Source: Methanopyrus sp. SNP6 (GTDB lineage: Archaea; JAADCQ01; Methanopyri; Methanopyrales; Methanopyraceae). From it: a stretch of DNA of 64,000 bases. This document shows positions 1 to 64,000 of this stretch, piece by piece. Made by a program: the position numbers and the translations under genes. A model generated the notes under the pieces. The model was not told the origin of the DNA. It worked only from the letters and a program-made list of their open reading frames with translations, and searched no databases. The stretch spans positions 915,619 through 979,618 of the forward strand of contig NZ_CP019436.1 of the NCBI RefSeq assembly GCF_002201895.1. Reading direction: 5' to 3'. Within the stretch, counting starts at the first letter, position 1. Each line of letters begins with the position of its first letter.

Positions 1-377
1 AACGCGTTCATGACCTCACGGTCGACGTCCTCAACACGCCCCGAGGCGATGACTTTCCACCCGTCGCCCTCATCCCTGTACAGTCTTGGGTTCCTCTGCC
101 CACCGCCACGGTAGAACTCTCGTCGCACCCTGTACCGATACCCGTCCACTCCCCAGAACACGACCTCCACCACAGCCCTGCGCTCTCCTTCCCTTATTAG
201 ATGGTCGTAACTCCGGAACGTACGCGGGAAAAGCGCTAGAGTGATGGCCTCCAGTACAGTAGTCTTACCTGCGCCGTTCGGACCTACGAGTACGTTGATT
301 CCTTCACGGAACTCGATCTCGGTGCTACTGTGGGACCTGAGGTTTTCTATCCTCACACGCTCGATCATTACGATCAT
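1..377 (-). CDS. rad50: Rad50 ATPase, N-terminal fragment (cut by window edge)
   Basis: This is the N-terminal part of the SMC-like ATPase Rad50, which with Mre11 tethers and processes DNA double-strand breaks. Translating the minus strand gives an opening of the type IERVRIENLRSH followed by a Walker A loop GPNGAGKTTVLEA at about residues 35-47, the standard Rad50 start. The ATG at 377-375 shares one base with the mre11 stop codon (TGATG), so the two are translationally coupled; a second in-frame ATG lies at 368-366. The coiled coil, zinc hook and C-terminal ATPase half lie outside the window. The identification rests on the Walker region plus position after mre11. Confidence 0.9.
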   Translation of the reverse strand, partial: MIVMIERVRIENLRSHSSTEIEFREGINVLVGPNGAGKTTVLEAITLALFPRTFRSYDHLIREGERRAVVEVVFWGVDGYRYRVRREFYRGGGQRNPRLYRDEGDGWKVIASGRVEDVDREVMNA

Positions 378-1738
378 CACCCGATCCAGCGGTCCAGTGA
401 GGGCCGGCCGGAGGACCCGAGCTTAGATCCCGTAGTGCGACTCATCCCTTCGGACGACGTCCCACGTCCCCCGACGTTCACCTCCTCACTACCCACCTCG
501 GAGCGCTCCTCTTCCCCTGATCCTTTCGGTTCCTCCGAGGACCCCTCCGAACCCTCCGACCCCGGTTCTCTCGCGACGATACTTTCGACGTCCTCCAGAT
601 CGGGAGGGTTGTCCTCCCGGACGCCCCTCAGTATCTCCAGCGCCACCTCGACCACGACGTCGTCCGGCACGTCCACGCGGTTCAGGGTCGCGGCCTTGGC
701 CTTCTTAACACCCTCTCGGATTATGCCCTCGAGGTTAATCGGTCCTCGGGTCTCGTCTCCTCCCTCGACCTCGCGCCTCCGCTCATGTAGCTCCACCACG
801 CATCGATCGGCCCCAGCTTCGATAGCGACCTTCTCGACATCTTCCGGGGATGCGTTCGTATCCTTGGCTATCACCTTAACGATCTGCCCACGCTTGATCT
901 TCCTACGTAGTTCCTCTTCCCAGTGTTCTCCCCTGACTTCCACTACGGATAGTCCTCGACTCCACTCTACCTCAACGAACTCGTGTTCGGCGAGTCCGTC
1001 TCGGTCGAACTCCACGAGGAAGAAACCGCGACGCCCGTGCGTGCCCCTCTCGTCCCTGATCTCCCGGAACGTCAGCGGCTCGGGGCTCCCGGGGTAAGGG
1101 GCCGGATTCCCGTGGATCTTCTCCTCACGACTCGGGACGTGGACGTGGCCCATCGCGTAGTAATCGTGTCCCTCAGGGAAGTACGCGGGTTCCACGACCT
1201 CGGACTCGTCTGGGATAGTCCCAGGGAGGGCTTGGTGGAAGATCGCCACGTTGACGTCCGCCTCAGGGTCAGGTCTGTACTTGGATCTGATGACCTTAGC
1301 CTTCTCAACGAACGAGTTCTTCGGCAGGTACTGGAGCCCGTGGAACGTCACACGTACACCGTCGAAGGTGGCCGTATACCGATGTCTCTCAGGACGTCGC
1401 TCCGAGTAGTAGAGGTGCCGGACCAGTCCCATCCGCTCCAGCACGGAGATCGGAGAAACGGCACCTTTCCTCCGGCGGATCTCGTGGTTACCCGCTGTCG
1501 CGATGGTTTCGATACCGTCTTCCTTCAGCTTCGAGAGCTCCTCCACGGCCAAATACAGTGCCTCAGTCTTGGGCCGTGCGTGCTCGAAGAGATCACCCGC
1601 GATCACGAGTACATCCACGGAACACTCGCGGACCTCCTCCATCAGCCGCTCGAACGTCTCCATCACGGCCTCTTCTCGGGAACGTAAGTTCATTAGGGCG
1701 TGACCGAGGTGGACGTCTGCCACGTGGGCCATCCTCAA
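377..1738 (-). CDS. mre11: Mre11 nuclease
   Basis: Mre11 is a Mn-dependent metallophosphoesterase nuclease that resects broken DNA ends with Rad50. The calcineurin-type motifs are all present in order: VADVHLGH, VIAGDLFEH, ATAGNHE, an IFHQ element and GHVHVP. The C-terminal 80 or so residues are acidic and low in complexity and look disordered. The start is chosen as TTG at 1738, which has a GGGGATC Shine-Dalgarno-like run just upstream; the ATG at 1732 is an alternative two codons in. The gene follows herA by two bases and is coupled to rad50, so nurA-herA-mre11-rad50 reads as one operon. Confidence 0.93.
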   Translation of the reverse strand: MRMAHVADVHLGHALMNLRSREEAVMETFERLMEEVRECSVDVLVIAGDLFEHARPKTEALYLAVEELSKLKEDGIETIATAGNHEIRRRKGAVSPISVLERMGLVRHLYYSERRPERHRYTATFDGVRVTFHGLQYLPKNSFVEKAKVIRSKYRPDPEADVNVAIFHQALPGTIPDESEVVEPAYFPEGHDYYAMGHVHVPSREEKIHGNPAPYPGSPEPLTFREIRDERGTHGRRGFFLVEFDRDGLAEHEFVEVEWSRGLSVVEVRGEHWEEELRRKIKRGQIVKVIAKDTNASPEDVEKVAIEAGADRCVVELHERRREVEGGDETRGPINLEGIIREGVKKAKAATLNRVDVPDDVVVEVALEILRGVREDNPPDLEDVESIVAREPGSEGSEGSSEEPKGSGEEERSEVGSEEVNVGGRGTSSEGMSRTTGSKLGSSGRPSLDRWIG

Positions 1739-1740
1739 GG

Positions 1741-3324
1741 TCAGATCCCCAAGTCCAGGTCCTCTTCCGCATCGGTCTCCTCCCACCGCTCCACGATCTC
1801 GAGAACGTCCGGTGTCTCGCCGCCATGACGGGTCTTCCTCGGCCTGACGTCCACGAACGCCGGGATCCGGATCGCACTACCAGTCACGAACGCCGTGCCG
1901 GTGGGTAACCCCTTGATTCGCTCAAGAGCCTCCTTAGTGATCCCTTCACCGCTCTTCCGGATGTTCTCCAGATCGTCCGGGTTGGCCGTACGGAGGACGA
2001 TCATGGTGTTGCATTGAGAGAGAACTGTCGTGTCCACGCGACCCGGTCGCTGGCTCACAACGCACAGTCCGGCCAAGAACTTCCTCCCCTCTCGCGCGAA
2101 GTCTCGAACGACGGATAACGCGGTCTTGGAAGAGGATCTCTCCTCACCCGCCGGAGCGAAGTTGTGGGCCTCCTCCAGGACAACGAACACCGGCGGGATC
2201 TCGTCCCTCTGTCTGAGCTCGAACAACCGCCTCAAGAAGTGCGTGACCACGATCTGCTGCGCCCTGTCCGGAACCCCACGCAGGTTCAGGACCAGCACGC
2301 GACCCGGACGCACGTGCCGCCTAAGATCCGGAGACTCGGACGTGTCAAAGATTCCGTACCTCAGCAGCGGGCGTAGGTCCCTCAAGACCGCCCTCGCCGC
2401 CTGGTATTGCACCACGTCTCCGCTGGCCCTCGCACGCTTCGCCTGAGCGTCGAGCTCCTCGACCACGTCCTCAAGGGAGTACTTCTCGCCTTTTTCCCTG
2501 TACCTACGCTGCAGCTCCTTCACTACTTCCTCCAGCACCTGTGGCGCCGCCTTACGCTTCGACAACTCCGGAGCCAGCACCTCGAAGTCGTCAACCTCGA
2601 GCTTTGTCGTGTCGATCGTGATAGGGTAGTCCTTCAAACCTTCCGAGTGCGGGGGGGCGAAGATCTCCACGTCGCTCAGTCCCTCGGGCTCCAGTCCCCA
2701 TCGCTCCAGTCGCTCCCGATCATGCGAAGGCTCACGCAGGCTGGTGTACTCCCCGTGCGGATCGATCACCACGACCGGAACACCGTGCCGTACCGTCTCC
2801 TCGATCAACACACCTACGGTGTAGCTCTTACCGCTACCCGTCATTCCGAGCACGGCGCAGTGAAGCGTTATCAGCTCGTTCAGACCCAGGAAAACCCTCG
2901 CCCGGGAATCCTTTAGACGTCCCAGGAACACCTCACCCTTCGAGAACAACTCCTCCAGCTCCGATTCAGGCAGCCGGTAGACAGCGTCCGTGGGCCTCGC
3001 GGGCATCCTAGGATCACGGAGTCGCCCGTCCTCGAGCGCCCCCAGCACCTCGACCCTAGCCACGACCGTCCAGTCCAGATCGGGCACGGGCCGTCCGCTC
3101 ACCATCGAAGCCTTGGCGATCTCACCCTTGATCCCCTCGTGCACGTCCCGGCGCACGTCTTCCACGCGGCCCAGGAGCTCTCGACCGTCCGAGTCCGGCT
3201 CCCGCACGACCACGTAATCTCCCACACCGACGTCCTCCGCGTCCCGGCTCACCACGAACGTAAACTCACGCACGGACGGGCTCTCATAGACGTACCCGAC
3301 GACCTTACGATCCACCATCCTCAC
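1741..3324 (-). CDS. herA: HerA bipolar DNA translocase/helicase
   Basis: HerA is a hexameric FtsK-like ATPase that works with NurA in 5' strand resection at breaks. The 527-residue product has an N-terminal beta-barrel HAS region over roughly the first 130 residues, Walker A GMTGSGKS at 160-167 and Walker B VFVVLEEAH at 379-387, matching the family in order and length. GTG at 3324 is taken as the start; the ATG at 3318 is equally possible because a GGGGGTGAGG tract precedes both. It overlaps the end of nurA by 20 bases, consistent with co-transcription. Confidence 0.93.
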   Translation of the reverse strand: MRMVDRKVVGYVYESPSVREFTFVVSRDAEDVGVGDYVVVREPDSDGRELLGRVEDVRRDVHEGIKGEIAKASMVSGRPVPDLDWTVVARVEVLGALEDGRLRDPRMPARPTDAVYRLPESELEELFSKGEVFLGRLKDSRARVFLGLNELITLHCAVLGMTGSGKSYTVGVLIEETVRHGVPVVVIDPHGEYTSLREPSHDRERLERWGLEPEGLSDVEIFAPPHSEGLKDYPITIDTTKLEVDDFEVLAPELSKRKAAPQVLEEVVKELQRRYREKGEKYSLEDVVEELDAQAKRARASGDVVQYQAARAVLRDLRPLLRYGIFDTSESPDLRRHVRPGRVLVLNLRGVPDRAQQIVVTHFLRRLFELRQRDEIPPVFVVLEEAHNFAPAGEERSSSKTALSVVRDFAREGRKFLAGLCVVSQRPGRVDTTVLSQCNTMIVLRTANPDDLENIRKSGEGITKEALERIKGLPTGTAFVTGSAIRIPAFVDVRPRKTRHGGETPDVLEIVERWEETDAEEDLDLGI

Positions 3325-4474
3325 CCCCGTGCCTTACGTGAATCTCCCGCTCCGCCTCCGCGCTCGACCTGCGCCTGGGACGCGACTCCCGCCGAAGCTT
3401 TCGGAACACCGTGAAGATAACGTCGAACCGTCCGTCCAACGCCAGCTCTGTCAAGACTTCTTCCTCTATCCAGTCAACCAGAGACCTTCCAACCTTCGCG
3501 AACTCGTCGGCCATCACCAGTGGGAACGGTATCCCGTACCCACCGTACTCTATCGAAGTACCCAGAACGACGCCGGCCGCCTCATCTGGGTCCACGAACT
3601 CCGGGATCTCAACACGAACTGGCGGTGAATACTTAGTAGTCCGCACGTAGAACGTGAAGACGGAGTATCCGGTGGCCTCCTCGAACTCACGAACTACCTG
3701 GTAATCCCCGTCCGGAAGTTCGAACGCGTGAGTGCGCTCGCCGACCTCCAGAACAGGACCCCCGTCGAGTTCACGGGAGAGTGCCACTGGATCGTTCGGA
3801 AGAGCCTTCAGCGGGAGGTCCTCCCCCAACTCGTCCCGCACGTCCCTGAGCAGGTGCTTCGCCTTACAGTCCTCCACGACACCCATCACGACGGCGTCTT
3901 CCTCCTCGCAAACCTCCAACATCGCCCGGCGAGCATCCAGGATTCGACCCCAGTAATCCCGTCGGTTCGGACTGTCTTCGTTCGCACCTTTCAGATCGTG
4001 GTGTGGTACAATCGGTCCGTCCAGCATCACTACCTCTCCACCGCGCTCCACCGCCCGAGTGGCCACGTCGGACTCCAACTTCACGCGCCTCGCCGCCACC
4101 CTCATCTGCGGGGTCCTCGTCCTGGAGAGGACGCCGAAGTCCCACGAGGAGAACACGTCCGCCTCCGACCAGGCCGCCGCCCGCGTCACGTAGAGAACGA
4201 CGCCCTGGTACTCCCTCATCCCCTCCCCGCCGTCCACACCGAACGTGACTTCGGGGTCCGGATGTTCCGGCTTCACCTCCCGCTTGCGCTCCGCCACGAC
4301 CTCCAGTACGCGGCGCAGGACCGGGTTCCTGACAGGAGAGACCCGTCGATACACGTTGATCACGTCCTCCGCAAGCTCCCGCCGACGCCGCGAGATATCC
4401 TCTAACAACCGGCCGTAGTCCCGACCGCGCCTTACGCGACCACGCTCCAGAAACCGGTCGAGCTCTCCGGCCAA
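3305..4474 (-). CDS. nurA: NurA 5'-3' nuclease
   Basis: NurA is the RNase H-fold nuclease partner of HerA. The protein (389 residues) has a helical, arginine-rich N-terminus. The metal-binding segment VTFGVDGGEGM lies near residue 75, supplying the family's first catalytic aspartate, and a further acidic segment VMLDGPIVPHH lies near residue 155. The start is TTG at 4474, the longest in-frame choice. It is the first gene of the repair operon; the roughly 100 bases between it and tRNA-Asp hold the likely promoter but I see no strong TATA box. The assignment rests on the DGG motif, length and adjacency to herA. Confidence 0.85.
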   Translation of the reverse strand: MAGELDRFLERGRVRRGRDYGRLLEDISRRRRELAEDVINVYRRVSPVRNPVLRRVLEVVAERKREVKPEHPDPEVTFGVDGGEGMREYQGVVLYVTRAAAWSEADVFSSWDFGVLSRTRTPQMRVAARRVKLESDVATRAVERGGEVVMLDGPIVPHHDLKGANEDSPNRRDYWGRILDARRAMLEVCEEEDAVVMGVVEDCKAKHLLRDVRDELGEDLPLKALPNDPVALSRELDGGPVLEVGERTHAFELPDGDYQVVREFEEATGYSVFTFYVRTTKYSPPVRVEIPEFVDPDEAAGVVLGTSIEYGGYGIPFPLVMADEFAKVGRSLVDWIEEEVLTELALDGRFDVIFTVFRKLRRESRPRRRSSAEAEREIHVRHGGEDGGS

Positions 4475-4577
4475 GGGCGACGTTCTCCCCGTTCACTTCG
4501 ACGTTTCCCCAGACAGGGTGCCGATAACTAGCTTGCGGGAGACAGAACGTTACGACATTCATAACAATTTACGGTTT

Positions 4578-4655
4578 TGGCGCCCCGGCCGGGATTTGAA
4601 CCCGGGTCCCGGGCTCGACAGGCCCGGATGATAGACCGGGCTACACCGCCGGGGC
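4578..4655 (-). tRNA. tRNA-Asp (GTC) with C at position 8
   Basis: The minus strand folds as a full cloverleaf: acceptor GCCCCGG/CCGGGGC, anticodon stem CGGGC/GCCCG with loop CTGTCGA (anticodon GTC), T arm CCGGG-TTCAAAT-CCCGG, discriminator G73 and an encoded CCA. Position 8, nearly always T in tRNA genes, is C here (plus-strand base 4648 is g). This fits the C8-to-U8 editing known from Methanopyrus. No intron is seen. Confidence 0.95.
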
Positions 4656-4687
4656 TCGTCCTTCCGCACCCTCTCACCACCCGCCTA

Positions 4688-4695
4688 ATTATAAA
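4688..4695 (-). promoter_or_regulatory. TATA box for tRNA-Asp
   Basis: On the minus strand the box reads TTTATAAT and lies 33-40 bases upstream of the tRNA 5' end, allowing a few bases of 5' leader. It follows the stop codon of the upstream pilin-like gene directly, so the tRNA has its own promoter in a very tight space. Confidence 0.6.
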
Positions 4696-4697
4696 CT

Positions 4698-5156
4698 TTA
4701 CTCCTTAACCCGCTCCACGACCACCTTGATGAGTCCTCCTCCCGTCACATCCACCCTGTAGCTCGCCCATGATCCCTTCACTGGGTTCGGGATCTCGCTG
4801 ACCGACTTCGGACGTCCGTACAGTGCCACGTAAACTTGCAGCAACACATTACGCTTCAGCAGGTCCACGACGCCTGTGGAGTTGTTGCCGGAGTAGCTGA
4901 GCTCGTATTCTACCCTGTCATCACTTAACTGGTATCTCACCACCGATAAGTTACCCGATACCTCCAAATTATCCACTGAGACCCCGACAGCCACCTGCTC
5001 TCGAGTCTTCGCGACGGCGTCGCTCACAGCCTTCTTCACGCAGTACCACTCATATTCTGGACCCATGTACCGACCCGCAATGAACGCCGCCGTGAGTACG
5101 ATAATGGACAACAGTACGAACTCCACCGATACCTGGCCTGACGTGCGAGTGTCCAT
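4698..5156 (-). CDS. Class III signal peptide (pilin-like) protein, 152 aa
   Basis: This small exported protein starts with a short leader MDTRTS followed by GQVSVEF and about 18 hydrophobic residues, the class III (QxSxE) type cut by an archaeal prepilin peptidase of the EppA kind. The hydrophobic segment would form the pilus core helix; residues 35-152 form a beta-rich head. ATG at 5156 gives the expected short leader. It is the last of three such genes read in series (6127 to 4698) downstream of the main pilus locus. A minor pilin or pseudopilin role is inferred; head domain homology was not recognised. Confidence 0.75.
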   Translation of the reverse strand: MDTRTSGQVSVEFVLLSIIVLTAAFIAGRYMGPEYEWYCVKKAVSDAVAKTREQVAVGVSVDNLEVSGNLSVVRYQLSDDRVEYELSYSGNNSTGVVDLLKRNVLLQVYVALYGRPKSVSEIPNPVKGSWASYRVDVTGGGLIKVVVERVKE

Positions 5157-5163
5157 CTGGGGC

Positions 5164-5718
5164 TTAGCCCCCTGGTATCACGTACAGACCGAATTCGAAC
5201 GGCTCGCCCGAAGTAGAAACCCACCACCCTCTCGGCCATTCTTCCACAGGTACGATGCTCCCGTATCTCGTGTAGGAGTCAGGGTCGATCAAGACGACAC
5301 CGGGAGTGTTAGGAGGGTACCCGACCAGTACAGGTACGCTGGTAGTAACCTCCACGTCCCCACGCCACCGACCACCGAGCCTAAGAATTACCACGATCTC
5401 GCCAGGACCACCCGGCTTACCCTCCACCCGGACCTTAAGGTAGTACTCGCTGTTCCCTATCTTCTTCGGCAGGTGTATTTGGTTCGCGGTACTCTGCCAG
5501 TCCGGGAGCCAGCTGATCGTTCCGGCGATCGCGTTCGCGACGTAGTTGGCGATGTACCGGGCTTCGATCAACGCCATCACGTCCGACACTCCCAGGAACG
5601 TGCCCACGACCGAGTACGTGAAATACGCACTGAGGACCAACATCATGAGCAACAACGCCGCGAACTCCACCGTTACCTGTCCACTAGGCGTTGCGAACGA
5701 CGAGCTTCGGGCCCTCAA
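5164..5718 (-). CDS. Class III signal peptide (pilin-like) protein, 184 aa
   Basis: The N-terminus carries SGQVTVEFAALLL followed by a long hydrophobic stretch, again the GQxxxE class III prepilin signature, here after a 12-residue leader from TTG 5718. That start overlaps the preceding gene by 35 bases and no later in-frame start precedes the signal. The head (residues 50-184) has beta-rich segments and a proline/tyrosine-rich end without cysteines. It lies between two similar genes in one orientation, so it is probably a minor pilin of the same filament. Exact function is unknown. Confidence 0.7.
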   Translation of the reverse strand: MRARSSSFATPSGQVTVEFAALLLMMLVLSAYFTYSVVGTFLGVSDVMALIEARYIANYVANAIAGTISWLPDWQSTANQIHLPKKIGNSEYYLKVRVEGKPGGPGEIVVILRLGGRWRGDVEVTTSVPVLVGYPPNTPGVVLIDPDSYTRYGSIVPVEEWPRGWWVSTSGEPFEFGLYVIPGG

Positions 5719-6127
5719 CGACGCTCACCTCCACAGTTCCTGGTACAGTTACGTTCTCCACTACAACGTCCTTCCCGAACGAGTAGAACTTGGCGACGCC
5801 TTTAACGCCGTTACCCTTGACGATCACGTAGTATTCGTCGTGCTGGCCTGTCGGTTCCACACTCACCGTGTAGCTTCCTTGAGCACTATATCTGCCCTTG
5901 ATCCCGACGGTGAACCTGGTCCCGACGTCGCATGCTGCGGCTTTATCGAGCACTCTGGCCAGCTGCTCCGCCATCGCCTTCGCCTCGAGGGCGGACGCGG
6001 CCTCCTCGACACCGCCTGGCCCGTACATTCCCTCCTTCACGAACGCCATCGTCACACCGACGGCGGTGACTCCTATCAACAAAACCAGGAAGTACTCCAG
6101 AGAAGCCTGACCGCGGGAGAAATTCAT
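5684..6127 (-). CDS. Class III signal peptide (pilin-like) protein, 147 aa
   Basis: From the ATG at 6127 the protein begins MNFSRGQASLEYFLVLL, a textbook class III signal: charged leader, GQ cleavage site, glutamate at mature position 5 and a hydrophobic helix. The first part of the head is alanine-rich and helical (EAASALEAKAMAEQ), the rest is beta-rich. It is first of the three pilin-like genes 6127-4698 and is divergent from the large gene starting at 6170, with only 42 bases between them for both promoters. Predicted minor pilin; no closer family recognised. Confidence 0.75.
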   Translation of the reverse strand: MNFSRGQASLEYFLVLLIGVTAVGVTMAFVKEGMYGPGGVEEAASALEAKAMAEQLARVLDKAAACDVGTRFTVGIKGRYSAQGSYTVSVEPTGQHDEYYVIVKGNGVKGVAKFYSFGKDVVVENVTVPGTVEVSVVEGPKLVVRNA

Positions 6128-6169
6128 AAACAAAGTCGTGTAACCCCCAATACGGGGCCGTGTCGTAAG

Positions 6170-8707
6170 TTGCCCCTCTTAAAGGAGCGTGGCCAGGTGT
6201 TCACCCTAGACGCGATGACGGCGCTCTTAATCTCCTTGGTACTGGTATCGCTAACCTTAGATTACATTCATATGGTTAGCTGGCCTTCAATCTCGCTCGG
6301 ACAGAAGGTTTCCTCGGTCGCCGTCGTACAGCCTGTCAAGTGGGGATGGGTAGCCACCGGTGTGTACAGGGGAGAACTCCCGCACCTAGAAGTCAAAGAG
6401 ATTAACGTCACGAATTGGAACGCGAACGGCGACAAGTGGACCGCGGAGGTCGACGTCTCGGACGAGATCCCACCGGACAAGAAGATCGTGATGGCGTTCC
6501 TCGTTCTCATGATAGGGGATAATCACGTAGCCGATGCCTACGACCCGAACGATAAAGACCTAGGTGTTTACGTCAATGTGAACGGCGACGAGAGACGCGT
6601 GTTTCCGACGGTCCCAATCGACTGGCGCGGTAACATCGGATGGAATTTCCCATACAACTACAACGGTCGCATCTGGGAGAAGACCATAGTCGACCTCACC
6701 GTGGACGGCATCGGCAACCCGCTCCTTGTCAACAAAACTTCAAACGACGACATCAAGGTGCGGATCGGAGTCAGAATTCGAGGTCGCTGGGGCAGTTCGT
6801 ATAGGGATAAGACCAAGATCGTCCTCGTACTAGCTCCGAAGCAGTTCGACGTCGCTGTCCAAGTTTGGCGTCCAAACGATACTCAGATCGGCCCCCAACC
6901 CTACGACGACCGCGGAGGTAAGACAGGAGTACCTGTTAAAGGCCCTGTAGCGAGTGATCTCAGTAAGGAAGACCCTGTCACGAATTTCGCCGACTGGTAC
7001 GGAGAAGACATAGACAAGGACAGGTTGGAGAACCCAGACGAGAACCCGGTACTCACAGTCAAAGATCTTGTTATGAGAATAGGCAAGGTCTTCGTCGATT
7101 GGGGACGGTGGACTCCGGTGGGAACCGGTCCTTACCGCGAATATTACGATGAAGGCGATGGAACCGTCCATAAATTGGAAAACGCGAGAGACCCGAACGG
7201 TGATGGGGCCGACGGCATAGTCCTGACCCGCCACGGGGATAACATCGACGACTCGTATCACCTCTTCGCGGCGTACGTGATGATGCCAAGGACGTTTTCG
7301 TCCGTATGTCCGCTGGACGCCCCAATGCTCGCGTTAACCACACAGCGCGACGGTCCTCCCGAGTTCTGGGTATACGCTAACGTCAGGACCCCACAAGATA
7401 TAGCTAAGATAGACCCTGCAGATGTCGATGGATCGTTGGGAGAGTCTAATATAGGGACAAACATCACCCACGAGTGGAACAAAACCTCCGACCTTCACGA
7501 AGAGGATCAAATGGAATACTATAAGTACTACGATGACTGGTACTCGAGGAGCATAGGTGTTCCGGCTGACTACCTTTATGGTTCCTCAGGATATGGTCAT
7601 CTAGTGATGATTGACCCGAAAGCCCCATGGCCTACCGGAGGACTCTTAGGCACGACGTCGACGGTCGAGCAAGTGTTAAGAACCCACGACACCATATACG
7701 CGTATTTGAGACTACCGAACAGGAGTCATGGGGTTCATCCTTACTATAATTATGATGTCAATAACGGATATTGGTACCTTAAATACCCGGGAGGTATCCC
7801 GGTTCAAGGCGGCCTCCAACCACGTATCATAACCATTTGGATCAAGGCACCACGATGGCTCTACGAGTGGGCTCCTTGGAACGACTCCGTGAACTTGTCG
7901 TGCGGATTCGCCAACACGAGGTTCAAGAACGTTCCAGGTGACGGTCGCTACGACGAACTCGATATGACGATTAATATTCAGAGGCCGCCCGACATGCCTC
8001 CCATGATCAAGAACTGGTCGGTTCAAGACGTGTACATGTTCGGTAACTTGGACGAGGATCCCGACAACTTCTGGGTCTACATTGATGGTAAGGAGGTTTG
8101 GCCTGATAACTGGGTCCCACCATCAATCGAGGACCTGGAGTCGCTCTCCAGTGGTAAGATCGCAACCCCGGGTATTCACACGATCAGGATCGGTGAGTAC
8201 GAACAACCGTCTCCGGAAGCCGTCGAAATCGGCCCGTTCAACGTTCTCGTCCTGTATAAGGGTACCGTGTACCTGTACTTGCCTTGTCTCAAGAGGGACA
8301 AGGAGGACGCCGTGGATGCTCTCAAGCAGGAATTCAGGAGTCTCGGAATAGACCCGAACGATCCCAGATTGAGGATAACGGTCGCACCATCCCGTGGTTA
8401 CGATAAGCCGCACAAGTTCAGGCTCGTAGTGTGGCAGGAAGAGCGTGCACTTTACACTCCGGAATACTTGAGAAAGTTGTCCGCCGAAACCCTCTCGCAG
8501 ATGCAGTCCTCCGGAGCTCTGAGCTACGTGGCTATGGAATGGGAATACTACAAGGACACGGGAGATGCGACGGGGCTGCGTCGGGCTCTACAATCGATGC
8601 ATTCACTGCTGAGCTCCGTCCTGGGAGTACATTTCAAGATGGAGGTCTATGACGATAAAGACAAGCGGTGGGTGACACTGCTCACTGACCAAGGCCCAGC
8701 GATTTGA
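6170..8707 (+). CDS. Very large exported protein with pilin-like N-terminus, 845 aa
   Basis: The start is taken as TTG at 6170, giving LLKERGQVFTLDAMTALLISLVLVS split as a charged leader, a GQVFTLDA element and one hydrophobic helix. This is a variant of the class III signal with D in place of E. The remaining 800 residues are extracellular in character: rich in Trp, Tyr, Asp, Pro and Gly, with repeated beta-strand patterns and few cysteines. No known domain was recognised. It is the only plus-strand gene in the pilus locus, facing the 567-residue protein at 8791. It may be a tip adhesin or a minor pilin; this is inference. The open frame continues upstream to 5546 but that part is antisense to pilin genes. 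Confidence 0.7.
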   Translation: MPLLKERGQVFTLDAMTALLISLVLVSLTLDYIHMVSWPSISLGQKVSSVAVVQPVKWGWVATGVYRGELPHLEVKEINVTNWNANGDKWTAEVDVSDEIPPDKKIVMAFLVLMIGDNHVADAYDPNDKDLGVYVNVNGDERRVFPTVPIDWRGNIGWNFPYNYNGRIWEKTIVDLTVDGIGNPLLVNKTSNDDIKVRIGVRIRGRWGSSYRDKTKIVLVLAPKQFDVAVQVWRPNDTQIGPQPYDDRGGKTGVPVKGPVASDLSKEDPVTNFADWYGEDIDKDRLENPDENPVLTVKDLVMRIGKVFVDWGRWTPVGTGPYREYYDEGDGTVHKLENARDPNGDGADGIVLTRHGDNIDDSYHLFAAYVMMPRTFSSVCPLDAPMLALTTQRDGPPEFWVYANVRTPQDIAKIDPADVDGSLGESNIGTNITHEWNKTSDLHEEDQMEYYKYYDDWYSRSIGVPADYLYGSSGYGHLVMIDPKAPWPTGGLLGTTSTVEQVLRTHDTIYAYLRLPNRSHGVHPYYNYDVNNGYWYLKYPGGIPVQGGLQPRIITIWIKAPRWLYEWAPWNDSVNLSCGFANTRFKNVPGDGRYDELDMTINIQRPPDMPPMIKNWSVQDVYMFGNLDEDPDNFWVYIDGKEVWPDNWVPPSIEDLESLSSGKIATPGIHTIRIGEYEQPSPEAVEIGPFNVLVLYKGTVYLYLPCLKRDKEDAVDALKQEFRSLGIDPNDPRLRITVAPSRGYDKPHKFRLVVWQEERALYTPEYLRKLSAETLSQMQSSGALSYVAMEWEYYKDTGDATGLRRALQSMHSLLSSVLGVHFKMEVYDDKDKRWVTLLTDQGPAI

Positions 8708-8780
8708 ATCATGCGGACGCTTCGTTTTAACACTAGCTTCCGTAAATGACGTCAGCCGACGTGCGATAACGTGTGTTAAG

Positions 8781-8800
8781 TTAAGGCCAATTAAGGCCAA
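8781..8800. repeat. Tandem 10-bp direct repeat
   Basis: The decamer ttaaggccaa occurs twice in direct succession at 8781-8790 and 8791-8800. The second copy supplies the stop codon of the minus-strand gene. It lies in the 83-base convergent gap, which otherwise shows nothing distinctive. Confidence 0.6.
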
Positions 8801-10494
8801 ATCCGGATGACTTTGTCGTTCTTCAGTACCATGTCCTCGTTGGTGCCAGGTAGCAAGAACCACTTCAGTATGTCGGCGCCCGGAAGCGCGAATCCCCTCC
8901 TCCTGTCCGAGTCCGTTGCCAGCTGCAGCCCGGTCCCAGAGAGTACGCTGTTTATGTTCTTAACCACGGGGTCGTCTGAGTTGAATCCGTAAAGTCTGAA
9001 GATCCTCATCGGCTCCCCCTGATCGTCGTACCTCTCAGGTATTCCGAATTCGCTGGCTCGCACCCCGTCGATAACTCCCCTGAGCTCGCCGCTTCTCGAC
9101 GCTAAAACCTCCATCCATGCCATCCAGTCGACAGTCCCGAACGGGCCGTGCGCCCACACGTCCACCTCCTCCGCCGGCAGTGTCGGGATCATCGTCTCCA
9201 TACCTGCTTTGCAATCTTCGATAGCTTCCACACCCGAGTCGTGGATGCCGTCGACCGAGACCACCCGGTCACTCGGGAGCACGTACAGTATCCCTGCGGC
9301 CCTCTCGATGAAGTTCGGTGGTCGACCAACGTCGTTGCTCAACACACCTTCCCTGATCGGGAAGTACGGTAGTATAACCCATTGGCTTTCGACCTCACCG
9401 TCTACCTCGTTCTTGTCCAGGAGTCTCGTGTCGTCCCACGGGAGCATCTTGCCCGGTACGGATAGTACGTGGGCCAGCCTGAGCTTGTCCTCGTCGTTCG
9501 TGCTGTTGCCTCCGTCACCGTTCACCTCGTTCAGGTAAGCTGAGTAGAACCTTATCACGTCTGGCTCTCCTACCGATTCTCCACCGATGGAGCCGCCTTG
9601 CCCCACGGCCACCTGATAGTTACCTATTACCATCATCGGTTTGAACTTCAACGGGCTGTCGTCACTCCATCGGTACTTAGACGCGTAGTACGCCCAGATC
9701 GGAAGTGGGTCGAACACGGCCCTGTTCTCGTTCCCATATGGGGCGTATCCTTGGATCGAGGCCTGGACTGTCGTCTCCCCGAGATCGATGTCAAGTACCT
9801 CCCACCCTGGTATCTGCGCCATCAAATGGATGTCGAGGTGCACGTAGATCGTGAACGGGTCGTGGGCGTCTGGTACGATAGGCGTCTTGCTTATATCGCT
9901 CGGATTGGACGGTACGTACTGTGAAAGCCTCACCTTCGGGTGTTCTGGATCGCTCCAATCCCAATATAGCCACTCTCCATGACCAGCGTAACATCGGGGT
10001 ACTATCCACACGTCGGCTCCTTGAGTCCTCTTGATCGAGTCATGGACGTCCACCGCGAGTTTCGCGAGCTCGTAGTCGATATAATAGCGTAGCGACTCTA
10101 TCACGGTACGGTACGAATCGTAGCTCCCGTTCAGCGACCCGACGTCCACGATCTTGTAAGGGGCGACTAGCCCGGTGGGCGGTGCTACCCACTCGATGTT
10201 AGAGCCTCCCTGGTGGACTGCGATGCGACCGTACCTGTAACCGTTCTTCTCCCCGCCCGGTAATTTAGCTCCGTTTAAGAAGTCTACGACACCCAAGTAG
10301 ACGGCCCGGCTCAGTTGCTGATGCGTCATGGAAAGTATCGCCTCGTTGATGACGGGCTTGATGTACTCGCATCGAATCAGGTACCCCGACTCCCTACCAT
10401 GGTACGATAAGTATGAAACCGATAGCAACAACAGTGCTAGCGACAATGCCGCCGCCGGGGTGAAGAGGAATCCACGCTCCCCTCTGGGGATCAT
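8791..10494 (-). CDS. Large exported protein with pilin-like N-terminus, 567 aa
   Basis: The ATG at 10494 overlaps the upstream stop by 4 bases (ATGA) and yields MIPRGERGFLFTPAAALSL with a hydrophobic helix to about residue 30. This resembles the archaeal RGxxFT-type export segment rather than the GQxxxE type. The remaining 530 residues are polar, tryptophan- and tyrosine-rich and lack recognisable domains. The gene closes the minus-strand pilus operon and faces the 845-residue protein; both probably make large surface subunits such as tip proteins. Function is inferred only from position and N-terminus. Confidence 0.7.
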   Translation of the reverse strand: MIPRGERGFLFTPAAALSLALLLLSVSYLSYHGRESGYLIRCEYIKPVINEAILSMTHQQLSRAVYLGVVDFLNGAKLPGGEKNGYRYGRIAVHQGGSNIEWVAPPTGLVAPYKIVDVGSLNGSYDSYRTVIESLRYYIDYELAKLAVDVHDSIKRTQGADVWIVPRCYAGHGEWLYWDWSDPEHPKVRLSQYVPSNPSDISKTPIVPDAHDPFTIYVHLDIHLMAQIPGWEVLDIDLGETTVQASIQGYAPYGNENRAVFDPLPIWAYYASKYRWSDDSPLKFKPMMVIGNYQVAVGQGGSIGGESVGEPDVIRFYSAYLNEVNGDGGNSTNDEDKLRLAHVLSVPGKMLPWDDTRLLDKNEVDGEVESQWVILPYFPIREGVLSNDVGRPPNFIERAAGILYVLPSDRVVSVDGIHDSGVEAIEDCKAGMETMIPTLPAEEVDVWAHGPFGTVDWMAWMEVLASRSGELRGVIDGVRASEFGIPERYDDQGEPMRIFRLYGFNSDDPVVKNINSVLSGTGLQLATDSDRRRGFALPGADILKWFLLPGTNEDMVLKNDKVIRIWP

Positions 10495-11405
10495 CCAGTT
10501 GTCACCCCTGCCCGAAGTTTCACGGGAAACAGTCCGGCCGTCCACTGGTTCCAGAAGATCTCGTTCTCCGACCCATTCAGGGTGACGGTGAACGGTTTCC
10601 CTCCGATCGCGATGATAGTCAACGACAACCCCGCACCTTCACCCTCGGCTACGATCCTCCTTACGAGCTCCACGGGGTCGTCGGTAGCCCAACCGGACGA
10701 CGAGTAGAACACTATCCTGTTACCTCCCGAATCTACTCTCACAGCCTCACTGGCGAGTTCCTTGTACGCCTCTCCTTCCGACAACCCCGACCGTATCAAC
10801 TGGTTGTAGCGCTTGTGTAACCATCTCACCCAGCCGTACAACCCGTCTCCCGACACGGTCACCCACACAACTTTAACTCCTGGCACGTTTCCGGAGTAGC
10901 TTACCGTGTTCCCATAAACCTGTGGCAGATTCTCATCGTAGACTGGATAGTTTCCTCGTTCTACCAGTATGATGCCGTAGGACTTGACCACCGATTCTCC
11001 AGAGATGTTCAGATCGTCCTTCGGGAAGACTAAGTCCGCCACCATCCTGCCGTTTTTCACTCTGATCGGGGAGTCCAGTGAGCCGTCCTCTGAGTAACGC
11101 GTCCACTTGAACGCGTCGACGGCCAAGTACATTCTAACCCCTGTCCTCAGCGGCGCGCCGCCCCAAGTCCATCTCAATGGCTCGCTCCACAACCACACTA
11201 TGTCGTACCAAGTCAGGTTGGCGCCTACCCAGGACGGTGAGGTCAACGACGCCACGAACCTGTCCACCGAGACGTACATCTCGTAGGCTTTAAGTGACGT
11301 TATTCCGTGGGCAGTCACTACCCGGGCTACGTCCGTCACCAAGAGTAGGATGACGGCGGATATAAGCCCGGCGGCGAGTGCGTCGACAGTGATCTGACCC
11401 CTCAA
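10491..11405 (-). CDS. Class III signal peptide protein, 304 aa
   Basis: Translation starts at TTG 11405, overlapping the preceding stop as TTGA, and gives MRGQITVDALAAGLISAVILLLV, a short-leader class III signal with D at the usual E position. The head of about 270 residues is longer than that of a typical pilin and contains mixed alpha/beta sequence; no family was recognised. Tight coupling to genes on both sides places it in the pilus operon. A minor pilin or pseudopilin is the best guess. Confidence 0.72.
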   Translation of the reverse strand: MRGQITVDALAAGLISAVILLLVTDVARVVTAHGITSLKAYEMYVSVDRFVASLTSPSWVGANLTWYDIVWLWSEPLRWTWGGAPLRTGVRMYLAVDAFKWTRYSEDGSLDSPIRVKNGRMVADLVFPKDDLNISGESVVKSYGIILVERGNYPVYDENLPQVYGNTVSYSGNVPGVKVVWVTVSGDGLYGWVRWLHKRYNQLIRSGLSEGEAYKELASEAVRVDSGGNRIVFYSSSGWATDDPVELVRRIVAEGEGAGLSLTIIAIGGKPFTVTLNGSENEIFWNQWTAGLFPVKLRAGVTTG

Positions 11406-11602
11406 GGCGTGGCCGCCCTCCGCACTACCTCACTGCCCAGTGTTTTTATCCCGGACGAGGCGAACCCCGAGCCCGTGGTGGATGCGAAAGAGTTGAGAGC
11501 TATACCGAGGGCGAACACGGACGCTACGACTATCATCAGAAGCACCGTCCACTCGACCGACACCTGGCCTGAACCGCTACATCCAGTACTCGGCAAGCTC
11601 AC
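11402..11602 (-). CDS. Small class III pilin-like protein
   Basis: The protein contains GSGQVSVEWTVLLMIVVASVF, a class III signal with W after the glutamate, and a short Ser/Gly-rich tail of about 30 residues. The start is uncertain: GTG at 11602 or TTG at 11596 both overlap the end of the preceding gene. A longer frame to 11641 is less likely because it would add an unusually long leader. It is one of three very short pilin-like genes joined by 4-base or slightly longer overlaps. Predicted pilin subunit. Confidence 0.65.
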   Translation of the reverse strand: MSLPSTGCSGSGQVSVEWTVLLMIVVASVFALGIALNSFASTTGSGFASSGIKTLGSEVVRRAATP

Positions 11603-11765
11603 GACACACGCCTGGAACCTTCCCGTTTTGAGCTCGGGCAACCTCGCCCAGCCCCGAAGAGGATACTTTGATCGGAAGGTAGTAACCCAACACAGCCACC
11701 ATAATAGCGACGGACGCTACGAGCACCCCCAACACCAGCAGTTCTAAGTTCGCCTGGCCAGTCAC
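11577..11765 (-). CDS. Small class III pilin-like protein, 62 aa
   Basis: GTG at 11765 overlaps the preceding stop as GTGA and gives MTGQANLELLVLGVLVASV, a minimal class III signal. The mature protein is a single hydrophobic helix plus a 30-residue hydrophilic tail, the size of a bare pilus-core subunit. The open frame extends upstream to 11891, but that would place 42 extra residues before the cleavage site and overlap the neighbour fully, so the internal GTG is preferred. Predicted pilin. Confidence 0.72.
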   Translation of the reverse strand: MTGQANLELLVLGVLVASVAIMVAVLGYYLPIKVSSSGLGEVARAQNGKVPGVCRELAEYWM

Positions 11766-11944
11766 AGACCCCTGGCGGAGGAAGCGAATCTCTCGAACCC
11801 CCTTGACACGGCCGATCCCACGCCCTCTAGGTTCCGTCCTCCACCGCTGATCGGCAAGTAGTACGCTATGACACCTATTGCGATAGCGCACCCGGCCACG
11901 ATCGCCGTGATGAGAAGGTATTCGACACCGCCCTGCCCCCTCAC
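11762..11944 (-). CDS. Small class III pilin-like protein, 60 aa
   Basis: GTG at 11944 overlaps the prepilin peptidase stop as GTGA and yields MRGQGGVEYLLITAIVAGCA, with the same GQGGVEY core as the major-type pilins at 13964-14840. The ATG at 11956 is an alternative four codons earlier. After the helix the tail is short and has serine and arginine. Position directly after the peptidase gene suggests it is a substrate of that enzyme. Predicted pilin. Confidence 0.75.
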   Translation of the reverse strand: MRGQGGVEYLLITAIVAGCAIAIGVIAYYLPISGGGRNLEGVGSAVSRGFERFASSARGL

Positions 11945-12912
11945 CCCCAGAGCCATGACAACGGACTCCCCTTCAGCGTGTAAGTGACCACGTATCCGGC
12001 CGCGATAGCAGGCGCGAACGGAGTGGTGTGTCCCACCCTTATCTCGTGTATCCCGAGGCGTTTCAACTTTTCGAGTTCCTCACTTGTGAACCCGTCTCCT
12101 GATGGCACGACCGCTGGTTCCGCCCTACCAATGGCTACCAGGAGCGCCCCTTTCATCCTGCCGACCCGCTTGACTCCGTCCTCCGTGCGAACCACGATCT
12201 CCAGCGGGATCTCGCCCTCCCTCAGCTCCTCCACGTTCCGTTCCTCTCCCGCCCAACGGTACGCGGTGAAGGCCGTCGAGAGGATTACTGCGACACCAAC
12301 CTCCCAAAGGATGACGATCGAGGACGTTCCGAGGTTGAGCAGGATCGCTGGAACCGCGAGTACTGGGATGATTACCTTCGGCTCTAACCAGCGTGATTTA
12401 ATCCACCAAACCGCTAGGATTAGGAGAGCTCCTATCAACGAAGATATCGCGGTCCCAAGGACTGTCGACAACCCTCCCGCGATCGAGCTCACCAAAGCCA
12501 AGATCGTGGTGTTCAGACACAACTCCTCGAGGAAAGGGCGGCCTCGCTCCATCGCCGTACGGACGGTTAAGTACAGCAACGCGAACGGTGCGTACAGCAG
12601 GACCGAGTTGAATAAGATGTCGATACCTGTCGTGAAACGGTCACCTTGATGGATGAACAGTGCCAAAGACGGCATGAGCTTGACATCCCCGCCACCTATC
12701 ACACCCAACGCGTTGAGGACGAAAGCTACCACGAACGCGACCACCGAGTCCAGCAACGCGTAACCGAAGTGGGACGGGTCGACGACCGCTGTGTAGACCA
12801 CCCCAGCTACCACCGCCGGATAGGTGAGCAGGTTCGGCACGATCCCCCACCTTAGGTCGGTAATCGCGGCGGTCGAAGCGACGATCAGACCGGCCAGGAA
12901 ACCCGTGTCCAT
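11941..12912 (-). CDS. Prepilin peptidase (A24 aspartic protease family)
   Basis: This membrane protease should cleave the class III signal segments of the pilin-like proteins around it at the cytoplasmic face. Two catalytic aspartates are visible: D19 in ITDLRWGIVPN and D76 in the GGGD motif. Several hydrophobic segments follow between about residues 90 and 210. The C-terminal portion is soluble and longer than in the smallest family members, ending in a further hydrophobic stretch. Total length is 323 residues. It might be called EppA- or PibD/FlaK-like; which subfamily cannot be decided by eye. Confidence 0.85.
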   Translation of the reverse strand: MDTGFLAGLIVASTAAITDLRWGIVPNLLTYPAVVAGVVYTAVVDPSHFGYALLDSVVAFVVAFVLNALGVIGGGDVKLMPSLALFIHQGDRFTTGIDILFNSVLLYAPFALLYLTVRTAMERGRPFLEELCLNTTILALVSSIAGGLSTVLGTAISSLIGALLILAVWWIKSRWLEPKVIIPVLAVPAILLNLGTSSIVILWEVGVAVILSTAFTAYRWAGEERNVEELREGEIPLEIVVRTEDGVKRVGRMKGALLVAIGRAEPAVVPSGDGFTSEELEKLKRLGIHEIRVGHTTPFAPAIAAGYVVTYTLKGSPLSWLWG

Positions 12913-12915
12913 CGG

Positions 12916-13917
12916 TCAATACCCCGACATCGCCGATAGGATCTCGTTCCACCCTTCGATCGGCCTGTTACTGTCCAACATCCTGATACCGGTGTCGATA
13001 GCTTCGAACCGCCGCTTGAGCTCCCTTACCCTGAGTCTGTCGTCTTCCTCTTCCACCTCGATCTTGAAGCGACGACCCAACTTCCGTAGTGCACCTATCA
13101 CGATAGGTCGCTTCGAGACCCTGGCGAGTCTCTCCGTGTACTCTTCACCCAACTCCTCGGCGAGCCTCTTACACACCGTCAGAACCCGATGCGGGTTCCT
13201 GAAGCTCTCGGACGCCAGATGCGCCAGGACCGTTCTCCTGTCGCCGACCTCTTCAACGAGTTCGGAATGAAACCTCCAGACTTCGGATAAAGCGGTCAGT
13301 AAGAGGTGCTCTCGCTCGGTGAGTATTCCACGATCGTTGAACTTCGCCCGTACACGACCATCCGCCTCCTCCAAGACTTCCGAGAGTGGCTTGACGGGCA
13401 GAGAACGCGCTATCTTGTCCACTACCTTGAAGTGCCTATCCCCCGGGATCTCAGACCCAGCCCGGAGCACCACGACGTCGTACGAGTCCAGCCTACTCAA
13501 CACCCTGTTCAGGAACTTCCTGTCCGTAACATCGCAGATTATCGGCGCCTCCGTGACTCCGTGTAACTCACCCACACGACCCTTCCTGCTCCAACCCGAA
13601 CTGTCCGCATCGAACCCGAGTTCCGGGAGCTCCCTCAACAGCGCCTTGTTCACAGCCAACGCCGGGGCGCGGAAGCACTCACCGAACTCCGAGGCCAGTT
13701 CGATATGCGCCCTCGCATCCTCCTCAGGCACGTACGTGATTGGCACGTCGGAGTACGTGGTACAGTGGACATCCCAGTCCACCGCCTCGAGCACGTCACG
13801 CATCTCAAGGATTGACAAGTAGTCCGCGAAAACCGTGATTTGGGCGTCCCTGGGTAAAAACCTCAACCTGTGTCGCTCCATTTCTCCGAAAAGGTCCACT
13901 GTGATAACGAGTTCCAC
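12916..13917 (-). CDS. Conserved-looking hypothetical protein in pilus locus, 333 aa
   Basis: A soluble, acidic protein with no signal peptide or membrane segment; GTG at 13917 starts it. The first 160 residues look like an alpha/beta nucleotide- or Rossmann-like fold (alternating VVV and acidic helices). The last 150 are helical and charged. I do not recognise the family. It sits between the pilins at 13964 and the prepilin peptidase, three bases from the latter, so it is likely part of pilus biogenesis or regulation, but no function can be assigned. Confidence 0.6.
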   Translation of the reverse strand: MELVITVDLFGEMERHRLRFLPRDAQITVFADYLSILEMRDVLEAVDWDVHCTTYSDVPITYVPEEDARAHIELASEFGECFRAPALAVNKALLRELPELGFDADSSGWSRKGRVGELHGVTEAPIICDVTDRKFLNRVLSRLDSYDVVVLRAGSEIPGDRHFKVVDKIARSLPVKPLSEVLEEADGRVRAKFNDRGILTEREHLLLTALSEVWRFHSELVEEVGDRRTVLAHLASESFRNPHRVLTVCKRLAEELGEEYTERLARVSKRPIVIGALRKLGRRFKIEVEEEDDRLRVRELKRRFEAIDTGIRMLDSNRPIEGWNEILSAMSGY

Positions 13918-13963
13918 GCTCGGACCTCCGGTTATTTCTTGGTATTCGTCTGAACAGGCTCAG

Positions 13964-14212
13964 TTAGGTCATCTTACTTGTGTACGATTGCACTACGGTC
14001 GACGATTCCTTCGAGGCGGCTTCGGTCGCGGATTTTGTGGCCCCCGGTGGTGAGGCCGCCCCTCCCGCCCTCTTGGCGAAGCTCCACCAGTAGTAGGCGA
14101 CTAACGTTCCCAGACCTATAAGGGCTGCGATGAGTATGAGGTATTCTACACCCCCTTGCCCACTGGTGCCAGTGCTAACTCTCCTGATGACTTTGATCCC
14201 CTTGACTGGCAA
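13964..14212 (-). CDS. Pilin with class III signal peptide, 82 aa
   Basis: From TTG 14212 the protein has a 16-residue basic leader, then SGQGGVEYLILIAALIGLG and an aromatic run AYYWWSF, followed by an Ala/Ser/Thr-rich tail. It closely resembles the two pilins at 14362 and 14652, especially across the helix, so these are paralogues. It is separated from them by an AT-rich gap holding a likely terminator and promoter, so it may be expressed independently. Probable structural pilin. Confidence 0.82.
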   Translation of the reverse strand: MPVKGIKVIRRVSTGTSGQGGVEYLILIAALIGLGTLVAYYWWSFAKRAGGAASPPGATKSATEAASKESSTVVQSYTSKMT

Positions 14213-14260
14213 TTTCCCTACACCCGGCTCAACAGTTTCGTCATCCCTCGTGAACTAACT

Positions 14261-14310
14261 CAAAATATTGGTAGAGTTAATACTGAAAAAATAAAAGTAA
14301 CCCGAAAAAA
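14261..14310 (-). promoter_or_regulatory. AT-rich intergenic region: oligo-T terminator and promoter
   Basis: On the minus strand this gap reads TTTTTT, then TTTTATTTTTT, then CAATATTTTG. The T runs (about 14286-14310) fit an archaeal oligo-T terminator for the pilin ending at 14362. The A/T boxes at about 14288-14296 or 14261-14270 could serve as TATA elements for the pilin starting at 14212. It is the most AT-rich spot in this GC-rich locus. Confidence 0.4.
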
Positions 14311-14361
14311 GTGTGCTCCGCGCGATGGAGGGGTGCTGAGCCTACGTTGTCCTATCGGTTT

Positions 14362-14589
14362 TTATGAGATCTTACCGGCGTACGTCTGCGCTGTGCTGAC
14401 ACCCGTACTGCTCGCTTGAGAGCCTGCCGTTGCGGCACCGCCGCCGGCTGCAGCTCCGGCCGATTTCGCTGAGGTCCACCAGTAGTAAGCGATTAAGATA
14501 CCTAGACCGATCAGTGCCGCGATTAACAGCAGGTACTCGATACCGCCCTGACCGCGCTCGGACTTCAATAATCCCTTGAGTGGGTGCAT
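14362..14589 (-). CDS. Pilin with class III signal peptide, 75 aa
   Basis: ATG at 14589 gives a short basic leader MHPLKGLLKSE, then RGQGGIEYLLLIAALIGLG, AYYWW and an Ala/Gly-rich tail. The ATG has a GGGGGAAGAGG Shine-Dalgarno tract upstream and an A/T-rich TATA-like stretch around 14620-14640. Upstream starts (to 14655) exist but give an atypically long leader. Paralogue of 13964-14212 and 14652-14840; a probable major structural subunit. Confidence 0.8.
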   Translation of the reverse strand: MHPLKGLLKSERGQGGIEYLLLIAALIGLGILIAYYWWTSAKSAGAAAGGGAATAGSQASSTGVSTAQTYAGKIS

Positions 14590-14651
14590 CGCGCCTCTTC
14601 CCCCGTTAACTCTGATCATTATCTCATTTTTAATCTTTTCACTTTGATCCA

Positions 14652-14840
14652 TCATACCCTAGACCACACTTCCTCCGCCTTGCTCGCGGCAACGTTGAGC
14701 GAGTATGATCCGACCTCACTGGCTCCCGACGCCGTAGATTTGGAGGATGCCCAGTAGTAGTACGCGATCATTATCCCTAGGCCTACGAGGGCGGCGATTA
14801 AGATGAGGTACTCGATGCCGCCTTGACCGGAGCTTCTCAA
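14652..14840 (-). CDS. Pilin with class III signal peptide, 62 aa
   Basis: TTG at 14840 abuts the TadC-like gene stop and gives MRSSGQGGIEYLILIAALVGLG with a YYYW motif and a Ser/Ala-rich tail. The leader is only four residues, near the minimum for the family. Helix sequence is almost identical to its two downstream paralogues. Being first after the assembly genes it probably shares their transcript. Confidence 0.82.
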   Translation of the reverse strand: MRSSGQGGIEYLILIAALVGLGIMIAYYYWASSKSTASGASEVGSYSLNVAASKAEEVWSRV

Positions 14841-15833
14841 TCACATCATCCCCGATACGTACGACGGTACCGTCGATACGATCGCCAAGTACACGCCGGC
14901 AGCGGCTGCGCCCAAAGGAAGTCCGAATATCAACCCCCTCCTCAAACTTCCGTACCTGACTATCCCTATGGCCGCCCCTGATAATATACCGAGCACTAGC
15001 GGGTACGAAGCCAGAGGGTACTCCGCCTGCAAGTACATCGGGAGCATGGCGTAGGTCGGCCCCATCTTTTCCATCATCGCGATTCCCACCGTGGCTCCGA
15101 AAGCTACTCCTACCGGAAGTCCCGAGATCAGCCCGCCTAGCGCCAGTGAGAGACATGGCATGGTCGTGATGGCTTTCCGTTCTAACTCAATCTTTTGCAC
15201 CTCTCGGATATCGTTCTCGACCGCCTCGAGTACGTCGGCCAGTGCTCCCCCTGACATCGAGATCCTGACGGTCAGGCGGATCGCACGCGTTAGGAGCTCT
15301 GAGTCCACACGCTCGGCCATGTCCAGGATGGCCTCCTCGAACGTCTTACCGGTGTCCATGTCCCTGACGACTATTCTGAACTCTCTGGACAGTTCCCCGT
15401 AATCCGACTCAGCCACGTTCCGAATGGCTTCGAACACGGAGAGACCCGCTCGAAGCTCCTCTACCATCTGACGCAAGGCGTCCGGTAGGTTCTCTTCGAT
15501 CTCCTTGATCCTCAGGCTTTGAACGATGCGAGGGTGCAATAACAAGTACAAAGGTGCTACAGAAGGTAAGAGTGCGGTTGGACCTAATTTCGGTATCAGC
15601 GGCCCAGAGACGGCGATCCCGATAAGTACGTAGATGAGTGACGCAGACAGATATACTTCGTAGGGCACGTCGATATTGCTCATTCGGAGGAGGTAATCCA
15701 TCCTTTTGAGGTACTCTGGGAACATACGGGTGACCAGGATCCTGGCTAGCGGTATCGCGATAGGATACGTTATTAGTACGGCCAGGCGTATCGCGGGTCC
15801 TAAGCTCCTAAGTACCGTTAAGGGTGAACCCAT
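14841..15833 (-). CDS. tadC: TadC-like pilus assembly membrane protein
   Basis: A type II secretion F-domain (T2SSF) protein of 330 residues. It has two hydrophobic segments near residues 15-85. A cytoplasmic F domain follows with the typical pattern LPDALRQMVEELRAGLSVFEAI, abbreviated here to its central LRAGLS element. Further hydrophobic segments lie near residues 220-325. It would pair with the TadB-like neighbour to form the inner-membrane platform that the ATPase drives. ATG at 15833 is the start; the gap to the TadB-like gene is 12 bases. Confidence 0.82.
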   Translation of the reverse strand: MGSPLTVLRSLGPAIRLAVLITYPIAIPLARILVTRMFPEYLKRMDYLLRMSNIDVPYEVYLSASLIYVLIGIAVSGPLIPKLGPTALLPSVAPLYLLLHPRIVQSLRIKEIEENLPDALRQMVEELRAGLSVFEAIRNVAESDYGELSREFRIVVRDMDTGKTFEEAILDMAERVDSELLTRAIRLTVRISMSGGALADVLEAVENDIREVQKIELERKAITTMPCLSLALGGLISGLPVGVAFGATVGIAMMEKMGPTYAMLPMYLQAEYPLASYPLVLGILSGAAIGIVRYGSLRRGLIFGLPLGAAAAGVYLAIVSTVPSYVSGMM

Positions 15834-15845
15834 GATTGGGGGCCC

Positions 15846-17117
15846 CTAGACCTTCGGTTCAGCCGATTTGAACAAGAACAGGAACATTCCGGCCATCACT
15901 CCTACCATTCCCGCTATCATCGGTCCGAATAGACGCGGTGGTACCACGAACGCTCCGGACAGGTTCGCCGCCAGGAGCATAGCAACCGTCACGAGGGTCG
16001 GTATCACCAGGGTCAGCATTATGTACGGGAATGACAGCGCTTGGAGTTTGTGCCCGTACTCACGGTAACGCTGACGTAGTTCGTGCGCTATTTCGTCGGC
16101 GAGGGTCATCAGCGTCTTCGCTATATTAGCTCCGGATTCCATTGCTTGGACGATGAATCTGACCATCGTCTTCAACCCGTCTACGTCCCATCGGTTGGCC
16201 ATCCTTTGTAAGGCTACGTTGATAGGAGTCCCGCTGTTGATCTCTCGGACTACCCTCTCGAACTCCTCAGAGAGCGCCCCGTAGTCGGACTCTGAGATGC
16301 TTTTCATCGACTCTATCAGCGACAGCCCGGCGGACACCTCAGTAGCCATCTGGCGGATGGCGTACGGGAGTTGTCGCGCGATCTCACTTTCCCGTCGCCT
16401 GATGAGGATGGTCACCATGATTCTCGGTACTATCATGCCCAATAATAAGACTACTATCGGTCCCAACACCTTAGCCGGTGTCGGTAGCGGGGAAGCCACG
16501 GCTAAGATCGTCATTAAGATCGATAGCACCAGTCCGCTCATGGCCATGAACGTCGCGAAGGCCGCAGGGGATACGCTGAGTCCCGCTTTCCTTAAAGTCT
16601 CCCTGTCCGGTGCCAACGTTGCAAGCCTGTTTCCGAGCGTTGGGCTGAAGGATTGTACGGTTTCGATCATTGTTTCCAAGACATTAGCACGTTCCGTGCG
16701 CAACCTGCGTAGCCTTTCGTTGATCTCCTCCGCGGTCCTGTCAGTTTCCCACTCCTCTTCCGTACCTAAGACTATTCGCTTGATCTTCTCGACGTCTTCG
16801 TCCTCTTCTCTAGCTGTGTGCCGTATTCCTCTTACCTTGATCGTGAGGTCGGATCCGAGACGCTCTCCTAACATTCTACCGGTGCTCTCGCGGAGCTTTT
16901 CAGTGAGTCCAGAGAAGGACGGTAACTTCAGTGGGAGTCCTTCACCCGCCCCAGACGGTGTCGACTCCTTTACTTTTTGCACCTGTCTAGTCACCACGAA
17001 CAAAGCGTATTCCACGTACAGACCTACACGTTCGGCTATCCCCGTAGCGTAAAGGACTACCGCGCACCCGACTCCCAAACCGACGATCATGATGAAGGTA
17101 TCGAAGTACGGGAGCAA
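15846..17117 (-). CDS. tadB: TadB/FlaJ-like pilus assembly membrane protein
   Basis: The second T2SSF-type protein, 423 residues. An N-terminal membrane anchor is followed by a charged cytoplasmic segment (about 50-190), two membrane helices near 185-235, an F domain with TEVSAGLSLIESM, and two further hydrophobic segments near residues 345-420. It begins at TTG 17117, three bases after the GspE-like gene stop. Having two F-domain proteins in tandem, not one duplicated protein, is the Tad arrangement. It forms the pilus platform with the TadC-like product. Confidence 0.82.
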   Translation of the reverse strand: MLPYFDTFIMIVGLGVGCAVVLYATGIAERVGLYVEYALFVVTRQVQKVKESTPSGAGEGLPLKLPSFSGLTEKLRESTGRMLGERLGSDLTIKVRGIRHTAREEDEDVEKIKRIVLGTEEEWETDRTAEEINERLRRLRTERANVLETMIETVQSFSPTLGNRLATLAPDRETLRKAGLSVSPAAFATFMAMSGLVLSILMTILAVASPLPTPAKVLGPIVVLLLGMIVPRIMVTILIRRRESEIARQLPYAIRQMATEVSAGLSLIESMKSISESDYGALSEEFERVVREINSGTPINVALQRMANRWDVDGLKTMVRFIVQAMESGANIAKTLMTLADEIAHELRQRYREYGHKLQALSFPYIMLTLVIPTLVTVAMLLAANLSGAFVVPPRLFGPMIAGMVGVMAGMFLFLFKSAEPKV

Positions 17118-17120
17118 CCG

Positions 17121-18914
17121 TTAGTACCCCGTGATACCCACTTTCTCTAGTACCGACTCCCTATCCTTGTAGAATTCGTGTATGAATTTCCCAACCTCCT
17201 TCACGTGCCTTATATTATTATCGACTAGGTAACTTAAGATCCGCTTACGTATCTCGATTTCGTGAAGTATTTCATCCATGCTCATTCCGGTTTTCTCCTG
17301 AATCTTCTTGAAGACCATGCTCGGTACTTCCGTACTCGTAACTTCATCAGTCTCCGGTTTCCACTCGAACACTGTGTTCAACTGTACGGTTTCTCCCTCC
17401 ATTCCAGCGATTTCAGAAATTTCTGTGATACGCCTAATTGAACCAGACCCACGCTGGAGAAACCTATTCTGCATTACTATGATATCGAGAGCAGGTATCA
17501 TGATGTTCGGGACGTTCATAGGTTCGTTGGTAAGTCTGGTAATAGTTTCACGGGCTGTGTTAGCGTGTAATGTTCCCATACAACCGTCGTGTCCCGTATT
17601 CATAGCGGTGAACAACGTGCGTGCTTCAGGACCTCGTACTTCTCCCACTATAATCCTGTCGGGTCGCTGTCTGAGTGTATTCTTCACGAGGTCGTCCATA
17701 GTAATTTCACCACGACCTTCTATGTTAGGTGGTTTAGTCGTCAACCGTACCCAATGCTCGTGGGGAAGCTGGAGCTCGAGGGTGTCCTCGATGGTGATCA
17801 CTCTCTCCTCTGGTGGTATGAAAATGCAGAGGCAGTTCAAGGTAGTGGTTTTACCGCTACCCGTACCTCCAGCGATCAGGATGTTAGCGCCGTATTCGAC
17901 GGCTAGCCACAAGTAAGCCGCGGCCTCATAGCTGAGCGTTCCGAACCTAATTATATCGGTTATCGTTAGCGGATCTTCCCTGAACTTACGGATTGTGAGT
18001 GTTGGGCCGTCTGGACTTACCGGGGGGATGGTAGCATTTACTCGGCTACCATCCGGTAAATGCGCGTCTAGAAGTGGGTTTTCACGGTCTATCCTCCTAC
18101 CTGACTCCCGTGATATCCTCTCTATCACCGTGCGAATCGAGCGTGAGTTGACACGGAAGTTACATAAACACATTCCATGATCGCGGTCGTACACGTAGAC
18201 GAAGCAATTCCTGGCGGTACCCCCGAGTACGACCTCTGGTACTACCATTATCTCCTCTAGGTTGTCGTCTTTCAACAGCGGGTGTATCTCCTTGTACCCA
18301 ACCATTTCGTACATGAGTAGGTGTGATAGATCGTCCCTTATAACTTCGAATTCCGGGTACTCTTCTAGCACTGCATCGAAGTTCTCTCTCACCAGCTCGA
18401 CGAACGCGTCTTCCCTCTCCTTGAGAGTAGTGTACTCTGTGGGATCGAAATCTATGTTCATCGACAGGATATCCTTGATCTCGTCGATGGCTTCTCTGAA
18501 TTTATCATCGTCTCGGACGTACGGCGGTGCTTGTGGTCCAAGGTGTTTCAGGACTTTCGTCCTGATACGCTCGAAGTTGTAGTACCGCTCGTACTCCTTC
18601 GATATATAAACAGGCACCGGTTGATCCGGATACTCCACGATCCTGCGAACGTCATCGTCGCACAGCGTCTTCCGTTCCTTCCCTTCCTCCTCCGCCGATT
18701 CGTGTACTTCCAGGACTTCTGCGGCCTCCTCGGACGGGAGTGGGGAGATCTTCGATTCCCCATCCTCGCGGTTCTTTTCACCGGTTTCGGTTTCTTTGAC
18801 GGTCTCGAGACCTTCCGACTTCGAACCTCCTTTCCCGAGTATATCTCGGAGTAAGTCGTCTTCCTCCAGACCTCCGATAAGGTCTTTGACGTTCCTCTTC
18901 CTGGGCACCCTCAT
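17121..18914 (-). CDS. tadA: GspE/TadA-type secretion ATPase
   Basis: The 597-residue product has an acidic, probably disordered N-terminus of about 90 residues, an N-terminal domain, and a VirB11-like ATPase core. Walker [10 protein letters not shown] lies at 349-357, an Asp box [13 protein letters not shown] follows near 375, Walker [12 protein letters not shown] comes next, and a His box MGTLHAN near 440. It should power pilus assembly together with the TadB- and TadC-like proteins directly downstream. Length and motif order fit archaeal TadA/FlaI ATPases. Confidence 0.9.
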
Positions 18915-18929
18915 AACCTCCTTCCGGTG

Positions 18930-20687
18930 TTATAACTCTAGGTCCTCGAGTAAGTCGTCCAAGTCCTCGACTTCCTCCGTCTCCTCCTCCACTATACTTG
19001 TATCTCCGTCTACTTTTCCGGTTTCTGGTTCTATCCTCTCGCCCTCGGTGGTGTCCTCACTACCTTCACCTCCCATGAGTCCTTCCATCGTCGTGGCCTC
19101 CGCGAGGATCGAGGCTCGAAACGTGCCCACTACCTCGACATCGGCGAACTCTACACCACTCTCGCGTAGAAGACTGATGAACCGGGTGGGTGTAGTCCCC
19201 TCCAAGTCCACGTACACGTCGGAACCCAGGGTCGAGACGGTACGAACTCCTGGAATCTTTTCGATCTCGCTCACATCCTCTTCGGCAACACCTTTCACCA
19301 CTACTGTCGTTACCGGGATTTCCGTTTCCTCGGTGCCGAACTTGTCGAGGTCCGCACCCTTACGCTGCAGGGTCAACGCGATGTGCTTCTTCAACGCCTT
19401 CTCGACGATTTCGCCATCGATGACGTCCTTCCCTTCTTGGATGCGGATCGCCTGGGCGAGCTGCGCGATGTCTCGAGCGTAGGCGAACGTGGGTTTCAAT
19501 CCCCAACCTCCTTCTTCCTCGGGCGTGAACGCCCGGCGGTAGGTTGCTAGGGCGTCTTCGGTGTACTCCTCTCCCATATCCTCTAACCGTCTCCTGAACA
19601 GTTTCACCGCTTCTTCCAAAGGTGGGTGGGATAGGTGTACGAACAGTGGAGCACGACGCAAATGGGCCTCGTCGAACACCGTGATCGGTAAGTTCGTCGA
19701 GAAAGCCGCGATGAAGTCGCAGAACACTTCGACCGCAGTACCGCCGACGTGGATTATATCCTTCTTGTTCTCCATCGGTACGATCAATCTGTTCAGGATA
19801 GCGATATGCGAGTCCCTCTGACGCCCCACGTCGTCCACTAAGAACACTCCACCGTGGGCCTTGACGTGTGGAGGTACCTCGTAAACACCTTTATCCGCGT
19901 CATATCGGCCTTGGAGGTCTTCTAGGGTGAGTTCCGCTCCCGTGAACACGAACGGGGCGTGTATCTTCACCCACCGCTCGTCCCCCGGTTGCTCCCGCCT
20001 GGGTCTCGGCTCGTGGAAGTCCGGATCGTATAGTTGTAATACGCTACCAGCAACGTACACGGCTTTCGGGATCACGATTGGTGGCAGTAGTTTCGCCATG
20101 CGACTGAGTGTGAACGTCTTTCCCGTACCTGGGGGTCCGAAAACGATGATGCCTCTACCGCTGGTCGCCGAGAGGTAGTACGTCCGCTTGGCTTCCTCGG
20201 CCCCTATCACGTCGTGGAAAGCGTACTCGTACACCTCTTCTGGTATCTCGATCGGGTATCGTCCCTCGACTTGATCACCCACGACCTCCCGGTACATCTC
20301 GTAAGGTACTGGACACACACCAATGTACGGGTCCTCTCTCATGATGTCCGCGGCCAACTCACGTCCCTTGGGAGTCACGTCGAAAGTCGTGTTCTGGAAC
20401 ATTGGACCTCCTCCAGCGTGACCCACCAGCTTACGATCTTGAAGTTCGTCGACTATGTCCTCTAGTATCGGGATCGGAATCCTAGTAATCTCGTAGATTT
20501 CCCTACCGCTCACCGGCCCCCTATCCGCGATGACTTTGAGTACGAGGTTTTCGATGTACTCCTCGGGTAATCCCAGATCCTCGATAGATTTTGGTTTAAC
20601 CAACGACTCCACTACTTCGACTATTTCCGGCCGGTTATAGTATTCCTCTACAGCTTCCAAGATTTCGGGCGGTAAATCTTCAGCCAA
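18930..20687 (-). CDS. AAA+ ATPase with N-terminal winged-helix region, pilus operon
   Basis: A 585-residue protein. Residues 30-110 look like a winged-helix domain (RGPVSGREIYEITRIP, then VTPKGRELA). The AAA+ core has Walker A GPPGTGKT at 184-191, Walker B GVFLVDDVGR and an extended beta-strand insert between them. The last 60 residues are almost all acidic. TTG at 20687 has a GGGGTGAGAG Shine-Dalgarno tract. It leads the operon just ahead of the GspE-like ATPase. The precise family is unclear; it could be an assembly chaperone, a partner ATPase or a regulator. MoxR- or RavA-like proteins are the nearest by feel. Confidence 0.7.
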   Translation of the reverse strand: MAEDLPPEILEAVEEYYNRPEIVEVVESLVKPKSIEDLGLPEEYIENLVLKVIADRGPVSGREIYEITRIPIPILEDIVDELQDRKLVGHAGGGPMFQNTTFDVTPKGRELAADIMREDPYIGVCPVPYEMYREVVGDQVEGRYPIEIPEEVYEYAFHDVIGAEEAKRTYYLSATSGRGIIVFGPPGTGKTFTLSRMAKLLPPIVIPKAVYVAGSVLQLYDPDFHEPRPRREQPGDERWVKIHAPFVFTGAELTLEDLQGRYDADKGVYEVPPHVKAHGGVFLVDDVGRQRDSHIAILNRLIVPMENKKDIIHVGGTAVEVFCDFIAAFSTNLPITVFDEAHLRRAPLFVHLSHPPLEEAVKLFRRRLEDMGEEYTEDALATYRRAFTPEEEGGWGLKPTFAYARDIAQLAQAIRIQEGKDVIDGEIVEKALKKHIALTLQRKGADLDKFGTEETEIPVTTVVVKGVAEEDVSEIEKIPGVRTVSTLGSDVYVDLEGTTPTRFISLLRESGVEFADVEVVGTFRASILAEATTMEGLMGGEGSEDTTEGERIEPETGKVDGDTSIVEEETEEVEDLDDLLEDLEL

Positions 20688-20871
20688 CGTCTCTCACCCC
20701 CGTGTGACCGGCGCCTATGCGACCAATCCCGGCATCATACACTCGTAGTGAGAAATCCTTTTCGAAAACTTCCAATCGGGGCTCCGTCACCTTAGACCGC
20801 CGGAGCAGCTCTCCCCTAAGTCTCTCCCGCGGGAACGACTCGAGTCGAGGGGATCCGGACCAAACGTTCAT
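20680..20871 (-). CDS. Possible small protein, 63 aa
   Basis: An ATG-started frame overlaps the start of the AAA+ gene by 8 bases and could be the first cistron of the pilus operon. Two A/T-rich TATA-like boxes lie 30-55 bases upstream (about 20902-20926), consistent with a short leader. The sequence is basic in its first half, with no domain, signal or cysteine. It could equally be an untranslated leader. No function proposed. Confidence 0.3.
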   Translation of the reverse strand: MNVWSGSPRLESFPRERLRGELLRRSKVTEPRLEVFEKDFSLRVYDAGIGRIGAGHTGVRDVG

Positions 20872-21034
20872 CTCGAGCTTCCGACGCAGCCTTCCACCCT
20901 ATTTCATTAAGTATCCTCATTATGCCACCATTCCCATGAGAACCGGAGCGTACGGTAGTTATCGCGTCCCGAGCTCCCCAGTCCCAGGAACTCACGGTTC
21001 CCTTTTCGTTGCGATCATCGTAACGATTTCCGGT

Positions 21035-21124
21035 TGGTGCGGGGGCCGGGATTTGAACCCGGGACGGCCCTACGGCCACGGGATCCTAAGTCCCGCCCCT
21101 TTGACCAGGCTCGGGCGCCCCCGC
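21035..21124 (-). tRNA. tRNA-Leu (TAG) with C at position 8
   Basis: A class II tRNA on the minus strand: acceptor GCGGGGG/CCCCCGC, anticodon stem CGGGA/TCCCG with loop CTTAGGA (anticodon TAG), long variable arm around TGGCCGTAGGGCCG, T arm with GGGTTCAAATCCC, discriminator A73 and encoded CCA. Position 8 is C (plus-strand base 21117 is g), as in tRNA-Asp of this window. It reads CUN leucine codons. Confidence 0.95.
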
Positions 21125-21154
21125 TCCGTCCACAACTTGCCCACATCCCCAGAC

Positions 21155-21162
21155 CTTATTAA
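21155..21162 (-). promoter_or_regulatory. TATA box for tRNA-Leu
   Basis: Minus-strand TTAATAAG within AAAGTTAATAAGG lies 31-38 bases before the tRNA 5' end, and sits just after the stop codon of the upstream membrane-protein gene. Confidence 0.55.
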
Positions 21163-21171
21163 CTTTGCTCC

Positions 21172-22413
21172 CTATTCGCGCTTCCTGCTCGTCAACGGTG
21201 GCTCGTAACCTCGCCAGTCCATGTCGTACGGGGTAACCCGGGCCGGTACCTTATCCACCTCGTAGTACAACCAAGCCTCGAAAGGTGGGTCCCCTTCTCC
21301 CCACGGTCTACCGTGCTTGAGGTTCTTCAGAACCACCGGCTTCATGAATTTCCAATCCGGATACTTCTCCCAGAACTCCTTCGACGGTTCAACTGAAAAT
21401 TTCAGCGCCAGTGAAAATATCACCAGTGAGGATATCGCCATAGATACTGCGCACCTCTTCTCGTACCACAGAGGTGAGGTGACGACCAAATAAGGAGGAC
21501 CGAGTCTTTTAACCACGAGGCCCGCAGACGTGTATGCTACGCCGACTAATTTTAACTTCAACGAGCGTCTCTCCGTTAACATCCCAGATATCACCGGTGA
21601 TACTATCAACATATACCATAATACAGCGGCCATCTCGAAATTACCCGGCGGTCTCCATTCCGATACTACCCCCAATAATTTCGAGATCAAACCAGGATTA
21701 TGGTAAACTAGTAAGCCATGTGATGCACTAATGTTCGGGTCAGGGATCGCGATCGTTATTGCGGCTCCGATCACGAAGGCTTTCCAAACTATTAGGAAAG
21801 TTTTCCTTCGATCGGGTGAGACATCCGGGATCAGTACGAACAGTACTGCTAGCGGAAGAATTTCTAACCACCCATCGTAGAACAATCCTGTAATAGCTCC
21901 GAGACACGTAGCGAGCGCTATCTCACTCCTACTGATTTTCCCGACTACTAGCGATTTAGCCAAGAGTGTCCCGAACACTGGGTACGTGAGTAGGCAAATC
22001 GTCCGTTTGCCTCCTAAGAAGTAACTGTAGTGTATCGTGTAAGTGGTAGTTAAAATCCATGGGATTACGGAACCCATCCTCGGCTCTATCAGGAACGACA
22101 GAATTGACCCCAGGAATCCGAACGCTAACGCGATTAGGAATCTGTAGTCGCTTTTCGGTCCACCTTTCGGATTTATGACCAGCGAACATAGTGGGATTAT
22201 CGGGCTTCGGTAAATGAATTGTGGTTCGTCCTTACGCCACCAGCTGACTTTCGGATAATCTCCGTGTTCCGAATAGTATTTCGCTATGAACCCGTAATAG
22301 AACCAATCGCAAGTAGGCGTTGGATAGAGGTAACTGAGGTATGTGGACGTGGAGAAAACCGAAACACCCGAGATCAGTAGTAGGAGCCTGAAACGGTAGC
22401 CATCCCGAATCAT
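21172..22413 (-). CDS. Polytopic membrane protein, unknown function, 413 aa
   Basis: An integral membrane protein with roughly nine or ten hydrophobic segments between residues 8 and 345 and a hydrophilic C-terminus of about 70 residues. A short loop after the first helix reads CDWFYYGFIAKYY. The overall layout (acidic/aromatic first external loop, many helices, soluble end) recalls GT-C glycosyltransferases, but I see no decisive motif. It is more AT-rich than the genes around it. ATG at 22413; aspS ends 10 bases upstream of it, so co-transcription is possible. Confidence 0.6.
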   Translation of the reverse strand: MIRDGYRFRLLLLISGVSVFSTSTYLSYLYPTPTCDWFYYGFIAKYYSEHGDYPKVSWWRKDEPQFIYRSPIIPLCSLVINPKGGPKSDYRFLIALAFGFLGSILSFLIEPRMGSVIPWILTTTYTIHYSYFLGGKRTICLLTYPVFGTLLAKSLVVGKISRSEIALATCLGAITGLFYDGWLEILPLAVLFVLIPDVSPDRRKTFLIVWKAFVIGAAITIAIPDPNISASHGLLVYHNPGLISKLLGVVSEWRPPGNFEMAAVLWYMLIVSPVISGMLTERRSLKLKLVGVAYTSAGLVVKRLGPPYLVVTSPLWYEKRCAVSMAISSLVIFSLALKFSVEPSKEFWEKYPDWKFMKPVVLKNLKHGRPWGEGDPPFEAWLYYEVDKVPARVTPYDMDWRGYEPPLTSRKRE

Positions 22414-22423
22414 CGCGTTACCC

Positions 22424-23719
22424 TCATGGATGTAAGCGTTTGCGGTCCCGCGGGAACAGGGTTACTTCACGGATGTTCTCGGCATCCGTGATAGTCATCA
22501 AGGTGCGCTCCAGTCCGAGTCCCCACCCACCGTGCGGCGGCATACCGTATTTGAAAGATTCGAGATAGTATTTGAAGTCCGCCGGGTTCAGTCCTTGCTC
22601 CTCTATCTGTCGGACGAGCACGTCGTAACGGTGTTCTCGCTGGGCTCCGGAGGCGAGCTCCAATCCCTTATACATTAAGTCGAACGCTGTCGTCACCTCG
22701 TCGTCCTTGGCCATGGTGTAGAACGGCCTAATCTCCTTCGGCCATTCGGTTATGAAGAACGGTTCTTCGAAGATTTCCCCGAGTTTGCGTTCGGCTTCGG
22801 TCGGTAGGTCCTCACCCCACTCGACCTCGATACCGTGGTCAGACAGTAGATTCAGAGCCTCCTCGTACGTTATACGTTCGAACGGTACCTCCAGCTCTGG
22901 CAACTCCTGATTCAACACCTTGAGCTCCCTCTCACACTCTTCTCGCACTTTCCGGAAGATGTGCGCCAGGAGCTTCTCGAGCACCCGCATTACGTCTTCC
23001 TCGCTCTCGATGAACGACATCTCGATGTCCACTGAGATGGCCTCGTTGAGGTGCCGCCGCGTGTTATGTTCCTCCGCGCGGAAGATTGGACCTATCTCGT
23101 AAACGCGCTCGAATCCTGCGGCCATGAGCATCTGTTTGTAGAGCTGTGGACTCTGCGCTAAGTACGCGTCCCTCTCGAAGTACACCACTGGGAACAGCTC
23201 TGTACCACCTTCCGTCGCCGAGGCGATTATCTTCGGCGTGTGAACCTCGATGAACCCGCGCTCCTCGAGGAACTCCCGGATCGCTGAGGTCACCACGTTT
23301 CTGATCTTGAAGATCGCTTGGGGTTCCTCGCGACGGAGATCTAGTATCCGTGCGTCGAGTCTGGTATCTAGGTCAGCATCCACCTTACCGGTCGGATCCA
23401 AGGGCAGGTGCGTGTTCGACTTCGATAGCACCTCGATGCGCCGCGGGATGATCTCGACGCCTCTGGGGGCCTTCTCGTTCGCCTGGACGATACCCTCGAC
23501 ACGGATTACCGATTCCTTGGTGAGCTTCGGTACCTTCTCGAACGTCTCCTTCGGTACCTTCTGCCTCGGAAGCGTCAGCTGTACGATCCCAGTACGATCG
23601 CGCAGGAGTACGAATTTGATCCCGCCTAAGTCCCTCACCTCGTGGACCCAGCCCGCCAATCTCACTTCTTCCCCGTCCCGCTCGGGAGTGACGTCTGCAG
23701 TATACGCGTCCTTGAGCAT
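22424..23719 (-). CDS. aspS: Aspartyl-tRNA synthetase, probably non-discriminating
   Basis: This class IIb synthetase charges tRNA-Asp. It has an N-terminal OB-fold anticodon domain (about 15-105) and a catalytic core. Motif 2 is near FRAEEHNTRRHLNEA and motif 3 is GWGLGLERTLM near the end. ATG at 23719 is preferred because a GGGGTG tract precedes it by six bases; GTG at 23728 is possible. Counting from 23728, His29 and Pro88 occupy the positions that I recall as Trp26 and Lys85 in the discriminating Thermococcus enzyme. That suggests it also charges tRNA-Asn, with GatCAB amidation afterwards. Confidence 0.94.
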   Translation of the reverse strand: MLKDAYTADVTPERDGEEVRLAGWVHEVRDLGGIKFVLLRDRTGIVQLTLPRQKVPKETFEKVPKLTKESVIRVEGIVQANEKAPRGVEIIPRRIEVLSKSNTHLPLDPTGKVDADLDTRLDARILDLRREEPQAIFKIRNVVTSAIREFLEERGFIEVHTPKIIASATEGGTELFPVVYFERDAYLAQSPQLYKQMLMAAGFERVYEIGPIFRAEEHNTRRHLNEAISVDIEMSFIESEEDVMRVLEKLLAHIFRKVREECERELKVLNQELPELEVPFERITYEEALNLLSDHGIEVEWGEDLPTEAERKLGEIFEEPFFITEWPKEIRPFYTMAKDDEVTTAFDLMYKGLELASGAQREHRYDVLVRQIEEQGLNPADFKYYLESFKYGMPPHGGWGLGLERTLMTITDAENIREVTLFPRDRKRLHP

Positions 23720-23762
23720 TTTCCACACCCCAGTCCGCGCGCATGGCTACTCTTAAGAACCC

Positions 23763-25058
23763 TCAGGACCTGCGCACCTTCACCGCCTCCGCGTGGTTCG
23801 GTAGTCCCTCACACTCGGCCAGCTCCTCTACGATCGGAGCGAGGTACTCCACGTCCCCCTCCCGTAACTGCTGGATCGGGATAATCTTCACGAAGTCCCA
23901 CGTGCCTAGAGCACCCCTGGCCCGTGCGAACCCGCCGGTCGGTAGCACGTGGTTGGGACCCGTGGCGTAGTCCCCGAACGGCACCGCGGTCAAGTGACCC
24001 AGGAAGACGGTGCCCGCGTTTTCCACGCCCTGTAACAACTCCTCCGGGTTCTCTACGCACAGCTGTAGGTGCTCCGGTGCGTACCGGTTGGCCAATCGGA
24101 CGCACTCCTCTAGGGAGTCGAGTACGACTATCCATCCGTTCCTGTCGAGCGCCTTCAGGACTACCTCCTCACGCTCTATCCCCGCGTCCAGTAACTCCTC
24201 GATACGTTCCTTCACGGCACGGGCTATCTCCTCCGAGTCGGTGGCCAGTACCGCCGCGGCGTTTGGATCGTGTTCCGCCTGGGCGATGAGGTCCCGTGCC
24301 AGCCAGTCCGGGTCGGCCGAGTCGTCCGCTATAACGAACACTTCGGAGGGACCCGCCGGCATGTCCACGTCGGTTAGCCCTCTTGAGTATGCTAGGAGCT
24401 TAGCCGCTGTCACGTAGACGTTCCCAGGACCCACGATCTTGTCGACTCGGGGTACCGCCTCGGTTCCCGTGGCCATCGCCGCGATGGCTTGCGCACCGCC
24501 GACCCGATAGACAGCGTCCGCGCCGGCTATCTCAGCCGCCACCAGCACCTCCGGTGAGGCACGTATGTCGTTGTCCACTGGAGGCGTACACACTATCACC
24601 TCGCGACATCCCGCGACGCGTGCCGGTATTACGGTCATGAGGGCTGTCGACGGATAGGACGCGCGTCCGCCGGGAACGTAGCATCCTACTCTCGGAACGG
24701 GTCGGAATGTGAGACCACACTCCGTCCCCTCCACGTCGAAGGTTATCCTGTCCACGCGGGGTAGGGACTTCCTGTGAAACTCTTCGATACGGTGGGCCGC
24801 CTCCTCGAGCGCCTCCACGGTACGCTCGTCCACGAGCTCACGGGCGACCTCGAAATCGTCTTCGGATACCCGGAGGTCCTCGGCCTCTAGCTCGATCCCG
24901 TCGAACCGTTCGGTGTATTCCAGCAGCGCCTCGTCACCTCGTTCGACTACGTTCTCGAAGATCCGCTCGACGTCGGATAAGACTCCCGTCACGTCCATCT
25001 CCGACCTGCGCAGGACGCGTTCCAGCTCTTCCTCTTCAGGTCGCACCAGCAGCCTCAT
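23763..25058 (-). CDS. hisD: Histidinol dehydrogenase
   Basis: HisD performs the last two NAD-dependent oxidations of histidine biosynthesis, histidinol to histidine, as a zinc homodimer. The 431-residue product shows VGCYVPGGRASYPST, the AGPSEVFVIAD segment, and the C-terminal YAPEHLQL region with the active-site Glu-His pair. ATG at 25058 overlaps the upstream gene by 23 bases. The open frame reaches 25229, but that extension is antisense-like serine-rich sequence and antecedes the conserved start. No other his genes are near. Confidence 0.95.
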   Translation of the reverse strand: MRLLVRPEEEELERVLRRSEMDVTGVLSDVERIFENVVERGDEALLEYTERFDGIELEAEDLRVSEDDFEVARELVDERTVEALEEAAHRIEEFHRKSLPRVDRITFDVEGTECGLTFRPVPRVGCYVPGGRASYPSTALMTVIPARVAGCREVIVCTPPVDNDIRASPEVLVAAEIAGADAVYRVGGAQAIAAMATGTEAVPRVDKIVGPGNVYVTAAKLLAYSRGLTDVDMPAGPSEVFVIADDSADPDWLARDLIAQAEHDPNAAAVLATDSEEIARAVKERIEELLDAGIEREEVVLKALDRNGWIVVLDSLEECVRLANRYAPEHLQLCVENPEELLQGVENAGTVFLGHLTAVPFGDYATGPNHVLPTGGFARARGALGTWDFVKIIPIQQLREGDVEYLAPIVEELAECEGLPNHAEAVKVRRS

Positions 25059-25800
25059 CGGCCAACACCCGCAGTCGCTCTCGGATGTGGTCCAGAACTC
25101 GGGCCAGCACGCGCCCGTTATCGTACTCTCGGAGCACATACCTCGCACGATCTTGGTCCATCCTCTCGTACTCCCGCGCGATCTTTCGGACGCAGCGCAC
25201 GACGTTGTCGACGATGGTGATATCGGCACTACGAGCTGTGCGGGAGAGTGGGTTCAAGTCTATGGCCACTACGGTCTTTCCGAGTTCCTTCAGGGCGTTG
25301 GTCCGGTCCCCATCTTCCAGGGGTACCAGAACCACATCCGCCCGATGGATCCCACGGTCGTCGACCACGGCTCGAGGAGAGGACAGGTTCGGGAGCCTGA
25401 CGAGATGCTCCGGATCGACGCCTAACACCCTGTCGGCTCCGGCCTCCTTAAGGACCTTGGCGATCTTCTTCACTCGATCTTCCGTCCTGTGGAACAAGTT
25501 CACTTCGAGCGGGGCACCGGTGACCTCGGAGAGCTCTACGAGATCCTCTGAGCACAGGGCGGCGGTGTTCCCGTTCACCGATATCACAGGGTGTTCAGCG
25601 AGCTTGAACGCGGCTGCCGCCGCCTTGATCGCTTCCCGGACAGGCGGAATGGTTTTCTCACCGATTAAGTAGTCGAACGCCTCGCCCCTGCCTTGGGCGA
25701 TCATTCCTTGAGGTACCACGTATCCATCTTCGAAGCCCTGCACGAGGCGCTCACGGATCTTCAACACCTCCGCCCTCGGGTGATCTGGTGGTATCTTCAC
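25036..25800 (-). CDS. 4-phosphopantoate-beta-alanine ligase
   Basis: This archaeal enzyme joins phosphopantoate and beta-alanine to phosphopantothenate with ATP, replacing bacterial pantothenate synthetase and kinase. Recognised by its N-terminus IPPDHPRAEVLKIRERL, the VPQGMIAQGRGEAFDYLIG block, VNGNTAAL, and the VVDDRGIHRADVVLVPLEDGD region. The size is 254 residues, near the family norm. The next gene downstream is hisD and the next upstream is coaBC, which takes the product onward. Pantoate kinase, the preceding step, is at 46617. Confidence 0.92.
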   Translation of the reverse strand: MKIPPDHPRAEVLKIRERLVQGFEDGYVVPQGMIAQGRGEAFDYLIGEKTIPPVREAIKAAAAAFKLAEHPVISVNGNTAALCSEDLVELSEVTGAPLEVNLFHRTEDRVKKIAKVLKEAGADRVLGVDPEHLVRLPNLSSPRAVVDDRGIHRADVVLVPLEDGDRTNALKELGKTVVAIDLNPLSRTARSADITIVDNVVRCVRKIAREYERMDQDRARYVLREYDNGRVLARVLDHIRERLRVLADEAAGAT

Positions 25801-25806
25801 CCGCGG

Positions 25807-26934
25807 TCACCCCGGAGCACGGAGCAATTTCGAGAGGGCGTCTACCAACTTCTTGGCTAGCTCCCGCTTGTCCCCTCTCACTCGTTCGATGACCTCGCCG
25901 TTTCCGTCCAATATCCACCACTCCGATTCCTCGGCACCGGCTGTTTCCGGAGGGTTGGCGACGACGAGTTCACACGGAACTTCGTCCAGAAGCCGTCGGG
26001 CTCCCCTCACCGGCTCGGGATCTAGCTTGAACGCCACCCTAACTCCGTCGAAATCCGGAAACACTTCTCTTACTATTTTCTCGGTGGGGATCAGACGGAT
26101 TTCGTGCTCACGTCGCGAGTCCAGCTTCCCGTCGGCGCGCTTCGCCGGTCGAAAGTCCGACGGTGCCGCCGCCATCACGATAGCGTCCGCGTCGTCGACC
26201 CTACTCACGACCTTCTCGAGCATTTCACGGGTTGTTTCCACCTCCACGCGCTCATCCGTCGGAGGCGGATCTACCCGGAGCGGTCCGTGGATAAACACGA
26301 CTTCGGCCCCACGCGCACGAAGCTCGCGGCATATCTCACACGCCGTCCGTCCCGAGCTCCGGTTGGTGATCACCCGAACATTGTCCAACGGCTCCATCGT
26401 CGGCCCTCCGGTAACCAAAATCCTGAAACCCGATAGCTCCCCCTCCACGGCTTTCACTATCTCCCCTATTGAGGCCAGCTTCGCTTTCCCCTCCTCGATC
26501 ACGGGCCCCACGACGATGACTCCCATCTTCTCCAGTCGGCGTAGGATCTCTCGAGCCGGTGGTGACCGGTACATGTGTAAGGACATCGCGGGGGCGACGA
26601 CTAATCGTTTCCCGGCCCCTAACGATGTCAAGGCCGTGAGGGGGACGGGGGCATCTGCTACCCCGTGCACGATCTTGGCAAGGGTGTTCAGCGTGGCCGG
26701 CACTACCACCACCACGTCGGCCCACTCGGCCAGCTCCACGTGCTCCGCCCGTGATGTGAGTCGTGGGACGACATCCTCGGCCGCGAATCCCAGTGCGTCC
26801 TCACCCACGAACCTCAGGGCTTCCTCCGACGTAACGACCCGTACGCGATGACCCCGACGTGTCAGTTCCCGGCATACGTCCGGGGCGCGATATGCGGCTA
26901 CGCTACCCGTCACGCATACGACCACGTTAGCCAA
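25807..26934 (-). CDS. coaBC: Bifunctional CoaBC (phosphopantothenoylcysteine synthetase/decarboxylase)
   Basis: CoaBC adds cysteine to phosphopantothenate and decarboxylates the product to phosphopantetheine for coenzyme A. The N-terminal FMN flavoprotein domain (1-180) opens VVVCVTGSVAAYRAPD and has the active-site His-like ELAEWADV and PAMSLHMY segments. The C-terminal ligase domain (about 185-375) has ITNRSSGRTACEI and AAAPSDFRP. The start is TTG 26934 behind a strong GGAGGTGA; it overlaps the KH gene by 8 bases. Confidence 0.94.
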   Translation of the reverse strand: MANVVVCVTGSVAAYRAPDVCRELTRRGHRVRVVTSEEALRFVGEDALGFAAEDVVPRLTSRAEHVELAEWADVVVVVPATLNTLAKIVHGVADAPVPLTALTSLGAGKRLVVAPAMSLHMYRSPPAREILRRLEKMGVIVVGPVIEEGKAKLASIGEIVKAVEGELSGFRILVTGGPTMEPLDNVRVITNRSSGRTACEICRELRARGAEVVFIHGPLRVDPPPTDERVEVETTREMLEKVVSRVDDADAIVMAAAPSDFRPAKRADGKLDSRREHEIRLIPTEKIVREVFPDFDGVRVAFKLDPEPVRGARRLLDEVPCELVVANPPETAGAEESEWWILDGNGEVIERVRGDKRELAKKLVDALSKLLRAPG

Positions 26935-27451
26935 AGGTCACCTCCACCTCCATCCCCGTGAGCTCTTTCACCGCCTTCTCAAGCTCCTCTGTGTCCGCAG
27001 GCACTCGGTGCCGGTCCCTGTGATGAATCACCGCCTTGTAACGCTCACCGTCCGGCTCGTAGACAACGTTCACACTGAGCAACCTCGCCGGTAAGATTAA
27101 ATCTTGCACGAGTTTCCTCAACTGACGCACGTCCTCGGGATCCTCGACTTCCTCCACGACGCGCACCTTCTTACCTAAGTGGTCCGATAAGGCCCTGGAA
27201 ATCCTACCCCGCTTGCCGATGAGCTTCCCGGCCATCCCCTGTCTCGTCACCAGTACCACTAGGTTTCCCGTGTCTACGGTCCTCAGCAGCGCTACGTCTT
27301 CGAGTGATGGATGATCTTCCTTGAGTTCCACCAGCTTCTTGGACACCTCAACGTCGGTTTCCGTGATCTCTCCTCGTTCCAGTCTCTCCTCGCACCCCGG
27401 GCATAGAAGCCCGGTCTTCGCACACACTTCACAGATCGGTAACTCCAACAT
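26927..27451 (-). CDS. Zinc-knuckle and KH-domain RNA-binding protein (NusA-like)
   Basis: The protein (174 residues from ATG 27451) starts with a four-cysteine knuckle [14 protein letters not shown], then a charged helix, then a KH domain with the GxxG loop [15 protein letters not shown] second KH-like or alpha/beta stretch ends the protein. It is likely an RNA-binding factor conserved in archaea, related to archaeal NusA-type KH proteins. The role in transcription or ribosome maturation is unproven. Earlier starts (to 27553) are unlikely since a GGGGGT tract precedes the ATG. Confidence 0.8.
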
Positions 27452-27498
27452 CGAACCCCCGAGAATCAGGTTCACGGAGCTGCCGTGGGAGCCGTCCG

Positions 27499-27506
27499 TT
27501 AAAAAG
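27499..27506. promoter_or_regulatory. Possible TATA box between KH gene and alba
   Basis: The 166-base divergent gap holds one clear A/T block, ttaaaaag, in otherwise GC-rich sequence. Read on the minus strand it lies about 50 bases upstream of the KH-protein ATG; on the plus strand it is about 110 bases before alba. It fits the KH gene better. I see no convincing box closer to alba. Confidence 0.3.
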
Positions 27507-27617
27507 TTGACTCGTAGGGCACCCGGCCTGTGTGGCGCGTTCCCGAAACTCATTTACTGGATCCACGGCACTGCGCACGGCCCAACCCAGCAACCGAAGT
27601 GGACGGGGGTCCACGCA

Positions 27618-27899
27618 ATGGCTGAGGAGGAGAACGTCGTGTACGTCGGCAGCAAGCCCGTCATGAACTATGTTCTAGCCTGCATCACGCAGTTCAATGA
27701 AGGAGCCAACGAGGTCCGAATCAAGGCTCGTGGTCGTGCCATCAGCCGTGCGGTCGACGTCGCTGAGATCGTCAGGAACCGCTTCATGCCGGAGGTCGAA
27801 GTCAAGGACATCAAAATCGGTACCGAAGAACTCGAAACGGAGGAAGGAGATACCGTCAACGTGTCCACGATAGAGATAGTACTCGAGAAGCCTGTGTAA
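27618..27899 (+). CDS. albA: Alba DNA/RNA-binding chromatin protein
   Basis: Alba is an abundant archaeal dimeric DNA- and RNA-binding protein. The 93-residue product begins after a short leader with [20 protein letters not shown], the signature with the conserved lysine (often acetylated in others), and continues with [18 protein letters not shown] and a beta-rich end. ATG at 27618 has a GGGGGT tract upstream; the open frame to 27321 is not used. It ends against a T run and faces the large secreted-protein gene. Confidence 0.95.
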
Positions 27900-30260
27900 A
27901 CCGGTTTTTTGGTCACCATCCTCGCTCGTCCTCCTGATTCTCACCCGAATCGGAAACGGAATCGGGAACGTCACCCCGCGATAATCCTTGGAACTTCCCT
28001 GGCCTTCCACTCCGAGCCGCGGAGGGACATACCCTACAACTCCCTGCTCCCTCCTCATTATTGGTACACTAATCGTAGTGGCGTTAACTTCACCCATCAG
28101 CCTACCTAAAGAGTCCGAGAAAGATGCTTCTACAACGTAAACCCCACTCTCCGTCAACTTCACCCACACGTCCACGTACAGTAACCTGTGACCTTCAAAG
28201 TGAACTTCTACCTTCTCCACGTTACCACTAACCACCGGATTACTTTGTCCCGATAGATCGACGAGGGCGCTTCCAACTACCTCGTTCAGTCTCCTCACTA
28301 CCACTGTTAGGTATAAACCCATCCTAGTCGTTATGAGGTCGTAATCCGTGTTCACGCGAATTCGGAAGACGATCTCGTCCGCTCTTTTCGTTGCCTGACC
28401 AGGAGGTAGATTTAGTGTCGTTTTAATCATCCTGTACCTCATCGGTATGACCAACTGATATCCTCCGATGGAATCCTGAATGATCGTACTGGAATATACC
28501 ACGATTGGAACTGATGGCATCACGAATGTTCCCTGTTCGGTTTCGTATATTACGGCGTTTACGCTACCGACACACCCTCCTACCTCTGAACCTGGACAAG
28601 TAATACTCTTGCTAGTTGTCACGACTACAGCCGATTTAATTTTGTTAGAAGCTACCGTCAGGGTCGAAGCCCAGGGTTCCCACAGTTTCACATCACTGAA
28701 CTCGTCCCCTGGTAACGATATGTGAGGTACTAACTTAGGGTCCTGAGCCCTACCGTCCGTGGTTCCGAATACCCACAAGACCTCGTTGACGGTCTTCCCT
28801 TCTTCCTGCTTCTCTCTTTCCTGTTTTTTCTGTACTACCTTTTTCGACACCGCGAGCACGCACGGCGTCGCGTACGTCTTCTCTTTCTCCCCTTCACTGG
28901 CCACCTGGATCCTGGCCACCGGAATCGGGAACGACCTGATGCCCTCCTTCTTACTGAGGACGTCCAACCAGAAAATCGCTATAGAAGGTTTAGAATTCTT
29001 CAGAACGCCGATACTAATCAACGATATCGGCGTGCAACCCATAGGAACGATGGCTGCGGGTTTGTTTTTAATCATAACTCGAACTTCCGGTCTGTCACCT
29101 ATCTCCAGGACCGCGGGTTGACACCAGACGACTTCACCGTCGACCTTTACCTCACCCGTGGGTGGTGGGTACAATAACTCTTTAAATTGTGACGCTGGGT
29201 CCCTACCGTCCTTCCATACCGTTAGGAATACCACCGTTCCGTCCTTCAAGACGACGTGAGAAATCAATAGGTTCTCAATCGGAGGAGAGCAACTCATGTC
29301 CGACAGTCTCGTCCAGACCATCGGTAAGTAAGTATCATCGGCGGATGAGTAACCCAAAATCGACAGGTAAACTCCACATTCCTTCCACTGCTCCGCGTAC
29401 GCCACTGCGACCCATTTTGCCTCTACCTTTCGGTTCCCGAGTTGATACTCGTAGTACTCGGGAAGGACGTCGACGTTAAACGTGGTTACGTGCTGGAAAT
29501 CGTTGATAATAGAGTTGGAGGTTACTTCTATTCTGTCGTTATCCGGATCCACTCGAACTAGGGCGGAGTAAAGGTCAGAACCGTATTCCTCGACAGGTTT
29601 CTTCAAGTTCTCCACCGTGTATATTACCAGGAACAGAACTCTCTCCACGCTGCCGTTCTTCCCGTACTCGTAGCCTACGTGTAATACTCGGACTCGGCTG
29701 ACCTTTCCTTGTGCCGGTATAACCCTCCTATCTCCATCCTTCATCTCCGGAACGTACAAGACTTCCTCTTTCTCTTCCTTTTTGAATCTTAGGTATTCCT
29801 TGAACGATAGGTGCAGTGTGTGTAGGAAGACCCCGTTTCCATCCGGTCCGGCTAAGAGTACGATTCCTTCTTTTCCTCCTTTTATTGTTGCGTAAGCTGT
29901 GTCGGTTGGTTTCTCTTGTATTGACATCAGCTTGAGTGCCCAGCCGTTCCAGTTCACGATCCATATGTCTGATGACTCTTGTGATGATCTCGTCACTACG
30001 AGTACGCCCTCCGCCTCTATCCCTGGTTGTAGTTGTACCTTCGTTCCCGTCGTGATCTCACACGACGCGCAGTACTCCCCATCTAGCTTGACGTCCCCTG
30101 GGGTGAAAGCGTCGTAATGCGGGTAGTAATCAGAGAACATCGCCTTCAGATCTTCTCTCAGTTCCTCGTATGGATCACCTTGAAGTTTCGACGAGGTCGC
30201 GGTAGCGGGTGCGGTCACGGCAAAAAACATTATAAGTAAGACCTGGGCGGTGTGACGCAC
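27675..30260 (-). CDS. Large secreted protein, 861-aa frame with probable 3' frameshift
   Basis: The product has a Sec signal peptide (basic MRHTAQ, hydrophobic [16 protein letters not shown]) from GTG 30260 and about 750 residues of beta-rich extracellular sequence without recognised domains. The final 100 codons or so of the frame run antisense through alba. A one-base shift at the c4 run 27974-27977 would instead end the protein at a TGA at 27915-27913, 14 bases from the alba stop, with an acidic tail. The gene probably ended there. The start is divergent from the CODH operon. Function unknown; surface or envelope protein likely. Confidence 0.65.
27905..27910 (+). terminator. Oligo-T terminator after alba
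   Basis: Six T residues begin six bases after the alba stop codon, in otherwise GC-rich DNA. This is the usual form of an archaeal intrinsic terminator. Confidence 0.5.
30229..30236 (+). promoter_or_regulatory. TATA box of the CODH/ACS operon
   Basis: The sequence attataag preceded by the purine-rich gcaaaaaac (BRE-like) lies 82-89 bases before the cdhA start. A start site near 30258-30262 would give a leader of about 55-60 bases containing the palindrome at 30273. The box lies within the signal-peptide codons of the divergent gene. Confidence 0.5.
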
Positions 30261-30272
30261 GGTTCGGATTCC

Positions 30273-30290
30273 CCCGAAACTGGTTTCGGG
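30273..30290. promoter_or_regulatory. Perfect palindrome in the cdh leader
   Basis: The arms cccgaaac and gtttcggg are separated by tg, giving an 18-base element cccgaaactggtttcggg. It lies just downstream of the predicted cdh start site and 13 bases upstream of the divergent gene's start codon. It could be an operator for a dimeric repressor or an RNA hairpin in the leader. Confidence 0.45.
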
Positions 30291-30317
30291 AAAACCGTAA
30301 GGTCGGGTGGTAGGGTA

Positions 30318-32597
30318 ATGCCCCCGTTCGAGCTCGAGTTCGATGGGTTGAAGGTTCAGATAGGTTCTGTGGAAGGTTTCGAACCCAGGGGAGAGGGACC
30401 GTTACCGTGTCCCACTGTCTCGGATCTCGCTGATTGGGATAGAAAACTTTTCGCCCGGTATCGAGTGGTGTCGTTTCCCGTATGCGATATGTGTTGTATG
30501 TGCACGTACGGCCGTTGCAACTTATCAGAGGGTAGGCGGGGTGCTTGCGGGATAGGCATCCGCTCCAACACGGCCCGATTCACCGCGCTCAAGGCCTGCA
30601 TCGGTGCGGCTTGCCACACGGCCCACGCACGCCACCTCGTCGAGTATATCCTAAAAAAGTTCGGTGACATGGAGATCGATCTGGGCCCCGAGATCGACGT
30701 TGTAGCCCCGATATTCGAGACGATCGTGGGTTTCAGGCCGAAGACGGTCTCTGACCTCGAGAAGGGGCTCGAGTACATCGAGCGCGAGCTCGCTAAGGTT
30801 CTATCTTCCGTACACATGGGTCAGGAGATGGACCCTCACGATTACGAGTCCAAGTCCCTCCACGCCGGGATGATCGACAACCTCGCGCTCGAGATAGCCG
30901 ACGTGGCGCAGATCACTGCTTTCGACATGCCTAAGGGCGAGGCGCCCCTTGTGGAGTTCGGTCCGTTCGCGGCGGATGACTCCAAACCATGTATACTGTT
31001 AATAGGTCACAACGTGGCCCCCGGTACCGAGGTCCTCGATTACCTGGAAGATCGCGGTCTCGACGAGGAGGTCGAGGTTCTCGGGATCTGCTGTACGGCT
31101 TGGGACGTCAGCCGTGTAGACGATCGATCGAAGGTGATCGGGCCCCTGTCGAGACAGCTCCACTACGTGAGGATGGGTATCGCGGATGTGATCGTGCTCG
31201 ATGAACAGTGCATCCGCGCGGATATCGTGGAGGAGGCCAATGAGGTCGGATCTAGAGTCATCGCGACGCGAGATCTGGTGATGGCCGGACTGCCGGACGT
31301 CACGGACGAACCCACGGAGAAGATCGTCGAGAAGATGGTTTCCGGAGAGTGGATGGGAGTCTTCATCGAGGATCTGGAGAAGGCCGCAGAAGTCGCTGTT
31401 GAGGTCGCGATAAGGGTCCACGAGCGGCGGAAGAAGGAAATCCCACAGCCCGATCCGAGGAGACTCCAGAAGGAGGCGGAGCGCTGTTTGGGATGCGGCG
31501 ACTGTGAACGGGTGTGCCCGAACGACTTACCGATCGTCGAGTCCATGGAGAGGGCGGCGAACGGCGACTTGGATGGACTTGCCGAACTGTTCGACCGGTG
31601 CGTGGGTTGTGCCCGGTGTGAGTCCGAATGTCCGTCGAAGATCCGCATCATGAACATGATCGAGGACGCCTGGAGACTGAGGACCAAAGAGGAGAAATAT
31701 AAAGTACGCACCGGCCGAGGTCCGATCAAGGATGTCGAGATACGACAGGTCGGAGGTCCCATCGTAATGGGTGATATTCCCGGTGTAGTCGCTTTTGTAG
31801 CGTGTCCGAACTATCCCGACGATGTGAAGCAAGTGGGTAAAATGGTGGAAGAACTTCTGGAACGAAATTATATCGTACTAACTTCGGGCTGCGCAGCAAT
31901 GTCACTTAGTATGTACACGGATGAGGATGGTAAGACCTTGTATGAAAAGTACGAAGATAAGTTCGACGCGGGTTGTCTCGTGAACACCGGTCCTTGTGTC
32001 TCGAACGCTCATATACTCGGTGCGTGTATTAAGATCGCTGCTATTTTCGCGAAAAAGCCACTTAAAGGGAACTTCAAGGAAATCGCCGATTACATCCTCA
32101 ACAGGGTCGGAGCTTGTGGGGTACTGTGGGGCGCGATGAGCCAGAAGGCCCTCGCGATATCCACGGGTTTCACGCGATGGGGTATTCCAATAGTTTACGG
32201 TCCGGCTGGTCTCAAGTATCAAACATTGTACATCGGTGACCTCGATGGGGATTGGACGGTGTACGATGCACGCACCGGTGAGGAGTGCGAGGAGTATTGT
32301 CCCATCCACCTGAAGTACGCGGCGGAAGACTGGAGGGAGGCGCTAGTTCAGGCGGTGAAACTCTGCATCCGTCCCAACGATACCCCACAGGGACGACAGA
32401 CTAAGCTTCAAAACTACATCGAGTTGTACAAGGAGTTCTACAACGAGCTCCCACCGGACCTTCCACTGTACGTCCGCGACAAGAACGACGTTCCGATCAC
32501 TTTGCGCGACGAGGTGATGGAGTACCTGAATGAGGTCGGTTGGAAGCCAAGGAAGGGTATCGCCGAACCCTCGCTGGGAGAGAACGTGCGGGGTTAA
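30318..32597 (+). CDS. cdhA: CO dehydrogenase/acetyl-CoA synthase alpha subunit (CdhA)
   Basis: CdhA interconverts CO2 and CO at the Ni-Fe-S C-cluster. From ATG 30318 the 759-residue protein has N-terminal cluster cysteines C56, C59, C60, C62, C67 and C77. C-cluster candidates are H182, C258 or C259, C298, C525, C560 and C600. Two ferredoxin-type 4Fe-4S motifs lie at C390-C400 (CxxCxxCxxxCP) and C428-C438. All features match archaeal CdhA. The ATG is preceded by ggtaggg; the frame upstream to 30252 is unused. It opens the operon cdhA-cdhB-paralogue-cdhC-cooC-cdhD-cdhE. Confidence 0.96.
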   Translation: MPPFELEFDGLKVQIGSVEGFEPRGEGPLPCPTVSDLADWDRKLFARYRVVSFPVCDMCCMCTYGRCNLSEGRRGACGIGIRSNTARFTALKACIGAACHTAHARHLVEYILKKFGDMEIDLGPEIDVVAPIFETIVGFRPKTVSDLEKGLEYIERELAKVLSSVHMGQEMDPHDYESKSLHAGMIDNLALEIADVAQITAFDMPKGEAPLVEFGPFAADDSKPCILLIGHNVAPGTEVLDYLEDRGLDEEVEVLGICCTAWDVSRVDDRSKVIGPLSRQLHYVRMGIADVIVLDEQCIRADIVEEANEVGSRVIATRDLVMAGLPDVTDEPTEKIVEKMVSGEWMGVFIEDLEKAAEVAVEVAIRVHERRKKEIPQPDPRRLQKEAERCLGCGDCERVCPNDLPIVESMERAANGDLDGLAELFDRCVGCARCESECPSKIRIMNMIEDAWRLRTKEEKYKVRTGRGPIKDVEIRQVGGPIVMGDIPGVVAFVACPNYPDDVKQVGKMVEELLERNYIVLTSGCAAMSLSMYTDEDGKTLYEKYEDKFDAGCLVNTGPCVSNAHILGACIKIAAIFAKKPLKGNFKEIADYILNRVGACGVLWGAMSQKALAISTGFTRWGIPIVYGPAGLKYQTLYIGDLDGDWTVYDARTGEECEEYCPIHLKYAAEDWREALVQAVKLCIRPNDTPQGRQTKLQNYIELYKEFYNELPPDLPLYVRDKNDVPITLRDEVMEYLNEVGWKPRKGIAEPSLGENVRG

Positions 32598-32602
32598 GCC
32601 CG

Positions 32603-33082
32603 TTGTCGCTACCGAAGGATCCCACGCTGATTTACACGGACAAGGCCAAGGTAGCCCGAGCTCCGGTGCTCAAGATGGTGTTCCGTCGCGCTAACGATCC
32701 GCTGATGATCGTCGGCCCGAAGGCTGTGGAGGACGAGGAGTGGCGGGAACTCCTGGTGAAGCTGCGTGAGGAGTTCAGGATGAGCGCCGTCTGCACTGCC
32801 CCGTACGAGGGCAGTGACCTGGGTCGCAAGATGGGTATTGTCGAGGTGGCGGCCTTGCTCCAATGGGACGCTCCAATACTCGGAGTTCACCCAGATCTCG
32901 TCGTGTTCACTGGGTCCCGTACCGACGTAACCGACCGAGTACTCCAGGGACTCCGTCACGCGCGACCTGACCTGGTGAAAGTGTCGTTGAATCCCGAGTA
33001 CTGCCCCAGCGCGGACTACTCGTTGCCTACAATGAAAAGGGAGCAGTTCCTCCAAGAGCTGAGCTCTTTGGCGGGTGTTTAA
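32603..33082 (+). CDS. cdhB: CODH/ACS epsilon subunit (CdhB)
   Basis: The epsilon subunit binds CdhA in the alpha2-epsilon2 complex, with a DHS-like (deoxyhypusine-synthase-like) Rossmann domain thought to support electron transfer. The 159-residue product has the expected opening with AKVARAPVLKMVFRRANDP, a MIVGPKAV segment and a C-terminal PEYCPSADYSLPTM end. TTG at 32603 starts it, five bases after the cdhA stop, with gggg upstream. Length fits the family of about 170 residues. Confidence 0.92.
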   Translation: MSLPKDPTLIYTDKAKVARAPVLKMVFRRANDPLMIVGPKAVEDEEWRELLVKLREEFRMSAVCTAPYEGSDLGRKMGIVEVAALLQWDAPILGVHPDLVVFTGSRTDVTDRVLQGLRHARPDLVKVSLNPEYCPSADYSLPTMKREQFLQELSSLAGV

Positions 33083-33095
33083 TCATAGTAAGGGC

Positions 33096-35009
33096 GTGGT
33101 CAGGTTGGACGTGAAATGGGAGGACGTTGAAGTCGAAATAGGGGAGCTGGTGGTTGAGTGGGGCTCCGAAAGTGAGGTGGAGGGACCGACTCGCCGCGAG
33201 TTGCTTCCGTGGGACAGGACGTTGACGTCGGTCTACGATTTGACCGTGGTCCCAGGTGATTCGGAAGAGAAACGGCGAGAAGTAGCTCGCACGGTGGTAA
33301 CGCTATGTTGCGAGGGTACGGCGGGGCTAATCTCCACGGCCCGACTCGCGGTAGAACTGCTGCGTCAAACTGGAGAGCCCTTGGATCCCGGGTTCGGTGC
33401 GGAGACGCCGCTCCCTCTATACGAGACGCTGCTCGGGAGTCCTCCCGAGTGCACAGATGACCTCGAAGTCGGACTGTCCTACGCGGGGTTGGAGCTGGCT
33501 TCCTCGGTCTCGGAGCTCCTGCGGTCGCACTCCATAGAAGGTTACGAGTCCGTGGCTATGCACGCCGGCGCGATCGGTCTCCTCGCGATGGAAATAGCCG
33601 ATGCGGCCCTCTCCACGCTGATGAAGGTCCCGGAATCGGAGGGAGTGTTCGAGATCGGGACGGATGATCTACCGGAACGTCCTACGGTGTTGTTGGTCGG
33701 TCATCTACCGCTCCTGGGCCATATCATCAACGAAGAGTTAGGAACGCTCGCGAGACAGGTGGGGATCGTCGGATTAACACACACCGCGTGGCCCAACTGC
33801 GAGGACCACGTCAGGGTCGTAGGACTACTGTCCATGTACTACGAATACGTCTCTTCCGGGTTCGCGGATGTGGTGGTAGTCGACGGGACGTGCACGGGAG
33901 AAGACGTGATCGAGGCGGTATGCGAGGGCGGATCCAAGCTCGTCGCCACCGTCGGGGCTCGCGTAGCTGACCTACCCGACGTCACCGACTACCCTGTTGA
34001 GAAGGCTGTCGAGGTCCTCGTTACCGACGAGGACGCTGTTTACGTGGAGGAACCTCTCAAGGCCGTGGAAATCGCCGCGTGGACGGCTCTTCGAGTCTGT
34101 GGATCACGCGATCGGAAGGGATACCCTCGGAAGGTTTTCCGGATCGGCCCACCGACCCGCCTCACGGATGTGGTGATCCGAAACGTAGGTGTTCCGGTAG
34201 TTTCAGGCAACATCCCGGGGATAGTCGTCCTAGTGTCCTGTCCCGAGAAGTCCGAGGACGTCGAAGAACCCGCCAAGATCGCCGAGGCCCTCCTAGAGCG
34301 CGGATACTTGGTGCTAGTCCCGGGTTGTTTAGCCGTTGCACTGGGCTCATACTTGGACGAAGAAGGTAAGACGTTGTACGAACGGTACCCGAATACGCTC
34401 CTCAATACCGGACCCTGTACGTCCACCGCGCATTTGGTCGGGGCCTGCGTCCGCGTGGGTGTGATCTTCGGTAGGCTTCCCATCAGGGGAGAACCCGTAC
34501 GGGTCGCCGATTACGTACTCAATCGAGTCGGGGCCTGCGTGATAGCCTGGGGAAATGAGTACCCGGAACACTTGGTTTCGGCGGCCTACGGGATCACTCG
34601 GTGGGGTATCCCAGTAATACTGGGTCCCGACCCGGAGGCGGGCTCGTTGTTGATCGAGAAGGACCCGAAGATCGTCGACGCTCGTTCGGGAGAGGAAGTA
34701 GAGGATCCTACCCCGAGACATCTGAGGTGCGTGGTATCGAATTGGAAGGAGGCGGCTGTCACCGCGGCTCGGCTGTGTATGCGTCCCAACGACACCCCGG
34801 AAGGTCGCCAGAACAAGGTCGAATCGTACGTGGAGTTGTACCGGGAGCTTTACGGAAAACTCCCGCCCGACCTCGACCTGATCATTCGGGACGAGAGCGA
34901 CATCCCGGTGACGCTCAGGTCCGAAATACGGGAGCTGCTGGAGAAGACCGGATGGGCACCTAGATCGCGCGCATCCGATCCTACCTTACTGTCCGAGGGG
35001 GGTGAGTGA
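33096..35009 (+). CDS. Degenerate CdhA paralogue in the CODH/ACS operon
   Basis: This protein of about 640 residues aligns with CdhA over its whole length but lacks key cofactor parts. The N-terminal cysteine cluster is replaced by sequence with a lone CC. The whole double ferredoxin module is deleted, with RVCGSRDRKGYPRK standing in its place. The C-cluster Cys in CdhA's GICCTAW is THT here. His in AMHAG and four C-cluster cysteines (VDGTC, VPGC, TGPC, VGAC) remain. The frame is intact and overlaps cdhC, so it is expressed, not decayed. Start uncertain (GTG 33075, GTG 33096, TTG 33105). It may be a structural or maturation partner. Confidence 0.85.
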   Translation: MVRLDVKWEDVEVEIGELVVEWGSESEVEGPTRRELLPWDRTLTSVYDLTVVPGDSEEKRREVARTVVTLCCEGTAGLISTARLAVELLRQTGEPLDPGFGAETPLPLYETLLGSPPECTDDLEVGLSYAGLELASSVSELLRSHSIEGYESVAMHAGAIGLLAMEIADAALSTLMKVPESEGVFEIGTDDLPERPTVLLVGHLPLLGHIINEELGTLARQVGIVGLTHTAWPNCEDHVRVVGLLSMYYEYVSSGFADVVVVDGTCTGEDVIEAVCEGGSKLVATVGARVADLPDVTDYPVEKAVEVLVTDEDAVYVEEPLKAVEIAAWTALRVCGSRDRKGYPRKVFRIGPPTRLTDVVIRNVGVPVVSGNIPGIVVLVSCPEKSEDVEEPAKIAEALLERGYLVLVPGCLAVALGSYLDEEGKTLYERYPNTLLNTGPCTSTAHLVGACVRVGVIFGRLPIRGEPVRVADYVLNRVGACVIAWGNEYPEHLVSAAYGITRWGIPVILGPDPEAGSLLIEKDPKIVDARSGEEVEDPTPRHLRCVVSNWKEAAVTAARLCMRPNDTPEGRQNKVESYVELYRELYGKLPPDLDLIIRDESDIPVTLRSEIRELLEKTGWAPRSRASDPTLLSEGGE

Positions 35010-36414
35010 GGAGTTGACGGGTCTTGCGGATCTGCCCGTGGACGTGAGCCCGAGGCACGAGGGCGAGCGGATACGAAGCGGTGACATGTACGTCGAGTTG
35101 GCGGGGCCGAAGGGCTTAGGCGCTGAACTGTTCAAGGTTGTGGACCCGGACGAGATCGAGCCGGACAAGGTGGAAGTAATCGGCCCAGACATCGACGAGA
35201 TGGAGGAAGGAGAGCGATACCCGTTCGCCATTTACGTGAAAGCCGCCGGTGAGGAGCTCGAGGAGGACGTGGAAGGTGTACTAGAGCGACGTATCCACGA
35301 GTTCTGCAACTACGTTGAAGGTTTCATGCACCTGAATCAGCGAGACCAGATTTGGTGTAGGGTCTCGAAGGACGCCGTGGAGAAGGGGTTCCGATTGGAG
35401 CACCTCGGCATCGTGCTCCGGGAGCTGTACAAGGAGGAGTTCGGCAACGTCATCGACTCGGTGGAAGTCACGATAATTACGGACGAGGAGAATGTGGAGG
35501 AGTTCATAGAGTACGCCAGGGAAATCTATCAGAAGCGCGACGAACGTGCGAAGGGACTCTCGGAGGAGGACGTCGACGAGTTCTACGTGTGCCTGATGTG
35601 TCAGTCCTTCGCGCCGACTCACGTGTGTGTAATAACTCCGGACCGACCGAGCCTCTGTGGCTCGATCACCTGGCACGACGCTAAGGCGGCCTACAAGATC
35701 GATCCTGAGGGCCCTATATTCCCGATCGAGAAGGGAGAGTGTCTTGACCCCGAAGCCGGCGAGTACGAGGGTGTGAACAAGGCCTTTCAGGAACACTCTC
35801 AGGGTGCCGTCGAGCGAGTGTTCTTGCACTCCTGTCTCGAGTACCCGCATACGAGCTGCGGCTGCTTCCAGGCTGTCGTGTTCTACATCCCCGAGGTAGA
35901 CGGGTTCGGAATCGTTGACCGTGAGTACCCGGGTGAGACCCCGATCGGGCTCCCGTTCTCGACCATGGCGGGTGAGGCCAGCGGCGGTGAGCAGCAGCCG
36001 GGTTTCGTTGGCGTAAGCTACGGTTACATGGAGTCTGATAAGTTCCTACAGTACGACGGCGGCTGGGAGCGCGTGGTTTGGATTCCTAAGGCGCTGAAAG
36101 AACGCATGAAGCACGCCATCCCCGACGAGCTGTACGACAAGATAGCCACCGAGGAGGACGCGACCACTGTGGAGGAGCTCCGGGAGTTCCTCGAGAAAGT
36201 CGAACACCCGGTCGTCGAGCGCTGGGCCGAAGAGGAAGAAGAGGAGGAGAAGGTTCCGGAGGAGGAAGCACCAGCCGAAGAACCGACGATGGAGGTGGAG
36301 GAGCTTCCGATCGCGCCCGGTGGAGGTCTGAACGTGAAAATCGTGCTGAAAAACGCCAAGATTTACGCGGAGAAGGTCATCATCAAGCGCGCCGATCGGG
36401 AAGATGAGAGTTGA
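35002..36414 (+). CDS. cdhC: Acetyl-CoA synthase beta subunit (CdhC)
   Basis: CdhC assembles acetyl-CoA from a methyl group, CO and CoA at the Ni-Ni-4Fe4S A-cluster. Cluster ligands are seen in CLMCQSFAPTHVC (C197, C200, C209), C219 and the SCGCF motif (C286, C288). The protein has 470 residues, as in archaea, which lack the bacterial N-terminal domain. A highly acidic linker of about 35 residues (near 410-445) precedes a small basic C-terminal beta segment. GTG 35002 or TTG 35014 may start it; both follow a gggggg tract and overlap the paralogue. Confidence 0.95.
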   Translation: MSEELTGLADLPVDVSPRHEGERIRSGDMYVELAGPKGLGAELFKVVDPDEIEPDKVEVIGPDIDEMEEGERYPFAIYVKAAGEELEEDVEGVLERRIHEFCNYVEGFMHLNQRDQIWCRVSKDAVEKGFRLEHLGIVLRELYKEEFGNVIDSVEVTIITDEENVEEFIEYAREIYQKRDERAKGLSEEDVDEFYVCLMCQSFAPTHVCVITPDRPSLCGSITWHDAKAAYKIDPEGPIFPIEKGECLDPEAGEYEGVNKAFQEHSQGAVERVFLHSCLEYPHTSCGCFQAVVFYIPEVDGFGIVDREYPGETPIGLPFSTMAGEASGGEQQPGFVGVSYGYMESDKFLQYDGGWERVVWIPKALKERMKHAIPDELYDKIATEEDATTVEELREFLEKVEHPVVERWAEEEEEEEKVPEEEAPAEEPTMEVEELPIAPGGGLNVKIVLKNAKIYAEKVIIKRADREDES

Positions 36415-37172
36415 TCCTAGCCTTCACCGGTAAGGGGGGCACGGGGAAGACTCTCCTCGCCGCACTCACAGTACTCGAACTCCTCGACCGACACCCCGAC
36501 GCCGACCTTCTGGTGGTCGATGCCGATCCGGACGCCAACATGCCCGACGTGCTAGGGGTAGAGGTCGACACCACGCTCGGTGAGATCAGAGAGCACTTCA
36601 AGCGTGAGATCGAGGGAGGAGGGCTCCCGCCAGGCTTCGATAAGCAGGCCTACATGGAATACCTTGTGATGAACGCACTTCAGGAGTTCGACGACTACGA
36701 TTTGCTAGTGATGGGTAGGTCTGAGGGTAAGGGCTGCTACTGCGCAGTGAATCACTGGCTCCGTCGGGTTATGATGGATCTCCTTCCCAACTACGATTAC
36801 GTGATAGTGGATTGCGAGGCAGGGCTCGAACACATCAGTCGTGGTATCATCGAGGGCGTCGACACGGTATTGACAGTCGTAGATCACTCCTACAAGGCGC
36901 TTCGGACTGCGGTCAGGATATCCAAGCTAATCGACGAACTCGAATCCGACGTCGGTGAGATGTGGGTCGTGGCGAACCGCGTGACTGAGGATGAATACGC
37001 GGTCATACGCGAGAAGGGCGAGGAGCTCGGTCTTAAGTTCGCGGGATTCGTGAGACCCGACGACGAGGTAGTTCGACTCGAGCTTCATGGTATCCCTTTG
37101 ACCGAACTCCCACCTGACGCTAAGGTCCGCCGTGATATGCGCGCCGTACTTACGCGGGCGGGGGTGCTCTGA
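36411..37172 (+). CDS. cooC: CooC-type nickel-insertion ATPase (first copy)
   Basis: CooC is a MinD-family ATPase needed to load nickel into CODH or ACS. The P-loop GKGGTGKT (residues 7-14), switch VVDADPDANMPDVLG and the CxC motif GKGCYCAVN, which binds metal at the dimer interface in characterised CooC, are all present. TTG at 36411 overlaps the cdhC stop as TTGA, and the gene lies between cdhC and cdhD as in other methanogens. A second CooC-type gene is at 41293. Confidence 0.92.
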   Translation: MILAFTGKGGTGKTLLAALTVLELLDRHPDADLLVVDADPDANMPDVLGVEVDTTLGEIREHFKREIEGGGLPPGFDKQAYMEYLVMNALQEFDDYDLLVMGRSEGKGCYCAVNHWLRRVMMDLLPNYDYVIVDCEAGLEHISRGIIEGVDTVLTVVDHSYKALRTAVRISKLIDELESDVGEMWVVANRVTEDEYAVIREKGEELGLKFAGFVRPDDEVVRLELHGIPLTELPPDAKVRRDMRAVLTRAGVL

Positions 37173-37176
37173 TCCG

Positions 37177-38379
37177 ATGGCCGATGATAAAGATGTGAAG
37201 AACCTGCTGGAGCACCTCGTGAAGAACCTGTTACCGGAAGATGTTGAGGAGATCGAGCTGCGGAACGTGACGATCGGGTTAGATGAGCTGGAGCTGGACC
37301 TCAAAACCGTGGCACAAACTCTTCCGGTTGAAATCTGGAAACGCGTGTTCAAGCCTAAGGTTGAAGAGGAGGAGAGAGAGGTCGAGGTCCCGGAATACGA
37401 ACCACCGGTTGAGGAGTACGAAGGCTGTGTGGCCGAGGTGCAGATCGGAGCGACGCGGTCCGACGGCGGTTCTCGGGATCGGGTCGTCGTCTTAGGTGGT
37501 GAGCGCGCCTACTTCCCGTTCGAAGAATCACGACCGAACCCTCCCGTGGTCACGTTCGACGTGTTCGACACCCCGGATGTGGGTATTCCCGGACCTATTC
37601 GGGAGGAGCTTGGCGACGTTATCGAGGACCCAGTGGACTGGGCGAGAACCGTCGTCAAGCGCTACGGTGTCGATATAGTCACCGTCCATCTGGTCAGCAC
37701 GTCCCCCAAGCTTCATGATGCTCCCGTCGAGGAAGCTATGAAGACGCTGGAGGATATTCTTGACGCCGTAAAGGTCCCGATCATCGTGGGCGGATCCGGG
37801 GACCCGGAGAAGGACGTGGAGGTATTCGTGAGGGCGGCCGAAGTCTGTGAGGGAGAGCGGGTGATGATGTCCTCGATCAACGAGGACATGAACTTCGAGC
37901 GGGTGGTCGAGGCGGCCAAAAAACATGGTCATGTGGTGTTAACATTCGCCCCGGTCGATGTGAACCTCATGAAATCTCTGAACAAGAAAGTACTGAACAG
38001 AGGTCTCTCGAAGGAAGACATCGTCATGGACCCGACGACCTGCGCCCTGGGTTACGGTATCGAGTACACGATCGACGTTATGACCAGAATCAGGCTCGCC
38101 GCGCTGAAGGGTGATGAACACCTGCAGATGCCGATCTCCAGCGGTTCCACCAACGCGTGGGCCGCACGGGAGGCTTGGATGAAGGACGAATCTTGGGGAT
38201 CGCGTGAGTACCGCGGACCGCTGTGGGAGGCGGTAACGGCGACTACGGTGGCACTCTGCGGTGCCGACCTGTTGATGATGTTCCACCCGTGGGCTGTGCA
38301 AGTGGTTATGGAAGCTATGGAGTACATGGCCGAAGGACGCGTCACCGGAGACGCGTACGTGACCGATGTGATCGCCTGA
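37177..38379 (+). CDS. cdhD: CODH/ACS delta subunit (CdhD, corrinoid protein small subunit)
   Basis: CdhD with CdhE forms the corrinoid iron-sulfur protein that delivers the methyl group from tetrahydrosarcinapterin or its analogue to the A-cluster. The 400-residue protein has a charged N-terminal region to about 90, then a TIM-barrel with VVTFDVFDTP, IIVGGSGDPEKD, MDPTTCALGYGIEYT and SSGSTNAWAAREAW. ATG at 37177 is chosen over an upstream start at 37132 that would overlap cooC. Length is typical. Confidence 0.94.
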   Translation: MADDKDVKNLLEHLVKNLLPEDVEEIELRNVTIGLDELELDLKTVAQTLPVEIWKRVFKPKVEEEEREVEVPEYEPPVEEYEGCVAEVQIGATRSDGGSRDRVVVLGGERAYFPFEESRPNPPVVTFDVFDTPDVGIPGPIREELGDVIEDPVDWARTVVKRYGVDIVTVHLVSTSPKLHDAPVEEAMKTLEDILDAVKVPIIVGGSGDPEKDVEVFVRAAEVCEGERVMMSSINEDMNFERVVEAAKKHGHVVLTFAPVDVNLMKSLNKKVLNRGLSKEDIVMDPTTCALGYGIEYTIDVMTRIRLAALKGDEHLQMPISSGSTNAWAAREAWMKDESWGSREYRGPLWEAVTATTVALCGADLLMMFHPWAVQVVMEAMEYMAEGRVTGDAYVTDVIA

Positions 38380-38392
38380 GGGGGAGACGCTC

Positions 38393-39784
38393 GTGGCCCA
38401 GCTCAGCGCGATGGACGTGTACAACCTGCTACCCAAGGCCAACTGCGGGGCGTGCGGCTGCAAGACTTGCATGGAATTCGCTACGAAGCTCGTCAACCGG
38501 GAGGCGAAGCCTGAGGATTGTCCGAAGCTCGACGATGAGAGTCTAGAGAAGCTTCAGGAGCTGCTAGCGCCGCCGATCAAGGAGCTGACGATAGGGGAGG
38601 GTGACCGCGAAGTCATCGTCGGCGGCGATGAGGTGATGTTCCGACACGAGCTCTCGTTTTTCAATCCACCGCCGGTGTTCGTCACCGTTTACGATGATAT
38701 GAAGGAGGACGAAATCGCTGGAAAGACGGAGGAAATTCAGGAGTTTCAAGTCGAGCGTGTTGGAGAGGTCTTGAAACTCGACGGCGTCGCGGTAGTATCC
38801 CGAACTGGGAACCCTGAGAAGTTCGCCCGGGCAGTTGAGATCGCTGTGGAGCGCTCTGAGGACCTCGCCGTGGCGTTGATTACAACCGATCCTAAAGTGA
38901 TGGAGGCCGGTCTCGACGTTTTCGACGAACGTCCGCTGCTTTATCCGGCGACCGAGGATAACATCGAGGACCTAGCGAAGCTAGCGGCCGATGTGGACTG
39001 TCCCTTGGGACTTCACGCCCGTGACGTCGAAGACCTCGTACCCCTAGTCGTCGAGGCGCAGCAGTACACGGACGATCTGCTCTTGGACCCGGGTACGGAG
39101 TTCGGTTCCCACGATGTGGTTTCTACCACGGACAAGCTGGCGGAAATCCGCAAGGCGGCCATCGAGGAGGAGTTCGAAAGCTTCGGTTACCCGACCCTCG
39201 TCACGACGTTTCCCTACGCGTTCCTCGAAGACAATCACGTGAAAGCCGCGAGACGGGAGTCGTACCTGGCATCCGCCTGTGTGCTCAGGTACGCCGACCT
39301 CCTCATCATGGACACCGTAGAACCTTGGGCGCTCCTTCCGGTGTTAACCCAGCGTCAGTGTGTGTATACCGACCCACGGGAGCCTCAGGAAGTAGAACCC
39401 GGCCTGTACAGGATCGGCGACCCGGACGAGAATTCTCCAGTCTTAGTCACGACGAACTTCACGCTGACGTACCACTGTGTGGCCGGTGACCTCGAGAGCG
39501 CCGACGTCGACTGTTGGTTGCTTGTCATCGATACCGGTGGACTCGCCGTGGACGTCAGCGTTGCCGGCGGTCAGTTCACGGGGGAGGCCGTGAAGGAAGT
39601 CATCGAGGAGACGGGCATCAAGGACAATGTCGAACATCGTGTCCTCGTGATTCCGGGCAAGGCCGCCGCCGTGAAGGGTGATGTGGAGGACGCCACCGGC
39701 TGGGACGTGGTGATCGGTACCCAGGACTCGTCCGAGCTGCCTGAGTTTCTGGAGAAAGAAGGTCTACTGAGGATTGATGAATAA
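38393..39784 (+). CDS. cdhE: CODH/ACS gamma subunit (CdhE, corrinoid protein large subunit)
   Basis: The large corrinoid subunit carries a 4Fe-4S cluster and the cobamide-binding domain. The N-terminus has NCGACGCKTCMEFATK and a fourth cysteine in EDCPKL (residues 18-45). A TIM barrel follows, and the C-terminal portion contains DTGGLAVDVSVAGGQFTG, the usual cobamide-contact region. GTG at 38393 starts it, 13 bases after cdhD. It ends the core CODH/ACS gene set. Confidence 0.94.
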   Translation: MAQLSAMDVYNLLPKANCGACGCKTCMEFATKLVNREAKPEDCPKLDDESLEKLQELLAPPIKELTIGEGDREVIVGGDEVMFRHELSFFNPPPVFVTVYDDMKEDEIAGKTEEIQEFQVERVGEVLKLDGVAVVSRTGNPEKFARAVEIAVERSEDLAVALITTDPKVMEAGLDVFDERPLLYPATEDNIEDLAKLAADVDCPLGLHARDVEDLVPLVVEAQQYTDDLLLDPGTEFGSHDVVSTTDKLAEIRKAAIEEEFESFGYPTLVTTFPYAFLEDNHVKAARRESYLASACVLRYADLLIMDTVEPWALLPVLTQRQCVYTDPREPQEVEPGLYRIGDPDENSPVLVTTNFTLTYHCVAGDLESADVDCWLLVIDTGGLAVDVSVAGGQFTGEAVKEVIEETGIKDNVEHRVLVIPGKAAAVKGDVEDATGWDVVIGTQDSSELPEFLEKEGLLRIDE

Positions 39785-39790
39785 CCGGCG

Positions 39791-39800
39791 ACTTTATCCT
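39791..39800 (+). promoter_or_regulatory. Possible TATA box for the epimerase gene
   Basis: The string actttatcct right after the cdhE stop resembles a weak TATA box. A start site some 26 bases downstream would give a leader of about 20 bases before the TTG at 39840, which has a ggggatgagc Shine-Dalgarno-like tract. Confidence 0.35.
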
Positions 39801-39839
39801 TCACCAGACCTGGCGCTTAGGTACTTCGGGGATGAGCTG

Positions 39840-40769
39840 TTGATCCTGGTGACTGGAGGAGCCGGGTTCATAGGTTCGCACGTGGTGGAAGAACTCGTCG
39901 ATCGAGGCCACGACGTGGTGGTTTTGGACAACTTCAGCGTGGGTCGTGAGGAGAACCTCCACGGAGTTCGGGACGATATCGAGATCGTACGGGCCGACGT
40001 GACGGATCCTAGGGCCGTGGAGCGAACGTTCCGGGAGTACCGACCGGAGGTCGTGATCCACCTGGCTGCCCAGGTCAACGTACGCTACTCCATGGAGTCA
40101 CCCTTCGTCGACGCCAGGATTAACGCCCTAGGTACCTTGAATCTCGTCTCGTTGGCCGCCGAGCACGACGTCGAGAGGTTCGTGTATGCGTCCTCGGGTG
40201 GTGCGGTGTACGGGGAACCGGAGTACTTGCCCGTGGATGAGGAACATCCCACGCGACCGATATCGAACTACGGCGTCTCGAAGCTCGCGGGCGAGTACTA
40301 CGTCCGTGTGTACGCCGAGCGAGACGGGTTCGAGTACGTCATCCTACGATACGCTAACGTTTACGGTCCCCGGCAGGATCCCAGAGGTGAGGCGGGGGTA
40401 ATCCCTATCTTTCTATTACGGGCCGCCCGAGGTGAACCGCTCACGATCTTCGGAGACGGCGAGCAGACCCGTGACTTCGTTTTCGTCGAGGACGTAGCTC
40501 GGGTCACGGCCGAAGCGGTGGAACGTGGTGAAGGTGTGTACAACATAGGTACCGGCCATGAGACCTCCGTGAACGACATCGTGAACGTCGTGGAGTCGGT
40601 CACAGGGGTTGACGTGGAAGTAGTGTACGAGGATCCGCGGCCGGGCGAGGTTCGCCGGATATACCTCGACCCGAGCCGGGCCCGGGAAGAGCTGGGGTTC
40701 GAGCCACGCGTCGACTTAGAGGAGGGGATCGAGCGAACCTGGGAGTGGGTCCGTCGGAAAATCGCGTAG
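39840..40769 (+). CDS. NAD-dependent NDP-sugar epimerase (GalE-like)
   Basis: An extended short-chain dehydrogenase that epimerises nucleotide sugars such as UDP-glucose. From TTG 39840 the 309-residue protein begins MILVTGGAGFIGSHVVEEL (NAD-binding GxxGxxG) and contains HLAAQVNV, the Ser-Gly-Gly segment YASSGGAVYG and the catalytic YGVSK. The frame continues upstream to 39774 but the TTG is favoured by its Shine-Dalgarno tract and homology. Substrate cannot be told from sequence. Its place between cdhE and the CooF-like gene is unusual. Confidence 0.88.
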   Translation: MILVTGGAGFIGSHVVEELVDRGHDVVVLDNFSVGREENLHGVRDDIEIVRADVTDPRAVERTFREYRPEVVIHLAAQVNVRYSMESPFVDARINALGTLNLVSLAAEHDVERFVYASSGGAVYGEPEYLPVDEEHPTRPISNYGVSKLAGEYYVRVYAERDGFEYVILRYANVYGPRQDPRGEAGVIPIFLLRAARGEPLTIFGDGEQTRDFVFVEDVARVTAEAVERGEGVYNIGTGHETSVNDIVNVVESVTGVDVEVVYEDPRPGEVRRIYLDPSRAREELGFEPRVDLEEGIERTWEWVRRKIA

Positions 40770-40811
40770 CCATTTAATCTCCGTCTCGGAAGTCCTGGGG
40801 GGGGTGCCGAG

Positions 40812-41315
40812 TTGCCGGATGTCTTCGTCCTGGTCGTCGCCCCGGACCTGTGTACGGACTGCCGTAAGTGCGTCAACGCGTGCGAGAGCATCCACGGTCA
40901 CGCCCGAATTTACAAAATCTCCGAGGATGCGCCCCCCGTCACGTGTCTCCAGTGTGATGACGCACCCTGCGCGAACGTCTGCCCGGTGAACGCGATCGTG
41001 GAGGAGGGTGACTCTTGGATCGTCACCGAGGACTGCGTTGGCTGTGGTCTATGTGCCGTCGCGTGCCCCTTCGGTGCTATAGAGATGGTGAACGGCCGGG
41101 CCGACAAGTGCACCCTTTGCGTAGACGCTCCCAAGAAAGTGCCTGCGTGCGTGGAGGCGTGCGATCGGGGCGCGTTGAGGTTAGTATCGAAGTCGCAGGT
41201 CGCGGAGGAGAAGCGCGAACGGTTCGCCATCGAGATGGAGCGAATATACCGGACGCTCGCGAAGCTCGAATCGGAGGAGGGGCCCCTTCGGGGTGAAAGT
41301 CGGAGTAGTGGGTAA
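40812..41315 (+). CDS. CooF/HycB-like polyferredoxin
   Basis: An electron carrier with four 4Fe-4S cluster motifs: CTDCRKCVNACE, CLQCDDAPCANVCP, CVGCGLCAVACP and CTLCVDAPKKVPACVEAC. This is the arrangement of CooF and HycB-type subunits that link CODH to hydrogenases or other oxidoreductases. The product is 167 residues with a charged helical end, started by TTG 40812. The following cooC overlaps it by 23 bases. Together they suggest service of the CODH or of a second nickel enzyme. Confidence 0.87.
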   Translation: MPDVFVLVVAPDLCTDCRKCVNACESIHGHARIYKISEDAPPVTCLQCDDAPCANVCPVNAIVEEGDSWIVTEDCVGCGLCAVACPFGAIEMVNGRADKCTLCVDAPKKVPACVEACDRGALRLVSKSQVAEEKRERFAIEMERIYRTLAKLESEEGPLRGESRSSG

Positions 41316-42036
41316 AGGGGGCGTCGGCAAGACCACCATAGCCGCCGCCCTCGCCAAGGCTCTCACGGACGTAGGGTACGAAGTGCTAGCCGTAGATGCC
41401 GATCCCGACCCCGACTTGGCTTACTCCTTGGGCCTACCTGGATCACCCACTCCGATCGTCGAACGACGCGAGCTCGTCCGGGAACGTACGGGTGCGGAGC
41501 CGGGCACATCCTACGGCCCCGTGTTCAAGGTCAACCCGCGAGTCTCAGACCTTCCCGACGAGCTAGCCGTTAGGGTCGCGCCTGGTCTTCGACTCTTAGT
41601 GGTCGGAAGCGTTGAGAACCCCGGTGAGGGTTGCTTCTGTCCAGCTGCCGCGTTGGCGCGCAGGTTAATCCGTCACGTGATCGCCGACAGGGACGAGTCC
41701 GTAGTAGTGGACACCGACGCGGGTTTGGAGCACTTCGGAAGGAGGGTGCTGGAGTCCGTCGACTGGGTAGTGGTGGTGTGCGAACCTTCCGTTAAGTCTA
41801 TGAAAAACGCCAGAGAGTCGGTGCGCCTCGCCCGTGAGATGGGAGTCGAGAGGGTGGCCCTCGTCAAGAACAAGTGGCGGAAGGACGCTCCAGAGCCCGA
41901 TCTCGACGTCGACTTCGAGCTGACGGTCCCGTATTCCGACAAGCTCGTGGAGCTGGAGATGGAGGGGAGACCGGTATGGGAGGATCAGGTGGTGAGGGAG
42001 ACGGGAGAGGAGTTGGCGAGACGTCTTACGAGGTAG
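41293..42036 (+). CDS. CooC-type nickel-insertion ATPase (second copy)
   Basis: A 247-residue MinD-family ATPase with P-loop GKGGVGKTT (residues 8-16), VDADPDPDLAYSLG switch region and the CxC motif EGCFCPAAAL. It differs from the first CooC (36411) in about half of positions by eye. GTG at 41293 overlaps the polyferredoxin gene. Presumably loads nickel in CODH or ACS; the two copies may serve the C- and A-clusters separately, which is inference. Confidence 0.88.
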   Translation: MKVGVVGKGGVGKTTIAAALAKALTDVGYEVLAVDADPDPDLAYSLGLPGSPTPIVERRELVRERTGAEPGTSYGPVFKVNPRVSDLPDELAVRVAPGLRLLVVGSVENPGEGCFCPAAALARRLIRHVIADRDESVVVDTDAGLEHFGRRVLESVDWVVVVCEPSVKSMKNARESVRLAREMGVERVALVKNKWRKDAPEPDLDVDFELTVPYSDKLVELEMEGRPVWEDQVVRETGEELARRLTR

Positions 42037-42236
42037 TGATCCGAGAGGAGCACTGCAAGGGATGCTTCCTCTGCTCCTGGGTATGCCCGATAGACGCGCT
42101 GGATAGGTCAAACCGTAGGAACAAGCGCGGTTACCTGCTCCCGGAATGGAGCGGCGAGTGTACCGGATGTCGACAGTGTGAGCTCATCTGCCCTGACCTC
42201 GCGATCGAGGTGAGGGAGGTGGAGGGAGATGAGTAA
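42036..42236 (+). CDS. korD: 2-oxoacid:ferredoxin oxidoreductase delta subunit (KorD)
   Basis: A small two-cluster ferredoxin subunit with CKGCFLCSWVCP and CTGCRQCELICP, positioned first in korDABC. GTG at 42036 shares one base with the cooC stop and gives 66 residues; an in-frame ATG at 41976 would add 20 Gly-rich residues read out of frame through cooC, so I prefer the later start. It passes electrons to the thiamine-diphosphate subunits. It overlaps korA by 8 bases. Confidence 0.85.
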   Translation: MIREEHCKGCFLCSWVCPIDALDRSNRRNKRGYLLPEWSGECTGCRQCELICPDLAIEVREVEGDE

Positions 42237-43347
42237 GGTCGACTTCCTGCAAGGTAACGAGGCCTGTGCAGAGGGAGCGATCGTTGCGGGTTGTAGGTTC
42301 TTCGCCGGCTACCCGATCACACCATCCACCGAGATCGCGGAGCGGATGAGCTCACGGCTCCCCGAGGTCGGCGGTGTGTACGTGCAGATGGAGGACGAGA
42401 TCGCCTCGCTCGCGGCGGTGATCGGTGCCTCTTGGGCCGGCATCAAGGCCATGACCGCGACCGCGGGGCCGGGTTTCTCGCTGATGCAGGAGCACATAGG
42501 CTACGCCGTAATGACGGAGACACCCTGCGTGGTCGTGAACGTGCAGCGCGGTGGGCCCAGTACAGGACAACCCACGAAGGCCTCGCAGTCGGACGTCATG
42601 CAGGCACGCTGGGGTTCTCACGGAGATTACGAGATCGTCGCGCTATCCCCCTCCACTGTGCAGGAAATGTACGACCTCATGATCGAATGTTTTAACTGGT
42701 CGGAGCGTCTCCGCGTGCCCGCAGTCCTCCTCACGGATGAAGTCGTCGGACACATGCGGGAGCGTGTGGTACTGCGGGACGACGTCGAAACGGTCGAGCG
42801 GGAGTTACCGCCAGAGGGTGAGGAGATCGAGAAACCCTTTCCGATGGAGCCCGACGATCTCGTTCCCCCGATGCCAGTGTTCGGTAGAGGGCACCGGGTC
42901 CACGTGACCGGGCTCACCCACGACGAGCGAGGATATCCGGCTACGGACGATCCTGAGATTCATCGCAAGCTCGTCACGAGGCTGTGCAACAAGGTCAGGA
43001 AGCGGGCTCGAGAAATCCACGAGGAGGTAGGATACGACTTCGAGGAGCGCGAGTCCGACGTCGCCCTCGTTGCCTACGGAGGCTGCGCTAGAACCGTGAT
43101 CGAGGCGGCCGAGGAACTCGGGGTTACCGTCTTCCGCCCTAAGGTTATCCACCCGTTCGACCCCGATTTGATCCGTGACTTACTCGACGGCTACGAGGTC
43201 TTAGTCGTCGAGATGAACTTGGGTCAGTACGTCGAGATGGTCGAGCGTGCCCTGGATCGCGAGTGCGTGCACCTGCTCGGTTATCCGGGTGGCTATCCAC
43301 CGACCCCAGAGCGCGTAATCCGTGAGGTGAAGAAGCTCTCGGGGTGA
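42229..43347 (+). CDS. korA: 2-oxoglutarate:ferredoxin oxidoreductase alpha subunit (KorA)
   Basis: The alpha subunit binds part of the thiamine-diphosphate and 2-oxoacid site. The 372-residue protein has CRFFAGYPITPSTEIAERM, TATAGPGFSLMQEHIG and the C-terminal AYGGCARTVIEAAEELG domain, typical of separately encoded KorA. With succinyl-CoA ligase directly downstream the preferred substrate is 2-oxoglutarate, made reductively from succinyl-CoA. ATG at 42229. Confidence 0.93.
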   Translation: MSKVDFLQGNEACAEGAIVAGCRFFAGYPITPSTEIAERMSSRLPEVGGVYVQMEDEIASLAAVIGASWAGIKAMTATAGPGFSLMQEHIGYAVMTETPCVVVNVQRGGPSTGQPTKASQSDVMQARWGSHGDYEIVALSPSTVQEMYDLMIECFNWSERLRVPAVLLTDEVVGHMRERVVLRDDVETVERELPPEGEEIEKPFPMEPDDLVPPMPVFGRGHRVHVTGLTHDERGYPATDDPEIHRKLVTRLCNKVRKRAREIHEEVGYDFEERESDVALVAYGGCARTVIEAAEELGVTVFRPKVIHPFDPDLIRDLLDGYEVLVVEMNLGQYVEMVERALDRECVHLLGYPGGYPPTPERVIREVKKLSG

Positions 43348-44159
43348 CCGTCGTGGACTGGAAGGAACTCATACGCTGGGATCGCATGCCCCATATCCTA
43401 TGTCCCGGCTGCGGGAACGGCACGATCTTGAACGTGCTGGTTCGCGTCCTGGCGGAGAAGTTCGAGGAAGGAGAACTAGATCCGGACAAGACGGTGTTGG
43501 TCTCCGGCATCGGTTGCTCGTCCAGATTACCGGGCTACGTTAAGCTAGACTCCCTTCACACTACCCACGGTCGTCCACTGGCTTTCGCGACCGGAATTAA
43601 GCTGGCGAATCCCGACCTTGAGGTCATCGTGATCACCGGTGACGGTGACGCGGCTGCCATCGGTGGGAACCATTTGATCCACGCTGCCCGCAGGAACCTG
43701 GACGTCACGGTGATCTGTGCCAACAACTACATTTACGGAATGACGGGTGGTCAGGTAAGCCCCACGACGCCCAGAGGTGCCAAGTCGACCACTACCCCCT
43801 ATGGGAACCCTGAGCCACCGTTCGACCTCTGCGAGCTCGTTATCGGGGCCGGAGCCCCCCACGTGGAGCGGTGGACCACGGCTCATCCCGCCCAGCTGAG
43901 TGCCGCGATCGCCCGTGCCCTTGAGCGCGAAGGTTTCTCCTTCATCGACGTACTCTGCCAATGTCCCACGAACTACGGCCGGAGGAACGACATGAGGGAT
44001 CCTAGAGAGATGGTAAAGTGGCTCCGGGAGAACACTTCCACGCGAGATGAGGAAGGTAAGATCCGGATCGGAATCCTCCGCGATGAGGAGCGCGAACCCT
44101 TCCTCAAACGCATGTACGACATGATCGAGGAGGTGAGAACGAGTGAGGAAGGAGATTAG
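43344..44159 (+). CDS. korB: 2-oxoglutarate:ferredoxin oxidoreductase beta subunit (KorB)
   Basis: The thiamine-diphosphate-binding subunit: CPGCGNG at the N-terminus, then the GDGDAAAIGGNHLIHAARRN motif split by the cofactor loop, then NNYIYGMTGGQ. It is 271 residues, as in related methanogens. GTG at 43344 overlaps the korA stop as GTGA; GTG at 43353 is possible. It forms the catalytic core with KorA. Confidence 0.94.
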   Translation: MTVVDWKELIRWDRMPHILCPGCGNGTILNVLVRVLAEKFEEGELDPDKTVLVSGIGCSSRLPGYVKLDSLHTTHGRPLAFATGIKLANPDLEVIVITGDGDAAAIGGNHLIHAARRNLDVTVICANNYIYGMTGGQVSPTTPRGAKSTTTPYGNPEPPFDLCELVIGAGAPHVERWTTAHPAQLSAAIARALEREGFSFIDVLCQCPTNYGRRNDMRDPREMVKWLRENTSTRDEEGKIRIGILRDEEREPFLKRMYDMIEEVRTSEEGD

Positions 44160-44673
44160 GATCAGCGGTTTCGGCGGCCAAGGAATAGTACTCGCCGGTG
44201 TGGTGCTGGGTCGAGCCGCCGCGGTTTACGAAGGGTACAACGCCGTACAAACACAATCCTACGGGCCGGAGGCCCGGGGCGGTGCCTCGCGCTCGGACGT
44301 GATAGTATCCGATGAGGAGGTCATGTACCCGTACGTACGCCGACCTGACTTCCTCGTGACCATGTCGCAAGAAGCATACGAGAAGTACGTGGAGAACGTT
44401 CCCGAGGACGGTCTCGTCGTCTACGACTCGACGCTAGTCAATCCATCTCGTGAGGACGTCGAACACGTGGGTATCCCCGCGACCGATCTCGCCGAGGAAA
44501 AGCTCGGGCTTAGCATCGTCGCTAACATGATCATCTTAGGCGCGTTGCGTGAGCTTACCGGGATCGTTTCGTTCGACTCACTACAAAAGGCCGTCGAGGA
44601 TTCCGTACCGCCTGGGACGGAGGACGTCAACGTCCGGGCCCTCAAGCTCGGAGCCCGGGAGGTGAGGGAATGA
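44143..44673 (+). CDS. korC: 2-oxoglutarate:ferredoxin oxidoreductase gamma subunit (KorC)
   Basis: The gamma subunit, 176 residues, with the signature ISGFGGQGIVLAGVVLG and TQSYGPEARGGASRSDVI. GTG at 44143 overlaps korB by 17 bases and the end overlaps sucC as ATGA, so korDABC-sucCD is translated as one coupled block. Confidence 0.93.
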   Translation: MRKEIRISGFGGQGIVLAGVVLGRAAAVYEGYNAVQTQSYGPEARGGASRSDVIVSDEEVMYPYVRRPDFLVTMSQEAYEKYVENVPEDGLVVYDSTLVNPSREDVEHVGIPATDLAEEKLGLSIVANMIILGALRELTGIVSFDSLQKAVEDSVPPGTEDVNVRALKLGAREVRE

Positions 44674-45749
44674 TCAGACTACTGGAGTACCAGGCTAAGC
44701 GCCTATTCAAGGAGGCCGGGGTGCAGACTCCAGAAGGCGACGTCGCCCGCACCTCGGCGGACGCGGCCCGGATCGCCGCCGAACTCGGGGGACCGGTGGC
44801 CGTCAAGGCACAGGTGCCCGTCGGAACCCGTGGTAAGGCCGGAGGTATCCTGTTCGCGGACGACCCGGAAGAGGCTAGAAAAGCTGCCCGGAAGCTGCTC
44901 GGCTCGCGGATCCGGGGTGAGACCGTTAGGAAGGTGCTCGTGGAAGAGAAACTGGACATAGCCGAGGAATGGTACGTGTCCATAACGCTCGACCGTGCGG
45001 AGCGTAGACCCGTACTCCTCGTCTCCCGGGAGGGCGGGGTGGACATCGAGGAGGTTCCGGACGAGAAGATCGCTCGTAGGCATTTGGACCCGATCCTAGG
45101 ACTACGCCCATTCGAAGCTCGGAAGGCGATTCTAAAGGCGGGTATCCCGAAGGAATACCTGCGAGACGTCGAGGAAGTTATCACTTCGATGTACGAGGTG
45201 TTCGAGGGCTACGACGCCCATCTCGTGGAGATCAACCCGCTAGTCCTTACGAAGGGCGGGGAAATGGTGGCCGCGGACGCCGTCGTGAACTTGGACGAGG
45301 ACGCCGCCAACATCCGACACCCCGAGTTCGCCGAGGAAACCGGGGACTTCCCCCTCGTAGAGCTCGACGGTGACATAGGCATCATCGCCAACGGTGCGGG
45401 TCTCACCATGGCCACCGTGGACCTCGTCAAGGATCTCGGTGGCGAGCCGGCTAACTTCTTGGACGTAGGTGGTGGGGCCTACCCGACGCTCATCCGTAGG
45501 GCTATCCTGACCGTGGCCGAATTGGGCGTGAAAGTGATCCTCCTCAACATCTTCGGTGGCATCACCCGGTGCGATGAGGTGGCAGAGGGCATCGTCCAAG
45601 CCCTCGACGACGTGGACGTCCCGCTTGTGGTGAGGCTCGTCGGGACGAACGAGGAGGAAGGTCATCGCGTACTCCGAGAGCACGGGATCGACGTCTACAC
45701 CGAGCTTAAGGACGCGGTCGAACGTGCCGTCGAGTTGGCGGGGGACTAG
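44670..45749 (+). CDS. sucC: Succinyl-CoA ligase beta subunit
   Basis: The ATP-grasp subunit of succinyl-CoA synthetase; it activates succinate for the next reductive step by KorABCD. Seen: the N-terminal [47 protein letters not shown], and the C-terminal [16 protein letters not shown]. 359 residues, ATG at 44670 overlapping korC. Three bases separate it from sucD. Confidence 0.95.
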
Positions 45750-45752
45750 CCC

Positions 45753-46616
45753 TTGTTAGACTCAGACACTCGCGTACTCGTGCAGGGTATCACGGGCCGG
45801 CACGGGAGTTTCCATACGAAACTGATGCTGGAGTACGGAACCGAGATCGTTGCCGGAGTAACTCCCGGTCGAGGCGGCCAAGAAGTTCACGGGGTCCCTG
45901 TCTACGACACCGTCGAAGAAGCCGTCGAAGAGGCCGACGCCGAAGCTTCCGTCATTTTCGTTCCCGCTCCGCATGCACCCGACGCGGTCATGGAAGCTAT
46001 CGAGGCGAAGCTTGACCCCATCGTCGTGATCACCGAACACATACCGGCCCATGATACCATGCGGTTCGTTGAGCTGGCTCGGCGGGAAGGTATTCGCATC
46101 ATCGGCCCCAACACTCCCGGGATCATCGTACCGCCGGAGCGGGTGAAGCTAGGGATCATGCCTCATCAGGTATTCATCGAAGGCGAAGTAGCCGTAGCGT
46201 CCAGGAGTGGTACTCTCACGTACGAGATCGTCCAGGCGATGACCGAGGCAGGACTCGGCCAGTCCCTCTGCATGGGACTCGGAGGCGACCAGATCGTCGG
46301 AACTACCTTCATAGACTTCCTGGAATACGTCCAGGAGGACGACCGCACTGAGGCCGTGGTCCTCATCGGGGAGATAGGTGGAAACGCGGAAGAGCTCGCC
46401 GCCGAGTACATCGCGGAAACCGACTTCCCGAAACCCGTCGTCGCCTACATCGCCGGCCGTCACGCCCCACCAGGTAAACGTATGGGCCATGCCGGCGCCA
46501 TCATCGAGAGAGGTCGTGGAACCGCAGAGTCCAAGATTAAGGCCTTCCGGAAGGCAGGAGTTGACGTAGCCGAGAAGCCGTGGGAAGTGCCGGAGCTGCT
46601 TCGGGAGTACCTTTAG
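45753..46616 (+). CDS. sucD: Succinyl-CoA ligase alpha subunit
   Basis: The CoA-binding subunit with the phosphohistidine loop [13 protein letters not shown] near residue 247, the [12 protein letters not shown] CoA-binding start and [13 protein letters not shown] at 45753 gives 287 residues, the family length. The pantoate kinase gene follows immediately (TAGTTG). Confidence 0.95.
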
Positions 46617-47465
46617 TTGAAGTTCCCCGTCCCCGGTGCCCTTACGGGATTTTTTCATCCGCAGCCCGGTAAGACGCCGAAAGACACAGGATCGCCCGGC
46701 TTCGGCTTAGCCGTTGATTCCGTCGTGACAGTACGTGTCCGACGCCTACGTGCTGAGCGTCTCAGGGTTCGCGCAGACCACCCCATCGACTCTCGAATAG
46801 CCCGGAAGTGCTACGAGGTGCTCGATCCCGATGGGGGACTCAGCGTTCGTTACGAATTCTCCGTACCTCCCGGTTGCGGATTAGGGACTAGTGCGGCCTC
46901 CGCCCTGGGAACGTTGGCGGCCGGGGCCGCCGAGATGGGTCTCGAGGTGAGCCCCGAGTGGGTCGCACGTCGCGCTTACGAGATAGAGCTAGAGCTAGGT
47001 ACGGGTATCGGTGACGTGGTAACGATCTGGCACGGCGGAGCCGTCCTCCGGGCTGGACCCGGGTACCCCGACGAGGTTCCTATCCACCGAATACCCGTCG
47101 AACCGGATCTCCGTGTCTTGATCTACGATCCTCAACCTATCGAGACTCGCGATGTACTCGATGGACTTTCTGGCACCGAGGTGGCTCTCAGGTACCTGAG
47201 AGAACTCGAGAGGCACCCTGATCTCGAACTCGCACTCCGTAGGTCGTTGGAGTTCGCCGAACGGCTCGGATTCTCCGAAGAAGCCAAGCTCGCCAGAAAG
47301 CTCTCTCACGAGCACCTGGGAGCTTCGATCGCCATGCTCAGTCGAACAGTTTTCGCGGTATCGTGGGAACACGACCCGCGAGCCGATGTCGATCTCCCTG
47401 TGTTCTACAGCTCCTTCCCGGAAATCATTTCAGGAATCTTCGAATTCAGTGTGGATGGGGATTGA
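46617..47465 (+). CDS. Pantoate kinase (archaeal GHMP family)
   Basis: Phosphorylates pantoate, the first archaeal-specific step to coenzyme A; the product is used by the ligase at 25036. The GHMP signature PPGCGLGTSAASALG lies near residues 85-99; the N-terminal PGALTGFFHPQPG and the VFYSSFPEIISGIF end also fit. TTG at 46617 directly follows sucD, so supply of CoA is tied to acetyl-CoA and succinyl-CoA genes. 282 residues, typical of the family. Confidence 0.9.
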   Translation: MKFPVPGALTGFFHPQPGKTPKDTGSPGFGLAVDSVVTVRVRRLRAERLRVRADHPIDSRIARKCYEVLDPDGGLSVRYEFSVPPGCGLGTSAASALGTLAAGAAEMGLEVSPEWVARRAYEIELELGTGIGDVVTIWHGGAVLRAGPGYPDEVPIHRIPVEPDLRVLIYDPQPIETRDVLDGLSGTEVALRYLRELERHPDLELALRRSLEFAERLGFSEEAKLARKLSHEHLGASIAMLSRTVFAVSWEHDPRADVDLPVFYSSFPEIISGIFEFSVDGD

Positions 47466-47468
47466 GAA

Positions 47469-47645
47469 ATGTGTGAGTTCACCGTCAAGCTAGGTGGTGA
47501 GGTGATCGCGGAGGACGTCCTATATCTGGAGGTGATGGAGGATGGTGTCTTACTGCGTGACGTGATGGGTGAGGAGAAGGTGGTCGAAAGTGCCCGGATC
47601 AAGCGCATCGACATGGACGAGCACGTGGTGGAGCTCGAGCGCTGA
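47469..47645 (+). CDS. cooT: CooT-like nickel-binding protein, 58 aa
   Basis: A tiny protein beginning MCEFTVKLGGEVIAEDVLYL with a single cysteine at position 2. Its beta-rich pattern (VLLRDVMGEEKVV, then DMDEHVVELE) matches the CooT family that binds nickel at a dimer of Cys2 and aids CODH maturation. The ATG at 47469 follows pantoate kinase by three bases and is 17 kb downstream of cdhA in the same direction. Short length made it easy to miss. Function by family resemblance. Confidence 0.78.
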   Translation: MCEFTVKLGGEVIAEDVLYLEVMEDGVLLRDVMGEEKVVESARIKRIDMDEHVVELER

Positions 47646-47681
47646 CCTCCAGCTCAGGTCCCGACCCCGGTCGCCGAGGAT

Positions 47682-47700
47682 CGTTATGTATACCATAACG
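47682..47700. repeat. Inverted repeat in the cooT-pyrF gap
   Basis: Arms cgttatg and cataacg flank tatac, a perfect 7-bp inverted repeat with a 5-base centre, in an 87-base convergent gap. It is not followed by a T run, so a terminator is not proved; a protein-binding site is also possible. Confidence 0.4.
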
Positions 47701-47732
47701 GTTAGGATGGGGCTCGGCGCTCATGGGGCTCA

Positions 47733-48389
47733 TCACCGCTCGGCCGGCCTGGAAGTCATCATCGCCCGAACTAGATCCTTCGCCGCTTCTATGGGATCCT
47801 GCGCTTCCGTGATCGCCCTGCCGATTATCTCGAAATCCGCACCCGCTCGCACCCCGTCACCGGGTGCCGCTCCCTGAGCCCCTACACCCGGGCTGACGAT
47901 GAGCTTATCGGTGATCTTCCGGACCTCCAGGACTCTCTCGGGCCTCGTCGCCGGGGCTACGTACCCGATAACACCGTCGATATCGTCGCATGCTTTAACG
48001 ATGTCCTGGCAGGCTCGATCGTAGAACTCCCGCGCCCCCGGGTGACTCATCGTGGCTACTACGAACACCGGTAGTACTCTCGCACATTCCTCGACGACGT
48101 CCGGACCTACGAATCCGTGGATTATGGTAGCGTCAGCACCGGCTTCGCTCACGCGCTCGACGATCGACCTCGATATCTCCGGAATGTCCGCCGTTTTCAA
48201 ATCCACGAGCAAGAACGACTCCTCTAGAACTCCGGCGACCCGCTCTATACCTGCTACCCCCTCGGCCAGCACCACCTCGTACCCTACTTTGAACCCGTCG
48301 ACGTACCCGTCGAGGGTTTCCGCTATCTCAACCGCACGATCCGGTGATACGTCTAGTGCAACGATCAGGCGCGTATCGGGTTCGAGCAC
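47733..48389 (-). CDS. pyrF: Orotidine 5'-phosphate decarboxylase
   Basis: The last step of UMP synthesis, OMP to UMP. The 218-residue TIM barrel shows LIVALDVSPDRAVEI, the catalytic DLKTADIPE (Asp-Lys-Asp) and SPGVGAQGAAPGDGVRAGAD. GTG at 48389 overlaps the membrane-protein gene by 25 bases. The position next to deoxyhypusine synthase is not functionally obvious. Confidence 0.95.
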   Translation of the reverse strand: MLEPDTRLIVALDVSPDRAVEIAETLDGYVDGFKVGYEVVLAEGVAGIERVAGVLEESFLLVDLKTADIPEISRSIVERVSEAGADATIIHGFVGPDVVEECARVLPVFVVATMSHPGAREFYDRACQDIVKACDDIDGVIGYVAPATRPERVLEVRKITDKLIVSPGVGAQGAAPGDGVRAGADFEIIGRAITEAQDPIEAAKDLVRAMMTSRPAER

Positions 48390-48865
48390 ATGATCGCCCC
48401 CGTCAGCAGTTCCGCGGCGTGGTACCCGAGGTCGAAGGCGATGACGGCGAGTGCCGTGACGTCGTCCAGGATCCCGAGTGCCCAGGTCACCACGGCCCCG
48501 ATCTTGAGTACGGGTCGCAATCCTGTGGGTTCGACTGGGTGAATGACCTCGTCCAGAGTCGCTAGAACCGTGATGACCAGCAAGATGAGTGGGGTTACTT
48601 CGGTGCGCATGATCAGGACGCCGAGAGCTATGATAGCGGCGGCCACGAGGTGGGAGATTTCGTCGAGCTTACCGGCGACGGCGTTACCGAGGACCAGCCC
48701 TAGATACAGGTCAGGCCTTACCCCGGTGGTCACAGAAGCCAGGGCCGCGGCCGCCGCCACGAGCCCGCACAGTAGTGCCCACTGTGGCCGGCTCAGCTCA
48801 TCTACCAAGTCGTCTGTGATCTTCAGCGCGAATCCGGACACCGCCGCCAACTCAGGCCCAATCAT
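48365..48865 (-). CDS. Conserved-looking membrane protein, 166 aa
   Basis: Four to five hydrophobic segments over 166 residues, with several paired acidic residues between them (ITDDLVDE, KLDEISH, LDEVIHP, ILDDV). Such membrane-buried acidic motifs suggest an ion- or lipid-handling role, which is inference. ATG at 48865 overlaps the deoxyhypusine synthase stop by 4 bases (ATGA). Not recognised. Confidence 0.6.
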   Translation of the reverse strand: MIGPELAAVSGFALKITDDLVDELSRPQWALLCGLVAAAAALASVTTGVRPDLYLGLVLGNAVAGKLDEISHLVAAAIIALGVLIMRTEVTPLILLVITVLATLDEVIHPVEPTGLRPVLKIGAVVTWALGILDDVTALAVIAFDLGYHAAELLTGAIMCSNPIRA

Positions 48866-49755
48866 ACGATCCCCAGCCGCTGCATCACACCGGATGCGAG
48901 TAGTGGGAAGATTACCAGGTAGTCACCTACGATGGTGACCACATCGGCGTCTTCTCGCACCTTCTCCCACGATTTACCTTCCTCAAGGGGCGCACCACTG
49001 AGACTCCCTGTTTCGGGTCTATCCATCGTGATCTGAACGGCGTAGTCAAGGCCACCTCGAAGCATCGCGGCCCCCATCGCGAAGTGCTTCGGTACACTTC
49101 CGCCCAAGATGATGGCCCCCAACTCTTCGGCTTCGAAAACGAGGTCCGCGAGGTGGTGCATATCGTCCACGAGGTCCAGATGAAAGTCGTGATCCTGGGA
49201 GTGTATCCACACTTGCAGGCCGACCATCGAGTCCAGTATTCCCGGCGAGTATACCGGTACCCCTTCGTCGGCCGCAGCCTTGAGGAAGCCGCTTTCGAGC
49301 CTCTTTCCCATCTCCCACAGCAGCTCTCGGCAGGATACCCGCCCCGAGAGATCTGAGAGGACTTCCCGCATGAAGCGCTCGAACTCCTCGAACTCTTCGG
49401 TCGGTATGTGAGTATCGTGAACCCGACCATACCCGTCGACGTTGCGCTCTCCCAGGCACACGTGGATACCACCTAGGGCGTCCAGTGCGTCGTGAACTAC
49501 GTTGGCACCGGACGTGATCACGGCGTCGACGAGGCCCTCACGGATGAGTCGCTCGAAGAGCTCGCTAAGTCCACCCACCACCGCGGGGCCGGCTACGGTG
49601 AGGAGGACCGTGACATCGTCCGAAGACCACATCTTCTCCAGAACCCGTGCCGCTCTGCCCAACCTTCCGGCGCCTAACACGCCGACTCGTTCCATCTCTC
49701 GCAGGAACCCATCGAGGTCCATGTCACTTCGATACCTGAACGTTTCACGCTTCAC
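48862..49755 (-). CDS. dys: Deoxyhypusine synthase
   Basis: Transfers an aminobutyl group from spermidine to eIF5A with NAD. The 297-residue protein has the NAD-binding TSGANVVHD segment, a HDTHIPTEEFEEF region, and the catalytic lysine in SVPKHFAMGA, the key family motif. ATG 49755 overlaps the agmatinase stop. It is read together with agmatinase and eIF5A, its amine source and protein substrate. Confidence 0.93.
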   Translation of the reverse strand: MKRETFRYRSDMDLDGFLREMERVGVLGAGRLGRAARVLEKMWSSDDVTVLLTVAGPAVVGGLSELFERLIREGLVDAVITSGANVVHDALDALGGIHVCLGERNVDGYGRVHDTHIPTEEFEEFERFMREVLSDLSGRVSCRELLWEMGKRLESGFLKAAADEGVPVYSPGILDSMVGLQVWIHSQDHDFHLDLVDDMHHLADLVFEAEELGAIILGGSVPKHFAMGAAMLRGGLDYAVQITMDRPETGSLSGAPLEEGKSWEKVREDADVVTIVGDYLVIFPLLASGVMQRLGIV

Positions 49756-50525
49756 CTTTCAGCCACTCCCTTGAGGTACTCGCTCACCAGGCGGGCGGTC
49801 GTCACCGGCGACACGTGACCTTCGACCGTGGGACAGAGCTCGACTATATCCAGGTGAGCACGCTTCCGACCGGCCCATCTCAAGATGTCGGCGCAGAGGT
49901 TGTACGGAAATCCTCCTGGTTCCGGGGTGGTGACCCCCGGGACTACGGACGGGTCCAGGACGTCGAGATCCAGCGACACATAATCCACGTCGTCGATTAC
50001 CTCGGTTATATCTTCGTGATCGACGGAGACCAGGTGTTCATGCTCGCGGAACACGTCGTATTCTTCACGGGACCAACTCCTGACACCTACCAAGAACACT
50101 TCGTCGACGATCTCCAGACAGGCCCGTAGGGCCCCGTCGTGACGTTCGGATCTACGGAGGTCCGGGTGAGCGTCCAGCCAGAGCAAACGCCGTGGAGTGA
50201 GTTCCTGAACGATTTCGGGCGTGATGGAGTGATCGCCGCCGAGCACTAAGAATACCTCGGGTTCGCTTTCAGGCTCGAATTCCCTGAGGTTCCCCTCGTC
50301 TACCAGGGTCAGGATTTCCAGCGGGTCACCGACCTCCGGGTCGTAAAAGTCTAGGGTGGAAGCTGCCAACCTCACGGCGTCTGGAGCTTCGGCTTGCCCG
50401 GTCGGGTACCCTGGGAGCACGCGCTCCCTGGGAAGTCCTACCACGGCTACATCTGGGGATTTCACGTCGTCGGATGAAAACGAGAGTGGGAAGCGGGGCT
50501 CACTCCTCCTCCTTGATTCCAACAA
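49752..50525 (-). CDS. speB: Agmatinase (ureohydrolase family)
   Basis: Hydrolyses agmatine to putrescine and urea with a dimanganese centre. Metal ligand motifs present: GGDHS, DAHPDLR and [10 protein letters not shown] with [11 protein letters not shown]. The product is 257 residues. TTG at 50525 (or 50522) overlaps eIF5A by 26 bases; a GTG at 50465 would remove the FPLSFSSDD segment that looks native. Works with the decarboxylase at 50972. Arginase-type specificity cannot be excluded by eye but the neighbours favour agmatinase. Confidence 0.88.
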
Positions 50526-50904
50526 TTTTACGCTTGCCCGCTGCCTCCATGTACTCTACCATGGTTCCAGGCTCGAGTTGTGAGGCGAGTTCCTCGTCCT
50601 CCGGCTTCTGAACCTCGAAAGTCTCATAGGTTTCCATATCCATCAACTGCACCGTATCGCCCATATCGGATACTACTTGGGCTGTCTTCCGCTCGATCAC
50701 CGGTACGTCCACTTTCGCGTCCACTGGTTTAGTAAGCGTGCGCTTCTTGCCGTCAAACAGTCCCACCGCTACAATCCGAGCCTTCGCCGAACCGTGCTTG
50801 CCCGGTGAGGACGTGGTGTACTCCACGATCTTACACGGCTCGTCGTCGATCATGATGTACTTGCCCTTCTTAAGCTGCCTAACCTCGACTTTCTTCACGG
50901 CCAC
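50500..50904 (-). CDS. eif5a: Translation initiation factor 5A
   Basis: The 134-residue protein promotes peptide bond formation at difficult sequences and needs hypusine. The modified lysine is K36 in [13 protein letters not shown], followed by an OB-fold C-terminal domain. GTG at 50904. A TTATTAGG TATA-like element near 50951-50958 on the minus strand could be its promoter, in the 67-base divergent gap to the arginine decarboxylase. Confidence 0.96.
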
Positions 50905-50971
50905 ATCCAGAACCCCCTTCCCGGGGTGCTACGGCGCGAGCGAGATCCCTCCTAATAAGCTTCGCGAGGGG

Positions 50972-51433
50972 ATGAGATTGCTGGGGGTACCTAAGAAGTA
51001 CGCCCTAGTGTCCGGAACTGGCGAGGCGGATACGTCCCTTGCGGCCTTCGACGCCGCGCTGATCGACGCGGGGATAGGTGATTGCAACCTCGTGGAACTG
51101 TCCAGCATACTCCCCCCGAACGCTGAGGAGGACGACCTCCCGGAGCTCCCACCCGGGTCCATAGTGCCGGCCGTAGTAGCGAAGGCCGTGGGACGCGGCC
51201 GGGTGTCGAGCTGCATCTGTGTAGGGAGACTGGAGTCCGGCCTCGGAATCGTTTCGGAACGGGCCGCCGCCGACAGCGTAGAAACCGTTCGGAGACTCGC
51301 TAAGAGGGACGTCGAGGAAATGGCTAGACTCCGCGGTGAGAAGCTCGTGGATGTGCGCACGGTCACGGCTTCTACCGAGCCCGAGGACGCGGAATGGGCG
51401 GCGGCGGTGGCGGCGGTGGTCTTCTGGGGGTGA
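50972..51433 (+). CDS. pdaD: Pyruvoyl-dependent arginine decarboxylase
   Basis: Makes agmatine from arginine. The proenzyme self-cleaves between two serines, here in ELSSILPPNAE. The pattern ALVSGTGEADTSLAAFDAALIDAGIGDCNL and the closing AAAVAAVVFWG match the Methanocaldococcus enzyme, but are split here by residue runs. ATG at 50972 gives 153 residues; the frame upstream is antisense to eIF5A. Divergent from eIF5A, it completes the set arginine to agmatine to putrescine to hypusine. Confidence 0.9.
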   Translation: MRLLGVPKKYALVSGTGEADTSLAAFDAALIDAGIGDCNLVELSSILPPNAEEDDLPELPPGSIVPAVVAKAVGRGRVSSCICVGRLESGLGIVSERAAADSVETVRRLAKRDVEEMARLRGEKLVDVRTVTASTEPEDAEWAAAVAAVVFWG

Positions 51434-51439
51434 TCTCGA

Positions 51440-52453
51440 GTGAGAGAGACCGTCGAGAAGATCGTCAAGGAGCGGGTTTTACCGGAGGTATCCAAGGTAC
51501 GTCGCGGTTGGGTCGAAGTCGGTAGGGGAGCGGACGGGACTCCGACGATGCGGGTGGACGAAATAGCAGAGCGGGAGTTCCTCCGCGGGTTAGAAGAAGA
51601 AGGCGTGGACGCGAGGGTAATCAGCGAGGAATCCGGTGAGATGCGTGTGGGTGAGGCCCCCGAGGTAACGCTGGTTCTAGATCCGCTCGACGGCTCACAC
51701 AATGCCAGTCGCGGTCTTCCGTTCTACTGTGTTTCAGTCGGTATCGCCGATCCGGAGGCCGAGACCCTAGACGACGTGGAAGAAGGCTTGGTGATTTCGG
51801 AACTGCTGACCTTCGGCCCAGGTGACGTCGAAGAAAAGCCGGTAGTGGAACGCCCGCTGGTTTCGGCCTACTACTACGGATCGGACCGGATGCCGGTCGA
51901 GTTCTCTCGAGGTCGTTTCAAGCTCCGTTGCTTGGGGGCAGTAGCCTTGGAGCTGGCTTTAGTAGGGAAAGGAGCTCTGGACGGGTTCGTGGACGTTCGA
52001 GGCAGTCTGCGCCCCACGGACGTAGCGGGAGCGTTCGGAGCTGCGCGAGGTGAACTAGCATTCATCTTCGCGCGGAGCGGTCGGGAATTGGATCCTTCTG
52101 AGATACCGTTACGACCGGACTTTCGCTTCGAGCTAGCGACGGCACGGAGCGAAGATGAGGCTCGGGAGCTCTTCGAGGCCCTGAAGGAGGACGTGGGTGT
52201 CCGCGTGGTGCAGTGTCTGTTCGGCAAGCATCCCGAGGGACTCTCGGAACACACTCTATGCGGTAAGCTAGGCGAGGAATGCTGCGAGCTGGCTCACGCC
52301 GTAGGTAAGGGAGAGGGTTATGGAGAGGAACTCGCGGACGTGTTCGCCCTCGTCATGAACCTCGCGAATGAGCTCGACGTGGACGTTTTGACGGAACTGC
52401 GGCGTAAGTTTCGGAGGGTGTTCGAATGTTCCGACCGCAGATCGTCGGTGTGA
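51440..52453 (+). CDS. Inositol monophosphatase-like protein with C-terminal MazG-like domain
   Basis: A fusion of two domains in 337 residues. Residues 1-235 are an IMPase/FBPase phosphatase with E63-E64, D81-P-L-D84-G-S and PTDVAGA (in place of the usual WDxAAG). Residues 245-330 hold a MazG/PRA-PH-like helical domain with KLGEECCELAHAV (near 276-288) and EELADVFALVMNLANEL, the ExxEE...ExxD metal pattern. GTG at 51440. NAD kinase overlaps by 28 bases. The first domain could be a fructose bisphosphatase, IMPase or NADP phosphatase; the second probably cleaves a nucleotide diphosphate. Confidence 0.8.
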   Translation: MRETVEKIVKERVLPEVSKVRRGWVEVGRGADGTPTMRVDEIAEREFLRGLEEEGVDARVISEESGEMRVGEAPEVTLVLDPLDGSHNASRGLPFYCVSVGIADPEAETLDDVEEGLVISELLTFGPGDVEEKPVVERPLVSAYYYGSDRMPVEFSRGRFKLRCLGAVALELALVGKGALDGFVDVRGSLRPTDVAGAFGAARGELAFIFARSGRELDPSEIPLRPDFRFELATARSEDEARELFEALKEDVGVRVVQCLFGKHPEGLSEHTLCGKLGEECCELAHAVGKGEGYGEELADVFALVMNLANELDVDVLTELRRKFRRVFECSDRRSSV

Positions 52454-53256
52454 CCGGCAGGACGGACCTGGGTAGAGCAGTGCGGGTTGCGGAGAGAGTG
52501 TGTCGTCTTTGTGACCGGGAAGGATTTGAAGTCATAGTAGATGATTCGCTGGGGATCGGCGAGTACTCCCGAGTCAATTTGAAAGATATGGGTGAAGAGG
52601 TTGACGTGATCGTCACGATCGGCGGTGATGGGACTATACTTCGTGTCTCGAGGATTACGTCGGAGTACGAGGTGCCGATCTTAGGTGTGAACCTCGGAAA
52701 GTTCGGGTTCCTAACCGAGGTGAGTGAGAAAGACCTGAAGGAAGCCGTATCCCGACTCGCCCGGGGAGATTTCAACCTTGAAGAACACCGAAAGCTCAGG
52801 ATAAAGATAGGGGGATCCGACGGAGGAGATGCTCTCAACGAGGTCACCGTGATCACGAGTCGACCTGCTAAGATGATCAAGTACCGGCTATCCATCGACG
52901 GGTTCGAGTTGGAGACCACGTGGGCGGATGGTGTACTCGTGGCGACCCCTACCGGTTCTACCGCCTACTCCCTCTCAGCCGGAGGCCCGATCGTGGAGCC
53001 ACAAGTGGAATGTTCCATTATTACCCCTTTGAACCCGTTCAAGTTGGGGGCGCGGCCCATGGTAGTTTCCATGGACCGACGCGTTGAGATCGACGTGGAC
53101 GACCCCGAGCGCGCCGAGGTCGTAGTCGACGGGCAGGAATACATGGATCTCGACGGCACGGTGTCCGTCACGCGGTCCCCGAACGTGGCGCGGTTCATAC
53201 GGTTCGGGTCGGCGTACTTCGAGCGGTTGAAGGAGAAGTTCCTGAGGTGGGATTGA
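52426..53256 (+). CDS. nadK: NAD kinase
   Basis: Phosphorylates NAD to NADP. Motifs: GGDGTILRVSR, the LGKFGFLTEV loop, WADGVLVATPTGSTAYSLSAGGP and LNPF. 276 residues, ATG at 52426 overlapping the phosphatase fusion. In Methanocaldococcus an IMPase and NAD kinase are one polypeptide (recalled), so the adjacency here suggests a related pairing. Confidence 0.95.
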   Translation: MFRPQIVGVTGRTDLGRAVRVAERVCRLCDREGFEVIVDDSLGIGEYSRVNLKDMGEEVDVIVTIGGDGTILRVSRITSEYEVPILGVNLGKFGFLTEVSEKDLKEAVSRLARGDFNLEEHRKLRIKIGGSDGGDALNEVTVITSRPAKMIKYRLSIDGFELETTWADGVLVATPTGSTAYSLSAGGPIVEPQVECSIITPLNPFKLGARPMVVSMDRRVEIDVDDPERAEVVVDGQEYMDLDGTVSVTRSPNVARFIRFGSAYFERLKEKFLRWD

Positions 53257-53408
53257 TGCTACGCGGCACTATCAAGGAGATCGGTGAGGCGATCTTCCGA
53301 GCGTTTCTAGTGGGTCCGCTGCCTAAGCTTCTAGCACGAGTGTGTTTCATCCTCTGGGTCCGCCTCTACCGCGATGGTCGCGAATGGAGGAGATCACATC
53401 GAGGGTAG
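53256..53408 (+). CDS. Possible small basic protein, 50 aa
   Basis: ATG at 53256 shares its A with the nadK stop (TGATG), a pattern common here for coupled genes. The product is basic, with a hydrophobic amphipathic middle (FRAFLVGPLPKLLARVCFIL) and an Arg-rich end. It overlaps the convergent histone gene by 62 bases. No family recognised; may be spurious. Confidence 0.3.
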   Translation: MLRGTIKEIGEAIFRAFLVGPLPKLLARVCFILWVRLYRDGREWRRSHRG

Positions 53409-53622
53409 CGGCCGCTAGCTCGACATCTTCCGCCTTCACGGTCTTCCTGCCCGCGTGACGGGCCGCGAGAACCGACAACTTCGCCAGTGCTAGGCTGAGG
53501 GATTCGATCACTCGATAGTACTCTTTTTTGGCACTCATCCTGACGCCGAGGACTCCGTCGGCGGATCGAGCCGACTTCTTGAGTATCTCCTCCAGAACGT
53601 TTGTCGGGAGATCGGGGTCCAA
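53347..53622 (-). CDS. Histone-fold protein, 91 aa
   Basis: One histone fold is visible: an initial helix, a long central helix over YYRVIESLSLALAKLSVLAA and the canonical loop HAGRKTVKAEDVELAAATL of archaeal histones. It has a longer N-terminal region (about 30 residues) with GVLGVRMSAKKEY and a short GRGG-rich tail. The start is TTG 53622. Methanopyrus is known for a 154-residue double-fold histone (recalled), so this is a different, single-fold protein. DNA-binding or CENP-S-like roles are possible. Confidence 0.8.
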   Translation of the reverse strand: MDPDLPTNVLEEILKKSARSADGVLGVRMSAKKEYYRVIESLSLALAKLSVLAARHAGRKTVKAEDVELAAATLDVISSIRDHRGRGGPRG

Positions 53623-53660
53623 GCTTTCCCCTCCCCTGGGGGGTACCCGGGGGGACTCAG

Positions 53661-54059
53661 TTGATCACCTACGTTCTCGATACATCAGCATTCATCAAGG
53701 GTGTGCCTCCGGAACTCCTGGACGGCCCCGCTTACACGGTTCCAGAGGTCATCGAGGAGCTTAAGGATGATCTTTCCCGCATGAGGTATGAGGTCGCGTC
53801 GGTGAGAGTCAAGGAACCTGAAGACTGGGCGATTCGCCGCGCGCGCAGGCGCGCTAAGGTCACGGGTGACCTGCCTCGGTTGTCAAAGACGGATCTGAAG
53901 GTTCTCGCGCTCGCTATCGAGTTGATGGAGGAGCAGGACGTAGTCTTGGTTAGCTCCGATTACAGCGTCCAGAACGTGGCGCTTACACTGGGTATTCGGG
54001 TGTACGGGCCCGTCCACGGCGAGGTGGACGAGGTAATCGGGCCGGGGGGACGGCGTTGA
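53661..54059 (+). CDS. Nob1-like PIN-domain endonuclease
   Basis: A PIN-domain nuclease of 132 residues with the acidic set expected: LDTSAFIKG at the start, EVIEELKDD, KTDLKVLALA and SSDYSVQNVALTLG. That last motif is typical of Nob1, which cleaves pre-16S rRNA at its 3' end. A C-terminal zinc ribbon, usual in Nob1, is absent, and the chain ends after GPVHGEVDEVIG. TTG 53661 has a ccgggggg tract upstream. It is coupled to the fusion protein that follows (TTGA). Confidence 0.82.
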   Translation: MITYVLDTSAFIKGVPPELLDGPAYTVPEVIEELKDDLSRMRYEVASVRVKEPEDWAIRRARRRAKVTGDLPRLSKTDLKVLALAIELMEEQDVVLVSSDYSVQNVALTLGIRVYGPVHGEVDEVIGPGGRR

Positions 54060-54910
54060 AGACAGTCGGTGTAGCAACGGTCGTGACGGTGTCGGGGTTG
54101 ACGGGATCGAAGCGCGTGGCAGCTCGTGTGGATACCGGTGCCGAGAACGACTCCATCGACCTAAAGTTGGCGTCGGAAATAGGCGCCGGCCCCGTCATTG
54201 GGGTGAAGAAGGTCCGCTCCGCCTCCGCTTCGCGGTTACGCTCTGAGCGTCGGCCCGTGGTTCACGTCACTTTGGAGCTGGCCGGGAGATGCATATCGTC
54301 GGAGGCCACGCTGGCGGACCGGCGAGATATGCGGTACCCGATGATTGTCGGGCGTAAAACGCTACGTCAGGCTGGGGTCACGGTCGACCCGTCCCGTGAG
54401 GAGAAACCGGAGGGAGACGAAGTCGATCCACGTCGTATAGTCGCTACCTTGAAGCTCCACAAGAGACTTCTGAAGACCGTCAGAAAGAAACGTGCGGTGA
54501 CCCCTGCCATCTTGGCACTTCAGCACGGAGGAGCGTGGTCGTACCGTGACGGTGACGTATCGTCGGTGGCCGTTCCTGTTCGGAAATTGTCGAACGGCGT
54601 AGTGCACGAAGATCTCTACTTGCTTCTCAACCCCGAGATCGAGCGCGCCGAGGGTACGTTAACTAGGCTCGAGAAGTGTGGTCGTGAGAAAGTTCGACGT
54701 GTCGCGAAGCGTCCACGGCGGCTTGAAGTACGACACGATGGTGGCGCTATCATCCGCGTCGATCCGAAGCATAAACGCATCCGCGTTCGGGAGTTAGACC
54801 CGGGAACGCTCCAACTTGAGGGCATTCCCGCCGCCAACCTTCACCACGAGCTCTCTCACCTTACGGGGAACGACCTGGGTCCCAGCGTGCTGGAGTTCGA
54901 GGTCGAGTGA
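54056..54910 (+). CDS. Fusion of retropepsin-like protease domain and peptide-deformylase-like domain
   Basis: Two domains in 284 residues. Residues 1-120 match the retropepsin-like (RimK-associated, ATP-dependent zinc protease) family: catalytic D26-T-G-A29, then RYPMIVGRKTLRQAG. Residues 145-284 resemble peptide deformylase: LLLNPEIERAEG, Cys208 in EKCG, AKRPRRLEVRH, and a zinc motif H264-E-L-S-H268 followed by LTGN. Cys plus HExxH is the deformylase metal triad. Archaea normally lack deformylase. It follows the PIN gene and overlaps hemC by 4 bases. Function inferred only. Confidence 0.72.
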   Translation: MKTVGVATVVTVSGLTGSKRVAARVDTGAENDSIDLKLASEIGAGPVIGVKKVRSASASRLRSERRPVVHVTLELAGRCISSEATLADRRDMRYPMIVGRKTLRQAGVTVDPSREEKPEGDEVDPRRIVATLKLHKRLLKTVRKKRAVTPAILALQHGGAWSYRDGDVSSVAVPVRKLSNGVVHEDLYLLLNPEIERAEGTLTRLEKCGREKVRRVAKRPRRLEVRHDGGAIIRVDPKHKRIRVRELDPGTLQLEGIPAANLHHELSHLTGNDLGPSVLEFEVE

Positions 54911-55824
54911 AGGGGGACGCCATCACAGTGTCGGAAACGATTCGGGTCGCCACCCGATCCAGCCGTCTGGCGATCATCCAGACCAGGGAGGTAATCGAGC
55001 TGTTGGAGCTGGAATCTCCGCATGACATCGAGGTTGAGATCGTGAAGACAAAGTCGCGTGGAGACGTCGTTCGGGATCGACCCCTTCACAAACTGGGTGA
55101 GAAGGGCGTGTTCGTGAAAGAGGTTGACAAGCTAGTACTCGAAGGTAAGGCCGACATCGCCGTTCACAGCGCCAAAGACGTCCCCTCCGTCGTAGATTAT
55201 CCCGTGGACGTGGCGGCTGTGCCTCCCCGGAGGGATCCCCGAGAATGCCTGGTATCGCGACACGGCGGACTCAAAGAACTTCCACGGGGAGCTACCGTGG
55301 GGACTAGCAGTCCCAGACGGCGTGCGCAGATTCTCCTAGAAAGACCAGATTTGAAGGTGGAACCGATGCGTGGGAACGTGGATACCAGGGTTTCCAAGGT
55401 GAGGCGTGGGGAATACGACGCCGCCGTTCTCGCCAAGGTCGGGCTGGACCGACTCGGAATAACATCCGCGGTTTCTGAGGTGTACGACCCGGAAGAGTTC
55501 GTGCCGCCGGCGGGCCAAGGAGCCTTGATGGTCACCTGCCGCAAGGACGACGATCGCGTCAAACGCCTTCTGGAAGTCGTGGACGACGAGAAGAGTCGGG
55601 TGGAAGTCGAGACGGAGAAAGCCGTCGTAAGGGAGCTCGGAGTGAGCTGCTCGGAGCCTGTAGGAGTCCACGTGCGAGCTCGCAATGGTGGCTACGTGAG
55701 GTTGGTGTTAGGGGTGTTCGAAGAAGAGGGCTCTTGCGGCCACGTGCTCAAGGTACGGGGCTCGCCTGAGGACGTCGTCCGTGAGGCAGTGTCTCATGCC
55801 AGGGAGGTGATATCGGATGGGTGA
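54907..55824 (+). CDS. hemC: Hydroxymethylbilane synthase (porphobilinogen deaminase)
   Basis: Makes hydroxymethylbilane from four porphobilinogens for corrinoid, F430 and siroheme synthesis. Seen: VATRSSRLAIIQTREV, VKTKSRGD, VHSAKDVPS and the dipyrromethane-binding Cys in LGVSCSEPVGVHV. The last is a slight variant of the usual LGGGC. GTG at 54907 overlaps the fusion gene as GTGA; GTG 54928 is possible. 305 residues. Confidence 0.95.
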   Translation: MKGDAITVSETIRVATRSSRLAIIQTREVIELLELESPHDIEVEIVKTKSRGDVVRDRPLHKLGEKGVFVKEVDKLVLEGKADIAVHSAKDVPSVVDYPVDVAAVPPRRDPRECLVSRHGGLKELPRGATVGTSSPRRRAQILLERPDLKVEPMRGNVDTRVSKVRRGEYDAAVLAKVGLDRLGITSAVSEVYDPEEFVPPAGQGALMVTCRKDDDRVKRLLEVVDDEKSRVEVETEKAVVRELGVSCSEPVGVHVRARNGGYVRLVLGVFEEEGSCGHVLKVRGSPEDVVREAVSHAREVISDG

Positions 55825-56608
55825 GCTGTACCTGGTCGGAGGTGGCCTCTCCGACGTTCGGGATCTCACGTTGCGAGCCCTTGAAGTGTTAGCTAACGTG
55901 GAATTGGTGCTGGTCGATACCTATACCAGCGTGTACGACGTAAGCGAAGGTGACCTGAAACGGTTGCTCAAAGAGTTCGGAGGTGATCCTGAAATACGTA
56001 TGTGTTCGCGGCGGGACCTGGAGGAGCGCTTCTTCGATCTGTGTGATGGGTACGATCGCGTCGCCCTGCTCTCCCCGGGCGACCCGATGGCGGCTACCAC
56101 TCACGTGGCGCTGGTGGTCGAAGCCGCCGACCATGGATGGGACGTTGAGATAATCAACGGTGTGTCGGTGTTCACCGCGGCGCCGTCCAAGTCGGGGCTG
56201 GAGATGTACCGGTTCGGACGTACCGCCACGATTCCGTTGAAAGTACGCTCCGTGTACCCCTACGATGTGCTCGAATCGAACCGGCGGGCCGGTTTACACA
56301 CCCTATTCTTGCTGGAAGTTGCTGAAGATGGTGAGTTCGTCTCTGTCGCCGACGCCGCTCGTTACCTTTTGGAAATTGAAAGGGAAGAAGGTCGCGGAGT
56401 ACTCGATCCCTCGGATCTCGCGATCGCCGTAGTAAGGCTCGGGTTCGAGGACGAGTTGGTGGCTCGGGGAACCCTCGAAGAACTCTCCGACTGGGAGCCC
56501 AATGAACCTCCGCAAGCTCTAATACTGCCCGCCTCCCGACTCCGTGAAACGGAACACGAATACATCAGTCGTGTCCTACCACACATTCGAGATGTGCGTG
56601 GGGTCTAG
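55817..56608 (+). CDS. dphB: Diphthine synthase
   Basis: Methylates the modified histidine of elongation factor 2 with S-adenosylmethionine. The 263-residue protein begins LYLVGGGLSDVRDLTLRALE and shows DTYTS, SPGDPMAATTH and INGVSVFTAAPSKSGLEMYRF split by the cofactor loop; all are Dph5/DphB signatures. ATG at 55817 overlaps hemC by 8 bases. Together with eIF5A modification genes nearby this makes two translation-factor modification pathways in the region. Confidence 0.95.
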   Translation: MGELYLVGGGLSDVRDLTLRALEVLANVELVLVDTYTSVYDVSEGDLKRLLKEFGGDPEIRMCSRRDLEERFFDLCDGYDRVALLSPGDPMAATTHVALVVEAADHGWDVEIINGVSVFTAAPSKSGLEMYRFGRTATIPLKVRSVYPYDVLESNRRAGLHTLFLLEVAEDGEFVSVADAARYLLEIEREEGRGVLDPSDLAIAVVRLGFEDELVARGTLEELSDWEPNEPPQALILPASRLRETEHEYISRVLPHIRDVRGV

Positions 56609-56611
56609 CCT

Positions 56612-56968
56612 TTGGGTGAGGAGACTGTCGGTGACTATCACGTCGTACTCGAGGCCGCATGGATCGTGTACAACGTCGACGACGAGGACGACGCCGTCAA
56701 CATTGCCATCGCCGAAGCGGGCAAACGTTTGAACCGGCATGGTCTCGATTACGTGGACATCGACGTCGGGTTTTACGAGTGCCCTGAATGTGGTAATGAG
56801 ATCGAAGGTGTGTGGATAGTGGCGGGTACAGCCCTCGTCCGACTGATTCTATCGATGCGAGTGTTCAACGCGGAAAGTGAAGAACACGCCGTTCGCATCG
56901 CTAAGTACGAGATCGGTCAAGCGTTGGAAGATGTACCCTTAGGTGTCGTCGAAGTTACTCCGCTATGA
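56612..56968 (+). CDS. UPF0212/DUF555 conserved archaeal protein
   Basis: A 118-residue protein with the family's [17 protein letters not shown] motif, which suggests a zinc or metal site, and repeated [17 protein letters not shown]-type helix-strand units. TTG at 56612, three bases after diphthine synthase, so it may share that transcript. The function of the family is not known to me. Confidence 0.85.
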
Positions 56969-56972
56969 CCAT

Positions 56973-58082
56973 TCACTTGCTCCTTATAAGATGAGCCCAT
57001 ATCAGTGCCGAGAGCAACGTGAACGTGGCCAGGGCGAAGGAGTTCATCGCCCTAGAGAATAGGAATACCCCTATCAACGACTGAACTGAGAACGCGATCA
57101 GACAACCGAAGAGTATGGACTCTCTCGCCAGGAATCTCGCCGTCATCTTACGCCTTCTCAGTCTTATGTACTCCGATAGACACCTTGATCCTATGTACAG
57201 TGTGGTTGCAACCCATATGGACAGTAATATCGACCCGATGTACCCGAAGTCGAAAGCCCAGGTGAACAGCCCGGGCAGCATGTAATCGAGAAGGTCCTTC
57301 TTAACTACAAGTGCCCCGTGTAGTGTTGGTACGTCGAGTCTGAACATCATGAGGTACCCGACAGGCAGTGTGACGAACCCGTCACCGAAGCCTCGCCACT
57401 CGTACCCGGCGGGAAGCGCCTTCGTGGAGTGACCGATTATGTGCGTGTTCTTCGCTACGAACTCTAGTCCCGGTACGGTGTATTCAGCGAATCGCTTGAT
57501 ACGGAGCGTCGGGCTGAGTACGGGCTTGTTCAGGATGTGAGCGAGCAATTCCAGGAGACCGAAGAGACCTATGACCATCAGTGTTACCATCACGATCGAC
57601 CTTTTGCTCATTTTAGCCGCTCGAGCAGCAAAAGCTCTGAATCTCGACTCCACTTTCAAGTACTTCGCTATGAAATGTTCCGTGAGCGCCCAGCACAGGA
57701 ACCAGGAGAGTAGGAAGTCACGGTGCATAATTCCTCCGACTATCCCTACGTACACCCATAAGAGATTGAAGTACGGCCGAGTACGTCGGGCCGTAGTGAT
57801 ACCACGGGTTTCGAGCAGTTGCAGAAGGTACCTCGAGGTCGCCCAGGCGGCGAGCGCCAGTGGGCCGAACGGGTGTGTGAACTCGTGGCGTGGTATTGGG
57901 AGGAACAGCGAGAAAGCGTCAACGGTGAATAGAAGGGCCAGTACTCCTAATGTGAAGAGGGACAGTGAGAGGACCCTTTGCACCGTTACTGAGGAATAAC
58001 TTAGGGCGAACGGTATCGTCAAGTGGGTGATCACGAAGAAATCCAGAAGGGCTTCACCCGTGTTATAGGGAACCACGTACAA
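56973..58082 (-). CDS. Polytopic membrane protein in pseudomurein cluster, 369 aa
   Basis: About nine or ten hydrophobic segments with a large polar loop at residues 180-265 containing GHSTKALPAGYEWRGFGDGF. Such a layout is seen in oligosaccharide or O-antigen polymerases and flippases, but no specific motif allows a call. It is the last gene of the minus-strand cluster with Mur ligases and a MraY-like enzyme, two bases downstream of the zinc-ribbon protein gene, so a cell-wall role is likely. GTG or ATG start near 58082. Confidence 0.6.
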   Translation of the reverse strand: MYVVPYNTGEALLDFFVITHLTIPFALSYSSVTVQRVLSLSLFTLGVLALLFTVDAFSLFLPIPRHEFTHPFGPLALAAWATSRYLLQLLETRGITTARRTRPYFNLLWVYVGIVGGIMHRDFLLSWFLCWALTEHFIAKYLKVESRFRAFAARAAKMSKRSIVMVTLMVIGLFGLLELLAHILNKPVLSPTLRIKRFAEYTVPGLEFVAKNTHIIGHSTKALPAGYEWRGFGDGFVTLPVGYLMMFRLDVPTLHGALVVKKDLLDYMLPGLFTWAFDFGYIGSILLSIWVATTLYIGSRCLSEYIRLRRRKMTARFLARESILFGCLIAFSVQSLIGVFLFSRAMNSFALATFTLLSALIWAHLIRSK

Positions 58083-58083
58083 A

Positions 58084-59334
58084 TTACCACGCCCGCAGCC
58101 TCCGATTTACGAGTTCTCTGATCCCTCCGAGCACGATCAGCGCCACTCCTACGGCGGAGCTGATCAGGCCTAGGGAGTGTAGTGTCTCGGGGGAGATCGG
58201 AGTCTTCAACGGCGGCTTTTTGTACCCCTTAGGTAGCGGACGCATGTAGATAGTGATCAGGTTGGCCTCGGGTTCCACTTTGACGTCACCAGGTAGTATG
58301 TAGTCGTACCCTAACAGCGTGTTGTTGTCTATGTCGGAGTCGATCGCGCGGGCGATGTCCTCCGGTTGCTTCTTCCCGGCTTGGACTAGCGTCTGGACGG
58401 TCTCGACTATCGACACTTTATCGTACACGCTCTTGATTCCATAAACCCGGACGATCGGCCGATCCTTCCTCACCGTGATCATGTCTCGGGCGACCTGCCA
58501 GGCGTACTCCGTTCGGAGGGGGGACCCGCAGACGGGACACCGCGAGTACTTGGAGGCCACCGGGTAGGCGACGCTCCATCCACATTTGGGGCAGACTTTA
58601 CGGTAGACAGTGTCCATCGGGATACCGCGCGCGTTGAGCTTGGGCGGGACGAAGGTATCGCCCGTCGACAGACCGGCGGTGATGTTGACTACACCACCTC
58701 CGTACTTCTCTCCGGACTTCTTGGCCACGTAACCCATGATCCTTGTCACTATCTCCGTCGCGGGTAGACCGTCCCTGATCATCCTACCGGCCATGATGGC
58801 AGCCTCTATTCGGACCTTCGTAGCGGTGCCGTACATAGGGTTACCAGGCGTGTTACGCAGGTGGATTACGGCGCACTTGACGTTTTTGGGTATCCGGACG
58901 ATGTTAAGGCCTTCGCTGCTGTGGTACTGCTTGATGATGATCCTGTTCCCTTTCACTATCACCACTGCGATATCGTAGCTTCCGCCTACCGCAACGCCCT
59001 TCCCGGGGCCTCCGACCAGAAGTCGGTCCGTGGGTGACCGGCTGATACCGGCCCTCACTGCACTTTCTATGCCCTCACCCAGCTCCAACGCCCGTATACA
59101 CGCCAGGATGGCCTCCAGACGTGCCGTACCCTTGCTCAGACCTCCCGCTAGGACGGCCACGTGTAACTTCTTAGACACCAGGAACGTTGACTGGAACATG
59201 TTAGGTGCGAAGGACATCGAGGCTGCGGCTGCACCATTAGGATCCTTGCCGCTGGGGTCCGTGATCACGATCATGTTGAAGGTAGCGGACGCTCCGGAGA
59301 CCAGTGCCAGGAGCGCGATCAGCGGGATCAGCAC
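58084..59334 (-). CDS. Exported/membrane protein with zinc ribbon, 416 aa
   Basis: An N-terminal signal or anchor (LIPLIALLALVSGASA) is followed by a glycine-rich alpha/beta domain (to about 225). A four-cysteine zinc ribbon (CPKCGWSVAYP ... CPVCGSPL) lies near residues 250-275, then a charged region, and one hydrophobic helix near the C-terminus. It lies between two membrane proteins of the cell-wall cluster. I do not recognise the family; it may be an extracytoplasmic enzyme anchored at both ends. Confidence 0.65.
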   Translation of the reverse strand: MLIPLIALLALVSGASATFNMIVITDPSGKDPNGAAAASMSFAPNMFQSTFLVSKKLHVAVLAGGLSKGTARLEAILACIRALELGEGIESAVRAGISRSPTDRLLVGGPGKGVAVGGSYDIAVVIVKGNRIIIKQYHSSEGLNIVRIPKNVKCAVIHLRNTPGNPMYGTATKVRIEAAIMAGRMIRDGLPATEIVTRIMGYVAKKSGEKYGGGVVNITAGLSTGDTFVPPKLNARGIPMDTVYRKVCPKCGWSVAYPVASKYSRCPVCGSPLRTEYAWQVARDMITVRKDRPIVRVYGIKSVYDKVSIVETVQTLVQAGKKQPEDIARAIDSDIDNNTLLGYDYILPGDVKVEPEANLITIYMRPLPKGYKKPPLKTPISPETLHSLGLISSAVGVALIVLGGIRELVNRRLRAW

Positions 59335-59353
59335 ACGGATCGCGGGATCCCCC

Positions 59354-59809
59354 CTACCTCGGCAATCCGTAGTCTTCGATCACCCGAACCACGACGACTC
59401 CTGATCGTTTGATCGTGATCTGGACGGATCGGATGGGTTTGATCTTCGTTCCCGGGATCACGCTCCTCATCGCGTATATCCTCGCCCTCCTAATCGCCTC
59501 ATGCAGCGGGATTTTCTTGCCTTCCGGGGTGATGAGGGTCCCGCCCTTGATAACCGAACCGGGGCGCAGGCCCGACGCCATCACGTTGCTACGTATGACC
59601 TCTTCCGGCAGGAAATCGCAGCCGACTACGTCGATACCTATGATCCTGAGTCCTTCCTGCTTGGGTACCGGACGTGCCGCCCACGCGGTGTACTCTGCGA
59701 TCCTCCCGATGCTGAGGAGTAGAGCGCCCATCAGCATGATCACCAGGTTACGTCGGGAAACTGGCCACGGTTTGATCCACTTCCTCTTCTTTTCTTCCTC
59801 TTCCACCAC
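59354..59809 (-). CDS. Single-pass membrane protein, FtsQ/POTRA-like, 151 aa
   Basis: A basic/acidic N-terminal segment of about 20 residues, one membrane helix (VIMLMGALLLSIGRIAEYTA) and an external domain with an IIGIDVVGCDFLPEEVI start and a VVVVRVIEDY end. This strand-helix-helix-strand pattern resembles a POTRA domain as in FtsQ, though similarity is only by eye. GTG at 59809 shares one base with the Mur ligase stop. Likely part of envelope assembly. Confidence 0.6.
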   Translation of the reverse strand: MVEEEEKKRKWIKPWPVSRRNLVIMLMGALLLSIGRIAEYTAWAARPVPKQEGLRIIGIDVVGCDFLPEEVIRSNVMASGLRPGSVIKGGTLITPEGKKIPLHEAIRRARIYAMRSVIPGTKIKPIRSVQITIKRSGVVVVRVIEDYGLPR

Positions 59810-61239
59810 TAGATCACCCCCATATCGCGCAGGACCTCTCGGGCAGGTTCCATTCCTTGGGCTCCTCCCAGCAGAATCACGGTGTCATCGTCCGCTAGGT
59901 CCAGTGCACGCTCCAAAGCGTCTTCTAACCGATCGTAGTGCTCATAGTCGATGCCGGAACGCTCCAGTTCCTCCAGGAACGCCTTCCGCTCCTTAGGACG
60001 CACTACGTTAGCATTGTTCACGAGACCCTCTGACGAGGTCGCGATCACGTGGACGCGGATTCCCTCGTCCTGCAGATCCTTAGCACCTTCGGCCAGCGCC
60101 CGGGCGATTTGACGGTTAATGTCGACGCCACGCGACCCGCGGATCGCGAATACGATAATCACCCTAGAGCGATTCAGCCGCCGCATGGCACGAACCGTGG
60201 CGAGTACTCCGTCGGGGTTATGGCAGAAATCGTCGTAAATCAGCGGGTCGTCGCACAGGCGTTCGAACCTCCGCTTCAGGGGCTGGTACGTCCTCAGACC
60301 TTCGGCAATATCTTCACGATCTATTCCTAGAGCTCCCGCGGCGGCTACGGCGGCCAACGCGTTGTATAGGAAGTGGTCCACCGGTAGGGGGAACTCCCGT
60401 ACGAGTATCAGGGGCTTCTCGTCCAGTACTATCCACTCTTCCCCTTCGTGTTCCTCAATGTGTGAATACCCTTCGTTCCATCCATACCATACCGTCTCCA
60501 CACCTTTCTTGATCATCTGCCGTACGTACCGATCATCACGGTTGAGCACAGCGATACCTCCCTCTCGTAGGGCCCGCACAACACCGTACACGGCGTCCGC
60601 CATCTCGTCCATAGAGGAAACCAGGTTCGTGTGGTCTATCCCGACGTTCGTTACGACCGCCAGCTCGCATTCGAGGGCCTTCGCCATCCGGTAGGCATGG
60701 TCCTCCATTATTCGACCCGTAGGTAGGCCTTGTACTTCGGATACCTCCACACACAGGTAATCTTCAGGCTGTTCCTCGCGCAACTCCATCGCGACCACTG
60801 GGTCTATGAGAGTGTTCTTCTCGGAACGGAAGTCCGTGTTGCAGTAAACATCGAAGCCGGCAGTATCGAGAATGTGGTGAAGCAAGTGATTCGTGGTCGA
60901 CTTACCATTAGTACCCGTCACGCAGATCGCGGTCGCGTCGGGAGCGCACTTCTCCCGGGCTACGCGTAGAGCGTACTCGTTCGCCCGATCCACCTCCGTC
61001 AGGATCAAGGGAATTCCAAGCTCGTCGCATCTCTCGATCAGCTTGCCGCGCGGACGTTCAGTCACCAGACACGCTACGCCTCTCTCCGACGCGATCTCGG
61101 CACCTTTGTCGTCCAACCACCATCGGATCACTACGTCTCCTTCTCTCGCTCTCCCTAACGTTGAGAACCATCCGGTGATTACGTTGTCCGGGTCGCCTGA
61201 GCGTATCTTCCCTTCCACATTCTCAGCCAGCTCCCTCAC
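59809..61239 (-). CDS. Mur ligase family protein (pseudomurein peptide ligase)
   Basis: ATP-dependent amide ligase of the MurC/MurE type that would add amino acids to the pseudomurein peptide. It has 476 residues: an N-terminal domain, central P-loop CVTGTNGKSTTNHLL near 107-121, EVSEVQGLP, NVGIDHTNL, and a C-terminal domain with YDDFCHNPDGVLATVRA (the usual DxYAHxP block as DDFCHNPD). GTG at 61239. It follows the MraY-like gene by 21 bases. Substrate amino acid cannot be read. Confidence 0.88.
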   Translation of the reverse strand: MRELAENVEGKIRSGDPDNVITGWFSTLGRAREGDVVIRWWLDDKGAEIASERGVACLVTERPRGKLIERCDELGIPLILTEVDRANEYALRVAREKCAPDATAICVTGTNGKSTTNHLLHHILDTAGFDVYCNTDFRSEKNTLIDPVVAMELREEQPEDYLCVEVSEVQGLPTGRIMEDHAYRMAKALECELAVVTNVGIDHTNLVSSMDEMADAVYGVVRALREGGIAVLNRDDRYVRQMIKKGVETVWYGWNEGYSHIEEHEGEEWIVLDEKPLILVREFPLPVDHFLYNALAAVAAAGALGIDREDIAEGLRTYQPLKRRFERLCDDPLIYDDFCHNPDGVLATVRAMRRLNRSRVIIVFAIRGSRGVDINRQIARALAEGAKDLQDEGIRVHVIATSSEGLVNNANVVRPKERKAFLEELERSGIDYEHYDRLEDALERALDLADDDTVILLGGAQGMEPAREVLRDMGVI

Positions 61240-61260
61240 CGTGAGCTCCAGCAGCGCCCC

Positions 61261-62331
61261 TCACCCCACAGAAATCCGGAGTGCCACTGCGGCGAACGCA
61301 GCTCCGACAGTCCAATGAAGCGCCACAACCACGGGTTCGGGTAGGTCGTACTTGTACTGGATATGGTGGTGGAGAGGTTCCACAGTCAACCGGATCACTC
61401 CGGCTCGGTGGAGCAGGCTGATGAGCGTGGATAAAATAGGGACTCCTAGGGCGATCATAGCGGGTATCTCGATCTTGTAGTACAGCGCCCCTGCCGCGTA
61501 AGCTGCCCCTAAGAAGCAACTCCCTGTGTCTCCCATGAATATCTTAGCAGGATATCTGTTATGGAACAGGAAACCCAAGGACGCTCCGGCAAGTGATGCG
61601 AAGAAGGCAGCACCAGGAAGCTGACCCTGTCCCAGGCATACTCCAGAGCAGGCCAGCGAGGCCAGGAGCAGTAACCCGGCGGCCAGACCGTCCATTCCGT
61701 CGATGAGGTTCACGGCGTTTGTGGCGCCGACGATCCCGAACACCGCGACCGGGTAGAAAAGGTACGAGAGATCCCAAACGCCGACCTTGGGTATCCAGAG
61801 CCATGTGGCTGGTACGATAGGGAGAACAAAGAGGGCGGCACCTATCTGTAGTGCGAGTTTCTCACGTTCTCTCAATTCTTTCTTGATAGGCACCTCACCG
61901 ACGATCTCGATGGCATTCGGGTCCTCTTCGAGTATCCTCTTGAGATCACGCTTCGCTTTCTCCGTGGCTACACGCGCTTCCTCACCCGGTTGCAGTATTA
62001 GTCTTCCCAGCTCGATCGGCCGATTCGAGACGTTCCGCACGACCTTTTGGAACTCCTCCACCCGCAATCCGAGCAGGTCGTCCACTATTCCCAGCACCAT
62101 CATGGGGAGCGCTGAAGCTATAGGAGGGAGCGCCTGGATGGAAGCTAGGAGGGGACCGGACGCCGTCCCCAGTAAGATACCTAAACCTCCCATGATGGGC
62201 GTGCCGGACTTATGCGCGTGTTCCGTTACGATCGGGCGGTCTACTACGCTAGCTTCTCGCATGTACCTTCGGAGTAATCCAACCGTTACTGCCGAGGTTA
62301 CTACGGAAAGTGTGAATGTCTCGATGATCAT
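61261..62331 (-). CDS. MraY-like phospho-sugar transferase (pseudomurein lipid carrier)
   Basis: A polytopic GT4 transferase moving a sugar-phosphate(-peptide) from UDP to a lipid phosphate. Motifs are the first-loop HKSGTPIMGGLG, the D84-D85 pair in GIVDDLLGLR, NAVNLIDGMDGLAAG, FMGDTGSCFLGA and EPLHHHIQ, the MraY-type histidine loop. It has about ten membrane helices and 356 residues. An extra hydrophilic stretch of some 60 residues lies at 96-158. ATG at 62331. Confidence 0.88.
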   Translation of the reverse strand: MIIETFTLSVVTSAVTVGLLRRYMREASVVDRPIVTEHAHKSGTPIMGGLGILLGTASGPLLASIQALPPIASALPMMVLGIVDDLLGLRVEEFQKVVRNVSNRPIELGRLILQPGEEARVATEKAKRDLKRILEEDPNAIEIVGEVPIKKELREREKLALQIGAALFVLPIVPATWLWIPKVGVWDLSYLFYPVAVFGIVGATNAVNLIDGMDGLAAGLLLLASLACSGVCLGQGQLPGAAFFASLAGASLGFLFHNRYPAKIFMGDTGSCFLGAAYAAGALYYKIEIPAMIALGVPILSTLISLLHRAGVIRLTVEPLHHHIQYKYDLPEPVVVALHWTVGAAFAAVALRISVG

Positions 62332-62347
62332 CGTCCGATCCCCACGG

Positions 62348-63487
62348 TCACAAGTACTCCTCGATCTCCCTAAGCCTCCGCCGATACTCGCGCTCGGCCC
62401 GCTTCACGTCCGCTCTTGCAGCCTTGAGCGCTAAGCGGAGCCTCGTGAAGGCTCCTTTAAAAGAGTCCCCCCTCACGGTGACACGACCACCTACGTCGAA
62501 TCGTCCGTAGTACTCGTAGAACACGTGGTACACTCCGCCGTCGAACATCTCACGCAGTGTATCTTTGTCCGTAGGGCGCCAAACGGGGCACTCGATGGCA
62601 CACCATAGTTTCTTTACCTTCGGCGGTCTCCATCGGTCGGTCGCCATATCGACTAGCTCACGGAGCGGCCATATTCCCGTGCATCCGGACGTCATATATC
62701 TGGTGCCGCTGGGTCTCGGGTTGAACTCGAGGAACCAGAACTCGTTTTCCCGGACTATCACGTCGAAGTCCACGCTGCCTTCTAATCCCAGGCGTTTCAC
62801 TACCCTTACCGCGCACCTCTTTATCCTGCGCTCTACGGACGAGTCGATCGGGGCCGGGCTCATCCGCATGCGATCGATTGGATGACGACGGTCCGTCGTG
62901 GATCCTTTGAACACCGGGACCAGCGGTACTACCTCACCGTCCCAAGATAGAACTTCGATCGAAACTTCTGCACCCTCGATGAACTCCTCCACCAGCTTAC
63001 ATCCCGCTACTCTCGGCTTTTGCGTCTCGTGGACCGTAACTCCGAGGCCTGCTTGCGACCGTGGATCTTTCACGACTACCGGCGGACCGATCGATGGCCT
63101 CTCGTTCTCGACTACTTCCCATTCAGGCGTCGGTACGTTCAGCTCTTCGAAGACGCGTTTCGCCTTCACTTTATCGATCCCGATCTCAACGCCCTCGCGG
63201 TCAGACGCTGTAACACGGATACCTTCGTCTTCCAATTCTTCTTTCATCCCCCCCACTTCCGGCAGCGGATCGTCCACACCGATGAGTGGCACTACACCGT
63301 CTACGCGCCGCTCGCGGGCGATTCTCGTCGGGTGTTCCATACCGCGCGGCACGAAGTGCACTTCATCCGCCAGCTCCCAGTTCTTGCTCCTCGGGTTCGA
63401 CTCGGTGAGTATGCGGTACACTCCCGTAGAGCCGGCGTACTCCGCCACGTCTCGAAAGAGTCTCACGCCGACGAAGAGTACCTTCAC
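62348..63487 (-). CDS. ATP-grasp ligase (carbamoyl-phosphate-synthase-like) in cell-wall cluster
   Basis: GTG at 63487 overlaps the preceding Mur ligase stop as GTGA and gives 379 residues starting VKVLFVGVRLFRD. An N-terminal pre-ATP-grasp domain is followed by an ATP-grasp core with VVVKDPRSQAGLG, EFIEGAEVSIEVL and WFLEFNPRPSGT, the CarB-like metal-binding Glu and Asn. A basic helical tail ends it. It is neighbour to Mur ligases and the MraY-like gene; similar CarB-like proteins are reported with pseudomurein genes (recalled). The frame extends to 63856 antisense to the neighbour and is not used. Confidence 0.82.
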   Translation of the reverse strand: MKVLFVGVRLFRDVAEYAGSTGVYRILTESNPRSKNWELADEVHFVPRGMEHPTRIARERRVDGVVPLIGVDDPLPEVGGMKEELEDEGIRVTASDREGVEIGIDKVKAKRVFEELNVPTPEWEVVENERPSIGPPVVVKDPRSQAGLGVTVHETQKPRVAGCKLVEEFIEGAEVSIEVLSWDGEVVPLVPVFKGSTTDRRHPIDRMRMSPAPIDSSVERRIKRCAVRVVKRLGLEGSVDFDVIVRENEFWFLEFNPRPSGTRYMTSGCTGIWPLRELVDMATDRWRPPKVKKLWCAIECPVWRPTDKDTLREMFDGGVYHVFYEYYGRFDVGGRVTVRGDSFKGAFTRLRLALKAARADVKRAEREYRRRLREIEEYL

Positions 63488-64000
63488 TTTTCGCCCCCCA
63501 GCACTCGCTCGACTTCTTCCGAGATCTCCTCTCGATACTTCAGTGGAGCCTCTCCGAACAACACCACAACTTCGCAGTCCGAGCGGAGCGCCTCCTTGAG
63601 ACCGTCCAACACCTGCTCTCGAGAGGCGCCGAGTGTGCCCTTCTTCTCGAACGGCTTGGTGGCGCTCTCCGCTACGATCACATTGTCGGTGTCTATGCGG
63701 TCCGTGACTTCGTACGCCGCGTACGACGCCACAATTACTAGATCGGCGAGGTCCGCGGCTCTTCTGAGGATCTCTTCGTCTCCTTCCGGTCCCAGCTCCG
63801 AAGCTACGGCGATTACCGCGCAGACGTGCTGCTCCCGGTAAGCCTCCTTCACGCATCTCAACGTCGCGTCCACGCCGGCGGGATTATGTCCGTAGTCCAA
63901 TATCACGACTCGCTCATCATTGTCCCAAAGTACTTCCAACCTACCCTCGACTCCTTCGAAGGACTGTAGTGCCTCTATCACATCCTCCACATCAAGTCCC
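63484..64000 (-). CDS. Mur ligase family protein, C-terminal part (cut by window edge)
   Basis: The C-terminal ligase domain of a second Mur-type enzyme, with VVILDYGHNPAGVDATLR (the DxGHNP block), AVIAVASELGPEGDEE and VVVLFGEAPLKYREEI. The coding frame continues to the window end without a stop, so P-loop and N-terminal domains lie outside. It is coupled to the ATP-grasp gene by GTGA. The pattern resembles MurC/MurT or CphA-like ligases; which substrate is unknown. Confidence 0.85.
   Translation of the reverse strand, partial: GLDVEDVIEALQSFEGVEGRLEVLWDNDERVVILDYGHNPAGVDATLRCVKEAYREQHVCAVIAVASELGPEGDEEILRRAADLADLVIVASYAAYEVTDRIDTDNVIVAESATKPFEKKGTLGASREQVLDGLKEALRSDCEVVVLFGEAPLKYREEISEEVERVLGGEK

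Follow-up and report, generated by a model that had tools for sequence, protein, structure and literature searches.

A CdhA paralogue lacking electron-transfer ligands in the CODH/ACS operon of Methanopyrus, a possible separate partner of ACS

The CODH/ACS locus

The window analysed here, a stretch of 64,000 nucleotides of Methanopyrus sp. SNP6, comes from a genome represented by a single contig of 1.42 Mb and contains a CODH/ACS operon with the gene order cdhA, cdhB, X, cdhC, cooC, cdhD, cdhE, where X denotes the gene under study and cooC is the gene for a maturation ATPase. The first four genes, in the coordinates of the window, are the following.

30318..32597, + strand: cdhA, complete catalytic CODH alpha subunit, the parent family of X
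32603..33082, + strand: cdhB, epsilon subunit
33096..35009, + strand: X, CdhA paralogue of 637 aa read from GTG 33096; four orthologues 69-100% identical
35014..36414, + strand: cdhC, that is, ACS, in the short form without the A1 domain; TTG start, alternative GTG at 35002

The frame of X is open on the plus strand up to 35009, whether it is read from 33096 or from an alternative upstream GTG at 33075 that lies within cdhB. The alignment of X with CdhA (30318-32597) extends along the length of X with 42% identity, in accord with the full-length likeness claimed in the original prediction. The start of cdhC, the sole copy of this gene in the genome, is ambiguous: the 8-base overlap with X that was claimed earlier holds only if cdhC starts at GTG 35002, and is replaced by a 4-base gap with TTG 35014, which is the start position aligned in three other Methanopyrus genomes (G001-G003).

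Beside cdhA, the minus strand of the window holds a divergent 861-aa open reading frame (27675-30260) that evolves much faster than the operon: it shows 53% identity to G001, compared to 86-96% for the cdh genes, a match of no more than 71 aa in the G002 region, and no match in the G003 and G004 regions examined, which may end too early.

Distribution, selective pressure and origin of X

The conservation in other Methanopyrus genomes that had been proposed as a check was found: X is present in four of the five genomes, each time between cdhB and cdhC, and the orthologues in G001, G002 and G003 (87%, 75% and 69% identity, respectively) contain no stops, in agreement with the open frame described originally, and occupy the same place in the operon. 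The fifth genome, G004, has an intact operon without X, with a cdhB-cdhC spacing of about 30 bases. No X orthologue outside Methanopyrus was found in the collections searched: a contig scan with the single X protein produced no match, a scan with the alignment of the four X proteins matched only two known Methanopyrus MAGs, and no close X-like gene was detected among 394 archaeal genomes in a TIGR00314 search or among 36 genomes of one further phylum.

The pairwise dN/dS ratios of X, calculated by the NG86 method with several dS values above 1 (saturated), are in the range of 0.13 to 0.25, close to those of CdhB (0.12 to 0.32) and CooC, with a range of 0.06 to 0.17 for CdhA. Given these values, X is under purifying selection. 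Combined with the open frames in four species and the same operon position, the ratios sustain the original view that X is a protein under selection and not a gene in decay; neither frame disruption nor near-neutral selection in relatives, the observations that had been named as refuting, was seen. A pseudogene is rejected by the open frames and the dN/dS values, and the same evidence already contradicts the notion of a decaying duplicate or annotation artefact, which we regard as hardly credible despite the long branch of X (1.4-1.7 changes per site) and the existence of G004 without the gene.

In the phylogenetic tree, X and the Methanopyrus CdhAs are located on one side of a branch with support 100/100, and X is a descendant of a Methanopyrus CdhA. 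X is placed outside all five Methanopyrus CdhAs, with duplication after the G004 split not rejected (AU p 0.071), and the states shared between X and the CdhAs are mixed on the timing of the duplication; both a gain in the four genomes and a loss in G004 are possible.

Losses, replacements and retained ligands

Residues were compared in an alignment of the four X proteins, the five Methanopyrus CdhAs and 34 CdhAs from other archaea. The positions of X were matched to those of CODH-II through sequence motifs and the known features of CODH structures. The description of DvCODH supports this matching of positions (PMC6168284).

33252..33254, + strand: Pro53, after which the CdhA D/B-cluster Cys segment (Cys56-Cys77) is missing in the alignments
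33702..33704, + strand: His203, C-cluster Fe-u ligand His261 of CODH-II, kept; invariant in the four X
33777..33782, + strand: Thr228-His229, replacing Cys294-Cys295; T,H in 4/4 X and C,C in all CdhAs aligned there
33891..33893, + strand: Cys266, cubane ligand Cys333, kept
34128..34148, + strand: junction without the CdhA E/F-cluster insert (~84 residues, two ferredoxin motifs) in the alignments
34239..34241, + strand: Cys382, cubane ligand Cys446, kept
34326..34328, + strand: Cys411, cubane ligand Cys476, kept
34416..34418, + strand: Cys441, Ni ligand Cys526, kept
34569..34571, + strand: His492, replacing catalytic Lys563; H in 4/4 X and K in all CdhAs aligned there

The electron-transfer part of CdhA is missing from X. 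N-terminal losses of 12 and 9 residues removed the D/B-cluster cysteines in all four proteins, leaving X without the four-Cys B cluster required for electron transfer, and the E/F [4Fe-4S] insert of archaeal CdhA is absent in all four as well; these two losses correspond to the N-terminal iron-sulfur cysteines and both ferredoxin motifs that were reported as gone in the first reading. The only Pfam match of X is Prismane/CO dehydrogenase, and its score with the NCBIfam equivalog TIGR00314 is 370 bits, below the cut-off of 781.

The six C-cluster ligand positions of X are occupied by His, His (for Cys295), Cys, Cys, Cys and Cys, invariant in four species, which departs from the His and five Cys of the C-cluster by the replacement of Cys295 in 4/4 X. 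Thus, His261 and the Cys333, Cys446, Cys476 and Cys526 equivalents are retained in all four X, as predicted, and the substitution of THT for CCT is real, although it replaces two cysteines (Cys294 by Thr and Cys295 by His) and not one. Cys294 is a second-sphere Cys needed for Ni incorporation and Cys295 is a Fe-u ligand (PMC6168284). The description of X as "cofactor-stripped" is apt for the electron-transfer clusters but not for the C-cluster pocket, the ligands of which are still there. Both acid-base catalysts, His93 and Lys563, are changed, to Leu and His, respectively, in 4/4 X, and the relay residues His93/96/99 are Leu/Thr/Leu in all four; all CdhAs compared have the normal ligand, Lys and relay residues wherever aligned. 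The replacement of Lys563 and the losses of the relay His were absent from the earlier reading of the sequence.

Judging by these residues, the electron wiring and the catalytic apparatus of X are gone and the metal pocket is retained. CO dehydrogenase activity of X is very unlikely, given the Cys294 to Thr and catalytic Lys to His replacements and the loss of the proton-relay His.

The metal pocket

The C301S mutant of DvCODH (the equivalent of Cys294) is inactive and devoid of Ni, which cannot activate it, with the Fe-S cluster still present (PMC6168284). X natively has Thr, similar to Ser, at this position in all four proteins and, by analogy, a Ni-free Fe-S cluster seems to be the likeliest occupant of its pocket.

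This Thr, at a position required for Ni loading, weakens the nickel-cluster scaffold that was among the roles initially envisaged for X, C301S being Ni-free and not activatable (PMC6168284). A broader version of this idea, in which X is an assembly factor or metal store, a dead paralogue standing to CdhA as NifEN does to NifDK, on which the precursor of a C- or A-cluster would be assembled, or Ni/Fe-S kept, until it passes to CdhA or CdhC, could account for the retention of the pocket ligands along with the loss of catalysis and electron wiring, and for the presence of cooC in the same operon; the same Thr speaks against it, as does the production of ACDS without X in G004 and the other archaea compared, so that we consider it unlikely.

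Alternatively, X could be a metalloenzyme that carries out a novel reaction at an altered cluster, in which two His bind Fe-u and four Cys bind the cubane; its electrons would then come from another protein. Coordinating residues occupy all six ligand positions in all four X, and His229 and His492 are conserved, specific replacements. However, X has neither an electron-transfer cluster nor a proton relay and has lost the counterparts of the residues on which Ni insertion and acid-base catalysis depend, making this alternative distinctly improbable.

The ACS-facing half and the predicted structure

In Methanosarcina thermophila, ACS has no A1 domain and docks onto CdhA at Rossmann fold 2 and the C-terminal extension; the MetCODH residues Arg500, Leu504, Val507 and Phe601 either touch the A-cluster or form part of its CO alcove (PMC11474084). 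The corresponding features of X are the following.

34155..34220, + strand: helix alpha-A, residues 354-375, in which Arg362, Val366 and Val369 correspond to MetCODH Arg500, Leu504 and Val507 (PMC11474084)
34467..34469, + strand: Phe458, MetCODH Phe601 of the CO alcove in helix alpha-B, kept
34641..35006, + strand: C-terminal extension, borders approximate, with 49% identity to CdhA; the part that binds ACS in Methanosarcina (PMC11474084)

The four positions are R, V, V and F in X, invariant in 4/4, with the residue at 504 thus being hydrophobic and the helix alpha-A positions 500, 504 and 507 being those of ACS A-cluster contact and the CO alcove; this retention is permissive rather than diagnostic, given that R, V and F at 500, 507 and 601 are also invariant in all CdhAs compared and could reflect the fold alone. 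In the C-terminal extension, X and Methanopyrus CdhA are more similar (identity 0.49) than CdhA and the outgroup CdhAs (0.42).

X keeps 92 of the 151 near-invariant CdhA positions. In two enrichment tests, both small, post hoc and uncorrected, these proved more frequent in the half formed by Rossmann fold 2 and the C-terminal extension than in the N-terminal half (54/77 vs 38/74; p 0.014), and, among the near-invariant Cys, His and Lys of CdhA, X retained five of the six C-cluster ligands compared to three of the 13 others (Fisher p 0.024). The tests speak for a protein in which the cluster pocket and the half facing ACS have been preserved, with the reservation that Rossmann fold 2 is the slowest-evolving part of CdhA too. 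Within X, conservation is lowest in the N-terminal helical domain and highest in helix alpha-B.

The AF2 (AlphaFold2) model of X obtained with CdhA rows in the alignment has a pLDDT of 86.7, and its best PDB matches are CdhA chains (TM 0.82-0.85); with the four X rows alone, the pLDDT is 41.6 and the model is unusable. The prediction thus borrows from the CdhA rows and is no independent proof of the fold of X. A greater similarity to ACS A1 in X than in CdhA, hinted at by the PDB matches 6yua and 6ytt, was not supported once more CdhAs were scored: with the ACS A1 profile NF040764, X scores 53-58 bits and the CdhAs 44-64 bits.

A paralogue with the opposite losses in another archaeal family

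In an archaeal family designated f73 (genomes G181, G285 and G351), a second CdhA-like gene is present in the cdhD-cdhE-cdhA region:

L072, 4943-7672, - strand: second CdhA-like gene
L073, 4351-6285, + strand: second CdhA-like gene
L074, 13893-16520, - strand: second CdhA-like gene

The B-cluster Cys are kept in all three proteins and the E/F motifs in two of them; none of the six C-cluster ligands remains, and Lys563 is lost together with the Val and Phe of the alcove. The dN/dS is about 0.25. By its residues, this paralogue keeps the wiring and discards the active site, the opposite of X, and it may contribute nothing but electron transfer as one partner in a heterodimeric CODH. In G285, both CdhA (L073, 6623-9130, + strand) and the degenerate paralogue (L073, 4351-6285, + strand) are shorter in the ferredoxin insert than those of G181 and G351, and the insert sequences of the two are similar; gene conversion or assembly collapse is possible.

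The existence of a paralogue pair with complementary losses is compatible with a role of X as a partner or negative regulator of CdhA that forms a heterodimer with CdhA or binds CdhB and thereby adjusts how much CODH dimer there is or how active it is, as are the ancestry that X shares with a homodimer-forming subunit and its location in one operon with cdhA. In CODH, the C cluster exchanges electrons with the B cluster of the partner subunit. A heterodimer with X, which has no B cluster, would cut the electron path of CdhA; furthermore, the D cluster and the N-terminal segment at the dimer interface are deleted in X, and its N-terminal helical domain is its least conserved part, all of which makes such a partnership quite unlikely.

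X as a candidate partner of CdhC

The best explanation of these observations seems to be that X is a neofunctionalised, non-catalytic CdhA. If X is a structural partner, the evidence should point to CdhC rather than CdhA, because X is best preserved in Rossmann fold 2 and the C-terminal extension, the two parts to which ACS binds in Methanosarcina (PMC11474084). Specifically, we propose, with a probability of roughly 0.4, that X, a CODH-like protein without redox function, partners or caps CdhC in a way that is functionally similar to the A1 domain of bacterial ACS. In this scenario, X would fold as the CODH core without the ferredoxin insert, hold a Ni-free Fe-S cluster or a structural metal in its pocket, and dock onto CdhC by the same face as CdhA, forming an alcove over the A-cluster. 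It would be a CODH-inactive cap or adaptor for ACS, with the job of A1 done by a separate protein that binds, protects or holds CdhC, or lengthens the CO path from CdhA to CdhC, and does not oxidise CO.

This proposal is in line with the position of X in four species, after cdhB and immediately next to cdhC, with the lack of A1 in the CdhC encoded here, and with the f73 paralogue, in which the absence of the C-cluster is accompanied by the absence of the alcove Val and Phe. On the other hand, CdhA itself is able to bind CdhC, and G004 lives without X. The assignment is tentative because every CdhA compared has the same Arg, Val and Phe, which makes these residues permissive evidence. A more specific role, that of a trans-acting A1-like subunit located on CdhC or between CdhA and CdhC, where it would lengthen or gate the channel for CO and protect the A-cluster, is doubtful.

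Comparison with known systems

X resembles CdhA (TIGR00314; PDB 3cf4, 9c0q, 8riu) in its predicted fold and has preserved the Cys/His positions of the C-cluster along with Rossmann fold 2 and the C-terminal extension. It differs from CdhA in lacking the His relay, the catalytic Lys and the ligands of the B, D, E and F clusters, and in the replacement of Cys294 with Thr and of Cys295 with His. Among the variants described by Inoue et al. (2019), the clade-A groups A-4 and A-6 are similar to X in that the cubane Cys are kept, the Fe-u ligands and acid-base residues are altered, and the genes are clustered with ACS genes (PMC6344411). Unlike X, these groups, reported only in bacteria, retain the E/F motifs (F incomplete in A-6), and their residues are D,P,C,C,C,C; Q,R in A-4 and N,S,C,C,C,C; H,L in A-6 (PMC6344411). 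Sequences with deletions at the D-, B- or C-clusters or at catalytic residues had been filtered out of the dataset of that study, and X, which carries such deletions, would thus have been excluded; "Methanopyrus" does not occur in the main text (PMC6344411). In open-access papers, we found no literature on X, on the activity of CODH-II with K563H/C295D, or on the proteomics of Methanopyrus CODH. Within the limits of this search, X is a new variant among incomplete CdhAs and the first found in an archaeal operon to lack all B, D, E and F ligands.

In nitrogenase, NifEN is a paralogous scaffold related to NifDK. NifEN shares with X the status of an operon paralogue of the enzyme, with the cluster pocket kept and catalysis lost; the differences are that X lacks the Ni-insertion Cys and has a narrow distribution, and that a scaffold role of X is putative.

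Whether archaea lost the A1 domain of ACS or bacteria acquired it when a CODH Rossmann fold was duplicated is debated, and A1 has been stated to be missing in all methanogens (PMC11474084). In the phylum of G025, which looks like Methanococcales, we observed ACS proteins that include an A1 part of the bacterial type and measure about 740-765 aa. The loci concerned are the following.

L066, 3710-6001, + strand: long ACS
L070, 3642-5936, - strand: long ACS
L067, 1656-3833, - strand and 17-1453, - strand: open reading frame of the long kind and short CdhC

Two of these long ACS score 905-1071 bits on the alpha/beta ACS models, and G064 encodes a short CdhC along with a 726-aa open reading frame of the long kind. 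Judging from these sequences, the long ACS of this phylum contradict the absence of A1 from all methanogens (PMC11474084).

With bacterial ACS A1 (e.g. 6ytt), X shares a CODH-derived Rossmann fold beside ACS that lacks redox clusters and carries the CO alcove, and both NCBIfam and the PDB yield ACS A1 matches for the Rossmann fold 2 portion of X. The difference is that A1 is fused to ACS and comprises about 310 aa, whereas X is separate, nearly as long as a full CdhA and no closer to A1 than the CdhAs. CODH/ACS is among the oldest carbon-fixing enzymes, and a conserved CdhA duplicate that sheds electron transfer and keeps the ACS-facing half would exemplify an intermediate step towards A1 in an extremely heat-loving methanogen lineage. 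As a cap, X would show that archaeal ACS can have a partner that is not a CODH. Together with the f73 paralogue, X shows that CdhA duplicates divide the jobs of the enzyme in two opposite ways. If X is a trans-acting A1-like subunit, Methanopyrus would have reinvented the fused A1 of acetogens as a separate protein with an Fe-S-bearing pocket.

Follow-up and report, generated by a model that had tools for sequence, protein, structure and literature searches.

Peptide deformylases (PDFs) are tied to translation that starts with formyl-methionine (fMet) and are an antibiotic target, and Methanopyrus has no known route for adding formyl groups to new proteins. A gene of Methanopyrus sp. SNP6 in which a retropepsin-like protease is joined to a deformylase-like domain raises the question of what such a domain might act on. 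An earlier note, made from the letters of this DNA, had described the fusion in an archaeon, archaea generally lacking deformylase, and had proposed a substrate other than fMet, possibly a ribosomal or translation protein. The features of the gene and its operon are collected in Table 1; the window is the whole stretch of 64,000 nucleotides that was analysed.

Table 1. Positions in the window of the fusion gene, its domains and motifs, and the neighbouring genes
Feature	Residues	Positions	Strand	Basis or remark
PIN_6 (Nob1-like PIN) gene, upstream		53601..54059	+	4-base overlap; in all Methanopyri
Fusion gene, retropepsin-like + PDF-like		54056..54910	+	284 aa, TTG start
RimB/RloA-type retropepsin domain	1-115	54056..54400	+	PF05618, NCBIfam RloA3, PDB 9g59, Foldseek
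DTGA, catalytic Asp motif	26-29	54131..54142	+	invariant Asp/Gly/Ala, alignment A6
RYPMIVGR block, second retropepsin motif	93-100	54332..54355	+	sequence, alignment A6
PDF-fold domain	128-284	54437..54907	+	AlphaFold2, VIA, Foldseek, hhalign
GGAWS (family-invariant GGxWS), near the position of PDF motif 1, GxGxAAxQ	158-162	54527..54541	+	family alignment
NPEI, conserved NP strand as in PDF	192-195	54629..54640	+	alignment
LEKCG (PDF: EGCLS), predicted metal ligand Cys208	205-209	54668..54682	+	alignment, hhalign
HELSH, predicted ligands His264/His268, predicted general base Glu265	264-268	54845..54859	+	alignment, hhalign
hemC (porphobilinogen deaminase), downstream		54907..55824	+	4-base overlap; operon member
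dph5, diphthine synthase		55817..56608	+	operon member
DUF555 protein		56612..56968	+	operon member

The fusion gene and its operon

The open reading frame and all the motifs that had been named for it (DTGA, RYPMIVGR, NPEI, Cys208, and HELSH followed directly by LTG) were recovered, and the protein consists of a retropepsin domain and a PDF-fold domain. Orthologues with both domains were found in five of five genomes of the phylum (its own and four relatives, 45-93% identity); the G002 copy is cut off by the contig end ahead of the HExxH. Between the two closest orthologues, dN/dS is ∼0.15 for the whole fusion and lower in the retropepsin (0.07) than in the PDF-like domain (0.22), and both domains are under purifying selection. 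Since two-domain orthologues occur in all five of these genomes and selection is purifying, the reading frame is genuine and not a chance one. The TTG start is supported by an ATG at the equivalent position in two orthologues and by the overlaps with both flanking genes. Five full-length models of the fusion had mean pLDDT values of 87-89 and matched RloA and PDF structures. The idea that the two domains are one duplicated fold was ruled out (hhalign probability 0.1%).

The gene order NAD kinase - PIN - fusion - hemC - dph5 - DUF555 is kept in the Methanopyri wherever sequence covers it. Two further reading frames lie nearby. A 91-residue histone-fold ORF on the opposite strand (window 53347-53622) scores just under the Pfam CBFD_NFYB_HMF cut-off and is conserved in three relatives, and an inositol-monophosphatase-like ORF just ahead of the NAD kinase (window 51440-52453) carries an additional C-terminal part that, by eye, resembles a nucleotide pyrophosphohydrolase.

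The retropepsin domain

The N-terminal stretch passed the cut-off of Pfam PF05618 (50.3 bits against 27). It matched NCBIfam RloA3 with an E-value of 3.9e-9, far under the equivalog cut-off, the RimB/RloA equivalog models as a set giving 25.7-36.4 bits against cut-offs of 200-280. PDB entry 9g59 was matched at E 5.3e-5, and the first Foldseek matches of the full-length model include RloA2, RloA, a Legionella DUF785 protein and Ddi1. The DT/SG motif and the retropepsin fold were found in the sequence, the alignment and the predicted model. Both RimB and RloA belong to the retropepsin-like proteases and cleave sequences rich in glutamate, and RloA has been demonstrated to be dimeric (PMC11957791, PMC12239564); bacterial RimB acts on RpsF (PMC11957791). 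The Methanopyrus domain shares with them (PF05618; PDB 9g58, 9g59) the DTG motif, the YPxxxGR block and the fold, but differs in its fusion to a PDF-like domain and in its sub-equivalog scores. By analogy with this family, it would be a RimB/RloA-type aspartic protease that dimerises to form an Asp26/Asp26' site.

Other archaea have this domain as a short protein of its own, and a RimK-like gene lies within the 1.5 kb flank at 16 of the 19 archaeal loci of this retropepsin clade. These RimK-adjacent proteins are 26-43% identical to the Methanopyrus domain. An AstE/AspA-type metal amidohydrolase accompanies the Methanosarcinaceae retropepsin, much as the PDF-like domain does here, but the partners of the standalone proteins are RimK and AstE/AspA rather than a PDF-like domain. 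At four Methanosarcinaceae loci (L007, L008, L010, L011) the order retropepsin - RimK - AstE/AspA-type hydrolase is kept. Unlike the RimB system, the genome of the window has no RimK (PF08443) over the Pfam cut-off, its best match scoring 18.9 against 21 bits; relatives G003 and G004 have marginal partial matches of 21-22 bits.

The C-terminal domain compared with peptide deformylases

AlphaFold2 predicted the C-terminal domain (alignment A1) with a pLDDT of 87.8 and a pTM of 0.82. Structural comparison of this model by VIA gave PDFs for 50 of 50 among the matches listed (Z 9.2-10.7, rmsd 3.0-4.8, 113-133 residues aligned), and Foldseek returned PDFs at a probability of ∼1 and little else. Profile-profile alignment (hhalign) against seven PDFs gave E 1.5e-5 and a probability of 80%, with EKC placed on EGC and HExxH on HExxH, against E-values of 0.17 and 0.44 for two controls. 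The predicted model thus has the PDF fold, and the structural match to deformylase that the earlier note had set as a check was obtained, bearing out its reading of the gene as a fusion of these two domain types. The curated PDF models, however, were not reached: the domain scored 14.2 bits against the PF01327 cut-off of 22.8 and 11.6 bits against the TIGR00079 cut-off of 103.95, the best standalone relatives scoring 22.1 and 18.7 bits, respectively.

The GGxWS, the Lys-Cys of LEKCG, an Arg six residues past the Cys and the HExxH are invariant in the family rows that cover them, and the Cys and HExxH, comprising the predicted ligands and the Glu, are also invariant where the domain stands alone. 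As in PDF (Def, PF01327, TIGR00079), the Cys precedes the HExxH and an NP strand is present, and by eye the R-x4-RP of the domain (R214, R219-P220) falls near two PDF arginines, at similar distances past the Cys. The 'Rp-rich strand' of the earlier note corresponds to no defined motif, this R-x4-RP being the feature nearest to it. The conserved Lys beside the Cys, together with the conserved Arg, suggests a positive pocket.

Other features set the domain apart from PDF. No GxGxAAxQ was found, its place being taken by GGxWS, and of EGCLS just the Glu and Cys are kept in LEKCG. Since the hhalign alignment is unreliable over motif 1, the loss of its Gln rests on the family alignment, which has no conserved Gln. 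In PDF this Gln holds the formyl oxygen, and with its absence formyl hydrolysis may be lost. From Cys208 to His264, the first His of HELSH, there are 56 residues, whereas a canonical def has 42 (C91 and H133 at locus L109), so that ∼14 residues are inserted between Cys and HExxH, with order and fold still as in PDF. The spacing is therefore not that of PDF, contrary to the earlier note, and neither could the second domain be upheld as a standard PDF, given the two altered motifs and the curated cut-offs. Judged from the predicted model and the alignments, the C-terminal domain has the PDF fold and PDF metal ligands, yet fails the motif and cut-off tests of PDF. It represents a divergent PDF-like family, probably of metal amidohydrolases that act on something other than fMet.

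Pfam PF05618 (Zn_protease) matches this protein twice, in the retropepsin stretch (profile positions 66-133) and, more strongly, in the PDF-like stretch (7-138), and it matches standalone PDF-like proteins as well (window fusion; L061, L064, L067, L069). On these profile matches the model appears as a conflated one, holding two unrelated domains in overlapping columns. Because it matches both, the PDF-like family is probably mislabelled, hidden under the name 'ATP-dependent zinc protease', and methanogen proteins so labelled may be PDF-like.

Distribution and candidate substrates

The PDF-like domain was found in 23 of 394 genomes in a sample of archaea only (24 profile matches minus that of G167, E 0.006, which was probably due to chance). 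The genomes with a profile match presumably include those of Methanopyrus kandleri, Methanothermobacter thermautotrophicus, Methanothermus fervidus, Methanosalsum and Methanohalobium. Whilst the fusion occurs in all five Methanopyri, the domain stands alone in other methanogens, namely Methanothermobacter, Methanothermus and some Methanosarcinaceae. A scan of genome contigs gave one relative only, no viral, phage or plasmid relatives were found, and a literature search of open-licence papers found no report of archaeal PDF-like proteins. In genome G192 a 256-residue variant (L070 5631-6401) has a different N-terminal part of ∼80 residues ahead of the PDF-like domain, with neither a DTG nor a Pfam match.

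True PDF (PF01327) is scarce in archaea (3 of 297 genomes) and was not found over the cut-off in the five Methanopyri. Met-tRNA formyltransferase (PF02911) was absent from 12 of 12 domain-bearing genomes tested and was found in 10 named controls; the lack of this enzyme in the host lineages is a further difference from PDF. The description of the host as an archaeon lacking deformylase is borne out, and since neither canonical PDF nor formyltransferase was found in the Methanopyri, a substrate other than fMet is probable, as had been proposed.

We favour, at about an even chance, a bifunctional hydrolase in which a retropepsin-type protease is combined with a PDF-fold metal hydrolase, the latter most likely acting on a small N-acyl amide of a substrate that is not an fMet-protein. 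From fold and conservation, the C-terminal domain would hold a single metal, liganded by Cys208, His264 and His268. Glu265 would be the general base, and the deformylase mechanism of a metal-bound water activated by this Glu would be kept. The amide would, by analogy, be an N-formyl one, and the remodelled pocket, with GGxWS for GxGxAAxQ and LEKCG for EGCLS, would set a different specificity.

Neighbouring genes point in several directions. In Methanothermobacter and Methanothermus the PDF-like gene is the next one downstream of that for cyclic 2,3-diphosphoglycerate synthetase (L061 5935-7873; L062, L063, L066, L071-L073), and the M. fervidus neighbour matches structures of this synthetase, 8ork and 8oru, over its full length. 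A functional tie was rejected, the synthetase being present in Thermococcus-like and other genomes that lack the domain, and the domain in genomes that lack the synthetase. In Methanosalsum and Methanohalobium the standalone gene adjoins fdhD (L064 5018-6502, L065 5960-7294); FdhD was not found in Methanopyri, which rules out a general link.

The fdhD neighbours bear on a possibility that we regard as unlikely, namely that the domain is a true deformylase, which would remove formyl groups formed independently of formyltransferase, as when formyl-methanofuran or formyl-tetrahydromethanopterin formylates protein amines chemically, or that it hydrolyses N-formylmethanofuran itself. Ftr is present in 8 of 9 domain-bearing genera and in 67 of all 252 genera (Fisher p 1.3e-4, phylogeny ignored), and this co-occurrence, together with the fdhD neighbours in two genera, slightly favours formyl-carrier chemistry. 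Most Ftr-bearing archaea, however, have no PDF-like domain, Ftr and Mcr are both missing from G192, which bears it, such genome distributions are confounded by descent, and the Gln of motif 1 and, in Methanopyri, FdhD are missing.

A role in translation is improbable to a similar degree. Here the retropepsin would trim a protein of the ribosome or of translation, in the way that RimB trims RpsF, and an additional blocking group on that protein would be taken off by the PDF-like domain. The RimK neighbours of the retropepsin clade, the glutamate-rich substrates of RimB and RloA, and a PDF-like domain next to Pth2 in G217 fit such a role, which the Nob1-like PIN and dph5 neighbours in Methanopyrus slightly favour. 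Yet the operon includes hemC too, the genome of the window has no RimK over the cut-off, and the standalone PDF-like genes mostly adjoin the synthetase or fdhD instead. The translation substrate suggested in the earlier note is thus weakly supported by the operon and by RimB, and not by the standalone genes.

It is a poor prospect that the PDF-like domain has lost catalysis and now provides the protease with a module for binding or dimerisation, since its ligands and general base are invariant even where it stands alone, although the loss of the motif 1 Gln and its faster evolution relative to the retropepsin would fit.

A far more specific proposal is a long shot: the domain may found an archaeal line of deformylase-fold enzymes whose targets are the N-formyl or N-acyl groups on C1-carrier or glutamyl-tailed metabolites or proteins of methanogens. 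In Methanopyrus both domains may then act on one substrate, for example one that, like formyl-methanofuran, has a formylated amine as well as a tail of glutamate. More generally, a PDF-like family whose active site is seemingly complete, in lineages without formyltransferase, would mean either a second chemistry for this fold or an unrecognised formyl or acyl modification in methanogens.
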